Of a stretch of 64,000 nucleotides of DNA, positions 1 through 64,000 are shown one piece after another. Position 1 is the first letter of the stretch; the number at the start of each line of letters is the position of its first letter. The stretch lies in the NCBI GenBank assembly GCA_018266215.1, contig JAFEAV010000031.1:1-64000 (forward strand), read 5' to 3'. Origin of the DNA: Cyanobacteria bacterium SZAS LIN-3. Its GTDB lineage: Bacteria; Cyanobacteriota; Vampirovibrionia; Obscuribacterales; Obscuribacteraceae. The translations under genes and the position numbers were made by a program. The notes beneath the pieces were generated by a model. That model did not search any database and had not been told where the DNA came from. It saw nothing but the letters and a program-made list of their open reading frames with translations.

Positions 1-2594
1 TCATCGTCGCCGACATAGGCAAATTCCGGCGGTACATTGCCGAGCATCTTGCTGATTTGCGCTTCATCCCCGGACGCAATAGCCTCCATGATGTGCAGGT
101 CGTCAAAAGCATCCTGTCCGTAGAAGAGCTGGCCTTTGTATACCCGGCGGCAATCATCTTCCACATAGCGACGGGTGAGGGCCGCTCCCCCCAGAATCAC
201 AGGCAGAGCAATATCTCGCTGATTGAGAATATCGAGATTCTCCTTCATGATCACAGTCGATTTGACCAGAAGACCGCTCATGCCAATGCAGTCGGCCTTG
301 TGCTCCAGCGCGGCATTGATTATGTTGTCTATCGGTTGCTTGATGCCCAGATTGATCACACGGTAGCCATTATTAGTCAAAATAATGTCCACCAGATTTT
401 TACCGATATCGTGCACGTCACCTTTGACAGTAGCCAGCACCATGGTGCCCCGGGTCGAGCCCTCAACCTTTTCCATCATCGGCTCGAGATAGGCGACAGC
501 CGCCTTCATCGTCTCGGCGGACTGCAGAACAAAAGGCAGCTGCATCTTACCGGATCCGAACAATTCACCAACCACGCGCATGCCGTCGAGCAACAAAGTG
601 TTGATAATTTCCAGCGGCTTATACTTCTCCAGAGCCTTATCGAGATCGGCTTCCATACCCACACGCTCGCCGTCTATGACGCGCTGTTTGAGCACTTCTT
701 CAACCGAAACATTGGCTTTCTTGACCTTAGTCTCACCACCTTTGCCCTTGCGATCCTTGTAGAGATCCAGCAGGGCAAAAAGCGGATCATAATCCTCCGT
801 GCGCTCATCAAAAATCAATTTGCGATGATATTCGCGCTCCTCTTCATCGATTTTATAGAGCGGCAAAATTTTCTGAGCATTGACGATGGCCATATCAAGG
901 CCGGATTCAACGGCATAATGCAAAAATACGCTGTTCAAAATACGGCGAATCTTGGGATCGAATCCGAAGGAAATATTGCTCACCCCGAGAATAGTCTTTA
1001 CTCCGGGCAGATGTTTCTTGATCAGCTCTATGCCTTTGAGCGTCTCCAGGCCGAGCTTGCGATCGTCCTCGTTGCCGGTCGAAAGTGTAAAAGTGAGAGC
1101 ATCAAAAATCAGATCGTAGGGTTCGAGGCCAACGCTGAGGGCCAGGTCATAGATGCGCCTGGCCACCTCCAGTTTCTTCTCGGCATCCTTGGCCATGCCG
1201 CTTTCGTCAATAGTCAGAGCTACCGCCGAAGCACCGTACCTTTTGATCATGGCGGCCTTAGCCAGCATCTTATCGACACCGTCTTCCAGATTAATGGAAT
1301 TGACAATGGCCTTGCCGGCCGTCAACTGCAGAGCCATCTCCAGCACCGGATATTCAGTTGAATCCAGCATCATCGGGATTTGCAATTCGGTATTGAGACG
1401 TCTGACAAAGGCACCCATGTCAGCCACTTCATCGCGACCGACATAGGCTGTGCACACGTCCAGAATATGGGCGCCTTCACGCTCCTGCTCACGGGCCATC
1501 GAGACCATACCGTCCAGATCACTCTTTTGCAGCAGCTCTTTAAATTTCTTACTGCCGTTGGTGTTGGTGCGCTCGCCCACTATCAAAGGCGGCTGATCAA
1601 TGTCCAGGGCCACCGAGGTGTAAATGCTTGCAACAGCTGGGTTGTAGCGCGCCTCCCGCCGCTTCGGTGCCAGGTTGCCGAGTTTTTCAACAACCCTGGC
1701 CAGATGCGCCGGAGTGGTGCCGCAGCAACCGCCGACAATATTTACGCCCTGCTCCCTGGCGAAATAATCAAGAGAGGTCGCCAGCTCATCGGGCGTGAGC
1801 TTATATACGGTCTGCCCGTTGACGTTTTCCGGCAGTCCGGCGTTAGGCAAAACCGAGACCGCCCGCGGCGAATTCTGACAAAGATAATGAACGGCGTCGA
1901 GCATTTCACGCGGGCCGGTAGCGCAGTTGATACCGATTACGTCAACGGGAAAGGCCATCAGTGTAGCCAGAGCCGCGGAGATATCGGTGCCGACAAGCAT
2001 TGTGCCTATGGGCGGGGCCTCGAGGGTAACCTGGGTGATGATCGGTAATTTGCGCCCAATTTTCTTGAAATAATCGAGCATGGCGACCACCGCCGCCTTG
2101 GCCTGCAGCAAATCCTGGCCGGTCTCAAATTGCAGTACATCGACGCCGCCATCAACGAGGCCGCGCACCTGTTCATAATAGGCGTCCTTCATGTCGGCGA
2201 AGGTGATATGTCCCAGCGAGGGCAATTTGGTCGTCGGTCCGATGGAGCCCGATACATAGCGTTTTTGACCGGCACCGGAGTAGGCCTCGGCCACTTCGCG
2301 GGCCAGCTTAGCCGCCTTAAAATTGAGCTCGTAGGCACGCTCGGCCAGGCCAAATTCGGCCAGCACAACCGGCGATCCACCGAAAGAGTCGGTTTCGATG
2401 ACATCGCAACCCACTTTCAAAAACGATTCGTGGATCTCGGCAATGACATCAGGTCTGGTGGCAGGCAAAATGTCGGTGCAATTTTCGCAGCCCTCATAAT
2501 CGTCCAGCGAAAGGTCATAAGTATGGATGGAGCTACCCATAGCACCATCAAATATCAGAACCTTTTCGGCCAGAGCTTTGAGAAATTCCACCAT
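1..2594 (-). CDS. metH: Cobalamin-dependent methionine synthase (5'-partial window: C-terminus beyond position 1)
   Basis: Transfers the methyl group of methyl-tetrahydrofolate to homocysteine through enzyme-bound cobalamin, making methionine in the cytosol. The minus-strand frame is open from ATG at 2594 to the window edge (about 864 codons). Order of domains: homocysteine-binding barrel with zinc ligands in GINC and GGCCGTTP; pterin-binding barrel beginning near VGERTNTNGSKKF; helical cap and cobalamin-binding domain with the cobalt-ligand motif DVHDIGKNLVD. The reactivation (AdoMet-binding) domain would lie outside the window, so its presence cannot be judged. GGAG sits 5 bases before the ATG. 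It begins 11 bp after the PstS-like gene and is probably cotranscribed with it. Family assignment is secure. Confidence 0.95.
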   Translation of the reverse strand, partial: MVEFLKALAEKVLIFDGAMGSSIHTYDLSLDDYEGCENCTDILPATRPDVIAEIHESFLKVGCDVIETDSFGGSPVVLAEFGLAERAYELNFKAAKLAREVAEAYSGAGQKRYVSGSIGPTTKLPSLGHITFADMKDAYYEQVRGLVDGGVDVLQFETGQDLLQAKAAVVAMLDYFKKIGRKLPIITQVTLEAPPIGTMLVGTDISAALATLMAFPVDVIGINCATGPREMLDAVHYLCQNSPRAVSVLPNAGLPENVNGQTVYKLTPDELATSLDYFAREQGVNIVGGCCGTTPAHLARVVEKLGNLAPKRREARYNPAVASIYTSVALDIDQPPLIVGERTNTNGSKKFKELLQKSDLDGMVSMAREQEREGAHILDVCTAYVGRDEVADMGAFVRRLNTELQIPMMLDSTEYPVLEMALQLTAGKAIVNSINLEDGVDKMLAKAAMIKRYGASAVALTIDESGMAKDAEKKLEVARRIYDLALSVGLEPYDLIFDALTFTLSTGNEDDRKLGLETLKGIELIKKHLPGVKTILGVSNISFGFDPKIRRILNSVFLHYAVESGLDMAIVNAQKILPLYKIDEEEREYHRKLIFDERTEDYDPLFALLDLYKDRKGKGGETKVKKANVSVEEVLKQRVIDGERVGMEADLDKALEKYKPLEIINTLLLDGMRVVGELFGSGKMQLPFVLQSAETMKAAVAYLEPMMEKVEGSTRGTMVLATVKGDVHDIGKNLVDIILTNNGYRVINLGIKQPIDNIINAALEHKADCIGMSGLLVKSTVIMKENLDILNQRDIALPVILGGAALTRRYVEDDCRRVYKGQLFYGQDAFDDLHIMEAIASGDEAQISKMLGNVPPEFAYVGDD

Positions 2595-2605
2595 CGGTCT
2601 CCAAA

Positions 2606-3523
2606 TTAGAAAAGCGGCAGGAAGCCCAGCTTTTTCACAGATTTTTGGCCTTCGGCCGATTTGCAAAATTCGATAAATGACTTGGTCAATTCACCGGCAT
2701 TAACATCGCAGTACATGTAGAGTGGGCGGGAAAGCGGGTAGTCTACACCGTTTATAGTGTCTTCCTTGGCGTCATCGTCGGCGGCGGCATTGAGTCTAAC
2801 CGTGACCACCTTCACCTTTTTTCCGGCTTCCTCGGCCTGGGAAATACCGATGAATCCCACCGCACCTTTTTGCTTCTCGACTGTATCAACAACATCGGAG
2901 GCGGAGGACAACAGTTTTACGTTGGAGCCAAACTCCTCGCCGTGCAACACCTGCTCGCGTAAAAAGGCCCCCGTGCCGCTCGTTATCTCACGCCCCAGGG
3001 CCACTATCGGAAAATTCGCCTGGGCGGCGGCCTTCCCTTTTATCTGCGACCAGTTGGCCAGCTTGCCCGAATAAATCGCCTTGAGATCATCGAGGGTGAC
3101 CGAGTCGACAGGATTAGCAGGGCTGACAATAACCGCCACAGCATCCCTGGCCACCATCAATCGCATCAGTCTGACACCGGCGTCATGGGCCTGCATGTTT
3201 TCTTCCGGCGTCAATTCGCGAGAAGCGGCGGCTACGTTTATACGCCGCGCCACCAGAGCCTTGATACCACTGCCGGTATCACCGGACTGCACAGCTATCT
3301 TGCTCTGCGGATGAGCCTTCTGATAGTCGGCGGCCCAGTTCTCCACCAACTTGGCCATCGTATCCGAACCCTGCACCGAGAGCTGGTTACCGGAAGGACC
3401 GTTATCGGCGGCGGGAGCAGCACTGCGCGGACCGGCCGAACATGCTGCCAGAGTAAGGGCGCATCCGGCCGAAAGAACGGCCATAAAAACTTTGACTTGC
3501 TGCAGTCTGCTCAAAAATATCAC
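2606..3523 (-). CDS. PstS-like phosphate-binding lipoprotein
   Basis: Predicted extracytoplasmic phosphate-binding protein of the PstS/PBP-like family, 305 aa. Residues 1-28 form a lipoprotein signal ending in the lipobox LAAC, so the mature protein should be lipid-anchored at Cys28. The ligand loop VQGSDTMAKLVENWA and the later SGDTGSGIKAL and SGTGAFLREQV segments match the phosphate-binding loops of this family. No pstC, pstA or pstB permease genes are next to it. Instead metH follows after 11 bp. It may feed a transporter encoded elsewhere or act as a phosphate sensor. The fold is confident, phosphate specificity is likely, and the link to metH is only positional. Confidence 0.85.
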   Translation of the reverse strand: MIFLSRLQQVKVFMAVLSAGCALTLAACSAGPRSAAPAADNGPSGNQLSVQGSDTMAKLVENWAADYQKAHPQSKIAVQSGDTGSGIKALVARRINVAAASRELTPEENMQAHDAGVRLMRLMVARDAVAVIVSPANPVDSVTLDDLKAIYSGKLANWSQIKGKAAAQANFPIVALGREITSGTGAFLREQVLHGEEFGSNVKLLSSASDVVDTVEKQKGAVGFIGISQAEEAGKKVKVVTVRLNAAADDDAKEDTINGVDYPLSRPLYMYCDVNAGELTKSFIEFCKSAEGQKSVKKLGFLPLF

Positions 3524-3637
3524 CGCTTAACCTGCAATCAGCTGGGCAATCTCTATTGTCGGGCCACCGGCCCGCGATCACAACCAAAACCGAGCAATAT
3601 TTACCATTGAGTCCAAATATTTCACTAATAAGGTGCC

Positions 3638-5275
3638 TCAGGCACCCCTTGGCAAGCCAGCGGCCATCTCCTCTGCACTGGCATAGCGCCCCGTCAGCTC
3701 CAGGGCCGTAGCCCGGGCGATAAAGTCATCGACGGCGACGGAAATGTTCTTATTCACGGCCCGAGGTCTGGAAACCGTTAAGGGCTCAGGGTCTTGACCG
3801 GTCAAAAGAAAATGGAGGGTGCCGCCCAGGGCATAGATATCGCTGGCCGGGGCCGGCTTGCCCCTGAATTGTTCCGGCGGGATATAGGCATGTTTGCCCA
3901 CAACAGTGCCTCCGGCCGAGCCCTCCAGCTGCCTGGCCACGTTAAAATCCACGACTTTGATTTCGCCCAAATTTGAGAGCATGATATTGTCGGGACTGAG
4001 ATCCCGATGCACAATCGGCGGTTCAAATGAGTGCATGTATTTGAGCACGTCCAGCAAACGCCCGGCCACATCCATGACGAAGCTCTCCGGCTGCGGGCCT
4101 TCATCGGCTACCAGTTGCTTGAGCGAACGACCTTCCACATACTCCAGCACCAGATAGCCGCGGTAATCGGCAACAAAGTGATCCGACACTTTCACCACAC
4201 TGGGATGATCAAGACGGGCCAGAAGATTGGCCTCCTCAGCCAGTTTCTTAGTGAGGCTGGCCAGCACCTCCGAGCCGCGGTAGATGGGCATGATGTATTC
4301 TTTTAAAACAACTTCCCGCTCCTCATCAGCGCTTGTGGGTTCGGTCACGGCCGCCAGATATGTATTGCCCTGACCGCCGCCGCCCAGTACTCCCAGCACA
4401 GTGTAAGACCTTGCTCCGGCCAGGGTAGTGCCGGCAACAAGCATGCCGCTTTCCTTGCGCACGTCGCTGGTACTGAACTGATGCAGCCACAGCTCAGTCA
4501 GCCTGGCGCCCTTATCGCGTTCCACCTGCCCGGCACCGCGCTCAAATGTGAGCTCCTTCGCAGCCCAGGGCGCCCAGGTGCGCACAGCATTGATAAAAGC
4601 GGCCTCCGAATTATCAATCAATAGATCATCAATGGGAATGTGATGCTTGACCCCCAGAGCCGTTCCGATCTCGACATTTGTTTCCAGCTCGTTCGAGCCG
4701 ACAAGTTTGCGATGGATCAGACGCACACGCTCCACTGTCTGCCAGGGGATTATCAATTCAGAAAAGAAAGTTTCATTGAGGTCCGTTCGCAAGACCAGCA
4801 TATGAGGGAAAACCTTCAGCCGCTTGGGCCTTTGCGACAACCAGAGAAGTCCGGCCAGAAAAGCCAGCGCCACCGTCGCCAGTATCACCGCCGGCAGGAA
4901 GCGACCCACCGTAACCATGTCGAGAAATGTCTCAAAGAGCTTATCGCCGGTGGAGGCAATCTGAAAAGTGAAGAAGAAAACGACGATGGCGCTGAGCATC
5001 AAATTGAGCTTGAGCAAAGTAGAGAGCACAGATGATGACTGCTTCACCGATCTGAAGAGACGAAAATTACCCAGTGTCCGCTGCAACTCCGCATGCCCGG
5101 GACCGGCGAACAAACTATTCTCCAACTCCATCTGCGTGTAGAGAATGGACTTAAACTCATTCCAGGCGCGATCGGCCCGCGACTTAGCCAGCATCGCCTG
5201 TTCAGTGGAGGGAGGCTGCTCACCGGAGAAAGCCGCGGCGGGACTGAAATTGGTTACGGCGGCCTCTTCTTCCAT
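3638..5275 (-). CDS. Membrane-anchored Ser/Thr protein kinase with PH-like module, DFN variant
   Basis: Predicted protein kinase, 545 aa from ATG 5275; a TTG one codon upstream is the alternative. The ATG overlaps the stop of the upstream kinase (TGATG), so the two are translationally coupled. Residues about 85-165 hold two membrane helices, followed by a beta-rich PH-like stretch (about 165-240). The C-terminal kinase domain shows a Gly loop (LGGGGQGNTY), the VVLKEY lysine, HRDLSPDN catalytic loop and PPEQF. The metal-binding DFG motif reads DFN (D443, F444, N445). Asp is kept, so activity is possible, but Gly-to-Asn is unusual. HRDLS replaces the usual HRDLK, as in its partner (HRDVT). Substrate unknown. 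Confidence 0.88.
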   Translation of the reverse strand: MEEEAAVTNFSPAAAFSGEQPPSTEQAMLAKSRADRAWNEFKSILYTQMELENSLFAGPGHAELQRTLGNFRLFRSVKQSSSVLSTLLKLNLMLSAIVVFFFTFQIASTGDKLFETFLDMVTVGRFLPAVILATVALAFLAGLLWLSQRPKRLKVFPHMLVLRTDLNETFFSELIIPWQTVERVRLIHRKLVGSNELETNVEIGTALGVKHHIPIDDLLIDNSEAAFINAVRTWAPWAAKELTFERGAGQVERDKGARLTELWLHQFSTSDVRKESGMLVAGTTLAGARSYTVLGVLGGGGQGNTYLAAVTEPTSADEEREVVLKEYIMPIYRGSEVLASLTKKLAEEANLLARLDHPSVVKVSDHFVADYRGYLVLEYVEGRSLKQLVADEGPQPESFVMDVAGRLLDVLKYMHSFEPPIVHRDLSPDNIMLSNLGEIKVVDFNVARQLEGSAGGTVVGKHAYIPPEQFRGKPAPASDIYALGGTLHFLLTGQDPEPLTVSRPRAVNKNISVAVDDFIARATALELTGRYASAEEMAAGLPRGA

Positions 5276-6786
5276 CAAGAATCGCCCCGCATCGGCAAGG
5301 GCTCCCGCACCGCCTCAATTTGTTTCTTCAGCTCAGCACAGCTTTTCACCCGCGACTCCACATCCTGCTCCGTCAAATTTTCGACCAGACGCGCCAGTGC
5401 AAAAAATAGAGGGCGGCCGGCCTCGCTCAGCTGATCAGGAGGCTCCGGCGTCAGCCGACTGAGCGGCTCAGGATCCTGGCCGGTGAGTACGAAATAAATT
5501 GTGGCGCCCAGAGAATACAAATCACTCTGCTCACAGGCCTTGCCCCGAAATTGTTCAGGTGAAATGTACGATTGCTTGCCTACCAGAGTGCCGGTGGCGG
5601 TACCGACGAGATTGTTGGCGGCACCAAAATCAATCAAACTGAGATGCCCATCCCGAGCCAGCACGATATTATCGGGAGTGACATCGCGGTGCACCACCGG
5701 CGGTTCATGCTCATGTAAGTACGCCAGGATGTCGGCCATCTCGCCCAGCCAGCGCAGAGCCACCTCCGGCGGCTGCGAGCCCTGGTCCCGGACAAAGCGG
5801 CGCAGATCAATACCTTCAATGTGCTCAAGCACAATATAGTGCCTGCTGTTTTCGACGAAATAATCCAGCACCGACGCGATGCGCTCTTGCTTGAGAGTAG
5901 CCAGGATGGAAGCTTCCCGCGCAAACATGGCCAGCGCTTTTTCTCTCAAACTTTCCTCACAGCCCAGGGGCAACACAGCTTCCTTGAGAATCACCTGTCG
6001 GCCGTCTTTGCGTTCAGCCAGATAAACGGCGGACAAGCCGCCAAAACACAACTGCCCCAGGACTTTAATGCCGCCTTCCTGCAGCCTGGCTGAGGGTTCC
6101 AGCGGTACAAAGATGGTCGAGCCGAAGCGCCCGGCCAGCTCATCTTCCCAGAGTTGAGTAAAAGACGGATGCAAAGCCGTCAGGCCGGCATCGAAACCAC
6201 TGCCCAGGTCGAGTTCGAGCTCGGCCAGAGGTGGGAAAAATTGGGCCTCAGGAGCAAATAGCTGCACGGCCTGAATCAGCTCCTTCACGTCCTCACGCTT
6301 CATGCCCGAAATCGAAAGAGGCACGCTGGCCCCACCTTCAAAAACGAGAGCAAGATTCTGAGGCCGTTTATGGCTGCCGTCCCGGTCACGGAAATCCACC
6401 ATTTTCAAGGAGCTCCACGGCCGGCGCAGCCGCCCCCGCAATTCAAAAAGAAAGCGAGCCGGCAACTTCAGAGTCTGGCCATCAAAAACCAGCTTCGTAT
6501 CACTGCAAACATAGACGGCAAAGGCGCCCACAGCAATCAGAACGACGTAGAAGGCGGCCATGACATCGTAAAACTCGGGAATCTCCTTACCTGCTCTCAT
6601 ATTGCTCAATATGGAATAAATCAGGCTGATGGCCGCCCCCGAGGCCCACAATAGCCAGACCGGCGACAGGGCCATAATAAAGGCCAGAGCCAGGGTGGAG
6701 GTGCGGGCCCGATAGCTGAGCTTGCGCCCCCCAGTTTGCGAAAGGGACTGTGCTACTAAAGTGAGATTGGCCTTTTCGTCCGGCAT
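5275..6786 (-). CDS. Membrane-anchored Ser/Thr protein kinase with PH-like module
   Basis: Predicted protein kinase, about 503 aa. I chose ATG 6786; an in-frame TTG lies two codons upstream at 6792 and neither has a clear Shine-Dalgarno. Two hydrophobic helices (about residues 30-60 and 80-105) precede a PH-like beta segment with conserved W (RRPWSSLKMVDF). The kinase domain follows: Gly loop LCFGGLSAVY, VILKEA lysine, HRDVTPDN catalytic loop, IDFG metal motif, SYISPEQF activation-segment end. All essential catalytic residues are visible. It is the upstream member of a kinase pair that overlaps by one base, and the two probably arose by tandem duplication. Ligand and substrate cannot be read from sequence. 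Confidence 0.9.
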   Translation of the reverse strand: MPDEKANLTLVAQSLSQTGGRKLSYRARTSTLALAFIMALSPVWLLWASGAAISLIYSILSNMRAGKEIPEFYDVMAAFYVVLIAVGAFAVYVCSDTKLVFDGQTLKLPARFLFELRGRLRRPWSSLKMVDFRDRDGSHKRPQNLALVFEGGASVPLSISGMKREDVKELIQAVQLFAPEAQFFPPLAELELDLGSGFDAGLTALHPSFTQLWEDELAGRFGSTIFVPLEPSARLQEGGIKVLGQLCFGGLSAVYLAERKDGRQVILKEAVLPLGCEESLREKALAMFAREASILATLKQERIASVLDYFVENSRHYIVLEHIEGIDLRRFVRDQGSQPPEVALRWLGEMADILAYLHEHEPPVVHRDVTPDNIVLARDGHLSLIDFGAANNLVGTATGTLVGKQSYISPEQFRGKACEQSDLYSLGATIYFVLTGQDPEPLSRLTPEPPDQLSEAGRPLFFALARLVENLTEQDVESRVKSCAELKKQIEAVREPLPMRGDS

Positions 6787-6928
6787 TGCCAAATTTGTGG
6801 GTCTTCTTTCGGGCTTATATACGGGTATCGGGCTGCAAAAACCTCAACCGATATCGGTTCGGGTTTCTACCTATTAGATGCATTTTGCCCCTGCGGCGCT
6901 CTTACCAACCCAGAAACCCAGACAGGAC

Positions 6929-6966
6929 AAAAAAAACAGGGCTCCCCGCCCAGCGAGAAGCCCCGT
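6929..6966 (-). terminator. Intrinsic terminator after the small acidic protein gene
   Basis: On the minus strand an 11-bp stem (GGGCTTCTCGC with GCGGGGAGCCC, two G-U pairs) closes a TGG loop and is followed by TG and eight T residues. It lies about 20 bp after the stop of the 69-aa gene and separates that gene from the kinase pair. Confidence 0.9.
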
Positions 6967-6987
6967 TATATAAGCTAATTCGTCGAT

Positions 6988-7197
6988 TTATTCTTCTTCG
7001 AATTCTTCGTATTCTTCTTCACCAAATTCTTCACCGTCGGCCTGGGCGCTGGCGGCCAGAAGGAGTTCGGTGGTGACTTTGACAGCAGTGTCGGGGGAAA
7101 CGCCAACCGAAGTCAAGGTCTTTACCCAATGAACTACTTCATCCAGCAAAGCCGTATCCATTACGGTAGGAGCGGTCGCTGTAGCTGTTTGAGACAT
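6988..7197 (-). CDS. Small acidic-tailed protein of unknown function
   Basis: 69-aa soluble protein with ATG at 7197, preceded by GAGAGG about 8 bases upstream. The N-terminal 15 residues are Thr/Ala rich. The middle looks helical and amphipathic (LLDEVVHWVKTL). The last 17 residues are almost all Glu, Phe and Tyr. No family is recognised. The gene stands alone with a strong terminator at 6929-6966, so it is probably a separately transcribed real gene rather than a chance frame. The acidic tail could be a protein-binding or nucleic-acid-mimicking segment, but nothing in the neighbourhood indicates a partner. Confidence 0.7.
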   Translation of the reverse strand: MSQTATATAPTVMDTALLDEVVHWVKTLTSVGVSPDTAVKVTTELLLAASAQADGEEFGEEEYEEFEEE

Positions 7198-7320
7198 TGA
7201 TATTTCCTCTCAGGGTCCTGAATTATGCAGAGATACATAGGGGCGGCAGCAGTCCACGGCGAACCGGCAGCCAAAACTCTATAGACCTCACATGCTACCA
7301 ACTTGAAGTGGCTTCTGTAC

Positions 7321-8292
7321 TCATCTTTTACTTAATTCTTCGGAAGTATTTGCGAAGCCGGAAGCGGTGAGATTCTTTGCTTTTTGTTGGTCATAGGCAC
7401 GAATCATGGCTTGCGTACCAAAGGCATCAGGAGCCTGTTCGTTTTCGGCGGCCACGGCACCAAAGAGCTCGACCGAAAGAGCCGTCCCCGGCAGAGATTG
7501 CCGATTAGATATATCATCGTCGTCAAGATTTATCGAATCAAAAACCAGGCGCAGGTCTTTAAGCATATTTCTCAGGGAGAACGCCGGCTTGAGGTCGTCC
7601 TGCAAAATCCGTTTACCCAGATTGGCAAGGGCCCAGGAGCCGCCGGCGCCGCTCTGCAAAACATCGACAACCAGATTGCGGTCGAGGTCCAGTCGATCTG
7701 CCAGAGCGAAAGCCTCGCACACAGACACCATATTGACAGCACACAGCACCTGATTACAGAGCTTGAGCGCCTGGCCGGCACCGGAGGGTCCGCAATAGCG
7801 TATATTTTTGCCCATCATTTCCAGAAAAGGCAGCGCCTCGGCAAAGTCAGCCTCCGCCCCACCCACCATTATGGTCAGGGTGCCGTTCTTTGCCCCCACA
7901 TCGCCGCCGGTTACCGGAGCATCGAGGAAGCGCAGCCCGGCGGCGGCCAGACTGGCGTTAACGGTGCGCGCGGCGGCCGGTCCGATAGTGCTGAAATCTA
8001 CTACCAGGGCCCCTTTTCTGGCAAAGGCCAGGACCGAATCGGTGGGGCCGGTAAGGCGAGAAATGACATCCTGTTCGTCGCCCAGGCAGGTAAATACAAT
8101 ATCTGCGTCGGCAACGCAGTCTTCCAGCCCGGCCTTGACCGCAGCTCCGGCGCCGGCCAGCTCGGCCAGTGAGGCTCTTGACTGACTGCGATTCCAGACG
8201 GCAGCGGTCTGGCCGTTTTTCAGCAGATTGAAAGCCATGGCCGAACCCATGATGCCCATGCCGAGAAAACTCACTTTAGTAATGTCGGGCAA
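7321..8292 (-). CDS. NAD(P)-dependent beta-hydroxyacid dehydrogenase (3-hydroxyisobutyrate dehydrogenase family)
   Basis: Predicted oxidoreductase of the 3-hydroxyisobutyrate/6-phosphogluconate dehydrogenase superfamily, 323 aa. The Rossmann motif FLGMGIMGSAMAFNLL is at the N-terminus, the substrate-binding signature DAPVTGGDVGAKNGT near residue 120, and the catalytic Lys lies in GAGQALKLCNQ. An ATG at 8350-8352 would add 20 hydrophobic residues. I prefer TTG 8292 because AAGGAG lies 7 bases upstream and the Rossmann strand then begins at the usual place. Substrate could be 3-hydroxyisobutyrate, tartronate semialdehyde or another small acid. No pathway genes adjoin it. Confidence 0.85.
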   Translation of the reverse strand: MPDITKVSFLGMGIMGSAMAFNLLKNGQTAAVWNRSQSRASLAELAGAGAAVKAGLEDCVADADIVFTCLGDEQDVISRLTGPTDSVLAFARKGALVVDFSTIGPAAARTVNASLAAAGLRFLDAPVTGGDVGAKNGTLTIMVGGAEADFAEALPFLEMMGKNIRYCGPSGAGQALKLCNQVLCAVNMVSVCEAFALADRLDLDRNLVVDVLQSGAGGSWALANLGKRILQDDLKPAFSLRNMLKDLRLVFDSINLDDDDISNRQSLPGTALSVELFGAVAAENEQAPDAFGTQAMIRAYDQQKAKNLTASGFANTSEELSKR

Positions 8293-8450
8293 AATCGCTC
8301 TCCTTAAATGGGTGATTGGGTGGCTGGCGATCAAAAGTATGGCCAGAACCATCCTAATCCTTAAAAGTGCAGGGTTATTTTAATCTCGAGCGCGGACCGG
8401 CGTAAGGGTCAGCGGGTATAAGCGACAGAGGAAATGGAGCGTCGGGCAAA

Positions 8451-8996
8451 TTGGTGGGGTTGGCCTTGGAAAAGATTTCGGTAACTCATACGTGTGGAGA
8501 TTCCGCGCTCAAATGCGTGGACTGCGACGGACAAGTCTGTCCGAAATGTTTTGTCCAGTGCGCCGTCGGCAACCGCTGCAAAAAGTGCGCCAGCCGCTTC
8601 ACCAGCCACGTTCTAAAAACATCACCGGCGGTGATCATTCGCCTCGGGCTGGCCATGGTCGCTCTCGGCGTCGGCTACGGTTTTCTCGCACGGGCAGTGC
8701 CGGAGATGCCCTTTGGTTTTTACGGATACTTTATTCAATTTGCCATCTGGTTTGCCCTGGGCAAGGGCATGCACAGGGTCGCCTCCTACAAACAGGGACC
8801 GAAAGTGATGGCCACGGCAATTATCGGCCTTCTGCTCGGACTGGCACTGGGCCCCTTTCGCGATATAGCGATCGCCGCCATGTCAGCCACATCCAGCACC
8901 GGCGAAGAGGCATACAGCAGCTATCTGAACGGTCAACATCTGGTCAATGCCGCCATCATGATCGTCGGCGTTCTCTGGCCATTTGTCAGGCGCTAG
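8451..8996 (+). CDS. Zinc-finger (B-box-like) membrane protein
   Basis: About 181 aa with no ATG near the start. TTG 8451, GTG 8454 or TTG 8460 could serve. Residues about 10-50 carry closely spaced His/Cys pairs (HTCGDSALKCVDCDGQVC, then CFVQC, CKKC), which resemble a B-box-type zinc finger. The rest contains about four hydrophobic helices, ending at PFVRR. This cysteine-rich head plus helical membrane domain recurs in bacterial B-box/membrane proteins of unknown function. It lies upstream of the kinase receptor that also begins with a Cys4 ribbon, but a 120-bp gap separates them. Function unknown. Confidence 0.75.
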   Translation: MVGLALEKISVTHTCGDSALKCVDCDGQVCPKCFVQCAVGNRCKKCASRFTSHVLKTSPAVIIRLGLAMVALGVGYGFLARAVPEMPFGFYGYFIQFAIWFALGKGMHRVASYKQGPKVMATAIIGLLLGLALGPFRDIAIAAMSATSSTGEEAYSSYLNGQHLVNAAIMIVGVLWPFVRR

Positions 8997-9116
8997 AGCG
9001 GTGGTGGTGGACGGCGAAGGGCCCCCTTCCTTAATAGGGAAAATTAGGATAACCTATGACTACACCGAAGCTAACCGGAACGTCCCGGAAGCTCATTAGT
9101 TGGCGGCGTTCAACCT

Positions 9117-11225
9117 TTGCGGAAAGTCTGTCTAACCTGTAAGAAAGAATACTCCGACGATCGGGCATCCTGTCCCGATGACGGAGGTCAGCTTATGCCG
9201 CTCATGACCGATCCATTTATCGGCACGGTTATCGCCGACAAATACGAACTCCTTTCGGTGCTCGGCGTCGGCGGCATGAGCACAATCTACAAAGCCAAGC
9301 ACAAGTACATGGGGCGCATAGCCGCGGTCAAACTGCTGCATCCCTACTTGATCGCCGACGCTTCAATGTTTCAGCGCTTTCAATATGAAGCCAAAGCGGC
9401 CAGCAACCTAAACCACCCGAACGTTGTCGGCGTGCAGGACTTTGGTATCACCGATGATGGCAAAGCCTACCTGGTCATGGACTACCTGGAAGGAGAAGAT
9501 CTCTCCAGCATCCTAGACCGTGAAACTCTCCTGCCTGAAGTTCAGGCCCTGGAAATTTTCCGCCAGGCCTGCAGAGGGCTGGACCATGCCCACTCTAAAG
9601 GTGTGATTCACCGCGACCTCAAGCCCAGCAACCTTTTCCTCTGCCCGGAAGAAGACGATACTTTTGTCGTCAAACTGGTTGATTTCGGCATCGCCAAAAT
9701 TACCGAAGCCCCGGGCGAAGAAGCTCAGCATCTCACGCGCACGGGGGAAGTCTTCGGCAGCCCGCTCTACATGAGTCCGGAGCAGTGCTCGGGTAAGCCG
9801 CTGGACGCCCGCTCCGATCTTTACAGCCTGGGCTGCGTCATGTACGAAGTCCTGACCGGCCGCAGGCCCCTGGCTGGCGCCACCGCCATTGATACCATGC
9901 ACAAGCACCTCAAGGAAGCGCCGCCGCCCTTCAAGGAAATGGCCCCCAATGCCGTTGTCTCCGAAGAACTGGAAAAAGCGGTACTGAAGTGCCTGGCCAA
10001 AAAGCCTGCGGACAGATATGACAGTGTGGCTGCCTTCTATGAAGACGTCTTCAAAGAACCAATGCCGAGATCATCCGCGACTGGTTCGCGCGCCAACAAT
10101 CCCAGCGTCAATCTGGAAGTGCGCACCGGCGGAGGGACCGGTGCGGCAAAAGTTGAACACAGCAAAAATTCCCCGGCAAAAGCCTCAGCCTCGTCAAAAT
10201 GGCGGCTGCCGGCCGGGCTGGCCGTGGCCGTTGCCATCCTCTCTACGGTGGGCCTGGGTACCTGGGTGATGTTCATCTGGGACGGCCCTGCCACTGACCG
10301 CGGCCACCAAATCGACCGCTGGATGTACACCTACCACCTCACCCGTGGTGACAATCTGGTCAACCAGAAACAATTCACAGAAGCCGAAAACGAATTGCTC
10401 AAAGCCCAGGATATAGCGGCCAAATTCGGTGACAACTACGGCCGCCTGATGAATGTCTATCGCTCGGAGCTGACACTGTACACAGCTTCCAATCAGTTTG
10501 AAAAACAATCCGACATCATCAACAAGATGACCAGGGTGACAAGCCTGAGAGCGCACCACGACTTCGACCTTTCCCTTCAAGCAGTGCAGGGCATAAACGA
10601 TCTGCTCAGCAACAAAAACAAGGGCATTTCGCGCATCGGTGAAAAAGAACTGGAGCTGCGCCTCTCGGCCCTGATCAACGGCATACGCGACACCGCCAGC
10701 CGCCTGGGAGCCGTGGGCGATTACGACCATCAGGAAACACTGCTGACCCGCACTATTGATACGTATTCAAAACTGGTCGGCGATGATGATCCGCAGCTTG
10801 CCGCCCTCAATCTCGATCTGGCCGAAAGCCATGTCAACCAGGATGAATTCACCGAAGCCCGACCGCTTTTCAAAAAGTCTCTGGAGATTTACTGCCAGGC
10901 CAGGACAAACAACCGCGGCACTGTCGACGAGCTGGACGAGGCCAAAGCCTGGTTGCGCATCGGACAGTTCGACCGCGATCGCAGCTTCTTCAGGGAAGCG
11001 GACACCGAACTCACTACCGCCTACAATCTGCTCAAACCCTATGGGGAAGAGAAAAAAGCATCAGAGAAAAATGGCCGGGGGATCAAACTCTTGATCGAAT
11101 GCCTCAACGCCCTGGCTGATTATTCGGACCAGACGGCCAAACCGGACCTGGGCAAAAAGTATCGACAGGAAGCACAGGAAAAGAAACAGCTGCGGAAAAA
11201 ACTTGGCCTTGGCCTCAACGAATAA
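9117..11225 (+). CDS. Ser/Thr protein kinase with N-terminal zinc ribbon, membrane helix and TPR-like C-terminus
   Basis: 702 aa starting at TTG 9117. Residues 1-25 form a Cys4 ribbon (CLTCKKEY...CPDDGG, with three Cys and acidic residues visible). The kinase domain (about 40-300) has Gly loop LGVGGMSTIY, AAVKLL lysine, HRDLKPSN and VDFGIAK, all intact. Ser/Gly-rich linker (about 305-360), one transmembrane helix (about 365-390, GLAVAVAILSTVGLGTW), then about 300 residues of helical TPR-like repeats outside the membrane. This is the PknB-like receptor plan with a TPR sensor. The end overlaps the acyltransferase gene by 23 bp. Ligand unknown. Confidence 0.92.
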   Translation: MRKVCLTCKKEYSDDRASCPDDGGQLMPLMTDPFIGTVIADKYELLSVLGVGGMSTIYKAKHKYMGRIAAVKLLHPYLIADASMFQRFQYEAKAASNLNHPNVVGVQDFGITDDGKAYLVMDYLEGEDLSSILDRETLLPEVQALEIFRQACRGLDHAHSKGVIHRDLKPSNLFLCPEEDDTFVVKLVDFGIAKITEAPGEEAQHLTRTGEVFGSPLYMSPEQCSGKPLDARSDLYSLGCVMYEVLTGRRPLAGATAIDTMHKHLKEAPPPFKEMAPNAVVSEELEKAVLKCLAKKPADRYDSVAAFYEDVFKEPMPRSSATGSRANNPSVNLEVRTGGGTGAAKVEHSKNSPAKASASSKWRLPAGLAVAVAILSTVGLGTWVMFIWDGPATDRGHQIDRWMYTYHLTRGDNLVNQKQFTEAENELLKAQDIAAKFGDNYGRLMNVYRSELTLYTASNQFEKQSDIINKMTRVTSLRAHHDFDLSLQAVQGINDLLSNKNKGISRIGEKELELRLSALINGIRDTASRLGAVGDYDHQETLLTRTIDTYSKLVGDDDPQLAALNLDLAESHVNQDEFTEARPLFKKSLEIYCQARTNNRGTVDELDEAKAWLRIGQFDRDRSFFREADTELTTAYNLLKPYGEEKKASEKNGRGIKLLIECLNALADYSDQTAKPDLGKKYRQEAQEKKQLRKKLGLGLNE

Positions 11226-12432
11226 TCAACCGAGCCCGAAAGGCTCCGCCAGTTTCAGACCGGCCAGGCCATCTCCCTGGCTATTGAAGCTTGCGCAGAC
11301 ACTAATAAAACTGGACCTCGATCGCAACAACAAATTGCACATCGACGAAAAGGAACTGGAAATTCTTCGTCGTCTGCCCGAAGGCACCGGACTTGTTATC
11401 ACGCCAAACCATGCCGATGAAATGGACCCGAGACTGTGTCTCGATCTGTCGCGGCGTTCCATGAAGCGCTTTTTGCTCATGTGCAACCGCGAAGCCTTCA
11501 ACGAAATCTACGGTCTTGCCGGCATAGGCTTGCAGGGCATCGGTTACTTTTCAGTCGAACGCGGCGGCCATGATACCGCCGCCAAGCGCTATGCCATCGA
11601 TGTAGTATCCGGCGGTCGCGACGCCCTGGTGATCTTTCCGGAAGGTGAGATTTTTTATCTCAACGAATCCCTGCAACCTTTTCATAGCGGCGCCATTGAT
11701 ATAGGCATGCAGGCCATCATCGAACGCAGAAAAAGCGATCCCGTCTGGACTTCGTACATTCTGCCAATCTCCATAAAATACCGTTACGCCGAGCCAATCA
11801 AAAACATTTTGCAAAAGCGCGTGGAGAAAATGGAGCGCACTCTGCACCAGGATCGCAGTGGCCATGAATTGAGCAAGCGGCTGAGATTGCTGCAAGCCAA
11901 ACTTCTGGCCCAGGAAGAAGCGGCCTATCATATTTCCCCCGACGCCGATCGTCTGGCTAAATTGACCGTGCGCATCGAGCATGCAAGGAGAACAATACTG
12001 GAGCAGGTGGAGGAAAAAAATACCTCCTCCTACAACAGCCAGGCCCGCACCATCGATCAAGCCTGGCAGGTAGGCGCCCATCTGCGCGAAAAGCTGGAGG
12101 GCAATCTCAGCCCCGACGAAGAAAAAGAAATAAAAGCCGAACTGGCCGCCCTCACCGAAGTGGAGCAACTGGTCAGCTGGCAACCACAATACGTGGAGAC
12201 CAAGCCGAGCGAAGACCGCATGGCCGAAATGGTGCTCAAACTGGAACGCGAACTCTACCGCATCAAGCGCCCGAAACAGTTAGCCCGAAGAAATGTCTAC
12301 CTGCGCATCGCCGAACCGATAGACCTCAGTCAATACCTGGACGAATACCTGGTCAACCCGCACGCAGTCAGGCATAAAATGGCCGAGCAGCTGCGCGACA
12401 CTATTCAAGACCTGATCAATAGAGACTCGTAA
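11203..12432 (+). CDS. PlsC-type acyltransferase (1-acylglycerol-phosphate acyltransferase-like) with C-terminal extension
   Basis: 409 aa. Starts at TTG 11203 (or TTG 11209) inside the kinase gene, so the two are probably coupled. The PLSC domain contains the catalytic NHADEMD (HX4D), a conserved SVERGG block and FPEGE (the acyl-acceptor phosphate motif). The family uses acyl-CoA or acyl-ACP to acylate lysophosphatidate or related lipids at the membrane. The C-terminal half (about residues 190-409) is charged and helical, with a likely coiled coil, and is longer than in typical PlsC. Substrate is uncertain. Overlap with a kinase gene suggests shared regulation. Confidence 0.85.
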   Translation: MALASTNNQPSPKGSASFRPARPSPWLLKLAQTLIKLDLDRNNKLHIDEKELEILRRLPEGTGLVITPNHADEMDPRLCLDLSRRSMKRFLLMCNREAFNEIYGLAGIGLQGIGYFSVERGGHDTAAKRYAIDVVSGGRDALVIFPEGEIFYLNESLQPFHSGAIDIGMQAIIERRKSDPVWTSYILPISIKYRYAEPIKNILQKRVEKMERTLHQDRSGHELSKRLRLLQAKLLAQEEAAYHISPDADRLAKLTVRIEHARRTILEQVEEKNTSSYNSQARTIDQAWQVGAHLREKLEGNLSPDEEKEIKAELAALTEVEQLVSWQPQYVETKPSEDRMAEMVLKLERELYRIKRPKQLARRNVYLRIAEPIDLSQYLDEYLVNPHAVRHKMAEQLRDTIQDLINRDS

Positions 12433-12437
12433 AAAAA

Positions 12438-13202
12438 CTATTTAGCGACGCCCATTGATTTCAGCTTGGTCAACATCGCCCGGCAGCGATACTGAGCCGG
12501 CACAGAATGGATTTTGATCCCCAGGGCAAGAGCCCGCTCGGTGTGCGCCTTGCAATTGACGTAATCCCTGGCCAGCAATTCTTTGTCGGCCAGGTCCATG
12601 AGCGAAGGCCAGAGCAGATAATCATTGCCGCCGCGATCAACTTCACGCGAGCGCACATCTTCTTTTGCATAAAGAACACTTAGAGCATATTGACCACTGC
12701 CCCGGTACTTATCGCTGAGATAGTGAGCAATGGAGGCCGCCTGGAACGTATCCTTCCCTAGCAACTTCACCGTCGAATCGTACATCGCCTTAACCGCCGG
12801 CAAAAGCCCGCCTCTTTTGTCGAGTTTGTCCGAATCGGCACCGTCGAGAAAATCAAGTCGGGTGCAAGCGCAACTGGCAAGACGGGTCAAACTCTTGGCC
12901 CCTTTCGCCGCCTGCAAAACCCCGGACCATTCCTTCAGGGCCTCGGCATCACGACCATTTATGTAAGCCTGGATCCAGCGGTCAAAACTTTTGCTGTAGA
13001 TGCCCCGGTCACAGCAGGCCTGATCGTGTACCTCTTCATCCCGCACCAGGCCCTTCTCCAGGGTGGCGAAGGAATTTTCTTCCTGGGCCAGAGAAGGACC
13101 GGCGCCAGACAGAAAGGACGTAAAGCAAGCGGCGAGCAAAGCCACCAGCACTAATGCCCGGCAGGAAATACCGGTCAATAAACAGCTAATGAATGTTTGC
13201 AC
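12438..13202 (-). CDS. Secreted helical-repeat protein, unknown function
   Basis: 254 aa from GTG 13202. A signal peptide spans about residues 1-40 (ACFTSFLSGAGPSLAQ, cleavage after SLAQ plausible). The mature part has paired cysteines (CCDRG, CACTR) and helical repeats resembling degenerate TPRs (ALSVLYAKEDVRSRE, then NCKAHTERALALG). No catalytic motif is visible. It converges with the acyltransferase gene with only five bases between the stops and no terminator hairpin. Exported TPR-like proteins are common in this window. Function is not recognised. Confidence 0.7.
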   Translation of the reverse strand: MQTFISCLLTGISCRALVLVALLAACFTSFLSGAGPSLAQEENSFATLEKGLVRDEEVHDQACCDRGIYSKSFDRWIQAYINGRDAEALKEWSGVLQAAKGAKSLTRLASCACTRLDFLDGADSDKLDKRGGLLPAVKAMYDSTVKLLGKDTFQAASIAHYLSDKYRGSGQYALSVLYAKEDVRSREVDRGGNDYLLWPSLMDLADKELLARDYVNCKAHTERALALGIKIHSVPAQYRCRAMLTKLKSMGVAK

Positions 13203-13253
13203 GCAGTCTCCTGCCTCGTTCTCGTTGGATTGACGGACTTCCGGGCTTCCAGC

Positions 13254-14423
13254 TTACTTGGACTTGGCTCCAGCGAGAATGGATACCTTGGCCAGCCCGG
13301 CTTCCAGATCGGCGAGCAGATCATCGATATCTTCGATGCCGACAGACAGACGGACCAGAGCATCGACAACGCCCCGGGCATCACGCTCCGCTTTTGGAAT
13401 AGAACCGTGCGTCATGGAGACCGGATGGCAGACCAGCGATTCCACACCGCCCAGGCTTTCGGCCAGAGCAAACAACTTGGTAGTACCCAGGAACTGTCTG
13501 GCGCTTTCCAGTCCGCCCTTGAGCACGAAGCTGACCATGCCGCCAAAACCGTTCATCTGCTCCTTGGCCAGAGCATGCTGAGGATGCGTCGTCAAGCCGG
13601 GATACATGACCTTCTCAACAGCGGGATGTTTTTCCAGATACTGAGCGATAGCCATAGCATTTTTTTGATGCGCTTCCATACGCACGGCCAGAGTCTTGAC
13701 TCCACGCAACACCAGGAAACAATCAAAGGGTCCGGGCACGGCACCAACAGCGTTCTGGTGAAACTTGAGAGTTTCATAGAGGTCATCACGCGAAGTCAGC
13801 ACCGCACCACCGACGACATCACTGTGGCCGCCGAGATACTTCGTCACCGAATGAACAACAATGTCGGCACCCAGTGCAATTGGATTTTGCAGATAGGGGC
13901 TGGCAAAAGTATTGTCCACGACAGTGATCAATTTTTTGGCCTTGCCGATAGCGGCGATAGCCTTGATGTCGCACAATCTCAGAAGCGGGTTGGTCGGTGT
14001 TTCCACCCAGATCAACTTTGTGTTTTCCTGAATCGCGGCTTCCACCTTTTTAGGGTCCGAAGCATCGACAAAGGTGAAGGTCAAACCATAACGCTTCCAC
14101 ACTTTTTCAAACAGACGGTAAGTACCGCCATAAACGTCATCCCCGCAAATCACATGGTCGCCGGCCGAAAGCAAATGCATGATGCAGCCTTCGGCCGCCA
14201 GACCGGAACCGAAGCAGAGACCATAAGTGGCGCCTTCCATCGAAGCCAGACATGCTTCCAACGCGTCCCGGGTGGGGTTTTGCGTACGAGCGTATTCAAA
14301 ACCTTTGTGCTTATTCAGACCTTCCTGAACATAGGTAGAGGTTTGATAAATCGGAGTGCAAACGGCGCCTGTGGTGGGATCCGGTTCCTGCCCCGCATGT
14401 ATCGCTCTGGTTGAAAATTTCAT
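13254..14423 (-). CDS. Cystathionine gamma-lyase / gamma-synthase (PLP-dependent)
   Basis: 389 aa from ATG 14423 (GTG two codons upstream is possible; AAGGA fits the ATG better). Trans-sulfuration PLP family: the substrate-binding YARTQNPTRDALE segment, FGSGLAAEG phosphate-binding loop, and PLP lysine in SVTKYLGGHSDVVGG. The C-terminal SLGGVESLVCHP is typical. Gamma-lyase makes cysteine from cystathionine and gamma-synthase makes cystathionine from cysteine. Sequence alone does not separate them. The gene lies 50 bp after cystathionine beta-synthase, which favours gamma-lyase and a reverse trans-sulfuration route from homocysteine to cysteine. Confidence 0.92.
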   Translation of the reverse strand: MKFSTRAIHAGQEPDPTTGAVCTPIYQTSTYVQEGLNKHKGFEYARTQNPTRDALEACLASMEGATYGLCFGSGLAAEGCIMHLLSAGDHVICGDDVYGGTYRLFEKVWKRYGLTFTFVDASDPKKVEAAIQENTKLIWVETPTNPLLRLCDIKAIAAIGKAKKLITVVDNTFASPYLQNPIALGADIVVHSVTKYLGGHSDVVGGAVLTSRDDLYETLKFHQNAVGAVPGPFDCFLVLRGVKTLAVRMEAHQKNAMAIAQYLEKHPAVEKVMYPGLTTHPQHALAKEQMNGFGGMVSFVLKGGLESARQFLGTTKLFALAESLGGVESLVCHPVSMTHGSIPKAERDARGVVDALVRLSVGIEDIDDLLADLEAGLAKVSILAGAKSK

Positions 14424-14473
14424 GGCCACTTATCCTTCAGATTTTTCTTCAACGGTGTCGTATTGATTGTGAT

Positions 14474-15910
14474 TTAAACGGAAATTTTTGCGTTCTTTTC
14501 CTTGCTCTTTTCCTTGGAGATGGACGGTTCCGCGATATGCTCGGTGGAAGCCGCCGCCTGCAGATGGGCGACAATGTCAAACTTTGTCAGAACGCCGCAG
14601 GCTTTGTCGTCCTTGGTCAAGATGACCATATTGGTGCCCAGCTTGAATTGACGATAGAGACTGTCGATCTCACTCATCACATCCAGTTGCGGGAAGGGTC
14701 TGCCCATAACCGAGCTGATTTTTATCTGGTCAGGCTTTTTACGTTCATAGACCACTTGCATGGCCACCAGGTCATTGATATGGCCGACGTTCTGGCCGGA
14801 CTCGGTGACGACAGGCAACTGGTCGATCTGATAACGGTTCATCAGTTCGATTGCGTCTTTGACAGTGTCATCGGGCTTGATTGTGATCATCACCGGCACT
14901 TTGTCATGGCTGACCTTATGGTCAAGCAGGTCTTTGGCATAGAAGCTGAGACCGGGCGAGGGCAAGAAGCCAAACTCACGCATCCACTCATCGGAATAAA
15001 TCTTGCTGATATAACCGCGACCGCCATCGGGAAGAATGACGACTATGACGTCATCGGGTCCCATGGTCTCGGCCACACGCAGAGCGGCGACCGTGGCGGT
15101 ACCGCAGGAACCGCCTACGAGCAGGCCTTCTTCGCGGGCAAGACGCCGGGTCATGAGAAAGGATTCCTTGTCCGAAACGCGCTCAAAATGGTCGACAATT
15201 TTCATATCGGCGCTCTTGGGAATGAAATCCTCGCCGATGCCCTCGACCTTGTAGGAGCCTGGGGTATCGCCGGAATAGATGCTGCCTTCCGGATCAGCGC
15301 CGACGATCTTTATAGATGGATTCTTTTCTTTGAGATAACGCGCAGTACCGGATATGGTGCCACCGGTTCCGACACCGGCGACAACACAGGTAACTTTCCC
15401 TTCGGTAGCTTCCCAGATTTCAGGACCGGTCGACTCGTAGTGAGCCAGGGGATTATTAGGATTGGCAAATTGATTGGGCTGGAAAGCGCCGGGGATTTCC
15501 ATGGTCAAGCGATTAGCCACCGAATAATAGCTCTCGGGGGAACCGGCCGAAACGGTCGAAGGCACGATGACAACTTCGGCGCCATAGGCCTTGAGCAAAT
15601 TGATTTTTTCAGGAGCGACCTTGTCAGGACAGACAAGAATGCAGCGATAGCCTTTGACCGCGGCAATTTGAGCCAGTCCCGTACCGGTATTGCCGGAGGT
15701 GGGCTCGATCAAGGTGCCGCCGGGCTTGAGCAGGCCGGCTTTCTCAGCTTCCTCGATCATTTTAAGAGAGGGGCGGTCTTTGATGGACCCGCCGGGGTTA
15801 AAAACCTCGACCTTGGCCAGTACCGTGGGTTTGAGCCCCTTCGTTACTTTTTGGAGCTTCACAAGAGGCGTGTGGCCTATTGTTTCAAGGATGTTCTCAC
15901 AGTACTTCAC
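14474..15910 (-). CDS. Cystathionine beta-synthase with C-terminal CBS domain pair
   Basis: 478 aa from GTG 15910 (GGGAGGA about 10 bases upstream). The PLP fold-type II catalytic domain (1-320) has the Schiff-base lysine K44 in GGSIKDRPSLK, the substrate loop EPTSGNTGTGLA and the phosphate-binding GTGGTISGTARYL. Residues about 340-460 form two CBS domains (DDTVKDAIELMNRYQIDQLP and a second copy), the Bateman module that senses adenosyl compounds in some relatives. It condenses serine (or O-acetylserine) with homocysteine. A cysteine-synthase activity cannot be excluded. The C-terminal tail is Lys/Glu rich. It heads a two-gene unit with the gamma-lyase/synthase. Confidence 0.93.
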   Translation of the reverse strand: MKYCENILETIGHTPLVKLQKVTKGLKPTVLAKVEVFNPGGSIKDRPSLKMIEEAEKAGLLKPGGTLIEPTSGNTGTGLAQIAAVKGYRCILVCPDKVAPEKINLLKAYGAEVVIVPSTVSAGSPESYYSVANRLTMEIPGAFQPNQFANPNNPLAHYESTGPEIWEATEGKVTCVVAGVGTGGTISGTARYLKEKNPSIKIVGADPEGSIYSGDTPGSYKVEGIGEDFIPKSADMKIVDHFERVSDKESFLMTRRLAREEGLLVGGSCGTATVAALRVAETMGPDDVIVVILPDGGRGYISKIYSDEWMREFGFLPSPGLSFYAKDLLDHKVSHDKVPVMITIKPDDTVKDAIELMNRYQIDQLPVVTESGQNVGHINDLVAMQVVYERKKPDQIKISSVMGRPFPQLDVMSEIDSLYRQFKLGTNMVILTKDDKACGVLTKFDIVAHLQAAASTEHIAEPSISKEKSKEKNAKISV

Positions 15911-15993
15911 GAGGCGAAGTCCTCCCTTACAATAATATGGAAAAATGCGAAGTTTTATTATAAGGCTGACCCGCCCAACTCACGGCTACCTAC

Positions 15994-17559
15994 ATGAATA
16001 ACAAATACTTCTACGGACCGACCGACCTGGCCGACTTTGACAACGACGCAAATCTCGGCCAACCCGGTCAGTACCCGTTCACACGCGGCATCTACGCCGA
16101 CATGTACCGCAGCCGCTTCTGGACGATGCGCCAATATGCGGGCTTCGGGAACGCCGACGAGACCAACAAACGCTTTAGATATCTCTTAGCTAACGGCCAA
16201 ACCGGCCTTTCAGTCGCTTTTGACCTGCCAACCCAGATGGGGCTCGACTCCGACGACGCCATGGCGCTGGGAGAAGTCGGCCGCACCGGTGTCTCAATCG
16301 ATGCCCTGGACGATATGGAGAGACTCTTCCGCGACATCGACCTGGGCAAAGTCTCGACCTCAATGACTATCAACGCCACCTCGGCCATATTGCTGGCCAT
16401 GTACCGGGCGGTGGGCATCAAGCAAGGCGTGCCGGCCAAGCTGCTCTCAGGCACCATCCAAAATGACATCCTCAAAGAATACGAGGCGCGCAACACCTAC
16501 ATTTTTCCGCCGCAGGGCTCGATGCGCCTGATCACGGACATCTTCGCCTTTTGCGCCGCCGACATGCCCAAGTGGAACACCATTTCCATCAGCGGCTACC
16601 ACATCCGAGAAGCCGGGGCCACAGCCGTTCAAGAGCTGGCATTCACCTTCGCCAACGCCATCGCTTATGTGGAAGCAGCACTGGCCTGCGGCCTGGACGT
16701 AGACGCTTTCGCGCCCCAGTTGAGCTTCTTCTTTGTCGCCCAGATGGATCTCTTTGAAGAAATCGCCAAATTCCGCGCCGCGCGCAGACTCTGGGCGAAA
16801 ATAATGAAAGAGCGATTCAACGCTAAGAATCCGAAATCGCTCAGCTTGCGCTTCCATGTGCAAACGGCAGGCTCAAGTCTGACTCTGCAGCAGCCGGACA
16901 ACAATATTGTGCGCACGACAATAGAGGCTCTGGCTGCCGCTCTCGGTGGCTGCCAGTCACTGCACACCAATGCCAAAGACGAAGCCATTGCCCTGCCCAC
17001 CGAAGCCTCGGCCCTGACCGCCCTGCGCACGCAGCAAATCCTGGCCTTTGAAACCGGCGTGGGCAGCGTCGCTGATCCCTGCGGCGGTTCGTATTACATC
17101 GAATCACTGACCAGTAAAACCGAAGCCGCCGTCGTCGAATACCTCAAAAAAATCGAGGAACTGGGCGGCGCTATTCAGGCTGTGGAAAGCGGTTTCATTC
17201 AAAAAGAAATCCAGGACTCGGCCTATCAATATCACCAGGACGTGGAAAGCAAAGCCAAGCTCGTAGTCGGCGTCAATTCTTTCATCGACGCTCAAAATGC
17301 TGATGGTGAGGCCATTCAGGTGCAGCGCATCGATCCATCACTGGAAGAGAAACAGGTGGCGAAGCTGAAAAAATTACGCGAAACCCGCGACAATCAGAAG
17401 GTCGCAGAGTGTCGCGAGAAATTGCTAAAAGCCGCTAAGGGCAAAGATAATCTCATTCCGTACATTTGCGAGGCCGTCGAGTCATATGCCACCGTCGGTG
17501 AAATCAGCGGTACTCTCAAAGAGGCCTTCGGCAAATTCAGACCGCTCAACACGCTGTAA
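15994..17559 (+). CDS. Methylmalonyl-CoA mutase large (catalytic) subunit, without B12-binding domain
   Basis: 521 aa, covering only the CoA-ester-binding barrel; the cobalamin-binding DxHxxG domain is absent, so a separate small subunit is needed and none is in the window. Tyr48 in MRQYAGFG and Arg166 in ARNTYIFPP correspond to the residues (Tyr89 and Arg207 in the Propionibacterium enzyme) that select methylmalonyl-CoA over isobutyryl-CoA. Tyr202-His203 in SGYHIREAG match the catalytic Tyr243-His244 pair. It interconverts succinyl-CoA and R-methylmalonyl-CoA. It is divergent from cystathionine beta-synthase with 83 bp between. Confidence 0.92.
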
Positions 17560-17591
17560 CCAAGCCGATAATCAACTACAAAACTGCAGGC

Positions 17592-18602
17592 ATGCCCATA
17601 GAAATGACCCGGACTGAGAATAGCGCACACGACCTGAGCAAGGATTATGCCGCCTATGTCTCGATAATCATTGTCAACTGGAAAACGCCGAAGCTTCTGG
17701 CGGACTGCCTGGATAGCCTCAAGGCAGACCAGCAATTCAGCCGTTTCGAAACCATAGTCGTGGATAACAACTCGGGCGACGAGTCAGTGCCCATGCTGAA
17801 AGAGCGCTATCCCGATGTAAAGCTCATCGAAAACGCCGACAATAAAGGCTTCTCCAAAGCGGTCAACCAGGCCATTCCGCTCTGCCACGGCCGCTATGTC
17901 CTGCTCCTCAATCCTGATGCCAAGGTAGTCGGAGACGCTGTTTCCACCCTGGCCAAATATCTCGACGACAATCCAAAGGCCGGAGCCTGCGGCCCCAAGG
18001 TGTTAAATGCCGACGGTACTTTGCAGCTGGCCTGCCGCAGGGCCTTCCCCTCGGTCATGGCTTCCTTTTACCGCCTCACCTATCTCAGCCACCTTTTCCC
18101 AAAGAACGAAGCCATCGCCAAATACAACATGACCTTCGCCGATCCGGATGAGCTTCTGGAGGTCGACGCCTTGTCCGGCTCCTGCATGATGGTCCGAAGC
18201 CAAGTGGTCGACCAGATAGGACTTCTCGATGAAGACATCTTCATGTTTGGCGAGGACATCGACTGGTGTTGGCGGGTCAAGGAAGCCGGCTACTCGGTGG
18301 TCTATGTACCGGCGGCCGTGGTTTACCACATCCACGGCGCTTCATCGCGCAAACGCCCCGTAGGCACGACCATCAACCTGCACAAGGGTATGGAAGTTTT
18401 TTACCGAAAACACCATGCCAAAAGATATTGGCCACCTTTCAACCTGCTGGTGTATGCTGCCATCTGGAGCCGCGCCCTCCTCTTCATCTTGATCAATGTT
18501 GCCCGGGGAGCATTTCAAGAGAAGGAATTGCCGTCGAGTGAGACAAAATCGCCCCCGGACGCCGACCAGTCAGCGGGGAAAGGCCGGAAATTGCCTCCTT
18601 GA
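17592..18602 (+). CDS. Family 2 glycosyltransferase (rhamnosyltransferase-like)
   Basis: 336 aa, ATG 17592. GT-A fold with N-terminal SIIIVNWKTPKLLADCL, the nucleotide-sugar motif VVDNNSGDES, LLLNPDAK (DXD-like) and GEDIDWCWRVKEAGY near residue 220. The C-terminus has a hydrophobic segment (about 285-310) that probably docks on the membrane. The WbbL-like pattern suggests sugar transfer in cell-surface polysaccharide synthesis; the donor is unknown. It starts 33 bp after the mutase gene, and a sugar-nucleotide SDR follows on the same strand after 143 bp, which supports a surface-polysaccharide role. Confidence 0.88.
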   Translation: MPIEMTRTENSAHDLSKDYAAYVSIIIVNWKTPKLLADCLDSLKADQQFSRFETIVVDNNSGDESVPMLKERYPDVKLIENADNKGFSKAVNQAIPLCHGRYVLLLNPDAKVVGDAVSTLAKYLDDNPKAGACGPKVLNADGTLQLACRRAFPSVMASFYRLTYLSHLFPKNEAIAKYNMTFADPDELLEVDALSGSCMMVRSQVVDQIGLLDEDIFMFGEDIDWCWRVKEAGYSVVYVPAAVVYHIHGASSRKRPVGTTINLHKGMEVFYRKHHAKRYWPPFNLLVYAAIWSRALLFILINVARGAFQEKELPSSETKSPPDADQSAGKGRKLPP

Positions 18603-18745
18603 ACCCCTCCCAGCTTCTTTACAGGACCGATTTAGATTTTTAATAACAGAGTGTAGAATCGGTGCCAGTACGGGGCAAATAGTAGATCAATCCCAAACAA
18701 CGCGGATAGAATTTTTCAGGGTATTTAAAAGGCATCTGGTATCAA

Positions 18746-19762
18746 ATGGCTCAAAGCAATGGTTTGAAAAAAGTACTGGTCACTGGCGGAAGCGGCATGA
18801 TCGGCCGGGCGGTCTTGTCAAACCTTCTGGCAACAAGAAAATGTCTTATTCGCACCCAGGTACGCGACCGACTGGAAGCGCGCAAGGCCATCAGCCAGTC
18901 AGTTGATCTGACACTGGTGGAAATGGAAGCCGCCGACTTCACCCGCGTGGGCGATCAAGAGATGCGCGCGCTCACCAAAGATTGCGATTTTGTGGTACAT
19001 GCAGCCGGGCTTGTGCACAAAGAATCGGCCACCTATCAGGAATACGAAGTCGTCAACGTACGCGCCACGCATCAGCTGGCCGAGGCCTGCATCGCCAATA
19101 AAGTGCATACCCTGGTTTTCTTGAGCACCTCGGCCGTCTACGGCAAAGGTCCTTTCAGCAATATACCGGAAGAAGGCCCCCTGGCGGCCAAGACACCATA
19201 TGCGGTATCAAAGTCTACGAGCGAACAGTACCTGGCCAGTCTCGCCGGTAAAATCCCGAGGGTAGTCATACTGCGTCCATCACTTGTTTTTGGCGAAGGG
19301 GACCGGGGCAATATGCTCTCTTTGATCAAACAGATCAAAGAGGAAAAGTATGTGCACGTCGGCGGCGGTCAGACACCAAAGAGTCTTATCTGCTCGAACG
19401 ACCTGGCTCAGGCCATCAGGCTCTGTATCGAGCGCTTGCCGGAAGGACACCACGTCTTCAACATTGCCAATCCCAAGGCAGAATCAATGCGCGATCTCGT
19501 TGACAGCATCGCCGCCGGTTTGAATGTGAGCAAGAAATTCCCGTCCGTCCCCGAAGGTATGCTCAAGCTCGGTTTGAAAGCCGCTGCGGCACTGATGCCC
19601 GGCAAAGTGGCGGTCACCCCCGAACAAGTGGAAAAGCTGGCAACAGAAACAACCTGCTCGGTCGACAAGTTTGTAAGCGCCACCGGCTTTGCCCCGGCGA
19701 CCGAAGTGCGCGTCGCCCTCAAGCAAGAAATAGACTGGGCAACGAACAACAACCTGCTATAA
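18746..19762 (+). CDS. NAD-dependent epimerase/dehydratase (extended SDR)
   Basis: 338 aa. Rossmann motif TGGSGMIGRAVL at residues 13-24, catalytic Ser-containing LSTSAVYGKG, and YAVSK as the YxxxK catalytic pair. These are the hallmarks of extended short-chain dehydrogenases acting on nucleotide sugars (and some sterol-like substrates). The C-terminal domain, which sets substrate choice, is not close to one subfamily I can name. The neighbouring GT2 gene suggests surface glycan synthesis. Confidence 0.85.
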   Translation: MAQSNGLKKVLVTGGSGMIGRAVLSNLLATRKCLIRTQVRDRLEARKAISQSVDLTLVEMEAADFTRVGDQEMRALTKDCDFVVHAAGLVHKESATYQEYEVVNVRATHQLAEACIANKVHTLVFLSTSAVYGKGPFSNIPEEGPLAAKTPYAVSKSTSEQYLASLAGKIPRVVILRPSLVFGEGDRGNMLSLIKQIKEEKYVHVGGGQTPKSLICSNDLAQAIRLCIERLPEGHHVFNIANPKAESMRDLVDSIAAGLNVSKKFPSVPEGMLKLGLKAAAALMPGKVAVTPEQVEKLATETTCSVDKFVSATGFAPATEVRVALKQEIDWATNNNLL

Positions 19763-19780
19763 AAACTGGAATTTTATGGG

Positions 19781-21349
19781 CTACTGTTCAAGCTTGTAAT
19801 AGGGATTGAGCTTGAATAAATCCGCGAGTGCTCTTTCTGCAGCACCGTTATCGCCCAACAAACCATGAGCGATAGCGAGAAAATCGTAAGCCCGTGCATA
19901 ATTGGAATTTCTGGCTATCGCAGTAATCAAAATACGCCGGGCCTCAGCTGGTCTCTGGCTGCGAATATAGAGCGAAGCAAGCGCGCCATACGCCGGTTCA
20001 AAATCCGGTTCTTTTTCAATGCACTCCATCAACTTCGGCTCAGCCTGGGCAAATTTATAGGCAGTCGATTCAATAATGGCGGCAGCATATAGCGCCACTA
20101 CATCCGGTGGCGCCTTCGTGGGCAAGTCAGTCTTGCTGAAGACTGCCGCCTGCTTTGCCGCCAGCGTGCCCGGTGCGGTCTTCACTATTTTATCGAACAG
20201 GGCGCGCGCCTCATCGTACTTATAATTTTCGCGCAGAGCCCGGGCTTTGCGCACAAGATGCGTGGGATTGCCTGTGTCCACAGGCCGCCGCTCTTCCTCG
20301 CCGCTCACATCACGACAGACAAGCCCCCGCTCATCGCTAAATGGGAAAGCCATCTGAAAGACAGGGTCAATTTCAAATTGGCCGGATCTGTTGATATAGC
20401 CCCAGCGCAAACCATCCAGGCTGGCAGGCGCCAGACCCTGGGAAAATTGTTTAACAGCCAGGAAACGAGGCGTAATTGCTTCTTCGCCGGAGAGATTTAT
20501 AAAACCGCAGTGCTCGCCCCGGCGAAAAGGAAGCAGACCGGTACCCGCGTCGAACTGTCCCAGATGGTCATATTTGAAATCTATGACGACCTTGCCCTCA
20601 GTATCTATGAGTCCCCACAACTCACCCGATTTGACGGAGGCATGGCCGTGGCTGAAAGGACTCGCACCCTGGTAATGGTCTTCGATTGCCAGTTCACCAT
20701 CCTTAGAAATAAAACCCCAGCGGGAGAGAATCAAACTTCGCTCTCTTGCGGAGTTGACGAATTTCGGGCTCTGAGCGGCCGCCAGTCCATCGCAAAACAA
20801 ACCGACAGAATCAAAGTTTTGCTTGCAAACCTTATCACCGTTGTAGTCAATCAGGCCGAAAGGCTGCTGTCCACGCCCGCTGTTTGTCACAATGCGACCG
20901 GCGGCGGCGCTGACGGCCTGGATCCCGGCGTATGTTGCCACGACTGCCCCGTTGCGATCGAGCAGGAATGAATCCTTGCCCCGCCTCGCCACAGTGTGCT
21001 TTGCATCATTAAAGGGGGCAATAAAATCACAGTCCGCGCGACCAAGTACATTGGCAAAAGTGTCAATCATTTTCCAGCGCCGATGCAAATTCGGCACGAC
21101 CAGAGCGTAGTGCTTGCCGTTCTCTTCCCTGGAGGGATAATGACAAACCATCGCCCGCCCGCTGGAAAAACTGCGGGCAGACTGAAAGGGCGCAACAATA
21201 ACTACTTGCCCCAACAAATCTATATAGGAGAATTCGAATTCGGCCGGGAACGGCAGGCGCAGTTCCTCATCGGATGAGAAGTGCCAGATAGGGCTGGAGC
21301 GGTCCGGCGCAAAAACCGGTGTACCGCCGTAGTAACTTCTCGTAGGCAA
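19781..21349 (-). CDS. WG-repeat protein with C-terminal TPRs
   Basis: 522 aa from TTG 21349. Most of residues 130-340 consist of WG (KWG-type) beta repeats, each with a W/F-G-[YFL]-I-[DN]-x-x-G core (WGLIDTEGKVVIDFKYDH, CGFINLSGEEAITPRF, WGYINRSGQFEIDPVF). The C-terminal 150 residues are helical with TPR signatures (AYGALASLYIRSQRPAEA and AYDFLAIAHGLLGDNGAAE). WG repeats are thought to form protein-binding propeller-like surfaces. No signal peptide is evident. It converges with the SDR gene. Function unknown. Confidence 0.82.
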   Translation of the reverse strand: MPTRSYYGGTPVFAPDRSSPIWHFSSDEELRLPFPAEFEFSYIDLLGQVVIVAPFQSARSFSSGRAMVCHYPSREENGKHYALVVPNLHRRWKMIDTFANVLGRADCDFIAPFNDAKHTVARRGKDSFLLDRNGAVVATYAGIQAVSAAAGRIVTNSGRGQQPFGLIDYNGDKVCKQNFDSVGLFCDGLAAAQSPKFVNSARERSLILSRWGFISKDGELAIEDHYQGASPFSHGHASVKSGELWGLIDTEGKVVIDFKYDHLGQFDAGTGLLPFRRGEHCGFINLSGEEAITPRFLAVKQFSQGLAPASLDGLRWGYINRSGQFEIDPVFQMAFPFSDERGLVCRDVSGEEERRPVDTGNPTHLVRKARALRENYKYDEARALFDKIVKTAPGTLAAKQAAVFSKTDLPTKAPPDVVALYAAAIIESTAYKFAQAEPKLMECIEKEPDFEPAYGALASLYIRSQRPAEARRILITAIARNSNYARAYDFLAIAHGLLGDNGAAERALADLFKLNPYYKLEQ

Positions 21350-21405
21350 CGCTTAATCCTCTACCAGGGCGTGAATGTTAGCATAGGAGAAAAGGAAATC
21401 ACACC

Positions 21406-22656
21406 ATGCCCTTGACTGAAGACGAGGACAATCTAGTACGGAAGCTTGGCTTCGACAGAGATGTCGTCGAGCACCTGCGCGCCCAGTCAATTGCAGCCCT
21501 GGTTGAGTTTAACGAAAGTGCCGTCCCCACGGCTACAGCGATGGTTGTGGCAACGAGAAAAGGACGCTACCGCAAAGAAAATCCACGCAAATATTGCTGG
21601 ACCGGCGAAGCCAAGCTGGAACAAATCGCCAGTCTGAGAAAACTGGCCGACAACAATCCGGAGGCGCTGGAGCTTATCGATTCATGGATCGCCCTGCTGG
21701 AGAAACCGGCCGAAAAAGAAGATCTGGAGTTTATCGAAAACCAGATGGAGTTGGAGAAACGACGGCTCGAATATCACGACAAGATAAAGGAATTCGAACA
21801 ATACCTGCGGGCGGAGATGAATCGAATAGCCACGGAAGCGCGCAGCGGCAGGGTGCAGATACCGTCTTTTATGGTCGGTCAAAACGAACTCTTCGACGTC
21901 GATGAAAGAGTGGCGCAAGTGCGCAAATATTTTGAGGGCAAACCGCTGCCGGAGAGCGAACCGGCTGTGTCAGGGATGGTCTTTCGCTTCGCCGGATGGC
22001 AGTGGAGCGGCGAAGGTCACGATCTGAAGGACTATGCATTCGAGCGCGGTTACAGTCTGACCGAATTGCAAACGTACAATATTCATGTCTCTTTCGATGA
22101 CAAAGTAAGCGCGCAGAAATACATGGAGAAGCAGGGTTTTGATATCCCGCCCAAACTTACCCTGAAGCCCTTTTCCTGGGAGCGCTTGACCGAATTAGAC
22201 GCCTGGCGCGACTGGGCGGGCACGGAGACGATTCGCAAGGCCGGGGAAGGACGCTTTGAAAGGCTCTGGCCGGAGCAGCAGCAACTTGAGCTGAAGGTCA
22301 CACAGGCACTTTTGACTGAGCTTTCGCCGTCGGAAAAGAGCGATAAATTTGTGCGAGTGAGGACCGAGGGCACCTGTGCTCCTAATTATGGATTGGGCAC
22401 GGACGCCATCCTGCAACAGCTTGAGACCTGGGACAAGCTCTACGACGTGCACATCGATGACGCCACCAGCGATAGTGTCACGGTGAAGTTCAGGAGATTA
22501 CCAGGCGATATTCGGGTGCTCTGCGCCGAAGCCTTGATGTTCTGCCCCGACCTGGATGTGCTGCATCCCGATTCTTATGAAGAGAATGCAGTGCGAGTGC
22601 GGGAATTCGCTACCGCTTTGAGACAAACCGGAACCATCACCTTCTGGTGGGACTAG
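21406..22656 (+). CDS. Unknown protein with DUF4253-like C-terminal pattern
   Basis: 416 aa, ATG 21406 with AGGAGAAAAGGA upstream. No signal or membrane segment. Residues about 60-150 are highly charged and helical, likely a coiled coil (ENQMELEKRRLEYHDKIKEF). The C-terminus has an acidic-aromatic ending (CAEALMFCPDLD, then ITFWWD) resembling the end of DUF4253 proteins, which finish with a conserved FCPD block and a terminal FWWD. I judge this by eye and it could be coincidental. It stands alone between two minus-strand genes. Function unknown. Confidence 0.65.
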   Translation: MPLTEDEDNLVRKLGFDRDVVEHLRAQSIAALVEFNESAVPTATAMVVATRKGRYRKENPRKYCWTGEAKLEQIASLRKLADNNPEALELIDSWIALLEKPAEKEDLEFIENQMELEKRRLEYHDKIKEFEQYLRAEMNRIATEARSGRVQIPSFMVGQNELFDVDERVAQVRKYFEGKPLPESEPAVSGMVFRFAGWQWSGEGHDLKDYAFERGYSLTELQTYNIHVSFDDKVSAQKYMEKQGFDIPPKLTLKPFSWERLTELDAWRDWAGTETIRKAGEGRFERLWPEQQQLELKVTQALLTELSPSEKSDKFVRVRTEGTCAPNYGLGTDAILQQLETWDKLYDVHIDDATSDSVTVKFRRLPGDIRVLCAEALMFCPDLDVLHPDSYEENAVRVREFATALRQTGTITFWWD

Positions 22657-22722
22657 GTAATGGCAGAAGAAAATCTCAATCAAGGGCTTGAATCAAGAAT
22701 AAATCTTGTAATCGATAAACAA

Positions 22723-23538
22723 CTAAGGTGTTGAAGCCCTGGCTTTGCCGAAAATTTCATCATAGGTCGCGGGAGTATCCGACTGCTTAAACATGTCCTG
22801 ATTTACCACGAAAGCGTCGGGTCTGACTTTCATCGCACCATTGAAGGGCCGACTGTAGACATAGAGCAAAAGGGTATTGAGACAGAGGACACCGGTAACG
22901 ATGGCAATCAAAATCGAGTGAATGACGTTCTTTTCGCCCATAAGCAGATACATCAATCCAATAAGAATAGCTGAGCCGGTCAGCACCACAACCCAGACCA
23001 GGGGCGGCAATTCGTGTTTCATCATGGTAATGCGAGTGCGCCTGCTCTCGCCCAGATTCTGCACGGCGTTCATCAGACTGGTTTGAATATTGCTGCCCTG
23101 TTGCGTCGTATTGGGCACGGCCAGGATTTCTTCCCACAATTTGAAATAACTTGTCCAGGCCTGGGGACTGCCCTTGGCTTTGTCGAGTTGCTGCCATTCG
23201 GTATCGAGCACAGCCTGATTGTAAGCGCGACAGGTATTGCGAATGACACTGCGTTCGGGATCCGGCAGACCGCGAGCAAAGCGGAAGACATCACACAGTG
23301 AATTAGCTTCCAGCAAAACACGTGCCTCTGCATTTTCGTGAAAGGTCACGGCCCCGGCCACAAGAAATCCAAGCAAGACGGCATAAAGTGTCCCGACGAT
23401 CGAAAGCGTCGCCTGGACAAGTTCCTGATGATTAGCGAGGCTGCTCAAGTCAACGTATTTCTTGAGCAAAAGCAAACCGATAATAGCCGCAGCGGCGGCA
23501 AGACAAAAAACAAACAAACCGGAAATTATCGTTTCCAT
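22723..23538 (-). CDS. DUF4239 membrane protein
   Basis: 271 aa from ATG 23538, one base after the stop (TGA) of the upstream TPR gene, so coupled to it. Two N-terminal helices (residues 1-25 and about 45-65, TLSIVGTLYAVLLGFLVAGA) and two C-terminal helices (about 180-225) frame a cytoplasmic helical region with a conserved E-A-N-S-L pattern. This is the DUF4239 (bestrophin-like) layout. No transport substrate can be named. The upstream frame extension to 23676 lies inside the TPR gene and has no ribosome-binding site. Confidence 0.8.
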   Translation of the reverse strand: METIISGLFVFCLAAAAAIIGLLLLKKYVDLSSLANHQELVQATLSIVGTLYAVLLGFLVAGAVTFHENAEARVLLEANSLCDVFRFARGLPDPERSVIRNTCRAYNQAVLDTEWQQLDKAKGSPQAWTSYFKLWEEILAVPNTTQQGSNIQTSLMNAVQNLGESRRTRITMMKHELPPLVWVVVLTGSAILIGLMYLLMGEKNVIHSILIAIVTGVLCLNTLLLYVYSRPFNGAMKVRPDAFVVNQDMFKQSDTPATYDEIFGKARASTP

Positions 23539-23539
23539 A

Positions 23540-25432
23540 TCAATTCGCCGGCCTTTCGCTATCAGTAAAAACTTGACTGTTGATCTTGAGGGCTCGCATC
23601 CTGGCCTCGTTGACAACGCGATCAATCTCGGCAAAAAACTGAGGGATTTTTGCCTCCAGCTCGCCGTTAGCGGCACGGGCGGCCTTCAGCTCCGTATAGA
23701 CAGAGGCCAGTGCAAATGCATCCTGATTCTCGTCAGGCACAACCAGGGCATCGGCATAAGCGCGCAGGGCCTGCGGCAAATTGCCGACTTTGATCATCTG
23801 TCGACCATAGGCGATGGACAGCCATGGATCCGGCACCAACAGGGCGCGGGCCCGGGCCAGATAGTCTTCAGCCTGAGCATAGTTGCCCAGCTCTACTTCC
23901 ACAAGTGCCGCCTGGGCCAGGGCTTCTTCATTGCGGGGTTGACGATGAACCGCACTGACAGCCATTTTCTGAGCATCACCATAAAGCTTCTGGGCGGCGA
24001 AGATGCGTGACTTGACTATGTACATGTAGGTAATATTCTGACCGCTGTTATAGTCGGCAGGATCATCGGAAAAGCCCTTCAGTTCAAGTGCTGCGCCGGC
24101 GATATCACCGAGATCCAGCTTGCCCTGGGCAATAACGCAGTGCGCTAAAAATGCCAGCTCCTCATTTTGACCGACACCGGGCTTGCTTGAGGTCTGACTC
24201 ACTACCAGCCTTGCCAGCTTCAGCCCCTCAGCAGGCTTGCCGCGACGCACATCTATCTCGGCTTTATCAAGCAGAGCAAGAGTATTCTGCGCATCAAAAC
24301 TCATTGCTCTTTCTATATGATCAGCCGCTTCCAAAAATTTCCTCTGATAAATGGCCAGCCGGGCCAGATTGAGTTTTGGCTCGACAAAATCAGGTTTGCA
24401 CAAAAGGGCAATCGTCCAGTCTTTTCGCGCCGCGGAAAAATCCTTCAATTGAGTCTCAGCCTGACGAAAATCGCACTGCCCCAGGGCATTCCAGGCGGCG
24501 GCAAAAGTGGGATCGAATTTTAGAGACAGGTCGTAAAACTCATGGGCTTTATCAATGCGACCTTCGCGATAGGCTTTCAGACCGGAATTGAAAGAGTAAT
24601 GCACCGCCGCCTTTCGACCCAGAAAAGTCACCAGACTGAGGGCAATGATGCAGGTGACAAACACCCTTTGCCTGGCCTGCCAGCGGCAGGTGCGGCGAAC
24701 GGTACCGAGTTGCTCCGGTCGAAAGGCAAAAACGCTGTAGTCATCATCTAAATGATCCGGCAGGCGTGAGGAGGGCAAAATTTGACTCTTGTCAAATATC
24801 GCTTTCACCAGGGCATCAAAGGTCTCTTTGTCAAAGAAAAAAGATGGTATGAAATTAGGAAAAAGAACATTGGCAAGAAGCTTGTTCTTTGCGGTAAATC
24901 GGAAGTAAACGGTGAGCTTTCGGGCCGGCACTTTGAGAGAAAAAATGCGCGTAAAAAAAGGATTGGGTTCTAAAGATATAGATTGAATGTCGGACCAATT
25001 GACGACCCGGTCAAAGCGTGAAAGTTTCAGACCGATGTCAGAGGCTATCACTCCCCGTGATATCAGGCGCAAGACATGCACCAGCGCGCCAAAGCCGACA
25101 AACCAGAGAACAGCACCGATCACCCAGTTACCGATTATATGCAGGCCCCAGCTCACGATTGAAGTGGCACTGGGAATGAGCGCAACTCCGTCGGGAATAG
25201 ACAAGAGTGTGGCAATCACCACTGAAGAGCCCACTGCCAATTGAGAGAGGGATTTTGAATCAAATAGAAAAAGATCATTGACAGGGCCGACCCGGGCGAC
25301 CTTTTTATCAGCACCTGACGAGTAGCCGGACTCGGCCACAACGGTGCCAGGCGCGGCGCCGGGACTGCCCGCTGCCACCTTGGCCCTATTCTTTGTCTTT
25401 TTTTTCGATTGCGAACCGGCTGATTTTTTCAA
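23540..25432 (-). CDS. Membrane TPR protein with N-terminal PH-like module
   Basis: 630 aa. A Lys/Gly/Ala-rich N-terminal tail (1-45) is followed by two hydrophobic helices (about 60-120), a beta-rich PH-like stretch (about 125-220, WSDIQSISLEPNPFF), a third helix (about 255-275) and then TPRs to the end (AAWNALGQCDFRQAETQLKD and others). The first half has the same plan as the two kinases at 3638-6786. It is cotranscribed with the DUF4239 gene. It probably scaffolds proteins at the membrane. No enzymatic motif is seen. Confidence 0.8.
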   Translation of the reverse strand: MKKSAGSQSKKKTKNRAKVAAGSPGAAPGTVVAESGYSSGADKKVARVGPVNDLFLFDSKSLSQLAVGSSVVIATLLSIPDGVALIPSATSIVSWGLHIIGNWVIGAVLWFVGFGALVHVLRLISRGVIASDIGLKLSRFDRVVNWSDIQSISLEPNPFFTRIFSLKVPARKLTVYFRFTAKNKLLANVLFPNFIPSFFFDKETFDALVKAIFDKSQILPSSRLPDHLDDDYSVFAFRPEQLGTVRRTCRWQARQRVFVTCIIALSLVTFLGRKAAVHYSFNSGLKAYREGRIDKAHEFYDLSLKFDPTFAAAWNALGQCDFRQAETQLKDFSAARKDWTIALLCKPDFVEPKLNLARLAIYQRKFLEAADHIERAMSFDAQNTLALLDKAEIDVRRGKPAEGLKLARLVVSQTSSKPGVGQNEELAFLAHCVIAQGKLDLGDIAGAALELKGFSDDPADYNSGQNITYMYIVKSRIFAAQKLYGDAQKMAVSAVHRQPRNEEALAQAALVEVELGNYAQAEDYLARARALLVPDPWLSIAYGRQMIKVGNLPQALRAYADALVVPDENQDAFALASVYTELKAARAANGELEAKIPQFFAEIDRVVNEARMRALKINSQVFTDSERPAN

Positions 25433-25570
25433 AGAGTTTTTTGCCGAGATGGACCTATTTCATTACTACCACGGACAGGCAAATGTCAGGCCCTGCTTGC
25501 CTTTCGCCCTTACATGTAACGAATCTAAAATTGTTGGACAAAAACATTAGATCATGACATATTGAACGGG

Positions 25571-25584
25571 GGTTAATATTAACC
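25571..25584. promoter_or_regulatory. Perfect 14-bp palindrome, candidate operator
   Basis: GGTTAATATTAACC is a perfect dyad 28 bases before the TTG start of the response regulator, in the region divergent from the membrane TPR gene. Its size and placement fit a regulator binding site, possibly for autoregulation. Binding is inference only. Confidence 0.35.
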
Positions 25585-25611
25585 GTGGGAGTTGCATGTG
25601 AGGTATGTCCG

Positions 25612-26286
25612 TTGAAAATCCTGATCATTGAAGACGACGTCAATATTGCGCGTCTCATCGAGCTAGAGCTAGGGTATGAAGGTTATCAAGTTTCCGTAGC
25701 TCACGATGGCAATCAAGGTCTTGATCTTTTCAAGAAAGACCAGCCGGATCTCGTCCTGCTTGACGTGATGTTGCCCGGTCTTGACGGTATAGAAGTGTGC
25801 AAACGCCTGCGCAGCATGTCCAAAGTGCCGGTCATCATGCTCACAGCAAAAGACGGCGTTGGCGACCGCGTCAGCGGCCTCGACAGCGGTGCTGACGACT
25901 ATCTGACCAAGCCTTTCGCCACCGAAGAACTGCTTGCCCGTATCCGGGCAGTCATGCGGAGAAAGCCGCTGGAAGGCATTCTTACATATGCCGACCTGTG
26001 GATGGACCAGCTCAACCGTGTCGTCAAACGCGGCGAACGTCAGCTGGATTTGAGAGCCAAAGAATTTGATCTGCTCAGATTGTTCATGCAATATCCAGAG
26101 CAAGTACTGTCCCGCGAGTTCATTTTCGACAAAGTGTGGGGTTATGACTTCATCGGCGAATCAAACGTCATCGAAGTCTATATCCGTTATCTGCGCTCCA
26201 AGCTCGAAGACGCCACTTCAAAGAGACTGATTCAAACAGTTCGTGGTGAAGGTTACGTCCTGCGCGAAGAAGAACCTTCCCGCTAA
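25612..26286 (+). CDS. OmpR/PhoB-family response regulator (RpaB-like)
   Basis: 224 aa. I chose TTG 25612 because TGAGGT lies 8 bases upstream and the receiver then begins at the usual KILIIEDD; GTG 25585 would add nine residues. The receiver (1-115) has acidic pair EDD, phospho-acceptor Asp in LVLLDVMLPG, Thr in MLTAKD and Lys in LTKPF. The winged-helix domain (about 130-220) ends in TVRGEGYVL. The sequence resembles RpaB/NblR/PhoB regulators. No kinase gene adjoins it. A bidirectional terminator follows. Confidence 0.92.
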   Translation: MKILIIEDDVNIARLIELELGYEGYQVSVAHDGNQGLDLFKKDQPDLVLLDVMLPGLDGIEVCKRLRSMSKVPVIMLTAKDGVGDRVSGLDSGADDYLTKPFATEELLARIRAVMRRKPLEGILTYADLWMDQLNRVVKRGERQLDLRAKEFDLLRLFMQYPEQVLSREFIFDKVWGYDFIGESNVIEVYIRYLRSKLEDATSKRLIQTVRGEGYVLREEEPSR

Positions 26287-26321
26287 GCCTGCGACAGAAA
26301 CAGAAAAGACAGCAACTATCA

Positions 26322-26354
26322 AAAGAGCCGCCTCATTCAAGGCGGCTCTTCTAT
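26322..26354. terminator. Bidirectional intrinsic terminator
   Basis: Stem AGAGCCGCC / GGCGGCTCT (9 bp) with an 8-base loop, flanked by A-rich and T-rich tracts, between the convergent response regulator and LRV-repeat genes. It can serve both strands. Confidence 0.85.
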
Positions 26355-26357
26355 TTA

Positions 26358-26849
26358 TCAGGTACCGAGCAAACGCTCTTGCGGTGGACCAAGCAAAAGC
26401 CTGAGCCGGCTCTGCATGTCCGGCGCCAGCATTTGCAAAGTCTTGAGCGCCCGACAACGAACATAGGGATTTTCGTCGCGCGCTAAAGTAACGAGGATGT
26501 GCTCCGGCATATGCGGATTTTCCGCCACGCCATAGCGAACATCAGCGTTTTCATCGTTTGCCAATAGAGACAGAGTATCTTTCGGTGTATGTGCATTTTC
26601 CGCCACAGCCAGTCTGACTTCGGGGTGGCTATCAAAAGCCAGCCGCTTCAATAGATCAACAGGCGTCTTTGGGTTTTCGGCCACAGCACGCCTGATCGCC
26701 TCGCATCCGTCTTCCCCAAGCCGCAGCAGTACTTGCTTGGGAGTGTTTGGATTGCCGGCGACGACTCTCCTTACCTGCAATATCTCGCTATCCGTCTCAA
26801 TCTCTTTCAATAGGTCTACCCTGGAGGACTCCTGTTTTTCTTTCCTCAT
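26358..26849 (-). CDS. LRV-type (leucine-rich variant) repeat protein
   Basis: 163 aa from ATG 26849 (GGGAG 9 bases upstream; TTG six codons earlier is less likely). At least four tandem repeats of about 24 residues have the core VRxAVAENPxTPxxLLxxLA (for example IRRAVAENPKTPVDLLKRLA). This is the leucine-rich repeat variant/HEAT-like helical solenoid. It is probably a soluble protein-binding scaffold. Charged N-terminus, no signal. It has no neighbour that suggests a partner. Confidence 0.82.
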   Translation of the reverse strand: MRKEKQESSRVDLLKEIETDSEILQVRRVVAGNPNTPKQVLLRLGEDGCEAIRRAVAENPKTPVDLLKRLAFDSHPEVRLAVAENAHTPKDTLSLLANDENADVRYGVAENPHMPEHILVTLARDENPYVRCRALKTLQMLAPDMQSRLRLLLGPPQERLLGT

Positions 26850-27124
26850 GCCAATTGCGCTCCCCAATCACGAGCTAGTTCATACCTTATGCCCGTTGCC
26901 AAGAGGACTCTAACGATTTAGCATCCTGAAAAAGACCTTTGTTAAGTGGAAACAACCAGACCTGTCGATGGCAGGAAAGGCTTTAGAGGCGCAGCCTTAA
27001 CAAAGCAGCGGGGCCTTAGAGGCTTCCCCCAGCGCCGTATGGGGTTCGCCGAATTTCGACACAATCCAAGGGGATTTTCCCCACCCTCAATGGCAAAAGC
27101 TCATTAGATGAGGGGTCTAGCGAC
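26850..27124. other. Intergenic region without a recognised gene
   Basis: About 275 bp between the LRV-repeat gene and the promoter at 27125. I see short G/C-rich inverted segments (around 26985-27030 and a GGGGATTTTCCCC near 27070) but no open frame of conviction and no known RNA family. It may hold the divergent leader of the LRV gene. Confidence 0.4.
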
Positions 27125-27154
27125 TTGTAAAAAATGCTCATGTAACGTTATGAT
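27125..27154 (+). promoter_or_regulatory. Candidate sigma70-type promoter
   Basis: TTGTAA (-35, 27125-27130) and TATGAT (-10, 27149-27154) are separated by 18 bp, about 95 bp before the 97-aa gene. Matches are 4/6 and 5/6 to the consensus. Predicted by eye. Confidence 0.4.
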
Positions 27155-27248
27155 ACATAGCATATCTTCCAGGAGCCTCTCAGAAACCGCTGTAGAAGTC
27201 TTCGATTAGAGCGAGTTGAAACCTTCATAGCCACCGGTGACACGAATT

Positions 27249-27542
27249 ATGACCATAACAACCCAACTACCAAGACCATCGACCACAACCATGGCCGACG
27301 ACGGCCTGCTTACGCTTCTATCCGTATCGGAAAGCGGCGGCTTCGTCCTCAGTCTACCGCCCAGTCTCCAGACCTATCAGCCGGAGCTTGAGGGCCTGCT
27401 GGGGAAAGTATTCAGCGGCAGACCGACTTCCGCCGGCAATATAGCCCTGGCCAAACAGATGTCCATAAACTGGTGTGTCTCAAAGTGCAAACAGACAGGC
27501 ATGTCCGTGGACAGATGTCTCGAGATGATCGGCTATCCGTAG
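27249..27542 (+). CDS. Small protein of unknown function
   Basis: 97 aa from ATG 27249 (a GTG four codons earlier is possible). The Thr/Pro-rich N-terminus is followed by a helical part with two Cys pairs toward the C-terminus (WCVSKCKQTGMSVDRCLEM). No known domain is recognised. A candidate promoter upstream (27125-27154) and a strong terminator (27596-27624) support a real monocistronic gene. Function unknown. Confidence 0.6.
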   Translation: MTITTQLPRPSTTTMADDGLLTLLSVSESGGFVLSLPPSLQTYQPELEGLLGKVFSGRPTSAGNIALAKQMSINWCVSKCKQTGMSVDRCLEMIGYP

Positions 27543-27595
27543 CCCGACATCAGTCCTGACCATCCGCTTCAACCCCTCAAGACGTTACAAGATTC

Positions 27596-27624
27596 AAAAG
27601 CCTCGCTCCGGGAGCGAGGCTTTT
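27596..27624. terminator. Bidirectional intrinsic terminator
   Basis: Inverted repeat GCCTCGCTC / GAGCGAGGC with a 3-base loop, with AAAA before and TTTT after, between the convergent 97-aa gene and gyrA. It can stop transcription on both strands. Confidence 0.9.
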
Positions 27625-27650
27625 CAGTCTGTTCGATTGTGGATTCAGGC

Positions 27651-30236
27651 CTAGGTGGCTTCGGAATCCTGATCATCTTCGGCGGCATCAGCTGCATCCG
27701 CTGCCGCATCGGCGGCGGCATTGTCTGCGGCGTGACCAGTGGTCGGCTCGACAATCGGAGTAACCGATACGACCCAATCATCTTCACCCAGTTGCTGCAA
27801 TCTGACACCGGTGGCCATACGACCTTGCAGGGAGATGTCATCGATTTTCTGACGCACAACCACACCATTGGCGGTGGCAATCATCATCTCTTCACCCAGG
27901 TGCACAACTCTCAAATTAGCCAGTCGCGACTGAGCATTCTTGAACTTCGTACCGATCAAGCCTATGCCGCCACGGCCCTGCTGTCTGAATTCAGAGATAC
28001 GAACGCGTTTGCCGAAGCCGTCATTGGTGACGACCAGCACGAATCCGTCCTCTTCATTTTCGATAGCGTCAAAGCCGACGATCTTATCGCCTTCTCTCAG
28101 GGTAATGGCTCTCACGCCGCGCGCAGTCCGACCCAGTGGTCTGAGCTCTTCTTCGCTGTAGCGTATGCACATACCGTCGCCGGTACCGATGATGACATCG
28201 GATTTGCCGTAGCTCGGTCTGACCCAGCCCAGTTGATCGCCGTCGTTGAGGGTGATGGCGATAATGCCGCTGCGCCGAATGTTGGCGAAGTCCGACATCT
28301 GTACTTTCTTGATGTACGCTTCGTGGGTGAGCATAATCAAATAGCTGTCCGGATCGAAACTGGATACGGGGATAACCGTCGTCACAGTTTCGTTCGGTGC
28401 AATCTGCAGCAGGTTGACCAGCGCCAGACCACGTGCGGTTCTGCCGCCTTCGGGCAGATCCATTACTTCAAGCGGATAGACCTGACCACGGTTGGTGAAA
28501 ACCAGCAACCGATCATGCATCTTAGCGACGAAGAAGTGCTGCAGGTCGTCCTCATCTCTGGTCTTGACCCCGGAGACACCTCTTGTATTGCGTCTCTGAC
28601 GGCGGAAAGTATCGAGCGAAATACGCTTGATATAGTCCTGCTTGGTGATGAAGATGGCGACATCGTCATTGGGAGTCAGGTCTTTGGCGGAAAGCTCGGA
28701 GCCTTCAGCGCCGCCTTCGATGCGGGTGCGACGGGCATCTTTCTTGCCGTCGATATCCTTATATCCGTCGCGGATTTCTATCAACTCGCCCTTGATGATA
28801 TCGAGGACGCGCTGACGGTCAGCGAGAATGGCCTTGTAGTCGGCGATTTTGACGAGCAATTCGGCATGCTCGTTTTCTACCTTGCCGCGTTCCAATCCGG
28901 TCAAGCGACGCAATTGCATTTCCAGAATGGCGTTAGCTTGAATTTCATCGATTTGAATCTTGGAGATCAAGTTAGTGCGCGCTTCTTCAGTTGTCTGAGC
29001 GGCGCGGATGATCTTGATCACCTCGTCGATTTTGCTCATTGCCTTGAGCAAACCTTCGAGGATGTGGGCGCGGTCTTCGGCCTTACGCAGGAAGTAGCGC
29101 GTACGTCTGGTGACAACGTCGATGCGGTGGTCGATAAACTCCTGCAGCATGTCTTCGAGCTTGAGAGTTACCGGCTGGTTCTTGACCAGAGCCAGGGTAT
29201 TGACCGGGAATGAACCCTGCAATTGCGTGTGCTTGTAGAGGTTGTTGAGGACAACCGGAGCGTTGGCGTCACGCTTGAGTTCTATGACTACCCGCAATCC
29301 GCTGCGGTCGGTTTCATCATTTACGTCGGAGATACCGGTCAGTTTTTCTTCCCGGACCAGATCGGCTACACGCTTGGTGAAGGCTTCAGGACCGACTAGA
29401 TAAGGTAGGGATGTGACTACGATGGCCTGCCGAGACTGACGGCCGCCGGAGCCGGGAATCTGGTCAATGACGGCTTCCCCGCGCACAGGGATGGAGCCGC
29501 GACCGGTGGTATAGGCTTCGACAATGCCGTCGGTGCCCATAATGATGCCGCCCGATGGGAAATCCGGTCCCTTGATCCACTTCATCAAATCAAGCGAACT
29601 GAGACTGGGGTCGTCGATCTTGGCGATCGTGCCGTCGATGACTTCGGTCAGGTTGTGAGGAGGTATGTTTGTGGCCATACCCACGGCGATACCGGAAGAG
29701 CCGTTGAGCAGCAGGATGGGAACGCGGGAGGGCAGAACCGTGGGTTCCTTGTTGCTTTCATCGAAGCTGGGACGCATATCGATGGTCTCAGCCTGAATGT
29801 CGGCCAGGGTATCCATGGCCATGGGCGTCAACTTACACTCGGTGTAACGCATGGCCGCTGCGGGGTTGTCGAGGTCGCCGAAATTACCGTGACCATTGAC
29901 CAGGACATAGCGGCTGGCGCTGGGCTGCGCCATACGCACCAGGGCTTCGTAAATGGCGGAGTCACCGTGGGGGTGATATTTACCCATTACGTCGCCGACG
30001 ACTCTGGCCGATTTCTTGAACTTCTCATTGGGCTCGAGACCGAGCTCATACATGCCGAAAATGATGCGCCTGTGAACGGGCTTGAGACCGTCTCTGACAT
30101 CGGGAATAGCTCTTGAAACGATGACCGACATGGCATAGGCAATGAAGGACTTGCGCATTTCATCGCGCAACTCAACGCTGACTATTCTTTCGCCTGGCCC
30201 ACCGGGACCCGGACCACCTGATTGACTCACCTGCAA
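27651..30236 (-). CDS. gyrA: DNA gyrase subunit A
   Basis: 861 aa; starts at TTG 30236 or GTG 30230 (GAGG sits 9 bases before the GTG). The breakage-reunion domain shows [30 protein letters not shown] (the quinolone region, Ser kept, Glu where E. coli has Asp87) and the active-site Tyr in AAAMRYTE. A six-blade C-terminal wrapping domain follows, beginning at a GyrA-box variant [10 protein letters not shown] that resembles cyanobacterial versions more than the QRRGGKG of E. coli. The last 30 residues are an Ala/Asp-rich tail. It introduces negative supercoils with GyrB, whose gene is not in the window. Confidence 0.96.
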
Positions 30237-30486
30237 CTACCTCGTTTACCTGTCGGGCCAAGCCCTAATCGTTTACAAGACCGGGGCCTTTCGAGGGCGG
30301 ATATACAGGGCATATCCACCGCTGTAAATTCCGCTCGGAAGCCCGAGTACACTCTATTTCAACGATGGAGTATATCACGCCGACCAAGCTGGCTGGTGAA
30401 GCCGGTTTCAGTAACAAAATTAGGGCTTTTTAGGTAGGAGCCGCCGGGATAAGCACCGGTGATACTAAAATAGTAGATTCGAAATC

Positions 30487-30492
30487 TATAAT
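30487..30492 (+). promoter_or_regulatory. Candidate -10 element upstream of lysS, overlapping a short dyad
   Basis: TATAAT matches the consensus -10 perfectly, 25 bp before the lysS ATG. The -35 position is poor. The dyad TAGATT-CGA-AATCTA overlaps it and could be an operator. The leader would be very short, so this is tentative. Confidence 0.3.
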
Positions 30493-30517
30493 TGCGACAA
30501 ATCAAGAGGTCGAGGAC

Positions 30518-32047
30518 ATGACTGTCAGCTCTGGAGGTCAAAAAGTGGCGCAGCAACAGGCGGATGATGATGCTTCCAAATTGGTGGCGGACCGACTGCG
30601 AAAATTGCAGGCGCTCAAGGACGAGGGCATAAACCCTTATCCTTATCGCTTCGACCGCACTCATAAAGCCAGAGAATTGCAGGAACTCTACAAGGATCTG
30701 GCGGCCGATGTCGAGACCGAGGACCAGGTCATGGTCTGCGGCCGCGTCATGAACGAGCGCAATACCTGGATGTTTGTCGACCTGCATGACGACAGCGGCA
30801 AAATCCAGCTTTTCTGCCACAAACAAAATCTTGACGCCGACAAACTCAAACGACTGAAATTGCTGGACAAGGGCGATTTCATCGGCGCCGTCGGCACTAT
30901 CCGTCGCACCAAAACCGGCGAGCTATCGATCAAAGTAACCGACTACACGGTGCTGTGCAAATCACTTCTGCCCCTGCCCGACAGCTGGGAAGGCTTCAAA
31001 GACGTAGAAGCGCGCTACCGCCACCGCTATGTCGACATGATCATGAACCCCTCGGTGCGCGAAACTTTCAAAAAGCGCTCGCTCACCATTCGCCACATGC
31101 GCAATTTCCTCGACAGCCACGGCTACTTTGAAGTGGAAACTCCCACTCTGCAAGTAGAAGCCGGTGGTGCCGACGCGCGTCCGTTTATCACACACCACAA
31201 TGCCCTGGACCTTGAGCTTTATCTGCGCATCGCCACCGAGCTGCATCTCAAGCGCATGATCATCGGCGGCATGGAAAGGGTCTACGAAATCGGCCGCATT
31301 TTTAGAAATGAAGGCATAAGCACCAGGCACAATCCCGAGTTTACGATGCTCGAAATGTACTGCGCTTACGGCGACTACAACGACCTGATGACCTTCACAG
31401 AAGAGATGCTACGCTATGTGGCTAAAAATGTGCTGGGCACAGCGGAATTTACCTATCAGGGTGTAGAAATTTCTTTTGAAAAACCCTTCCGCCGCCTGCG
31501 CATGGTCGACGCCATCCGCGAAGCGACCGGTCTGGACATGGACGAGATTAAGGACCTGGACGAGGCCAAACGAGTCGCCGCCGAGCTGGGCGTGCATGTG
31601 GAAAAGGCCGAGACCCGGGGCGCAATCATCAACACAATTTTTGAGGAAAAGGCCGAGCACATGCTGCAGCAGCCAACCTTCATCATCGATTATCCGGTCG
31701 AGGTTTCACCTCTGACCAAAGCTCACCGCACAAACGCCGGTGAAGTGGAACGCTTCGAGCTCTTTATGTACGGCCGCGAGCTGGCAAACGGATACAGCGA
31801 GTTGACCGATCCCCAGGATCAAAGAGCGAGACTGGAAGAGCAGGCCCGCAAAAAAGCGGCCGGCGACGATGAAGCCATGCCCCTCGATCTCGATTTCATC
31901 ATGGCTATGGAATATGGCATGCCGCCCACCATGGGCATCGGCATCGGCATCGATCGCCTGGTGATGCTGCTGACTGACAGCGCCTCCATACGCGATGTCA
32001 TCGCCTTCCCCACGATGAAGCCCCTGGGCCACAGCAAGAAGCAATAG
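30518..32047 (+). CDS. lysS: Lysyl-tRNA synthetase, class II
   Basis: 509 aa, ATG 30518 preceded by GAGGTCGAGGAC. The N-terminal OB-fold anticodon-binding domain (about 60-165) precedes a class II core with motif 1 around NFLDSHGYFEVETPTL, motif 2 FRNEGISTRHNPEFTMLE, and motif 3 GIGIGIDRLVMLL. It charges tRNA-Lys with lysine using ATP. It is divergent from gyrA with a 281-bp region between. Length and motifs are standard. Confidence 0.97.
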   Translation: MTVSSGGQKVAQQQADDDASKLVADRLRKLQALKDEGINPYPYRFDRTHKARELQELYKDLAADVETEDQVMVCGRVMNERNTWMFVDLHDDSGKIQLFCHKQNLDADKLKRLKLLDKGDFIGAVGTIRRTKTGELSIKVTDYTVLCKSLLPLPDSWEGFKDVEARYRHRYVDMIMNPSVRETFKKRSLTIRHMRNFLDSHGYFEVETPTLQVEAGGADARPFITHHNALDLELYLRIATELHLKRMIIGGMERVYEIGRIFRNEGISTRHNPEFTMLEMYCAYGDYNDLMTFTEEMLRYVAKNVLGTAEFTYQGVEISFEKPFRRLRMVDAIREATGLDMDEIKDLDEAKRVAAELGVHVEKAETRGAIINTIFEEKAEHMLQQPTFIIDYPVEVSPLTKAHRTNAGEVERFELFMYGRELANGYSELTDPQDQRARLEEQARKKAAGDDEAMPLDLDFIMAMEYGMPPTMGIGIGIDRLVMLLTDSASIRDVIAFPTMKPLGHSKKQ

Positions 32048-32067
32048 ATTCAACGGGAAATTACGTC

Positions 32068-32550
32068 ATGAGCATGATAAAAATCTATCTCTGGGGCCCC
32101 AAACAACGGCTTATCGTGCCCAAAATGGCCGAAACAGACTCCGGCTTTTTTGTCGAAGTCGAACCTCTGAGCATGTTTGAATGCCACGACATTTTCCACT
32201 GGAAAAAGCACATCCACGACACTTTGAACAAGCCCATGCCCGTGGTCGAAACACCCGATTCGGCTCAGGAACCGGGCTCAATGATCCTGGAAAAACTTGA
32301 GCTCAACTCCTGGGGCGAATTCGAGAAACAAGCTACGCTCTTCACCATCCACCTGGGCGCTCGCTACTCAACAATCTATGCCACCGGCACCGGTGAAGAC
32401 GGCATGTGGTCGCACGCCCTGATGACCGAGCGCAAATTTCACAGCCGCGCTCCCCTGCAAAACATAGTCGATGCCCTGGCCCTGGACATAATGAAGCATC
32501 CCAAGGCGAGCAAGCCCGTGCCGCTTTTGATCACCAGCAGCGGCAATTAA
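32068..32550 (+). CDS. Unknown protein downstream of lysS
   Basis: 160 aa with two nearby start codons (ATG 32068 and ATG 32074). No signal peptide or membrane segment. The sequence begins with a beta-like KIYLWGPKQRLIVPK and is soluble throughout. No family is recognised. It lies 20 bp after lysS and converges with the response regulator with four bases between stops, so it may be cotranscribed with lysS. Function not assignable. Confidence 0.65.
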   Translation: MSMIKIYLWGPKQRLIVPKMAETDSGFFVEVEPLSMFECHDIFHWKKHIHDTLNKPMPVVETPDSAQEPGSMILEKLELNSWGEFEKQATLFTIHLGARYSTIYATGTGEDGMWSHALMTERKFHSRAPLQNIVDALALDIMKHPKASKPVPLLITSSGN

Positions 32551-32554
32551 TCGG

Positions 32555-33226
32555 TCAGGTTTTAAATTTGTAGCCGACACCGTAGACGTTTTTTATTGTC
32601 GACTCTTTGTCGTCGCCGTCGATTTTTTCGCGCAGGCGTTTGATGAATGTCTTGAGCGTATCGGCGGAGCGCTCGGAGGAGCCCGGCCAGACCCGATCTA
32701 AGATGGCATCGGCACTGAATACGGTGTCCTCATTTTTCATCAAAAATTCCATCAGGGCAAATTCGGTGGGCGAAAGTTTGATCAACTTCCCCTCACGAAA
32801 AAATTCATGCTCCTTTTGCTTCAGCTCAAAAGGACCGGCTCGCAAAGACGTCTGAGCGACAATCGGATGGCGCCTGAGCAGGGCCCGTACCCGCAAAGAC
32901 AACTCCTTCAAATCAAAGGGCTTGGGCAAATAATCATCGGCACCGGAGTCAAATCCGACCTCCTTATCGCTGACCGTGCCCCGGTCGGTGAGAAATAGAA
33001 TCGGAGCGACGCCGCCCCTGCCGCGGTACTGGCGGCAGATCTGCGGCCCTTCCATCCCGGGCAATTGCCAGTCCAGCAAAACGACATCGTACTCATATGC
33101 CATGAGCATATCCAGAGCCATAGCGCCGTCGCGCTCCCAATCGACAAAGTACTTGTCGCGTTGCAACCACTCCACCACGGTCTCGCCGAGGGCGACATCA
33201 TCTTCAGCCAGCAGTATCTTTGTCAT
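32555..33226 (-). CDS. OmpR-family response regulator, divergent from the histidine-kinase pair
   Basis: 223 aa, ATG 33226. Receiver domain with EDD (9-10), phospho-acceptor D52 (VVLLDWQLPG), T80 and K102 (LPKPFD), all intact. The winged-helix output (about 128-220) ends KNVYGVGYKF. It starts 91 bp from the oppositely oriented split kinase genes and probably shares a control region with them. It is the most likely phosphate acceptor for that pair. Target genes unknown. Confidence 0.92.
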   Translation of the reverse strand: MTKILLAEDDVALGETVVEWLQRDKYFVDWERDGAMALDMLMAYEYDVVLLDWQLPGMEGPQICRQYRGRGGVAPILFLTDRGTVSDKEVGFDSGADDYLPKPFDLKELSLRVRALLRRHPIVAQTSLRAGPFELKQKEHEFFREGKLIKLSPTEFALMEFLMKNEDTVFSADAILDRVWPGSSERSADTLKTFIKRLREKIDGDDKESTIKNVYGVGYKFKT

Positions 33227-33317
33227 GGACGATATAAAATCTAGCGACGACAGTAAAATGAAATGATATAGTTCGGTCCAAGATATACCACACTTTCAAA
33301 GCCTCGGGCTAACACCA
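33227..33317. promoter_or_regulatory. Divergent control region of the response regulator and kinase pair
   Basis: 91 bp, A/T rich, between two outward-facing genes. It must carry promoters for both. I could not identify convincing -35/-10 pairs. Confidence 0.5.
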
Positions 33318-35528
33318 ATGATTCTCAGGCCAGGCATCGCCAGAAAAGGACTTGTCATAATCGTCCTGATCCTGGTCTGTGAGCTGTCCTTCGTCGGCTT
33401 GATTGCCGCCGAGCTGGTGAAAACGAGAGCCCGTCTGCGGCAAGAACAGCACAATCTGGCGGTGATAGAGACAAGCAGCCGCATCGCCAACGCCAGCCAG
33501 AGACTGGCCACCTATCTGAGCATGAGTGCCTCCGAACTGGAGCAATCGACCGGCATCGCCATTGATGAATCCGGCCTGCGCCGCAGCATGGCCCAGGACT
33601 TTGAAGACCTGGCCATACTGGCCCGGGATGATGCCGAAGCCGGGGCACTCCTGGCCGAACAGCGCAAATTTTTGCGGGCCATGGACGATGTCTACCGCAA
33701 GGATATGGCCTACTCCGATAACAGTGCGGCCCTCAAACGCGCCGGTCTGACGCCCGCGGTCATGACCTTTCAAAAAGACCTGCTGGAAAAATACAATCAA
33801 CTGGCAATCAGCTACAGAAGCAGCAGAGCAAGCAGCTTGAGCGGCAGCGAGACGGCAGGCGACCTGGGCAAATTGAAGTCGATTGTGCTGATCGCCGCCT
33901 TATTAAACTTTGCCGGAGCGCTGATATTTGGCTTTCTCTTCATCAGCAACGTCGTCAGGCGCATTCAAAAACTGGCCAGCAATATCGACAGACAAGTCGT
34001 CAGTGTCGAAGGAGAAGCAGATGAGCTGGGAGAAATCGAGCGCTCATTCAAACAAATGCTGAGCGACATTGCCGAAGCCGGCGCCCGCGAAGAGCTTCTA
34101 ATAAACGGTGCCTTTGATGTGATTTGCACCCTTAACAGCAAAGGTCGCATCGAAACAATCAATGACGCCTCGGCACTGCAATGGGGCCACCCCCGAGAAA
34201 GCCTTGTCGGCAGCAATATCAGCCAGCTTCTGGAGAGCGAGAGCGCCGATACGTTCCTCAGGAGCCTGCAAAATTACGCCGCCGACGCCAGGTCAAAGAA
34301 TGCTGATGGCGACAGTGTAATGACCATCGACACGCGTATCAAGCATAGCTCCGGCCGCTTGATCGACACACACTGGACCGGCTACTTCGCACCCCAGGAA
34401 CAGTCGATCATTTGTTTTGTCGAAAATATCAGCCAGGCAAAGGAGAGGGAAAACCAGCTCAGGCAGTCGCAGGAACAGGTCAGCGCCTTGTTGAAAAATC
34501 TGCCGCTGGGCATACTCGTAGTCGATCGCGAAGACAGGGTCAGATCTTTCAATAAGAAAATTGCCGCCCTGGCCGACCCGCAACAACTGGCGAAAGGGCC
34601 GGGCAACATTGCTATCGAGCAAATTATCGAAAACCATAGCCTGGAGCGCGGCAGCATCCTGGCTCAGGCCGAAGGCCGTCCGGCAATGCGTGCCCTTATC
34701 CGGGGCGCGGGCGGTGAGCGTATCGCCGCCGAGATAACGGTGCAATATCTTGAGCGCAAGCACGACAATCAACTGGCCGACCGCATAGTGATAGCCGAAG
34801 ACGTACGAGAAAGAGTGCGGCTGGAAAATCTCAAACGTGACTTTGTAGAGCTCCTGCGAGAAAAACTCGGCTCGCCCCTGGCCGCGGTACGCCGCGATAT
34901 GGCGGAGCTGCTCATTTCGCACAAAGATGCTGTGGCGACAAACGAGACAAGAATCAAACGAATCGTCAGCAATGCCGACAGATTGCTACAGCTAATAGAT
35001 AGTCTGATCAATGTTGAGACCTTGCGTCCGGGCAAAATAATCGGTGAGCTGAAGCGCACGGATCTGCGCGATGTACTCGACTCTGCCGTCGCCGCCCTGG
35101 GAGAATACGCGCAGGCACAGGGCATCAGCATTGAATTGAGCGGCACAAGAGAAAGTTGCTGGGTAATGGCCGACAGAGAAAGACTGATTCAAGTCGTCAT
35201 CAACTTACTCTCCAACGCCATAAAATTTTCGCCCTCGCGCGGTACGGTCAAACTGACCGCCGCCAGGAGAGAGGATCAAGATTTTGTAGAAGTGACCATT
35301 TCAGACTGCGGCCGGGGCGTGCCCGAAGACAAGCGCCAGGCCATATTTGAACCCTACCAGCAGGCCAGCGCCCAGGACCAGCATAAGGGCACGGGTCTGG
35401 GACTGGCTATCTGCAAAACTATCATCGAGGGCCACGGCGGCTCTATCGGCGTGGCAGGCAACGACGGGCCGGGCAGTCGTTTCTGGTTTCGCCTGCCGGC
35501 TCAGGGGGGCGCCGTACCGAAAGAATGA
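33318..35528 (+). CDS. Histidine kinase-like membrane protein with intact ATPase but no phospho-acceptor His
   Basis: 736 aa. Plan: TM1 (about 10-30), extracytoplasmic helical domain, TM2 (about 193-215), HAMP-like region, two PAS domains (about 265-375 and 385-495), HisKA-like (about 500-565), HATPase (about 600-728). The H-box reads KRDFVELLREKLGSPLAAV: Glu515 stands where His is expected. The ATP-binding boxes are complete: N629 and N633 (NLLSNAIKF), D663 in DCGRG, FEPYQQ, and G691-T-G-L-G695 (GTGLGLAI). It should bind ATP but cannot autophosphorylate on His. Its stop overlaps the next gene by 4 bp. Best read as the catalytic half of a two-protein kinase. Confidence 0.93.
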   Translation: MILRPGIARKGLVIIVLILVCELSFVGLIAAELVKTRARLRQEQHNLAVIETSSRIANASQRLATYLSMSASELEQSTGIAIDESGLRRSMAQDFEDLAILARDDAEAGALLAEQRKFLRAMDDVYRKDMAYSDNSAALKRAGLTPAVMTFQKDLLEKYNQLAISYRSSRASSLSGSETAGDLGKLKSIVLIAALLNFAGALIFGFLFISNVVRRIQKLASNIDRQVVSVEGEADELGEIERSFKQMLSDIAEAGAREELLINGAFDVICTLNSKGRIETINDASALQWGHPRESLVGSNISQLLESESADTFLRSLQNYAADARSKNADGDSVMTIDTRIKHSSGRLIDTHWTGYFAPQEQSIICFVENISQAKERENQLRQSQEQVSALLKNLPLGILVVDREDRVRSFNKKIAALADPQQLAKGPGNIAIEQIIENHSLERGSILAQAEGRPAMRALIRGAGGERIAAEITVQYLERKHDNQLADRIVIAEDVRERVRLENLKRDFVELLREKLGSPLAAVRRDMAELLISHKDAVATNETRIKRIVSNADRLLQLIDSLINVETLRPGKIIGELKRTDLRDVLDSAVAALGEYAQAQGISIELSGTRESCWVMADRERLIQVVINLLSNAIKFSPSRGTVKLTAARREDQDFVEVTISDCGRGVPEDKRQAIFEPYQQASAQDQHKGTGLGLAICKTIIEGHGGSIGVAGNDGPGSRFWFRLPAQGGAVPKE

Positions 35529-37675
35529 AAAATCCGGCCAGCCCACTGACCATCAAGGCAATGCTTCTGCTCCTGTTAGTACTGGCGCTGGAGGGCGGCT
35601 ATCTGCTCATGCTCACGAATCTGCTCGATCAAACCCAGCAGCAGCTTGCCAGAACGACCCAGGCGCGCCGGGCGGTAGCGGCTCTGGCAGGCTTTTCCTC
35701 GGTCATGCAATCGAGCACAACCGCCATTGTCGATCAGCTGCATGCCGTCGACCCACTTGCTCGTTACACCGAGATTTTCTCCCGCCTGCCCGGTGCATTC
35801 GCCGCAGTCAAACAGGCCCTGACTGAAACAGGCGAAGCCGATCAGGACCTCGCCGCCCTGGAAAAAAACGTAGAGCAGTGCCTGAAGCAGGCTCGTCAGC
35901 TGATTACAACCTATCAACGAGAGGAAAGCTACGTCTACCGCGCGCATGCCGCCGGATTGTTCAAATCATCCCTGGCCATAACGGATAGAGTTGAAAGGCT
36001 GAACGATAAATATAAAGCGATTGAAGAGAGCAATGACGCTTCCCTGACTAAAGCATCCGGCACCCTGCTCTATGCCGCGCTGATAGCAGGTTTCATCGTC
36101 AACGCCCTGGTGGCACTGCTGCTCTACATGTTTTTCATTCGCGGCATGCTGGCAAGATTGTCGGTAGTTTCAAAAAACATGAAAAACTACGCCGGCAACA
36201 AACCTCTCCTGCCGCCGCCGGGCGGCAACGATGAAATATCCGCACTCGACCAAGCCTTTCGCAAACTGGTCGGCAATCTGGAGGCAGGCAAAACAAAGGA
36301 AGCAGTCATTTTGGAGAACAGCTCGGCTCTGATCTGCTCCATAAACAGGGAAGGTTCAATCCAAACGATTCCTGATAAAAGCAGCGCGGTGCTGGGCTAT
36401 ACCCCGGGGGATTTGATCGGCCGGCGCTTCCTCTCCTTATTTAATGACACTACCACCGGTGACACCTACAGGGCTCTCAAAGAAGCGGAAAAGAAGCCCA
36501 CTCGCTTTCAAAATCAGGTCGAGCTACCGGACGGGCGTCGACTCGATTTGTCCTGGTCAGCCAGGGCCGGGGACGACAGCACCATTGTGCTGGTAGCTCA
36601 TGACGTCAGCGAACGCAAAAGAATGGAGAATTTAATAGCGCAGAGCGAGGCCGGGCTGCGTCGATTAATAGACAATTTGCCGATGGCGGTGGTCAGCACA
36701 GACGGCAGTGGGCGGATAGAATCGGCCAACAGAGCGGCATCAGGTCTCAGCCAGTACGAGGCAGCAGACATGGTCGGTCGCAGCCTGGCGGATTTATTCG
36801 TCAATTCAGGGCCCGAAGAAACACACCATGAAAAATTTGCGCAACTGCTAAAAGCAGCTTCCAGCAGAACAGTGAACGTAGGCCTGTGCCGCGCCGACAA
36901 GAGCGTGCTGCCGATAGAGCTCGATATAACCAATTTCACCCTGCACTCAGGCGAAAAATATCTGGCCTGTTTCAGGGACGTTTCCTACCGCATGGAAATC
37001 GAGCAGGCAAAGCGAGACTTTATCTCCATGATTACCCACGACCTGCGCTCACCTCTGACGGCGCTCTTCGGTACTTTGACGATGATTGGAGCCGATTGCG
37101 AGCCCTCGGTCGCACCGGTATTTCAAAAATCGGAAACAACAGTAAAAGGACTTATCGCGCTCATAAACGATTTCATGACCCTGGGCAAACTGGAAGCTGG
37201 TCAGGATATCCTGGAAAAATCCAGTCACCGTTGGACAGCGCTTTTAGATAGTGTGTGCAAAAACAATCCCGGCTGCCGGCTGCTCTTCGACCAGTATTCC
37301 GCCGACCCGGAAGTGGCAATAGTCGTCGATAAGGCTCATCTGACAGCCGTAATTACCTACCTGATAGTCCTGCAACGCTACTTCAGCAGCACAAGCGCAG
37401 AGCGCGTTGTGCACGTCGCCGCACAATTGACGGCTGCGGAACAGGGCGGTGAAAAATTGCTGCGCTTGAAAATAGATGCGACAGGGGCCAGACTGCCACA
37501 ACTGGTCAAGGATACTTGCCGGGAAGGTTACGGCCTGGTGACCCTGGGCGAGGACACGGACTACAGCCCGCTGCACCTGGCCCTATGCCGGGCCATCGTC
37601 CAGGCCCACCGGGGCAGCCTGCAGGTCCTGACCACAGACAGCGATGACTGCTTCGTCCTGACGCTCCCGGCCTGA
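35525..37675 (+). CDS. Histidine kinase-like membrane protein with His but degenerate ATPase domain
   Basis: 716 aa, same plan as the preceding protein: two TM helices (about 11-32 and 178-202), HAMP-like, two PAS domains, HisKA (about 495-560), HATPase remnant. The phospho-acceptor H505 is present (MITHDLRSPLTAL). Aligned without gaps to its neighbour, the ATPase has Tyr612 and Leu616 for the two N-box Asn, Ala652 for the G1 Asp, and YSPLH (680-684) for GTGLG. It should not bind ATP. It probably receives phosphate from the upstream protein in a heterodimer and passes it to the divergent regulator. Tandem duplication origin is likely. Confidence 0.92.
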   Translation: MKNPASPLTIKAMLLLLLVLALEGGYLLMLTNLLDQTQQQLARTTQARRAVAALAGFSSVMQSSTTAIVDQLHAVDPLARYTEIFSRLPGAFAAVKQALTETGEADQDLAALEKNVEQCLKQARQLITTYQREESYVYRAHAAGLFKSSLAITDRVERLNDKYKAIEESNDASLTKASGTLLYAALIAGFIVNALVALLLYMFFIRGMLARLSVVSKNMKNYAGNKPLLPPPGGNDEISALDQAFRKLVGNLEAGKTKEAVILENSSALICSINREGSIQTIPDKSSAVLGYTPGDLIGRRFLSLFNDTTTGDTYRALKEAEKKPTRFQNQVELPDGRRLDLSWSARAGDDSTIVLVAHDVSERKRMENLIAQSEAGLRRLIDNLPMAVVSTDGSGRIESANRAASGLSQYEAADMVGRSLADLFVNSGPEETHHEKFAQLLKAASSRTVNVGLCRADKSVLPIELDITNFTLHSGEKYLACFRDVSYRMEIEQAKRDFISMITHDLRSPLTALFGTLTMIGADCEPSVAPVFQKSETTVKGLIALINDFMTLGKLEAGQDILEKSSHRWTALLDSVCKNNPGCRLLFDQYSADPEVAIVVDKAHLTAVITYLIVLQRYFSSTSAERVVHVAAQLTAAEQGGEKLLRLKIDATGARLPQLVKDTCREGYGLVTLGEDTDYSPLHLALCRAIVQAHRGSLQVLTTDSDDCFVLTLPA

Positions 37676-37781
37676 ATAATATTCGCACCCCGACTCCGGG
37701 TACCCGTCTGTCACTTTTGCTCTCTAGTATCAAGCAATCGGTAGCCCCACAGACCAGGTATCCATTTACATAGTTGTGGAA

Positions 37782-37832
37782 GCTTAGCCAATGCAGGGGC
37801 TTATTCGCTCTTTGCCCCGGCATTGGCTAAGC
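37782..37832. repeat. 51-bp strong inverted repeat (hairpin)
   Basis: GCTTAGCCAATGC (37782-37794) pairs perfectly with GCATTGGCTAAGC (37820-37832). Inside, after one A-G mismatch, GGGGC pairs with GCCCC around a 13-base loop. There is no T tract, so it is not an ordinary terminator. It lies between the second histidine kinase and the glycosyltransferase. It could be a regulatory RNA, an operator or the remnant of a small mobile repeat. Confidence 0.75.
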
Positions 37833-37954
37833 GGACGAGCGGGACTATTACAATCCTTACAGCCCGTTCTAAATCGAAGTTGGGACGCCCACAGGGGGCG
37901 GCGCCTGCTATCATTGGAGGCCCCGCGTTGTAATTTCAAAGGGCCCACCTCAAA

Positions 37955-39427
37955 TTGTCCAAACAATGCTTGATACTTACGGCAGTCATAGTGGCCGGCC
38001 TGGCATTGCGGCTATATCACCTGAACGACCACGGCTTGTTTGTCGACGAAGTTTATAGTGTCCTGGTTGCCACCGGTACTGGTGACCCGGAGCTGATGCA
38101 ATTCGACGCCAGCAGGCCGCTCTACTTCTGGCTTCTCAACCTCTGGCACATGCTGGGCAGCGGGGATGGTTGGCTGCGGACATTTTCGGTAATATTCGGC
38201 AGCGCCAACATCGGCCTGATTTACTCCCTGGGCAAACTGGCCGGCGGACCGAGAGTGGCTCTGGCGGCGGCCCTGATAATGGCCCTGTCGCCGATGGAAA
38301 TTCACTACAGCCAGCAGGTGCGGATGTACACGCTGGGCACTTTCTTTGTCCTGGGTGGGACAATTGCCCTGCTCAAAGCGTTTGCCGGCGGAAGCAAACC
38401 GGCCGTCATTACCTGGGCCCTGGCCCGTCTGCTCATGGTCTTGACCCTGCCGCTCACGGCAGTACTGCTTGCAGTGGATTTGCTCTTTGCCGTTTTTCAA
38501 ACCCGTGCAGCACGCAAGGCCGGGGGCGGGCACTCGCTTTTGCCCCTCATGGCCGTCTGCGCTGCCGCCGTCGCACTGTGCTGGACGCCATTTCTGCTGA
38601 TACTGCTAAAGGCCCAGAGTTCCCCCTATGATTCCTGGCGCAGCACCCTGGACAATCCAAATCTGCTCGACTACCTGACCCTGCTTATCAATTTCACAGC
38701 CAGTGCCACACCTCTGCAAGAGAGCGGCGGGCCGCCAATGTATGGATTATTCGCCGACTTATACGTCATGCTTTTCCCCCTGGTTTTAGCCTTTGGACTG
38801 GCGCTATGTCGGCGCGAAAAATACATACTCTGGCTTGCCCTCTGGGGATTTTTGCCGCTCACAGCCCTGTTTATCTATTCCAACTTCAGGCCGCCGCTCT
38901 TTATCACGCGCTATTCAATGTTCACAGCGCCCTTTGTTTATTTGATTCTGGGCTATGCCTGGTCGGAAATTTACCAGCGCAAACGAGTCATAGGTCTGAC
39001 TCTTGGCGCTGTCTATATTCTGGGCATGGGCACTTTCATCGGCCACTTCTTCCAGCATCCAGTCCATGAGGACTGGAGAGAGATAGCAGCCTTCATCGGC
39101 GAGCACGAAAAGTCCGGCGATGAAATCATCGTCTGGAATTACCACTCCAAATATTTGCTCGGCTACTACTACAAAGGCAAAAACCGCATCTCAGACCTGC
39201 AGGTAAACCGCGCCGAAAACCAGAGCGGTCTCCTGGTCAACCTGGAGCTGGTCCCGCCGCCAAAACCCGGCCAGAGACTGTGGATCATCACCCGCGAAGC
39301 CGCTCCAGGTTGGCACCGCATGCGCGAGGTTTATGAAGAATTCCAGGCGGCGCTTGAAGGGCACTACAAAGTTTTGCAGCACAGCCACCTGACTCTGTCC
39401 GACGTCTATGAGCTGCAGGAGCCCTGA
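37955..39427 (+). CDS. GT-C (ArnT/PMT-like) membrane glycosyltransferase
   Basis: 490 aa from TTG 37955. A first helix (about 5-20) is followed by the extracytoplasmic acidic motif LFVDEVYSV (Asp-Glu), which is the catalytic first-loop signature of PMT/ArnT glycosyltransferases, then about ten membrane helices. The C-terminal 120 residues are soluble and outside the membrane. It probably transfers a sugar from a polyprenyl-phosphate donor; the acceptor is unknown. It converges with the caspase-like gene with one base between stops and no terminator. Confidence 0.85.
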   Translation: MSKQCLILTAVIVAGLALRLYHLNDHGLFVDEVYSVLVATGTGDPELMQFDASRPLYFWLLNLWHMLGSGDGWLRTFSVIFGSANIGLIYSLGKLAGGPRVALAAALIMALSPMEIHYSQQVRMYTLGTFFVLGGTIALLKAFAGGSKPAVITWALARLLMVLTLPLTAVLLAVDLLFAVFQTRAARKAGGGHSLLPLMAVCAAAVALCWTPFLLILLKAQSSPYDSWRSTLDNPNLLDYLTLLINFTASATPLQESGGPPMYGLFADLYVMLFPLVLAFGLALCRREKYILWLALWGFLPLTALFIYSNFRPPLFITRYSMFTAPFVYLILGYAWSEIYQRKRVIGLTLGAVYILGMGTFIGHFFQHPVHEDWREIAAFIGEHEKSGDEIIVWNYHSKYLLGYYYKGKNRISDLQVNRAENQSGLLVNLELVPPPKPGQRLWIITREAAPGWHRMREVYEEFQAALEGHYKVLQHSHLTLSDVYELQEP

Positions 39428-39428
39428 A

Positions 39429-42329
39429 TCAGGATTTCGGTTTAGCCGAAACGTTGGCCTTGACCGCAGGCTTAGCGTTTGCAGGCTTAGCAGTTGAGGG
39501 TTTGGCGTTGGACGGCTTAACGGGGGTGACCGCACCGCCCACTGACTTGCCGGAGCTGGCCGTCGGTATACCGCCTCGGGGAACATTCGGGTCACCATCG
39601 GCGATACCGGGGCGGGGCTCGGCGGGCTTGACGCTGATAACCAGATCATTGCCCTGCCACTTGCTTTGCAGTGCCGGAGTCTGCCTGGCGCCATGACGGT
39701 CCATCTGCACTTCTTCGCCGACCTTAGCTTTCATGAAGTCAAACACAGTAGCCAGCTTTGCCTTATTGCCGTCCTTGCGCAGACCTTCCAGCAGATAGTG
39801 GGTGAAGACACCGTTTTTGTAGCGAGCCGACTCCCACGAGGATTGATTGGCGCCGCTTGAGCATATAACCATCTGGCCTGAGCCCTGAGCCACCTGTGTG
39901 GCATCCACGCCCAGATCGCGGAAGAGACCTTTTGCTCCGACGGCAGCTCCACTGTGGCAGGCGTCCATGACCAGTACAACACGCTGTGAGTTGATGCGCT
40001 TTTTGATCAGATCGGCAAACTCCTGCAACTGGATGCCGGTGGCAAAAAGTTTTGTCTTATCGGTGTCATAGGCCACCAAATAATTGATGCTGCCTACGTC
40101 CATGTTTGTCGGACTGCCGTGCGAGGAGAAGAAAATCAGCACCAGATCGTCGGGATTGGCCACTCGGGGCAGCCAGTTATCACCGAGCTGGGACATGATC
40201 TCGGTCCGTGTGGCCTTCTCGTTAGTGAGCAGACGTACATGGTCGGGCGCAAAATTTGCTTCATGTACCAGGTAGTCGGCAAAGTCGGAGGCGTCTTTGG
40301 CGGCGTACTGCAAATTTATTGACTTGTCCTTAAACTGGCTGATGCCGATAACCAGAGCCCATTTGTCCTTTATCGGTCGATTGACGAGAGTGGTATCACG
40401 CGACATCGTCAGACCGGAGCCGGCTTTTACAACCGCAACGCTGGCCTTGATGCCTTTCTTGCCTTCGACATAATCCCACAAACGACCAAAGGCTGCCGTG
40501 CTCAGAGGCAGAGAAGCCAGTTCCAGATTTTCCTGACCCAGCACACGCTCTCTGATCTCATCGGCCTGCTTCTTGAAGGTCTCCGATTCGGCTGTCTGTC
40601 CCTGCTTGCCGGTAACATAGGCCAGACCGTCGAGAATCTTGGCGATAAAGGGGTGATCGCCGCTGAGGGCCTTGACGTCGGTGGAAAGAGCCTTCTGATA
40701 GAGGGTTGCAGCCTCATCATTTTTGCCCATTTGACTGTAGGCTTCGGCCAGATTAGTCTCCACTTCAGCCACGAAAGGCGTATACAATTTATTTCCTTTA
40801 ACATCACTGGGGCAATTGATAATTGCCAGTGCCAGAGCACGTTTCAGCGATGCGCTGCCTTCATCGGCCTTGTTTTCCAGACAGAGATTTTTACCCAGAT
40901 TATTGAGACCGCCGGCAACCGAATCACTGGTCTTACCCACGGTCTTTTCAAAGATAGCGATGGCTGTGGTGAATAGCTGATTGGCAGGCGGATACTGGGC
41001 CGTAAGTTGTTTCAGCAGACCAAGATTGTTGTCGACCTCGGCCACTTCTTTGGAGTCGGCACCGTTGACCTTTTCCCGAAGCTTGAGGGCCCGGTCCAGA
41101 TTTTCCTGGGCCACATCATAACGAGTCATATCCAGATAACAGAGGCCAAGACTGTTGAGAGCGCGCGAGAGACGGGCATCGGCCTCGCCGAATTTTTCCG
41201 CTTCGGCCACGGCCGAGCTGAGGAGTTCCTGCGCTTCGGCAAAGTCTCCCTGAGCAAAAGCACGCTCTCCAACGCTGCAAAAAGTGTCGCAGGTGTCGTC
41301 TTTAGGCAAAGTGGCGATACCGGTCAAACCGGCTTCACTACTGCGTCTTACAGTCAGGTCAACGACGTCAAAAATGGCCGATGTTCTTTCATCGAGGGCC
41401 TGCTTCTGTTTATCGCTGGGGACGAAATTGCCGTTTTTATCGACCGTTCCGCCCAGTTTGGCGATCAAAGTCTTATCCCGCTTAATTTGTTCCGTCAGCT
41501 CTTTAATAATGTCCGATTCCAGGGTGCTCTGGGTGACGGAGTCCTGGGGCTTGCCGGAATTGATCCCGAGCATGCGCCAGATAGCCAGCTGCGTGATCTG
41601 CTCGGCGCGCTTATGGCGCTCACGGCGACTGACAGTGCGCTCGGCCAGAATCTTTATAGACTCCATCTCCTGCTGCACCGCGGCCTCAGCCTGCTCCTTG
41701 TTTTGCGTCGGATTGTCGCTCAGGTATTTTTCAATTCGTCTTTTGACTTCGCTCTGGACTTCTTCATCTACAAGTTTGGCCATCGCCTCTTTAGAGGGCA
41801 TAAGCAAGGTGCCGAAAGCACCGACGGTCTCGAGTTCCTTACCGGCAGCGATGATTGCGGCAATCTGGCTCCAGAGCTGGGCGTTTTTGTAATCACCCAC
41901 TTCAAAATTCAGACCTTCCTGTGCCGCCGGGGGTGGTGGCACAGTCTTGGGCGAGGCACAAACGGTTTTCAGATTGCAAATGGCGGTTTCGCCGGCGGCA
42001 ATGGAGAGCACGATGTCCTGATTAATGAGCATCGTCTGCACCGACAGCGAGTTTGGGTGCAGGACTTCGTTTTGAGGGATTACGACCTTAATGGGTTGGC
42101 CGCTGGTGTTAGTTACCTGCAAGCTCAGTTTGGTAGTGTTGATCCCGTCACCCTGGACCTTGAGTTTGACTTGATTGCTCTTCAGGGCCTGTCGCAATGT
42201 CGTCAGCTGATTGACCGGCACCGGCACATCCTGCGCCAGCACAGGTGCTACGGAGGACAAGACCAGAGGCAGCATAAGCGCTACAGCGCTGAGCTTGCGG
42301 ACGAGAAATTTGGTGATGGTGGTTCTCAT
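39429..42329 (-). CDS. Secreted TPR protein with caspase-like (C14) peptidase domain
   Basis: 966 aa from ATG 42329. The upstream TTG (42350) would add seven residues before the signal peptide. A signal peptide spans about 1-34 (ending VAPVLAQ). A beta-rich N-terminal domain and a helical region are followed by TPRs (about 350-640). The caspase fold follows (about 665-900): ALVIGISQFKD, catalytic H737 in FFSSHGS and C791 in VMDACHSGA. The C-terminus is a Pro/Lys/Ala repeat tail. Both catalytic residues are kept, so proteolysis after Arg/Lys or Asp is plausible. Prokaryotic caspase homologues are known in cyanobacteria. Role unknown. Confidence 0.9.
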   Translation of the reverse strand: MRTTITKFLVRKLSAVALMLPLVLSSVAPVLAQDVPVPVNQLTTLRQALKSNQVKLKVQGDGINTTKLSLQVTNTSGQPIKVVIPQNEVLHPNSLSVQTMLINQDIVLSIAAGETAICNLKTVCASPKTVPPPPAAQEGLNFEVGDYKNAQLWSQIAAIIAAGKELETVGAFGTLLMPSKEAMAKLVDEEVQSEVKRRIEKYLSDNPTQNKEQAEAAVQQEMESIKILAERTVSRRERHKRAEQITQLAIWRMLGINSGKPQDSVTQSTLESDIIKELTEQIKRDKTLIAKLGGTVDKNGNFVPSDKQKQALDERTSAIFDVVDLTVRRSSEAGLTGIATLPKDDTCDTFCSVGERAFAQGDFAEAQELLSSAVAEAEKFGEADARLSRALNSLGLCYLDMTRYDVAQENLDRALKLREKVNGADSKEVAEVDNNLGLLKQLTAQYPPANQLFTTAIAIFEKTVGKTSDSVAGGLNNLGKNLCLENKADEGSASLKRALALAIINCPSDVKGNKLYTPFVAEVETNLAEAYSQMGKNDEAATLYQKALSTDVKALSGDHPFIAKILDGLAYVTGKQGQTAESETFKKQADEIRERVLGQENLELASLPLSTAAFGRLWDYVEGKKGIKASVAVVKAGSGLTMSRDTTLVNRPIKDKWALVIGISQFKDKSINLQYAAKDASDFADYLVHEANFAPDHVRLLTNEKATRTEIMSQLGDNWLPRVANPDDLVLIFFSSHGSPTNMDVGSINYLVAYDTDKTKLFATGIQLQEFADLIKKRINSQRVVLVMDACHSGAAVGAKGLFRDLGVDATQVAQGSGQMVICSSGANQSSWESARYKNGVFTHYLLEGLRKDGNKAKLATVFDFMKAKVGEEVQMDRHGARQTPALQSKWQGNDLVISVKPAEPRPGIADGDPNVPRGGIPTASSGKSVGGAVTPVKPSNAKPSTAKPANAKPAVKANVSAKPKS

Positions 42330-42865
42330 TGACGCTTCAGTCCCGAACAAAGGGTAAAACAGGAATCCATTTACAACTGCCGCTTGCTGTAAATTAGGGC
42401 CCCCCGGAGGACCGGGAGGGGCAAATAAGACAGGATTACATTCTATCTGATGAAGGGGCTAGCTGATGATCGAGCCAATGGGACTTAGCCCCGATAGGTG
42501 CTGATCAGGGTGCGGCGGTGCAAGACCGGAAAATGAAGGCAACCAACATCGGTCTTTTTGAGCGAGCGGCGCAATTTTATTATCGGCACCCACTATTGTT
42601 AACGGTATGAAAAAACCGTGATCAGTGGCTGATCGCAAGGGGTAGAAGTAAAGGGCGCATATATTTTTGTTCCCCGCCCGGCGCATTAATTTTTAACGCA
42701 AACCGAGTCGCGGTCAGAGCTTTCCAAGCGGAGGCAACTTAATCGTAGACTTGATTTTGTACCATAGGTAGAAATGTTGGGTGCAAGGACCGCTTGTCAA
42801 GCAGCCCTTGGGGTCATTGACCCTCGCCGGGTCGGATTGTAAGCTCAGTAAGTGTCTCGAAAATT
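42330..42865. other. Intergenic region of 536 bp with weak inverted repeats
   Basis: Divergent region between the caspase-like gene and the 257-aa gene. I see GGGGCTA / TAGCCCC (42455-42461 and 42486-42492) and GACCG / CGGTC followed by TTTTT (42524-42559), plus A/T-rich stretches. No coding frame is convincing and no known RNA motif is matched. It may hold a structured leader or a small RNA. Confidence 0.4.
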
Positions 42866-43639
42866 ATGGGGGTAGTTGTGCGATTCCTTGCTATCTGTCT
42901 ATCTTTACTAATGGCGTTCCAGATGACGTGCTACACCGCGGCCACAGCCCAGGTGTCGTACAGCGGTGACGCCATCGCGGGCCAAGCTCCCGTCAACAAA
43001 GTGGGAGCTCTGCTCCTGACCGAAGGTCTTGCCGTCATGACGGCAACCACGATTGAAATCCAGGGCAAAGGCCCAAATGGTCCCAAGCAGAGTCAACTGC
43101 AGGGCAAAATTTTCAAAACCACCCAGACCGGCAACACGGTCAAGGGTAATGTCTACTTCGACGGCGGCCCCGGTCTCTCGGCCCTCGACAGCACCAGCTG
43201 CGACGAGTATGTCAAAATGACCGACGGCACCAAGGTCTCGGGCGCTATCAGCGAAGTCACCGCCAGCGCCATCACCTGCGCCCGTCGCAGCATCCCCATG
43301 AATGAAGTAGCTGACGTCCACTCGGCTCGTGTTTTCAAATTCACATCGAGCCTGGGCGACAAGCCGCACCTCACCTTCGAACCTACCTGCATCAAGGTTG
43401 CCGCAACCACCAAGGTCAAGCAAACAAGCAGCAGCGATTTCCCCTTCGGCAAAGTACTCCTGGTATCAGCAGTCGTAGCCGTTGTCACCTGTGCCATCGT
43501 GCTGCCCATCACCCTGACCAACTCGGGTCGCAGTCACCATAACCACAAGAAAAACGATCGTCAGATCAATCAATTTGTTTATGGCAAGAAGCAATCCTCA
43601 TCGAGTCAGTCGAGCCAGTACTCCAGCTGCGGACCATAG
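42866..43639 (+). CDS. Exported protein with C-terminal membrane anchor, unknown
   Basis: 257 aa. A signal peptide (about 1-30, LSLLMAFQMTCYTAATAQ) is followed by a beta-rich domain (about 40-190) and one transmembrane helix near 196-216 (LLVSAVVAVVTCAIVLPITL), then a Lys/Asn/Ser/Gln-rich tail. The plan is of an exported domain held by a C-terminal anchor. No family is recognised. A terminator follows at 43681. The unusually long upstream region suggests independent regulation. Confidence 0.7.
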   Translation: MGVVVRFLAICLSLLMAFQMTCYTAATAQVSYSGDAIAGQAPVNKVGALLLTEGLAVMTATTIEIQGKGPNGPKQSQLQGKIFKTTQTGNTVKGNVYFDGGPGLSALDSTSCDEYVKMTDGTKVSGAISEVTASAITCARRSIPMNEVADVHSARVFKFTSSLGDKPHLTFEPTCIKVAATTKVKQTSSSDFPFGKVLLVSAVVAVVTCAIVLPITLTNSGRSHHNHKKNDRQINQFVYGKKQSSSSQSSQYSSCGP

Positions 43640-43680
43640 TCTCCGCGCTTAGCTGACTGCCCCCAGGGACAAGACACAGA

Positions 43681-43707
43681 AGCCCCCGCCAAAAGCGGGG
43701 GCTTTTA
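43681..43707 (+). terminator. Intrinsic terminator
   Basis: AGCCCCCGC / GCGGGGGCT (9 bp) with a CAAAA loop, followed by TTTACTT, after the 257-aa gene. Confidence 0.85.
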
Positions 43708-43731
43708 CTTGGGAGCCCTCGGGCCGGTGCT

Positions 43732-45780
43732 TCAATTGACCGCGCCGCTCTGCAGCAGTCGGCCCAGATCGCGACTTTCACCGGCCACCAGAAACAGGCG
43801 CCAGTTGCCTTTCTGTTTCAGCGGCTGACCATTGAGCAAGGATTGACCGCTCAAAGCCCTATCGCTGAAAGCACGCCCCTCGCGCCATTCAAACGAATCG
43901 TTGCTGGTCCAGATCTTGCCCGGGCTGTAATACAAATATCCGGGGCGCGAGAGCGCAGCGCCACTGTATTCTCCGGCCAACTTGATGGAGCCGGACGTTG
44001 GCGCCGTAAGCTTTATGGAATTGGATCTGGCCTTGATGGCAATGTCGGGGGGAAGAGCCATTACCCACCACTGTCTCAAATCCGCATCCGAGCGGCCCAT
44101 GAAGGCAACCACCTGGCGCGCAAACACCAGTCCCTCCAGACGCTCGGGAAAGAGACTGGTCAGGCTCACAGGCCTTCCCTGCACCTCCTGTCCATTGACT
44201 GTCAGGCGGCAGTCGGCAATTTGTCTGGTGCCGTCGATAAGCACAAAAGCGCCCTGGCCCGGTGCGGCATCAGGCCAGTCAAATAACCGCTCGGCCTGAG
44301 CACCGGCATCAAGGCGGCTCTGCCATTCACTCGATACACCCAGGCGGCACAGGACAATACAGAAAAGGGCAACGGCCGCGGCTGGAACAATAATGCGCGC
44401 ATAATGAAAGGCCAGGCGCTGTCTTGCCGCGGCTGAGGCAGCCTTCGTCAAAAATTGCTCCTCCCCGTCGCCCCTGGCCTTAACCCAGACGAGTCGCAGA
44501 TACCAGATGGCCGCTAAAAACAAAAGAGCGTAGGAAGAAAAGGCATAGCGCGGAACAGCCTCAAAAAGCACAAAAATAAAATGTCCGGCAAAGAGGACAA
44601 GCGAAAACCAAACAGCCCTCGGGCCTCTACGGCCCACTACCAGAGCAAAGAAACCGCACAGGGCAATAGCCAGGACAGTGAGGTGCAAAAACTGCATCAT
44701 CAGTGGTGACAAAAAAAGACAGCTACGTCTGAAATCATTCCAGGGCAGTGAGTAGAGTCTGACAATTTTCTTTGCCGTCAATTTGAGGGAGGCAACGGGC
44801 TCATGCAACCATAGCTTTAAAACGGCCTGGGCTGGCGATCCCGAATGCTCATACTCTTTTTGCAAAAACGACGGATAGGGGGCAACCGGTAAAGTGGACA
44901 GTCCGTCATTTTCAAAATTCCAGCCGACGAAAAGATTTAAAACGGGGGCCCGCTGCGGGAAAAGCTCCATCTTGCCGACCGAGGCGGTCAATATCGCCCA
45001 GGGCAAAACAAAAGCAGAAAGACCGATTATCCAGGCCAGGAGCATTGCCAGCAGCTGATTCCAGCGTACAGATTGCCGGTCTCCAATGGAATACACAAGC
45101 GCCAGTACAAGGACAAGAGCGACAGCCGGAGCCAGTCCGGTTTTAACAAACAAAATAGCGCCGGCGCACAACCCCGTGCCCAACCAGAGTAAAAAGCGCA
45201 GGCGAACGACGCGCTCAAGGGCCCGGCAAGACAGGAGCAGCAGAAGCAGCACCAGATCGGCGGCAAGATTTTCAGCCAGAAACCTCTGCCCAGCAAGCAC
45301 GGCCACAGGATTGAAGGCCCAGACAAGACCGGCAGTCAGTGCGCATTTCCTCGAACCGGGACAGATTTCGTTGAGCAACAAACAAATCAATGCCGCGCCC
45401 AGACCATGCAAAATATATTGCACCCCCAGAAGACAGCGCCAATCGGCCAGCGAAAAAGCCCGACCGAAGGCGGCTATCGAAAGAGCCCCCAGACCAGGCA
45501 GGACAGGTCCATCCAGATTGAGATTGGCCATCAGTTCGGAGCCCACGCGATGCTCGGCCACGGCACGGCGAATCAAATTGGCCGTCTCCTGATAGTGCCC
45601 GGAATCAAAGACCAGAGCAAGATTGGTCTCACCGCGCCCGTCGCTCAGAGAAAACTGCAAGAGACACGCCAGCAGACCGGTGCCAAAACACAAGACGGCG
45701 CACAAAAATTGACTGCGTATTCGGGTCACGGATAAAAAGGTCTTGAGTAAGCAGCGAGCAAAGGGAAGCGGAAGCACCAA
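43732..45780 (-). CDS. Polytopic membrane protein, GT-C glycosyltransferase-like
   Basis: 682 aa (TTG 45780 or GTG 45777). About eleven hydrophobic helices fill residues 25-500, followed by a soluble C-terminal domain of about 180 residues. The first extracytoplasmic loop has VFDSGHYQETANLI with an Asp, in the position of the catalytic acidic residue of GT-C enzymes. No close family can be named, and the acidic motif is weaker than in the ArnT-like protein at 37955. A lipid-linked-sugar transferase is a reasonable reading. Otherwise unknown. Confidence 0.68.
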   Translation of the reverse strand: MVLPLPFARCLLKTFLSVTRIRSQFLCAVLCFGTGLLACLLQFSLSDGRGETNLALVFDSGHYQETANLIRRAVAEHRVGSELMANLNLDGPVLPGLGALSIAAFGRAFSLADWRCLLGVQYILHGLGAALICLLLNEICPGSRKCALTAGLVWAFNPVAVLAGQRFLAENLAADLVLLLLLLSCRALERVVRLRFLLWLGTGLCAGAILFVKTGLAPAVALVLVLALVYSIGDRQSVRWNQLLAMLLAWIIGLSAFVLPWAILTASVGKMELFPQRAPVLNLFVGWNFENDGLSTLPVAPYPSFLQKEYEHSGSPAQAVLKLWLHEPVASLKLTAKKIVRLYSLPWNDFRRSCLFLSPLMMQFLHLTVLAIALCGFFALVVGRRGPRAVWFSLVLFAGHFIFVLFEAVPRYAFSSYALLFLAAIWYLRLVWVKARGDGEEQFLTKAASAAARQRLAFHYARIIVPAAAVALFCIVLCRLGVSSEWQSRLDAGAQAERLFDWPDAAPGQGAFVLIDGTRQIADCRLTVNGQEVQGRPVSLTSLFPERLEGLVFARQVVAFMGRSDADLRQWWVMALPPDIAIKARSNSIKLTAPTSGSIKLAGEYSGAALSRPGYLYYSPGKIWTSNDSFEWREGRAFSDRALSGQSLLNGQPLKQKGNWRLFLVAGESRDLGRLLQSGAVN

Positions 45781-45810
45781 TTATAGGTGCAAAAAGCCTC
45801 ATGCAGAGCG

Positions 45811-45840
45811 AAAAAGGCCCGGATATACCCGGGCCCTTTC
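45811..45840 (-). terminator. Intrinsic terminator of the DUF1292 gene
   Basis: On the minus strand GGCCCGG / CCGGGCC with a 6-base loop followed by five T residues, about 20 bp after the stop. Confidence 0.85.
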
Positions 45841-45861
45841 AATGCTTGAATAGTTTGTGAA

Positions 45862-46185
45862 TTATTCGCCGGCGTCCATAGCAGCGCGCTCGGCTTCCAC
45901 TCTGTCTTCGACGTACTTAACCACTTTGTCGAATTCTTCATCGGAGTCGATGGTCTGGAAAACAAAATCATTGCCGCGCTGGAAGAAGCGCATGATGACG
46001 AGAGTCTGATCTTCTTCTTCCAGTTCAGTCTCGGCGCCTTCTTCAGCGATCTTCAAAAGGAGTGCGTATTCCTTATCCTCAAAAACAAAACGATCGAGCA
46101 GCTCACAATCGTATGAATGCCCATCTTCACCCTCCAGGGTGATGACGGCTATATCGCCTTCTTGAGTGTTGGCTTCGTTGCTCAT
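45862..46185 (-). CDS. DUF1292 protein (YrzB-like)
   Basis: 107 aa from ATG 46185 with GAGAGG 5 bases upstream; the longer frame to 46251 overlaps the channel gene and is rejected. Acidic, with the DUF1292 core: a beta strand pattern around ITLEGEDGHSYDCELLDRF and EYALLLKIAEEG. Function of the family is not established. It starts 10 bp after the K+ channel gene and is transcribed with it. The gene ends at a strong terminator. Confidence 0.85.
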   Translation of the reverse strand: MSNEANTQEGDIAVITLEGEDGHSYDCELLDRFVFEDKEYALLLKIAEEGAETELEEEDQTLVIMRFFQRGNDFVFQTIDSDEEFDKVVKYVEDRVEAERAAMDAGE

Positions 46186-46195
46186 TTTTACCTCT

Positions 46196-47206
46196 CTAAG
46201 ATCGAGCGCCTGCGAGTCCGACCAGTTTTGTGAGTTGTTGCTCAGTTCCAAGAGCTATTAAGTCATCCCCCTCCTGAAATACCAGTTCCGGGGATGGATT
46301 GGATATCAGCTTACCACTTTGACTGACGGCAAGTATCATGGCCCCCGAAGTCTGCTTAATGTTTGCTTCTTTAAGGGTCGTACCAATGAGATTAGAGCTT
46401 TTGAAGAGACTGATTTGCTCAATGCGCAAATCGTGTTCGGGAGTGTGCATAACAAAGTCCAAAAACTCGGTTACAAGCGGATGTGTAACAGCTGCGGCCA
46501 TACGCTTGCCGCAAATCGTATATGGCGAAATGACCATATGAGCGCCGGCTCGGCGCATCTTGGCTTCCGATCCCGGATTGGCGGCCCGGCAAACAATCTT
46601 CATTGATTCATTCAAACCCTTGGCGGACAGGGCAATGAAGGTGTTGGCACTATCATCGGGCAGGGCGCAAACAATGCCCCTTGCGGTCTGTAACTGCGCC
46701 TCCATCAGGGTTTCATCAGTCGTAGCGTCACCCTGGACGACCATGCAACCGTCGGTAACGGCCAGTTTGCAACGCTCCGGGTCCTGCTCTATGACCACAA
46801 AATCGACTTTATTTTCCTTAAAGTGCTTGATCACTTCCTGGCCGGTCCGGCCGTAGCCGCAGACAACGTAATGCCCAACGTATTTGGCAATCTTATTTTT
46901 CATATGCCGTGCCCCGAGATTGAGTCTTAAAAAAATCTCTACCATGTCCGATATGACGTAAAGGACCACGCCGGCACCGGACAGAATGAGAACAATTGTG
47001 TAGATTTTGCCGGCCGCATCCAGAGGATGTGTTTCGCCATAACCGACTGTCGTCAGCGTGATCACAGTCATGAAGAGCGCGTCGAGAAAGTCCCATTTCT
47101 CAACCAACATGAAGCCCAGGGCACCGAACAGCACAAAGCCCAGGAGCCGTGCCAGGTCCACCCAGAATCTCCTGGCAACCTCATCGTTTACATCGTTAGC
47201 CGCCAA
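46196..47206 (-). CDS. Potassium channel with RCK (TrkA-N/TrkA-C) domains
   Basis: 336 aa from TTG 47206. Two membrane helices flank a pore with the selectivity filter TLTTVGYGE (about residue 52). RCK-N (about 110-230) has the nucleotide-binding VVCGYGRTG motif, and the TrkA-C domain (about 250-330) follows. The layout matches two-helix, MthK-like K+ channels gated by a ligand on the RCK ring. It is first in a unit with the DUF1292 gene. Confidence 0.93.
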   Translation of the reverse strand: MAANDVNDEVARRFWVDLARLLGFVLFGALGFMLVEKWDFLDALFMTVITLTTVGYGETHPLDAAGKIYTIVLILSGAGVVLYVISDMVEIFLRLNLGARHMKNKIAKYVGHYVVCGYGRTGQEVIKHFKENKVDFVVIEQDPERCKLAVTDGCMVVQGDATTDETLMEAQLQTARGIVCALPDDSANTFIALSAKGLNESMKIVCRAANPGSEAKMRRAGAHMVISPYTICGKRMAAAVTHPLVTEFLDFVMHTPEHDLRIEQISLFKSSNLIGTTLKEANIKQTSGAMILAVSQSGKLISNPSPELVFQEGDDLIALGTEQQLTKLVGLAGARS

Positions 47207-47320
47207 ACCAATCCTCTGGGCCAGTACTCCAGCCGATAACCAAATCCAAACAATAAATAACGAAAACTATCATAAACGAGAGCGCCTTATTGAAGGACAC
47301 CGTCTATCCTTACAAGGTAG

Positions 47321-48882
<1,562 letters not shown>

Positions 48883-48883
<1 letters not shown>

Positions 48884-49524
48884 TGAAAAAGAAGCACCAG
48901 CCTGAACAAGAAGGTGCGCCAAAAGCGCCCGCAGTGACACCCCTGGCCACGACCAGAGACATCTTTGTTTTCGGTCGACTGGAAAATGAAGTGGCCCTGC
49001 CGACGATCAAGCGCATCCTCAAATTGAATGAACGCGATCCGAAGAAGCCGATCAATTTATATATAAATTCCTCCGGTGGAAACGGATACAACGCAGACGG
49101 CATCATCGCCGTCATGCACGCGATCAGTGCGCCGGTTAACACAATCTGCCTCGGACACGCGTTGTCCGGGGCTTGTGAAATCCTGGCCTCAGGCACCGGT
49201 GTTCGTTCGGCCTATGAATTTGCCACGTTGATGTTTCACCAGACTCTCTGGGAAGCCGAAGGTGACATCACCAATCTGGAGATTCAAGCCGTTCAAGGCA
49301 GGCGCTTCAGAGAAGCGCAAATTGAGCTTCTGCATAGATCTTCAGGTCAGAGCAAGGAAAGAATCCGCAAAGATATCGAGCGCGATTTCTATCTCTCAAC
49401 CTCTGAAGCTCTGGAGTACGGTCTGATTGATGAAATAATCACCCACACCGCCACCCGCCACCTGACCGGCGCGAGCGCCGCCAGAAACGGCAAAAAGAAA
49501 CAAGTAACTAAATCAAGTAAATAG
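48883..49524 (+). CDS. Divergent ClpP-family serine peptidase between atpD and atpC
   Basis: 213 aa, ATG overlapping the atpD stop (TAATG). ClpP fold with catalytic S95 (GHALSGAC, standard GQAASMGA), H119 (LMFHQ) and D168 (IERDFYLS), all kept. Departures: NSSGG for NSPGG, a Lys/Pro-rich N-terminal 20 residues, and a missing usual N-terminal processing loop. A Lys-rich tail ends the protein. It could act with a Clp ATPase or as a non-canonical subunit, as ClpR does in Cyanobacteria, but unlike ClpR the triad is present. Coupling to ATP synthase is positional evidence only. Confidence 0.88.
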
Positions 49525-49538
49525 ATAGGGTTAAGGTC

Positions 49539-49973
49539 ATGGCCACTTTCAATCTCAAAATAATCACACCGGAGCGGGTCGTTTTTGACGAACCAGTCGA
49601 ACAGGTCACTGCCGTGGCCAACGACGGTGAGCTGACGATTCTTCCAGGTCACGAACCACTCGTAACCTCACTCGGTGTTGATGTCCTGCGCTACGTCGCG
49701 AGCGGTGAGGAACACATCGCAGCCGTACTCGGCGGCATCCTCGAAGTCGGACAGAAAGAAACAGTAGTGCTCTCCGACGTCGCCGAACTGCACCACGAAA
49801 TCGACGAAGCAAGAGCGCATCAAGCCAAGGAACGCGCCACAGCAATGACCACGCAACGCGCCGAAAATATCGATGTTTCGGTTACCGAGCTGGCTCTGTC
49901 CAAAGCAACGGCCCGTCTCAGAGCCGTCGAACTTGGCAAAATCCGCCGCAAGGCGGGCAAGGGTATGCGCTAA
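49539..49973 (+). CDS. atpC: F-type ATP synthase subunit epsilon
   Basis: 144 aa. N-terminal beta sandwich (NLKIITPERVVFDEPVEQV, LTILPGHEPLVTSLG) followed by a helical C-terminal domain (about 90-135). It inhibits ATP hydrolysis and links the rotor to F1. It lies 14 bp after the ClpP-family gene. A hairpin terminator follows. Confidence 0.95.
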   Translation: MATFNLKIITPERVVFDEPVEQVTAVANDGELTILPGHEPLVTSLGVDVLRYVASGEEHIAAVLGGILEVGQKETVVLSDVAELHHEIDEARAHQAKERATAMTTQRAENIDVSVTELALSKATARLRAVELGKIRRKAGKGMR

Positions 49974-50013
49974 GCACCTTAGCGATAAGCCCCTTTCAAA
50001 ATCCGGATCTTTT

Positions 50014-50048
50014 AGTGCCAGCGATAATTGTCGCTGGCACTATTCTTA
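50014..50048 (+). terminator. Hairpin terminator after atpC
   Basis: AGTGCCAGCGA / TCGCTGGCACT (11 bp) with a 6-base loop, followed by a short T-rich tail (ATTCTTAT). Between convergent atpC and the Ser/Thr kinase. Confidence 0.75.
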
Positions 50049-50054
50049 TGCTTC

Positions 50055-51653
50055 CTAATCCCGCGCGCCGCCGAAGCGCCGGTAAAACTCATTGCTGTCG
50101 TTAGGTCTGTAGCGTGGTTTATAGATGGAAGAGTCGCTTCCCGAGGACTCTCTTGCAGCCGGATCCGCCTTTGCTTCAGCTTGCTGGGCTCGCTTCGCCG
50201 CTTTTTCCGCTCGCCGCTGTTCGGTCTTTTCGCGATGCTCGGCCACGGCATTTTTTATAGCTTTGATCACCCGTTTTACAGGCCCGGGTCGTTCCACTCT
50301 GGTGTCGACCCGCTCAACTTCAACCTTCTGAACGTTGGGGCTATCGAGCAGCGAAGGATCCAGCTTTATCTTTTTAGCACTGAGTTTCTGCTTCGCTATG
50401 CTGTCTTCCGATTTTTTCTTACTCTCATCCGTCGGCCCAAGCGGCACGGGAACGGCGTGGATGCCCGGCACTTCACCGGCGGCGTAGGTGCCGACTTCCT
50501 TTACCTCAGGACTGACTGCCGGCTTAACGGTTGGCTTACTGTCAGTCACGACCGGGGCTACTTTATCCTTACGCGACTGCAAGGTCATGCCCAGGAAAAG
50601 TCCCAGCGCGGCCACGGTGACGACGGCGATGACCGCCACCAGCGGTAGTATCAGACGAGAAGGGTCACCACCTTGTCTGTGGACACCACTGTTGTGATAT
50701 TTGCCGCTATTGCCGCCCAGCTTCCCTTTCCCCCGGGCTGAAGGCGGCACCGTGGGCAAATCCAGGGCATGGGCCTTTTCAAAAATAGTGAGCGCATCTT
50801 TCAGCTCGGCCATCGACTGGAAGCGCTCAGATGGCTTGCGGCGCAAACACTTCATCACGATCTCTTCCAGATCCTGGGGCACAGCCTGGGACTCAGGCAG
50901 TTTGAGCATGGCAAAAAACGGCGCCGGTTGAGTCAGTTTCTTATTTACAGTGTCGGTAAAATTATCGCCCTTATGCGGCAACTGCCCACTCAAGGTGCGG
51001 TACATCACCACTCCCAGACTGTAAATATCGGAGCGGTGGTCAACTTCTTCACCACTGCACTGCTCCGGACTCATATAATACGGACTGCCCCAGATCTCAC
51101 CAACCCTGGTCAGTTTCTGGGTTTCACTCTCCAGCTGAGCAATGCCGAAGTCTAAAATCTTGGCCGTAGTTTTGCCGTCCTTGCGGATGATCATTATGTT
51201 GTGCGGCTTCAGGTCACGGTGCACAACGCCGTTGGTGTGCGCATATTTCATGGCATCAGCCAGTTGTAAAAAGATGGGCACGCTGGCGCCAAAGGGGATA
51301 TAACCCAGTGTTTTCAACTCTTTGTCGAGACTGCCGCCATCGACAAGTTCCAGCACCAGATATGGTTCTTTCTTGTCGCTGAAACCAAAATCATAAGTGG
51401 TGACAATATTGGGATGACTGAGACGACCGAGCGCCTTGGCCTCCCGAGCCAGTCTCTGCACATTGTTTTCGTCTTCGGTCAGCTCCTGAGGCAAAAACTT
51501 AATGGCCACATCGCGGTCCATCATGTCCTGATGCGCGCGATAAACGCTGCCCATGCCGCCGGTACCGATCAAGGACGTGACGGTGTACTGGCCGCCCAGC
51601 TTGGTGCCGATCAGAGTGTCAACGGATCTGGTCGTGTTTTCGCCGTCGTTCAC
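50055..51653 (-). CDS. Ser/Thr protein kinase, transmembrane receptor type
   Basis: 532 aa. The kinase domain (about 20-285) shows Gly loop IGTGGMGSVY, VAIKFL lysine, HRDLKPHN and LDFGIAQ, all intact. A linker leads to one membrane helix (about 330-350, LPLVAVIAVVTVAALGLFLG) and a Lys/Pro-rich extracytoplasmic tail with Arg/Lys/Ala-rich helical repeats (about 440-490). No PASTA or sensor fold is recognised outside. Its start overlaps the stop of the phosphodiester glycosidase gene (ATGA), suggesting co-expression. Confidence 0.93.
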   Translation of the reverse strand: MNDGENTTRSVDTLIGTKLGGQYTVTSLIGTGGMGSVYRAHQDMMDRDVAIKFLPQELTEDENNVQRLAREAKALGRLSHPNIVTTYDFGFSDKKEPYLVLELVDGGSLDKELKTLGYIPFGASVPIFLQLADAMKYAHTNGVVHRDLKPHNIMIIRKDGKTTAKILDFGIAQLESETQKLTRVGEIWGSPYYMSPEQCSGEEVDHRSDIYSLGVVMYRTLSGQLPHKGDNFTDTVNKKLTQPAPFFAMLKLPESQAVPQDLEEIVMKCLRRKPSERFQSMAELKDALTIFEKAHALDLPTVPPSARGKGKLGGNSGKYHNSGVHRQGGDPSRLILPLVAVIAVVTVAALGLFLGMTLQSRKDKVAPVVTDSKPTVKPAVSPEVKEVGTYAAGEVPGIHAVPVPLGPTDESKKKSEDSIAKQKLSAKKIKLDPSLLDSPNVQKVEVERVDTRVERPGPVKRVIKAIKNAVAEHREKTEQRRAEKAAKRAQQAEAKADPAARESSGSDSSIYKPRYRPNDSNEFYRRFGGARD

Positions 51654-52684
51654 TTTTTGCTCTCTACAATACAGAGTGTAGACTTGACCAGGGTCTCCGG
51701 CGTGCGACCGACAAGCATTTTAAAGCCGCCGTCGGCGGAGGCCTTCTTCGTCTGTGCAGGCCCAGTTTTTAAGATCATGGTCGTCGATGTGCCGCCGTCA
51801 AAATTTATGGCCTCAGTGGCACCAAGATTTTTCAACAATTTAGCCAGTGTGGCCAGATCAACACCAGCGGAAAATTCACTTTGCTTTTTGCCAGCCACAG
51901 ATATCACCAGCACCTGCCCATCATCGGTCAGACCGACAGCCGTGCGCGCGGCTGTGCGCATCACACCGATTGAATCCGTCGTCTCACCGGAAGGCTCATG
52001 CCTGACAAAGGCCTCCTGCTCCGCCGTCAACTCCGGCAAAAGACGGGGCCCGCCCTGCAGCGAATCAACCAGCTTCAGATCCTGGGGCAGGGCAGTCCCA
52101 TGAGCAGCCACCCCATAATGCATCTGACCACGGGAGTCTTGCATCACTCTCAGCTCGGAGCGGTCAAAAATATTTTTCAAAAATGGCTGCAATTTAGGGT
52201 TGCCGGTGAGGGCCTTATTTCTAGTCGGATCGGCAACCATGGCTCCATTGACGACAACATAACTGGCACTCTCGCCGTCGGAGAGATTGAAGTAACCGCC
52301 GTTGACCGCGGCCAGGGCACCGGCTTCAAGGGCCTGCCTGGTGGTCGGTGCCGTCTTGGGACTCAAATGTGCGGCAAGCTTCAATGAGCTGCGCGCGGGA
52401 AATGTCAGCAAATCAATATCGGTACCGGTACCAGTGTCGGTACCAGTGCCGGTACCAGTGCCGGCGGTCAGGACAAAATGATAATGATGCAGGGCGGCTG
52501 CCGGGGACGACTTCAACTGAAAGGCCGAAAGACTTTCCATACCGTGGATATCGGCGATAGCCAGGGTGGGAGATGATTTACCCGCGTCACTTTCCGCCGC
52601 ACTCATAGCTTTGCAGTAGCCTCCGGATATGGTGGCAATAAAAAAGGCGACAAGTGTCAGCGATAAAAAACGGGGGGCAGTCAT
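51650..52684 (-). CDS. Secreted phosphodiester glycosidase (NAGPA family)
   Basis: 344 aa, ATG 52684, with a signal peptide at about 1-25. The NAGPA/DUF2233 fold shows AVNGGYFNLSDG, LQGGPRLLPE, RTAARTAVGLTDDG and NFDGGTSTTMIL, the conserved active-site blocks. Family members remove N-acetylglucosamine from phosphodiester linkages in glycans; the substrate here is unknown. A Gly/Thr repeat (about residues 75-90, coded by a 12-bp repeat) lies in the linker after the signal. First gene of a unit with the kinase. Confidence 0.87.
   Translation of the reverse strand: MTAPRFLSLTLVAFFIATISGGYCKAMSAAESDAGKSSPTLAIADIHGMESLSAFQLKSSPAAALHHYHFVLTAGTGTGTGTDTGTGTDIDLLTFPARSSLKLAAHLSPKTAPTTRQALEAGALAAVNGGYFNLSDGESASYVVVNGAMVADPTRNKALTGNPKLQPFLKNIFDRSELRVMQDSRGQMHYGVAAHGTALPQDLKLVDSLQGGPRLLPELTAEQEAFVRHEPSGETTDSIGVMRTAARTAVGLTDDGQVLVISVAGKKQSEFSAGVDLATLAKLLKNLGATEAINFDGGTSTTMILKTGPAQTKKASADGGFKMLVGRTPETLVKSTLCIVESKK
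52421..52462. repeat. 12-bp tandem repeat in the glycosidase gene
   Basis: GGTACC plus three copies of GGTACCAGTG[TC]C. On the minus strand it encodes Gly-Thr pairs in the linker. It could expand or contract by slippage without shifting the frame. Confidence 0.85.
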
Positions 52685-52698
52685 ACAAATCCTACAAG

Positions 52699-53097
52699 TC
52701 AGACGACATCTCCCATTTTAAGCCAGCCCTTGGCCACAAGAGAGACCCATAAGGGCGCGCGCGTGTCCTTAATTTCATCCATGACCAGCTCCAGCTGAGT
52801 CATCGTGATTTTCCCGCAGGCCAGAAGGTAACGCGCCAGTACCATGGACTCCATCTCTTCTTCGCTAAGATAGCCTCGCTCGACCAGGGCTCCGGCCAGG
52901 AGGCGTTCACTGGGGGCCTCGACTTCGGCGCGCAATTTTTGGATAACGGCTTCGCTATGCGGTCCAAGAAGCTCAAATTTGACGATCAACTCAAGAATGT
53001 CCGGCCCCGCAGCTCTGCCAAGCGAATCTTTTGGGGGGCTGAAGTCTTCGGCCCTGGGCTGGGACGATTCTTTATCGTCATTATCGCCGCTGCTCAT
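52699..53097 (-). CDS. Small soluble protein of unknown function
   Basis: 132 aa from ATG 53097. Upstream in-frame codons exist to 53133 but lie in the terminator/promoter area. Disordered acidic N-terminus, then helical segments resembling a small helical bundle (SERLLAGALVERGYLSEEEM and later). The motif LSEEEMESMVLARYL suggests a two-component-associated or GspE_N-like helical domain, but I cannot name one with confidence. It lies 14 bp upstream of the glycosidase/kinase unit. Confidence 0.65.
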   Translation of the reverse strand: MSSGDNDDKESSQPRAEDFSPPKDSLGRAAGPDILELIVKFELLGPHSEAVIQKLRAEVEAPSERLLAGALVERGYLSEEEMESMVLARYLLACGKITMTQLELVMDEIKDTRAPLWVSLVAKGWLKMGDVV

Positions 53098-53143
53098 TTG
53101 GGTCAAACCTCTCGCCGGGTGGACAGGCCACATACAGATTATA

Positions 53144-53186
53144 AGAGAAGCCGACCTGGGTAAAGTCGGCTTCTCTCGTTGTTTTT
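53144..53186 (+). terminator. Hairpin with T tract
   Basis: AGAGAAGCCGAC / GTCGGCTTCTCT (12 bp, 9-base loop) followed by CGTTGTTTTTT. The T tract is on the plus strand, but the hairpin also follows the aldehyde dehydrogenase gene on the minus strand, where the tail is TTATAAT. Confidence 0.7.
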
Positions 53187-53228
53187 TGGATCTAAATGAA
53201 TGGTGATGGTCTGAGGCCTACTGAGGGC

Positions 53229-54719
53229 CTAGTCCATCAAGTTCATCCAGACTGATTTGATGTTGGAATAGAGCTCGATAGAATGCTTACCGAGTTCACG
53301 TCCGTAACCGCTCATCTTGTAGCCGCCGAAGGGCACGGCCGGATCGAATACGTTGTAGCAGTTGACCCAGATTGTGCCGGCCTTGATGCGGGCGGCAAAC
53401 TTATGGGCCTTCTTAACGTCTCTGGTCCAGACGGCGCCGGAAAGACCGAAGGTGGTCTTGTTGGCGGCTTCTGCCACTTCATCCATACCGGTGAAGGGGA
53501 TAACTGCCAGAACCGGTCCGAAGACCTCTTCCTTGGCGATGCGCATATCGTTGTTGACGCCGGTGAACACTGTAGGCTGCACGAAGTAGCCCTTCTTGTG
53601 TTCGGACGGTGCAGCACCACCGCAAGCGAGGCTGGCGCCTTCTTTCTTGGCGATGTCGATATAGCTGAGGATGCGCTGTTGCTGTTCTTTGCTGACCTGC
53701 GGTCCAATCTGAGTGCCTTCATCAAGACCGTGGCCCTGACGCATTTTGGCAATGCGGTCGGTGAGCTTGGACATAAACTCGTCGTGGATTGATTTTTCCA
53801 GGAAGAGTCTGGATCCGGCGCAGCAAACCTGGCCCTGGTTGAAGAAGATACCGGTGATGGCGCCCTTAACGGCGGCATCGATATCAGCGTCGGCAAATAC
53901 GATGTTAGGCGCTTTGCCTCCCAGTTCGAGCGAAACACGCTTGAGGTTGCCGGCCGAAGCTTTGACGATTATGCGTCCGGTTGCTTCTTCACCGGTGAAG
54001 GCTACTTTATCGATGTCCATGTGATTGGAGATCGCTTCACCAGCCGAATCCGGGCCGAAGCCTGTGATGATGTTCACAACGCCATCGGGGAAACCGGCTT
54101 CCATAGCCAGTTCGCCAATGCGCAGAGCGGTAAGAGGGGTTTGTTCAGCGGGCTTGAGTACGACTGTATTGCCGCAAGCCAGAGCTGGGCCCCACTTCCA
54201 TGCTTGCATGAGCATGGGGAAGTTCCAGGGGATAATCTGTCCAACAACACCAACCGGCTCGCGCAGGGTGTAGGTGAAGAAATTGGAATTGGCGTTGATT
54301 GTTTCGCCTTCCAGCTTGGTGGCCCAACCAGCGTAATAGCGGTAGGTCTCAGCGGTCTGAGCGACGTCTACATAGCGCGATTCGGTGATGGGCTTACCAT
54401 TGTCGAGGGTCTCAAGCTGGGCCAGTTCATCGGCGTGCTTCTCAATCAATTCGGCCAGTTTATAGATCAAACGAGCGCGCTCGTTTGTCGCCATCTTGCC
54501 CCAGGGGCCATCAAGTGCGCGGCGAGCGGCTTTGACGGCTTTGTCCACATCCTCTTTGCCACCTTCGGGTACTTTCGCAAGCACTTCTTCGGTAGCAGGG
54601 TTGATGGTTTCAAAGGTCTTGCCCGAAACAGCATCAACGAATTTTCCGTCGATAAGCAGCTTCTTGGGCTTGGCAAGGAAATCCTTGCAGAGTAGTTCTT
54701 TTTCTTGCACGACGGCCAC
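53229..54719 (-). CDS. NAD(P)+-dependent aldehyde dehydrogenase
   Basis: 496 aa. I chose GTG 54719 because GGAGGG lies 7 bases upstream and the ALDH core then starts normally; the frame to 54773 adds an unsupported hydrophobic segment. Key residues: NAD-binding IIPWNFPML, LKPAEQTPL, catalytic Glu in LELGGK and catalytic Cys in NQGQVCCAGSR (two adjacent Cys). It oxidises aldehydes to acids; the substrate range is unknown but the sequence resembles the broad ALDH1/betaine-aldehyde type. Confidence 0.95.
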   Translation of the reverse strand: MAVVQEKELLCKDFLAKPKKLLIDGKFVDAVSGKTFETINPATEEVLAKVPEGGKEDVDKAVKAARRALDGPWGKMATNERARLIYKLAELIEKHADELAQLETLDNGKPITESRYVDVAQTAETYRYYAGWATKLEGETINANSNFFTYTLREPVGVVGQIIPWNFPMLMQAWKWGPALACGNTVVLKPAEQTPLTALRIGELAMEAGFPDGVVNIITGFGPDSAGEAISNHMDIDKVAFTGEEATGRIIVKASAGNLKRVSLELGGKAPNIVFADADIDAAVKGAITGIFFNQGQVCCAGSRLFLEKSIHDEFMSKLTDRIAKMRQGHGLDEGTQIGPQVSKEQQQRILSYIDIAKKEGASLACGGAAPSEHKKGYFVQPTVFTGVNNDMRIAKEEVFGPVLAVIPFTGMDEVAEAANKTTFGLSGAVWTRDVKKAHKFAARIKAGTIWVNCYNVFDPAVPFGGYKMSGYGRELGKHSIELYSNIKSVWMNLMD

Positions 54720-55149
54720 GGTAAGACCCTCCGAGATCAAGTGATGTAAATATGCGAATAATCCAAATACCAAGCGGCCTTGGAAGCCGCTCTGGAGAGG
54801 CTTAGAGTATCACGCGCGGCCCACCCTTGGCTTTGCTGAAGCAAAACTTTTAAGCTTGCTCTAATGAAGCAACAAGCCAATTTTGATTAACGGACCGAAC
54901 AGAATCAGGACGGCTTAGTAATATCTGATTAAGAAAGATATACGACCGGTGGGTCCAGTTATCAGTCACTGCCGCAGGATGCAAGGCCCACCAGGCTCAA
55001 TTCTTACCATCCGGTTAGTATGAGAGTATAGCCCTACACTAATTCGTGTAAGGGGTTTGGTCAATTGTACGCAGGGGGCCAAGTGGGGTATTGTCAAAGC
55101 TGAGGGCAGTCCCTCATTCAGTGTCCACTTTCTCCTTGAGGATCTCAGC
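54720..55149. other. Leader/intergenic region of 430 bp before the pilin gene
   Basis: Contains AGCGGC / GCCGCT (54773-54791), GGTGGG / CCCACC (54948-54992, 33-base loop) and TACAC / GTGTA near 55035-55055. No coding frame is convincing. It probably holds the divergent promoters of the aldehyde dehydrogenase and pilin and a structured leader. Confidence 0.4.
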
Positions 55150-55359
55150 ATGCAAGCAATTGCCCAAAAATTTGTCAGTGACGAATCAGGTCAGGGTATT
55201 ACCGAATACGGCGCAATCTTGGCCTTCGTAGCCATCCTTGTAGCCGTTGTGTTCTCGATCACCCAGGGTGCATTGAGTTCGGCAATCTCCAAAGCCTTCT
55301 CGGCCGTCGTAAGCCAGCTCAACGCTCTGTCCACAGCAGCTGCTGCCGCTTCGTCCTAG
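55150..55359 (+). CDS. Flp/Fap-type pilin subunit
   Basis: 69 aa from ATG 55150 (GAGG 9 bases upstream; the longer frame to 55057 is not supported). The short charged leader is followed by the Flp signature SGQGITEYGAILAFVAI, with the Glu and Tyr that follow the processing site, and a long hydrophobic helix. The C-terminus is Ala/Ser rich. Flp pilins form Tad-type pili used for adhesion. No tad/cpa/rcp genes are next to it, so the secretion machinery must be elsewhere. Terminator follows. Confidence 0.87.
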   Translation: MQAIAQKFVSDESGQGITEYGAILAFVAILVAVVFSITQGALSSAISKAFSAVVSQLNALSTAAAAASS

Positions 55360-55395
55360 TCCAAGAGACAAGCCGGTCGTAAGACCTACAAACTG

Positions 55396-55430
55396 AAAGA
55401 GCCCGGACTTAAGGTCCGGGCTCTTTTGTT
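55396..55430. terminator. Intrinsic terminator between the pilin and ftsH
   Basis: AAAGAGCCCGGAC / GTCCGGGCTCTTT (13 bp, 5-base loop) followed by TGTTT. It could act on both convergent genes. Confidence 0.88.
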
Positions 55431-55450
55431 TAGCTTAGCTGACTCAAGCA

Positions 55451-57460
55451 CTAGGCGAACTTAGGCTTAAATTCCGGCTTGGGACCATTGTCTTTATCGC
55501 TGGGGCTGGCTGAATCACAGGGAGCAGCTTCGCCTTCCGGTCCGATATTGATAGTGGTACCGTCGCCCATGGTGTAACCCGAAGGCGGCTTGGTATCAGT
55601 GTCTGTGAGGCTTTCGCCGGCAGCCAGTTTACGGTTGACTTCATCCATGATGGCATCAACTTCTTTTCTGTCCAGGGTTTCTTTTTCCAGAAGCTCTTTC
55701 ACAATCGCGTCCATATGCGGACGGTGACTCATGATCGCTTCCTTGACCCGGTTGTACTGACTGCTCACCAGATCCGAAACTTCCTGATCGATCAGCTGGG
55801 CAATATTTTCACTGTAATCACGCTCATGACCGAAGTCACGACCGAGGAATACATGATCATTGCGCTTACCGAAGGTCATCGGTCCGAGCTTATCGCTCAT
55901 GCCGAACTCGGTCATCATACGACGGGCAAGACTTGTGCTCTTTTCCAGGTCGTTCTGAGCGCCGGTCGTCACTTCACCAAAAACCACTTCCTCAGCCACT
56001 CTTCCACCGAGACACATACCAATCTGGTCGATCAGCTGCGACTTGGTTTGCGAAAGAATGTCTTCCTCGGGATATGACATTGTCAGACCCAGGGCGAATC
56101 CGCGGGGGATGATGGTGACTTTGTGCAGAGGATAAGCGTTGGGCAAAAGGATGCACATGAGAGCGTGGCCCACTTCGTGGTAGGCGGTGCACTCTTTTTC
56201 TTTTTGAGAGATGATGCGGGTTTTCTTCTCCGGTCCGGCAATCACTTTATCGATAGCCAGTTCCAGATCACGCATCTCAATTTCGCGCTTATCGGCTCGA
56301 GCGGCAATCAAAGCCGCTTCATTGATCAGGTTTGAGAGATCCGCTCCGGTAAATCCGGGTGTGCGGCGAGCCAGTACTTTCAAATCAACGTCTTTGGCAA
56401 GCGGCTTACCACGACTGTGCACCGTGAGGATCTGCTCGCGTCCGCCGACATCCGGTCTGTCGATTACGACCTGACGGTCGAAGCGGCCCGGACGAAGGAG
56501 GGCGGAATCGAGAATATCGGGGCGGTTTGTGGCGGCAATAACAATAATGCCCGTAGTCCCTTCAAAGCCGTCCATCTCAACCAGCAACTGGTTAAGTGTC
56601 TGTTCGCGCTCGTCGTGTCCGCCACCGAGACCGGCTCCACGCTGTCTGCCCACGGCGTCGATTTCGTCGACGAAGACAATACAGGGAGCTTGTTTTTTGG
56701 CTTGCTCGAACAAATCACGTACACGTGAGGCGCCGACGCCGACAAACATTTCCACAAAGTCCGAACCGGAGATGCTGAAGAAAGGCACACCGGCTTCACC
56801 GGCTACGGCCTTGGCCAGCAGGGTCTTACCGGTACCGGGGGAGCCGACAAGCAGCACACCGCGAGGGATGCGAGCACCAAGTGCCTGAAACTTTTCAGGA
56901 CTCTTGAGGAAGTCGACAATTTCTTGCAATTCCTGTTTGGCTTCATCGATACCAGCCACGTCACTGAAGCTGACTTTGACTTTGTTGTCGATCATCAACT
57001 TGGCGCGGCTGCGGCCAAAACTCATGGCCTGATTACCACCGGACTGAGCGCTTCTGAACATAAACAGAATGCCGACCAATATCAAAATCGGCAGGAAGAA
57101 TGTCGAAAGCATGCTGAACCAGACACCAGATCGATCAACATCCTTGGAGTCGATTTTGACCTTTGCTGCATTCAGCTCTTTGAGCAGATCTTCTTTGCCT
57201 TCTGCGGGCACAATCACAGTTTTCTCGCGCGGTGCACCACCGCTGCTTTCATCTGCGTTCAGTTTCACCATTACTGTGTTTTCGCCATTGGTGAATGTCA
57301 CCTGTTGAATCTCGCTGGCCTTGCCTTCGTGCAAGAGATTCATCAATCGCGAATAGGTATAAGGCTCGTCTTTGTGGCCCATGTTGGCCAGTGAGACTGC
57401 AAATACCACAAGAACCATTAGTAAGATGAAAACGGCCCAAGTTGTTCCGTACTTCTTCAT
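55451..57460 (-). CDS. ftsH: ATP-dependent zinc metalloprotease FtsH
   Basis: 669 aa from ATG 57460 (CGGAG 8 bases upstream; TTG seven codons earlier is less likely). Two N-terminal membrane helices (about 8-28 and 108-130) flank an extracytoplasmic domain; the AAA domain has Walker A GSPGTGKT, Walker [10 protein letters not shown] and the SRH region [18 protein letters not shown]; the peptidase has HEVGHA zinc motif. It degrades membrane and some soluble proteins. Pro/Asp-rich tail. Length and motifs are standard. Confidence 0.97.
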
Positions 57461-57562
57461 GTCAACGCTCCGGAATGCCAATCAAGGAATTATATCACTC
57501 TCTCAGTCCAAGTTCCCAGCTGAAGCGGCCTCTAGCCATTTGGTCCCGGGTTGTGGAGAGTA

Positions 57563-57577
57563 GCGACTAAGAGTCGC
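57563..57577. repeat. Short dyad GCGACT-AAG-AGTCGC
   Basis: Perfect 6-bp arms with a 3-base loop between tilS and ftsH. No T tract on either strand. It may be a protein-binding site or a weak hairpin. Confidence 0.4.
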
Positions 57578-57588
57578 CCAAATCCATA

Positions 57589-59250
57589 TTAGCAAGTGCC
57601 GGCATCGATCCCCCCGCCAAAAATCTCCGGCCTCGGACCGGGCTCGTCGTGGCTGATAGGCACAAGTGAGATCAGGTGCGTGGGGGCGCCGGACCGGCTT
57701 TTGCCCCCGCTGCGGATTTTTTCGGAGAGGCCAAAGCCGGGTACCCAGAGGACCTCTTGGCTATCAGCCAGGACTGGAAACAGCCGCAGAGCAAGGATTT
57801 CATTGAGCGCGGGCAATAAGCTGCGAGCGCCGGCAAATAAAGTTTTGTTAGCATGCAGGTATTGCTTCAAGCGCACCGAAGCGGCCATACCGGCCGGATG
57901 CAGACGATCCCCGGGACGCCGGGGGCGGAAAACCAGCTGCTCACAGTCGATGTCGGACAGCCTCACCGGGACGGCAAACGAACTGCGACTGCGCTCCAGG
58001 CCGGCAAGCCGCTCGGGGTCAAGAGAAGCGGCTTCTTCAAGAGAGAAAGCAAAATTGAGCCAGGGTACCAGCGTCAAGGCCGAAGAACGGCCAGGTCTGG
58101 GCAGCTTCACCGGGACTGGCGACATAGCCTGGAAGCGCCCGAGATATTCGTCGTCGGTAGCCTCAAGTTCATATTGAGGCTTAAGCAAAATACTATCTTT
58201 GTCCACAAGCAATTCCTGATTTTCACCCAAGCTAAGTCTCGCGGAAAAATACCGGTCCCGGGAGGCACTCGCCTGACGCATCAGCTCCAGGCAGCGGCGC
58301 ACACGCTGGAACGAAGGCATAATGCCGGCTGCCTCCATATAGGTAGCGATTACCCGGCCGATCAAAGCCTCATGCTCTCCTTCCAGAACGCTTATCAGGA
58401 GCCGATTTCCCCGTCCCAGCGCCCGCTGATAGAGCTGCAGGGCACAGTCGGCCATGTAGTCGTTTTCCGACTCAATGGTGCGACGGAAATGCTCAATATT
58501 AGTGAGAACACCGGGGAAGCGCTCCTTTAAAGGTCCCATAATCTGCGCCCGCAGAAAATTGCGACTGTATTTGCTGTCGCTGTTGCTGCTGTCAAAGCGA
58601 GCGCTGATGCCCTTTTCCTCCAGATACTCCTCAATCTCACGCCGACTGGTGGACAGGAGAGGTCGCAACAAAATGGGCCAGAGAGACGCTTCCATAGGCC
58701 TGGCCGCGGCCATGCCGGCCAGACCGCGCAGGGCAGTACCGCGCACCAGGCGAAAGAGCAGGGTCTCCACCTGGTCATCAAGATTATGGGCTGTCACTAT
58801 ATATGGTGCGCTGACCTGCTTGGCCAGCTTGATCAGTGCCTCATAGCGCGCGCTGCGCAGCTGGGCTTCCGACTCGCCCACATCCTCCAGATCCACCGTA
58901 TAAATCGGCACGGCCAGCTGCTGACAGAGTTCGCGGCAAAATTGCTCATCGGCGGCGGACTCGGCACCGCGCAGATGATGATTGACATGACAGGCCGAAA
59001 GCTCGAGAACCAGCCCGCTAACGGCAAGGCCTTCCTGCCTGCGCCGCAGCATTTTCTCACGCAAAGCCACCAGAGCAAGCAAGAGCGCAGTAGAATCGGT
59101 ACCGCCGGACAGACCCAGGATCAAGCTGACGCCGTCAAAGATTGCTTCAGGCTCGTCTTCAGAGGGATTGAGGCCCGTGACCTGTTCGCGCCCCCGGGCG
59201 GCGACCAGACAGTCCGACAGACTCTTCTCCACACTATCTTCAAATGTCAT
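57589..59250 (-). CDS. tilS: tRNA(Ile)-lysidine synthase
   Basis: 553 aa, ATG 59250 with AGGAT 4 bases upstream. The PP-loop LGLSGGTDSTALLLAL (ATP-binding) is in the N-terminal half, followed by ACHVNHHLRGAESAADE and VTAHNLDDQVETLLFRL. The C-terminal TilS-C region continues to the end. It converts C34 of the CAU-anticodon tRNA-Ile to lysidine so that it reads AUA. It is longer than the E. coli enzyme. A CAU tRNA lies about 1 kb away on the same strand. Confidence 0.94.
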   Translation of the reverse strand: MTFEDSVEKSLSDCLVAARGREQVTGLNPSEDEPEAIFDGVSLILGLSGGTDSTALLLALVALREKMLRRRQEGLAVSGLVLELSACHVNHHLRGAESAADEQFCRELCQQLAVPIYTVDLEDVGESEAQLRSARYEALIKLAKQVSAPYIVTAHNLDDQVETLLFRLVRGTALRGLAGMAAARPMEASLWPILLRPLLSTSRREIEEYLEEKGISARFDSSNSDSKYSRNFLRAQIMGPLKERFPGVLTNIEHFRRTIESENDYMADCALQLYQRALGRGNRLLISVLEGEHEALIGRVIATYMEAAGIMPSFQRVRRCLELMRQASASRDRYFSARLSLGENQELLVDKDSILLKPQYELEATDDEYLGRFQAMSPVPVKLPRPGRSSALTLVPWLNFAFSLEEAASLDPERLAGLERSRSSFAVPVRLSDIDCEQLVFRPRRPGDRLHPAGMAASVRLKQYLHANKTLFAGARSLLPALNEILALRLFPVLADSQEVLWVPGFGLSEKIRSGGKSRSGAPTHLISLVPISHDEPGPRPEIFGGGIDAGTC

Positions 59251-59351
59251 GGCTATCCTGAATGTGGCAATTGCCGGAGAAAAATAGGAGAATTAAGCTA
59301 TGTTAGCAGCGTTTTTCCAGACAGGCAGCAGGCATACCACAGGCACGTAAA

Positions 59352-60182
59352 TTGAGCACTTTCAGGTCCAGGTTACACTCCAAAAATCGACTCGCCCCCT
59401 GGCTTCTAAGCCTGGCGCCCATTCTAGCCCTCAGCTGCCCGCTAGTCGGGGCCGGCCCGGCGGTGGCCGATGAACCGCTCAAAGGCAATGTGGAAGAAAC
59501 CGGCGTGGCGCCCCCCGAGCCTGTTTTTAACCCGGAAGTGCCCATGGCCGTGCCGGTAGTCAAACCCAAGAAGCTCAAGGCACGGGCCGACGACAATACG
59601 CTCAAGGGCGAGGCCGATGACTCCGGCGGCGGCGACCTGCAGGGCATGCGGGGCCAGACCGATGATTCCGGCCCGCTGCGCGGCTCCGCCAGTCAGGACG
59701 GCAGCGCGCCGCTCAAGGCCACCCTGACCCAGGACCAGCTGCAATCGGAAGACCCCGACGCCGACGACCAGATGCTTTCGGTGGAATGGGACAAATGGCA
59801 CAACCGCCTCCTCTGGGCCATCCAGTCGGGCGTGCAGGAAATCGTCAACAGTCCCGAAAACATGGTGCCGCACTTCGATCCCCAGCGCGGCAAAGTCATA
59901 CTTTCGCCCAATATCCCCCTGGGTACCAAGGCTACTTTCTGGGTCAAGGTGAGCAATGACCGCCGCGTGCTCGACGCCAGAATCGTTGTCTCCTCCGGCA
60001 ACCAGGGTTACGACAAGGCGCTTCTGGACGCTATTTACTCCCTCGACGGCAGCGGCATCCTGCGTTATCCGGCCGGTTCCAAACGCCGGGTTGTCAACGA
60101 AGCGGCCAGCATTCTCACGTCCGACAAGGGCGGCCGCGAATTCTTCAAATTTGGCGACGTGGAAAAATACCGAGCGCCTTAA
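59352..60182 (+). CDS. Exported protein with TonB-C-like domain
   Basis: 276 aa from TTG 59352. The N-terminal positive region and hydrophobic stretch (about 14-40) form a signal peptide (ending GPAVADE). Residues 40-125 are an imperfect Pro/Gly/Asp repeat (PLKGNVEETG, TLKGEADDSG, PLRGSASQDG). The C-terminal region (about 145-265) contains KATFWVKVSNDRRVLDARI and SGNQGYDKALLDAI, resembling the TonB/TolA C-terminal fold. A cell-envelope linker is suggested; no TonB complex genes adjoin. Family call is by pattern only. Confidence 0.65.
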   Translation: MSTFRSRLHSKNRLAPWLLSLAPILALSCPLVGAGPAVADEPLKGNVEETGVAPPEPVFNPEVPMAVPVVKPKKLKARADDNTLKGEADDSGGGDLQGMRGQTDDSGPLRGSASQDGSAPLKATLTQDQLQSEDPDADDQMLSVEWDKWHNRLLWAIQSGVQEIVNSPENMVPHFDPQRGKVILSPNIPLGTKATFWVKVSNDRRVLDARIVVSSGNQGYDKALLDAIYSLDGSGILRYPAGSKRRVVNEAASILTSDKGGREFFKFGDVEKYRAP

Positions 60183-60225
60183 CTGCTGTTCCAGTTGCTC
60201 GTATAGATTTCTCGGTTTAAAAAAA

Positions 60226-60298
60226 TGGCACAGGCGGGAATCGAACCCGCGACCTGGCGGTTATGAGTCGCCTGCTCTACCAACTAAGCTACCATGCC
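60226..60298 (-). tRNA. tRNA with CAU anticodon (Met elongator or Ile2)
   Basis: 73 nt cloverleaf. Acceptor GGCATGG / CTGTGCC, D-stem GCTT / GAGC, anticodon loop CTCATAA (CAT anticodon), T-arm CGCGGGTTCGAATCCCG, discriminator A, no encoded CCA. It lacks initiator features. The anticodon arm GGCGACTCATAACCGCC closely resembles that of E. coli tRNA-Ile2, whose C34 is modified by TilS (encoded at 57589). Methionine and isoleucine versions share the anticodon, so identity is open. Confidence 0.9.
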
Positions 60299-60383
60299 AT
60301 ATATCTAGATTATCCGAAGCCGCGCCTGTACGTGTCAAGCAAATTTCAAGAGGTAGATTGATTGTTACGGCGGCAAAGTCCGC

Positions 60384-61370
60384 TCAAACAAGCGCCCTGG
60401 TGCTCGTATACCAGTCAACAAACGCCTTAACACCCTGATCAAAAGAGGTTGCAGGATTGTAACCAAGTACGGCCCGGGCGTGATCAATGTCGGCATAGGT
60501 GTAGGGCACATCGCCGATTTGCATTTCTTTGTGCACGATATTAGCCGTCTTACCCAGGTGCTTCTCCAGGGAGCGCACCATATCGAGCAGCACCACAGGC
60601 TCACCACGACCGAGGTTGATGATGTCATAACCGCCAAAGTCATAGGTCATGGCCGAGCGAATACCCGCCACTATGTCCCCGACAAAGGTGTAGTCACGCT
60701 TGCTGCTGCCGTCGCCAAAGAGCTCAACAGTCTTGCCCTGATCAATCAGGTGACAGAATTTGTGAATAGCCAGATCCGGGCGCTGACGCGGTCCAAAAAC
60801 GGTGAAGAAGCGCAGACAGACGACCTGCAGACCACGGGTGTGATGGGCGGCGTAACACTGCAATTCATTGGCGGCTTTGCTGGCGGCGTAGGGGGAGAGC
60901 GGCTGGTCCACGCGGTCGGTTTCTTTGAACGACTCGCCGGAACGGGCACCGTAAACCGAACTGGAGGAGCCGAAAACCAGCCTGGTGCGATCGGCGTGCG
61001 GCAAAATGCGGTCAATCAGCTTCTGACTGCCGTTGACATTCACATCCATATAGAGGGCGGGGTTAACGAGCGACGGACGCACCCCGGCCATGGCCGCCAG
61101 GTGCACGACAACATCAAAAGGACCATGGCTGAAAAGCATATCCATGGCTTTGTCATCGCGCAGGTCGCCTTCCACCAGGGTGTAAGCCGGGTGCTTGAGG
61201 AAGCCGGCCACATTGCCTCTTTTGACCTGGGGATTATAAAAATCGTTGAAATTATCAAGGACGAAGACGCTGTCCCCGGCCTCTAGAAGGCGCTCGGTCA
61301 GATGACCGGCGATAAATCCGGCACCGCCGGTGATGAGGACCTTGCGACCGCCTGCACTTTTATCCGGCAC
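60384..61370 (-). CDS. NAD-dependent sugar-nucleotide epimerase (UDP-glucuronate 4-epimerase-like)
   Basis: 328 aa from GTG 61370, which overlaps the upstream TAG by one base. Extended SDR with ITGGAGFIAGHL, the VLDNFNDFYNPQVKRGN block of the UDP-glucuronate/galactose epimerase group, FGSSSSVYG and YAASK (YxxxK). The C-terminal VFGPRQRPDLAIHKF fits the same group. It probably makes a precursor for capsule or cell-wall glycans. Coupled to the gene upstream (amidotransferase-type hydrolase). Confidence 0.9.
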   Translation of the reverse strand: MPDKSAGGRKVLITGGAGFIAGHLTERLLEAGDSVFVLDNFNDFYNPQVKRGNVAGFLKHPAYTLVEGDLRDDKAMDMLFSHGPFDVVVHLAAMAGVRPSLVNPALYMDVNVNGSQKLIDRILPHADRTRLVFGSSSSVYGARSGESFKETDRVDQPLSPYAASKAANELQCYAAHHTRGLQVVCLRFFTVFGPRQRPDLAIHKFCHLIDQGKTVELFGDGSSKRDYTFVGDIVAGIRSAMTYDFGGYDIINLGRGEPVVLLDMVRSLEKHLGKTANIVHKEMQIGDVPYTYADIDHARAVLGYNPATSFDQGVKAFVDWYTSTRALV

Positions 61371-62146
61371 TATTTTCGACCGCCTCCGGGCATCTGGGCA
61401 CTGTTTTGAACGCCCGAAGCAGCGGGCGTTGCACCGCGCCTTTCTCGGGCGGCGGAAATCAATCGGTCAAAGAGCGGCTTATTTGTCTCGTAATCGCGCT
61501 CGGGATGCCACTGCACACCAACCACAAAAGCGCTGTTCTCAAGCTCAATTGCTTCAATAACGCCGTCATCGGCCAGGGCAGTGACTTTCAGCCCACGACC
61601 CAGGTCCTTGACGCTCTGGTGGTGCGAGGTGGGCACGGCAAATCTTTCGCGGCCATAAACACCGGCGATGACCGAATCTTTACTCAAAATCACATCATGC
61701 TTGTTGTAGCCGGTCTTCCAGCCATCGACGCTGGAGTGCTCGACCGAGGAGTCGCTGAAGGACGTCTTGATGTCCTGCACCAGGGAGCCGCCCAGCTCGA
61801 TATTGAGCAGCTGAGCGCCGGCACAGACGCCAAGCAGAGGCATGTTCGCCTGCTTCAATGTTTCGCGCAAAATATTCAGGTCAAATTCCTGACGGCGGCC
61901 GCTGGTCAGCTCTACCGTGGCGTCGGGCGCTTCTTTATATAGACTGGGGCAATAATCGAGGCCGCCGATGAGCATTACTCCATCCAGGCGCTGCATCACA
62001 TAAGCCAGATCCTCGGCCGGCATGGGCGGCAGGAGCACCGGGATGCCGCCGCTTTTGACAATGGCGTCGGTGTAGGTCGTCTGGATTTTGGCTTCTTCGG
62101 GCGGACCCGGCTTGATATCTAGATTGATGCCGATTAATGGTTTCAT
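61370..62146 (-). CDS. Class I glutamine amidotransferase-type gamma-glutamyl hydrolase (peptidase C26)
   Basis: 258 aa, ATG 62146. The PuuD/C26 pattern is seen: IGGLDYCPSLY, catalytic Cys in LLGVCAGAQLLN, and His/Glu in GVQWHPERDYE. Homologues hydrolyse gamma-glutamyl-GABA or similar gamma-glutamyl amides. The Pro/Gly-rich C-terminus (about 240-258) is extra. Its coupling to the epimerase gene is unusual for a polyamine-pathway enzyme, so the substrate may differ. Confidence 0.87.
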   Translation of the reverse strand: MKPLIGINLDIKPGPPEEAKIQTTYTDAIVKSGGIPVLLPPMPAEDLAYVMQRLDGVMLIGGLDYCPSLYKEAPDATVELTSGRRQEFDLNILRETLKQANMPLLGVCAGAQLLNIELGGSLVQDIKTSFSDSSVEHSSVDGWKTGYNKHDVILSKDSVIAGVYGRERFAVPTSHHQSVKDLGRGLKVTALADDGVIEAIELENSAFVVGVQWHPERDYETNKPLFDRLISAARERRGATPAASGVQNSAQMPGGGRK

Positions 62147-62268
62147 GACCTTGAGGATTCCTGTATGAAGCGATTGGCATATTTTACCGTGAGAGAGGGT
62201 CTTGCCTACCAGATCTTGCCCAAATGCCCCCTATAATTTGACCAAGCAACATGAAAAGGAAGAAAAGC

Positions 62269-62877
62269 ATGGCCACTGTGGAAGAACTGCTCAAATCGGT
62301 AAGCGCCTGGCAAAGCGGCCACTTCTTGTTATCAAGTGGACTGCATTCGAGTGAATATATGCAGTGCCAGCGAGTCTTGCAATATCCGGAATACGGTCAG
62401 AAACTGGCGGCCGAACTGGCGGAGAAGATCGTCGCCGCCGGCATCAAGCCCCAGGTGGTAGTCGGCCCGGCACTGGGGGCGGTGCATCTGGAAGTGTTCG
62501 TCGCCATCGCTCTAAATAATTTGCTGGCAGCCGAGAACGGCTCCCAGGTGCGCGCGGTCTTCGCCGAGCGGGCGGAAGACGGCATCAATTTTGCCATCCG
62601 CCGCGGTGTCGAACTGGCCCCGGGAGAACGCGTCCTGGTCGTCGAGGACGTCACCACCACCGGTGGCTCCGCCAAACGCGTTGTTGAGCTTGTAAAATCC
62701 ATGGGAGCCGCACCTGTAGCGGTTGCGGCAATCATTGATCGCAGCGGCGGCAAAGCCCAGTTTGATCTGCCCTTCATCAAACTCATCACCCTCGACATTC
62801 AGACGTTTGAAAGCAGCGTCTGCCCCATGTGCCAGGCCGGCGGCACGGCCATCAAGCCGGGCAGCAGCAAGAAATAG
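62269..62877 (+). CDS. pyrE: Orotate phosphoribosyltransferase
   Basis: 202 aa. I chose ATG 62269 (AAGGAAG 6 bases upstream) over ATG 62251. The PRPP-binding VLVVEDVTTTGGSAKR motif and the N-terminal GHFLLSSGLHS segment (usual orotate-side loop) are present. It joins orotate to PRPP to make OMP in pyrimidine synthesis. No other pyr genes adjoin. The stop abuts the stop of the convergent TPR gene with no spacer. Confidence 0.93.
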   Translation: MATVEELLKSVSAWQSGHFLLSSGLHSSEYMQCQRVLQYPEYGQKLAAELAEKIVAAGIKPQVVVGPALGAVHLEVFVAIALNNLLAAENGSQVRAVFAERAEDGINFAIRRGVELAPGERVLVVEDVTTTGGSAKRVVELVKSMGAAPVAVAAIIDRSGGKAQFDLPFIKLITLDIQTFESSVCPMCQAGGTAIKPGSSKK

Positions 62878-63990
62878 TCAGTTGCTTTTACGTTTGCTTG
62901 GCGCCAGGGTCTGCAACGCCAGCTTCACTTCATAGTCGGTGGGCAGCATCTGGCGACAGGTGAGCAATTCGGCGATTGCCCCGGTATTATCACCGGCGTC
63001 TTTCAGCTCCATTGCCAGTGCTTTGTGCAACTGGGCATTTTTAGAATCGATCTGAACAGCCAGCCTGTACTCGGTGACGGCTGCGTGATGGTCACCGTTT
63101 TTGCAATAGACCCAGGCCAGATTGGCGTGCGTATCAGGATCGTTAGGGGCCAGGCTGACGGCCTGTCTTGCTTCCTTCAAAGCCTCGTTCATGCGCTTGG
63201 TGGAAGCCAGTGCCCAGGACAGACCTACATGTCCTTCCGAATAATCAGGGTCAAGATCACAGGCGGTCATGAGCTCGCTCACCGCCGGCTGCCAGCGGTT
63301 CATCTTGCCCAGAGCCAGTCCGTAACGCGCATGGACAATGGCATCCTTGGGGTTAAGCTCAATCGCCTTGCGATACTCCTCAATAGCTTCATTGGGTAAC
63401 CGGTCGGCGGCGTAACACTGCGCCAGTATCAAATGCGGTATCACAAGCTCTTTGTTCAACTTGGAGGCTACCTTGCATTCCATCACAGCCTGACGCGGCT
63501 GACCCATCATGCGATAACACTCGGCCAGATAGGCATGCGCCAGAGCATTGCCGCTGTCGATTTTCAAAGACTGACTGTATTCATGTTTCGCTTCTTCATA
63601 ACGGGACAACATGCGCAGTGCTTCCGCCCGCATGAAGTGCCCGTCTCCGGTGGTGGAACGGATGGCGAGCATCTTGTCGAATTCTTTCAAAGCTTCAGAG
63701 TAATCGGCCATACCCATGAGAATTTTGCCCAGCATATAGTGAGCCTTGAAATTCTCGGGATCCGACTTCAGCACAATCTCAAACTCAATCAGTGAATTGG
63801 TGTAATCATGCCGATTGAAGAACATATCGCCCAGTTTTGTGTGGCGCTCAATCTCTTTGTTTTTGTCTTCTTTTATGGTGTCGAAGGCTTTTTCCAGCTG
63901 CGGATCAGGCTTTGGTGTCACGCTCTGCTTCGAAGGTCCAAGGTCCAGGGCCTCATCGGTTATTTCCGCCTCTTCCCCGGTATTTTTCAC
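62878..63990 (-). CDS. TPR-repeat protein (start may lie beyond window edge)
   Basis: 370 aa from GTG 63990, but the frame stays open to position 64000, so the real start may lie outside. At least seven TPR motifs fill residues 45-350 (AHYMLGKILMGMADYSEALK, AHAYLAECYRMMGQPRQAVM, THANLAWVYCKNGDHHAAV). Charged N-terminus, no signal peptide seen. It is probably a protein-binding scaffold. Its end abuts pyrE. Confidence 0.85.
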   Translation of the reverse strand: MKNTGEEAEITDEALDLGPSKQSVTPKPDPQLEKAFDTIKEDKNKEIERHTKLGDMFFNRHDYTNSLIEFEIVLKSDPENFKAHYMLGKILMGMADYSEALKEFDKMLAIRSTTGDGHFMRAEALRMLSRYEEAKHEYSQSLKIDSGNALAHAYLAECYRMMGQPRQAVMECKVASKLNKELVIPHLILAQCYAADRLPNEAIEEYRKAIELNPKDAIVHARYGLALGKMNRWQPAVSELMTACDLDPDYSEGHVGLSWALASTKRMNEALKEARQAVSLAPNDPDTHANLAWVYCKNGDHHAAVTEYRLAVQIDSKNAQLHKALAMELKDAGDNTGAIAELLTCRQMLPTDYEVKLALQTLAPSKRKSN

Positions 63991-64000
63991 CCCAGCCGCT

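Follow-up and report, generated by a model that had tools for sequence, protein, structure and literature searches.

Two overlapping genes encoding membrane sensor kinases lie on the forward strand of the window, the 64,000-nucleotide stretch of contig JAFEAV010000031.1 of Cyanobacteria bacterium SZAS LIN-3 that was analysed here. The first, P1 (33318-35528), encodes a protein of 736 residues arranged as TM-sensor-TM-HAMP-PAS-PAS-DHp-CA and the second, P2 (35525-37675), a protein of 716 residues with the same domain order. The stop codon of P1 and the start codon of P2 overlap by four bases (ATGA, 35525-35528), making translational coupling likely. An OmpR-type response regulator, with Pfam matches to Response_reg and Trans_reg_C, is encoded on the reverse strand at 32555-33226, divergent from P1. 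Further along the window, on the reverse strand at 39429-42350, is a gene for a 973-residue protein that, judged by eye, has TPR-like repeats and a caspase-like segment (WALVIGISQF...VLVMDACHSGAA). Scans for promoters and terminators were uninformative.

In P1 the position of the phospho-accepting histidine is occupied by Glu515 (codon GAA, 34860-34862), while the ATP-binding (CA) domain (35172-35504) has complete N, D/G1 and G2 boxes, with Asn629, Asn633, Asp663 and Gly691, Gly693 and Gly695 all present. In P2 the situation is reversed. His505 (codon CAC, 37037-37039), the predicted phospho-acceptor, is retained within the DHp (HisKA) domain (37007-37201), but the ATP site contains Tyr612, Leu616, Ala652 and the segment YSPLH (680-684). 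The Pfam matches are in independent agreement with this. P1 has a strong HATPase_c match of 101.5 bits, PAS matches, a weak HAMP match and a HisKA match of only 11.6 bits, below the cut-off of 26.9, whereas P2 has a HisKA match of 42.6 bits, two PAS matches and no HATPase_c match even at E<=1. The observation made in the initial annotation, that the two proteins have complementary and opposite catalytic losses, is therefore confirmed, with every residue named there found at the position given. Its statement that the proteins align without gaps through the ATPase is, on the other hand, not right; they are 22% identical with 74 gaps over 638 columns, and only the H-box region is ungapped.

The genome, at 6.8 Mb, contains about 90 HisKA kinases, many sharing one TM-sensor-HAMP layout, a large lineage-specific expansion. 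Of 90 HisKA domains in the assembly only two lack a HATPase_c downstream, P2 and one that is cut off by the end of a contig, so that P2 is the only resolved case flagged by the domain models. On another contig of the same genome (C158; locus L213, 1378-2766, reverse strand) a kinase-like PAS protein of 462 residues has Asn in place of the phospho-accepting histidine and Thr in place of the first N-box Asn, and no complementary partner was seen next to it.

Searching 50 genomes of the same family with each protein gave 12 further tandem P1-P2 pairs in 7 other genomes (numbered here with the prefix G): G004, G005, G006, G007, G008, G015, four in G013, two of them on its contig C3 and one each on C4 and C6, and two in G026, one of which is split by contig ends. 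The gene order is always P1 then P2, and in every pair on an unbroken contig the genes overlap by 4-14 bases. Whether the two losses always occur together in relatives had been set in advance as the test of the split-kinase reading, which would have been refuted by pairs with one intact copy or by degenerate residues varying at random. Neither was seen; the losses occur together in all 13 tandem pairs, over about 30% protein identity. In all 13 P1s the position of the histidine is Glu, Arg, Thr, Gln or Ser, while both N-box Asn residues, the DxGxG and the GxGxG are complete, and no other conserved histidine appears in the P1 DHp. In all 13 P2s the motif HDLRSPL is kept and the N, D and G boxes are broken in differing ways. 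By contrast all 22 full-length relatives of canonical layout keep both the histidine and the ATP boxes. Against 59 diverse kinase cores from public genomes, the histidine is invariant in the set that holds P2 and the N, D and G boxes are invariant in the set that holds P1.

In a tree built from the sensor, HAMP and PAS region only, with no catalytic columns, all P1s form one clade and all P2s another (both 100/100), with the canonical kinases outside. The two subtrees mirror each other, with a distance correlation of 0.96 (0 of 20,000 permutations as high) and 9 of 10 splits shared. As adjacent genes share a genealogy this shows inheritance as a unit, including through duplications within G013, rather than contact. 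Conservation follows function. The ATPase domain has a mean identity of 54% among P1s and 27% among P2s, with P1 higher in 78 of 78 comparisons, and the DHp 44% and 51%, with P2 higher in 71 of 78, while the sensor and first PAS regions are alike. In the closest orthologue pair dN/dS is 0.10 for P1 and 0.11 for P2, and both genes are under purifying selection. The P1 CA domain is at 0.02 and the degenerate ATPase of P2 (37307-37672) at 0.12, so the latter is a maintained domain. AlphaFold models of the two DHp-CA cores, built from the window sequence aligned with the 59 public kinases, are predicted to be folded (mean pLDDT 89.6 for P2 and 85.5 for P1), although as the alignments consist of canonical kinases the models may lean towards that fold. 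Both match solved kinases, with GacS, RetS and DivL among the structural neighbours of P2.

The pair has a narrow and patchy distribution. A profile of the P2s scores 762-952 bits on pair members and at most 540 bits on anything else, and finds them only in this family, with none at the score level of true members in 289 genomes drawn from the rest of the class or 386 drawn from the phylum. A scan of named genomes was of little use for finding pairs, since its patterns fall in the ATPase and its best Obscuribacterales hits were canonical kinases. Within the family 8 of 50 genomes have the pair, and it is absent from the one other genome of the genus.

Following HATPase_c domains without a HisKA in the window's own genome led to three more cases of the same logic in other architectures. 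Contig C21 (locus L205, 1478-4467, reverse strand) has a tandem pair of shorter kinases without PAS domains and in reverse order, the first keeping the histidine with a broken ATPase and the second having Ala in place of the histidine with intact boxes. Three relatives in G006, G008 and G009 have the same tandem arrangement with Asp or Glu in place of the histidine, but their second protein has Asn for the D-box Asp, so its ATPase may be weak; in a fourth, in G007, the histidine half is at a contig end and its partner lies off the contig. Contigs C171 (19659-22652; locus L206, 1660-4653) and C186 (41426-44467; locus L207, 1427-4471) encode single proteins of 997 and 1014 residues, respectively, with two complete sensor-kinase modules. 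In these, core 1 keeps the histidine but has a damaged ATPase (N1 or N2 lost, and in C186 the G2 box too) and core 2 has Gln or Glu in place of the histidine with intact boxes. The same split is carried in G008, G042 and, in two copies, G045, while in G033 and G034 core 1 is damaged but core 2 is still complete, which looks like an intermediate. One shared origin for all the cores that lack the histidine was rejected. The P1s and the fused core 2 do not form one clade (AU p=0.002), supporting at least two origins. The second protein of the reversed tandem is not separable from P1 by tree (p=0.29), and a third origin rests on gene order and domain make-up alone.

The natural candidate for the output of the pair is the divergent OmpR-type regulator, whose closest homologues include regulators next to the pair in G006 and G026, where they are divergent, and in G013, on the same strand. 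It is not a strict genetic partner, however, being adjacent in only 4 of the 13 pairs. Close relatives of it also occur away from the pairs: in G014 the second-closest homologue is beside a single kinase that keeps the histidine and the ATP boxes, and another lies about 10 kb from one pair in G013.

Taken together, these results give strong support to the interpretation put forward in the initial annotation, that P1 and P2 are an obligate heterodimer in which P1 phosphorylates P2 in trans, and the two proteins very probably work only as a mixed pair. The sequences themselves establish the complementary and conserved loss of the phospho-acceptor in P1 and of the ATP site in P2, the co-inheritance of the overlapping genes and selection on both. 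The rest of the mechanism is inferred; complex formation, ATP binding and phosphotransfer were not assayed and the P1:P2 heterodimer was not modelled. In this view the proteins would pair through their similar sensor, HAMP, PAS and DHp parts, and the CA domain of P1 would bind ATP and phosphorylate His505 of P2 across the dimer, necessarily in trans. Phosphorylated P2 would then pass the phosphate to a response regulator, most simply that at 32555-33226, with the P2 CA and P1 DHp kept as structural or regulatory parts. Such a kinase would be asymmetric, with one active site per dimer and two different sensor inputs, so that its output could depend on both signals and on heterodimer formation. 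That the same split is found within single chains, where the halves cannot be encoded apart, counts in favour of this.

Of the alternatives, the one that survives best, although it is unlikely, is that P1 and P2 are independent pseudo-kinases that each pair with another, intact kinase, as RetS does with GacS or DivL with CckA, and only happen to be neighbours. Pseudo-kinases acting on intact kinases are known, RetS and DivL are among the structural neighbours of P2, and the other HisKA kinases of the genome could provide partners, which cannot be excluded. However, the losses are complementary in every pair, with the tandem partner P1 itself incomplete in all 13, the genes overlap and keep their order, P1 and P2 branch in step even through the duplications that gave G013 its four diverged pairs, a natural test of partner specificity, and P1 keeps a complete ATP site that it would not need as a mere scaffold. 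Chance adjacency is likewise rejected by conservation of the pair. It also seems unlikely that the complex signals without phosphorylation, by shape change, with P1 as an ATP/ADP sensor and P2 as a phosphatase or sink for a regulator. DivL is a precedent for a kinase core repurposed as an input sensor (PMC4211667), but the histidine and the acidic residue after it are invariant in P2 and all catalytic boxes are invariant in P1, the pattern expected for retained phosphotransfer. Moreover, the residue four positions after the histidine is an invariant Ser in all 13 P2s, not the Thr or Asn of the HE/DxxN/T phosphatase motif cited by Amin et al (2013; PMC3591291); if the absence of this motif holds in the test tube the pair is kinase-only, and the bistability that they derive for bifunctional split kinases would not follow. 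Decay of one or both duplicates towards pseudogenes, which the wide divergence of the P2 CA domain might suggest, is contradicted by the full-length open frames (one P2 is cut only by a contig end), the dN/dS of about 0.1 and the single old origin of each gene.

A broader reading, about as likely as not, is that this family repeatedly evolves obligately asymmetric sensor kinases, with full-length kinases becoming complementary half-kinases in at least two and perhaps three lineages: the tandem P1-P2 PAS pairs, the reversed-order tandem pairs without PAS and the single polypeptides with a histidine-only core followed by an ATPase-only core. They would form a class of receptors with one active site and two sensors in which a signal is sent only when both inputs agree. 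Sensor kinases are usually treated as symmetric homodimers, and mutants are needed to work out whether they act in cis or in trans. Here each subunit is a natural catalytic knockout that complements the other, so the reaction can only be in trans, which makes asymmetric signalling, two-input integration and partner specificity directly testable and gives ready parts for orthogonal two-input circuits. The fused double-core proteins, some with only one of the two losses, may show the steps by which such receptors evolve.

Split kinases are already known, and the pair has the two sequence features of a split histidine kinase as described by Amin et al (2013), one protein with a catalytic ATP-binding domain but no phospho-acceptor and a partner with the phospho-acceptor but no working catalytic domain. 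No report was found, in a search limited to open-licence papers and a few queries, of two full-length PAS-type membrane kinases with reciprocal, conserved losses or of single-chain double kinases of this kind. The initial annotation gave the CheA3/CheA4 pair of Rhodobacter as a chemotaxis-type precedent. In this split chemotaxis kinase of Rhodobacter sphaeroides too kinase and phospho-acceptor are on two proteins, neither of which autophosphorylates alone while the mixture does, but whole domains are missing, the CheA domain P1 (HPt) from CheA4 and the CheA domains P3 and P4 from CheA3 (PMC3591291). In the pair described here both partners are full-length membrane HisKA-type PAS kinases whose sites have decayed by substitution, with a class I HisKA/HATPase_c architecture and no HPt or CheW domain. 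Hik36/Hik43 of Synechocystis is also a split CheA (PMC7656254). The further claim, that no precedent was known in a membrane PAS-type pair, needs qualifying in view of FasB/FasC of group A Streptococcus, two adjacent membrane sensor kinases with evidence of heterodimers, in which the FasC kinase domain is dispensable and FasC is proposed to be a pseudokinase phosphorylated on H246 (PMC12675982). These are six-TM sensors without PAS domains, whereas P1 and P2 have, as read from the sequence, two hydrophobic N-terminal stretches flanking a sensor, and FasB still has candidate phospho-accepting histidines (H241/H284), so that losses on both sides are not established. The RetS/GacS heterodimer of Pseudomonas (PDB 7n0e; mentioned in PMC12675982) is likewise a pairing of two different sensor kinases, but GacS is intact and is inhibited by RetS, while here neither partner is complete. 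P2 would be counted among the 3.66% of HisKA proteins in SMART that lack a recognised HATPase (Amin et al, 2013), although it keeps a degenerate CA domain, has its kinase partner next door and lacks the phosphatase motif. Rv0600c/Rv0601c/TcrA of Mycobacterium tuberculosis, on which the literature search found no paper, is a three-protein two-component system with the ATPase part and the phospho-acceptor part on two proteins, these being truncated and domain-poor rather than two full receptors. TodS of Pseudomonas putida, like the fused relatives seen here, has two histidine-kinase modules in one chain, but its modules are both functional and are linked by a receiver domain, whereas those of the fused proteins are complementary half-dead cores.
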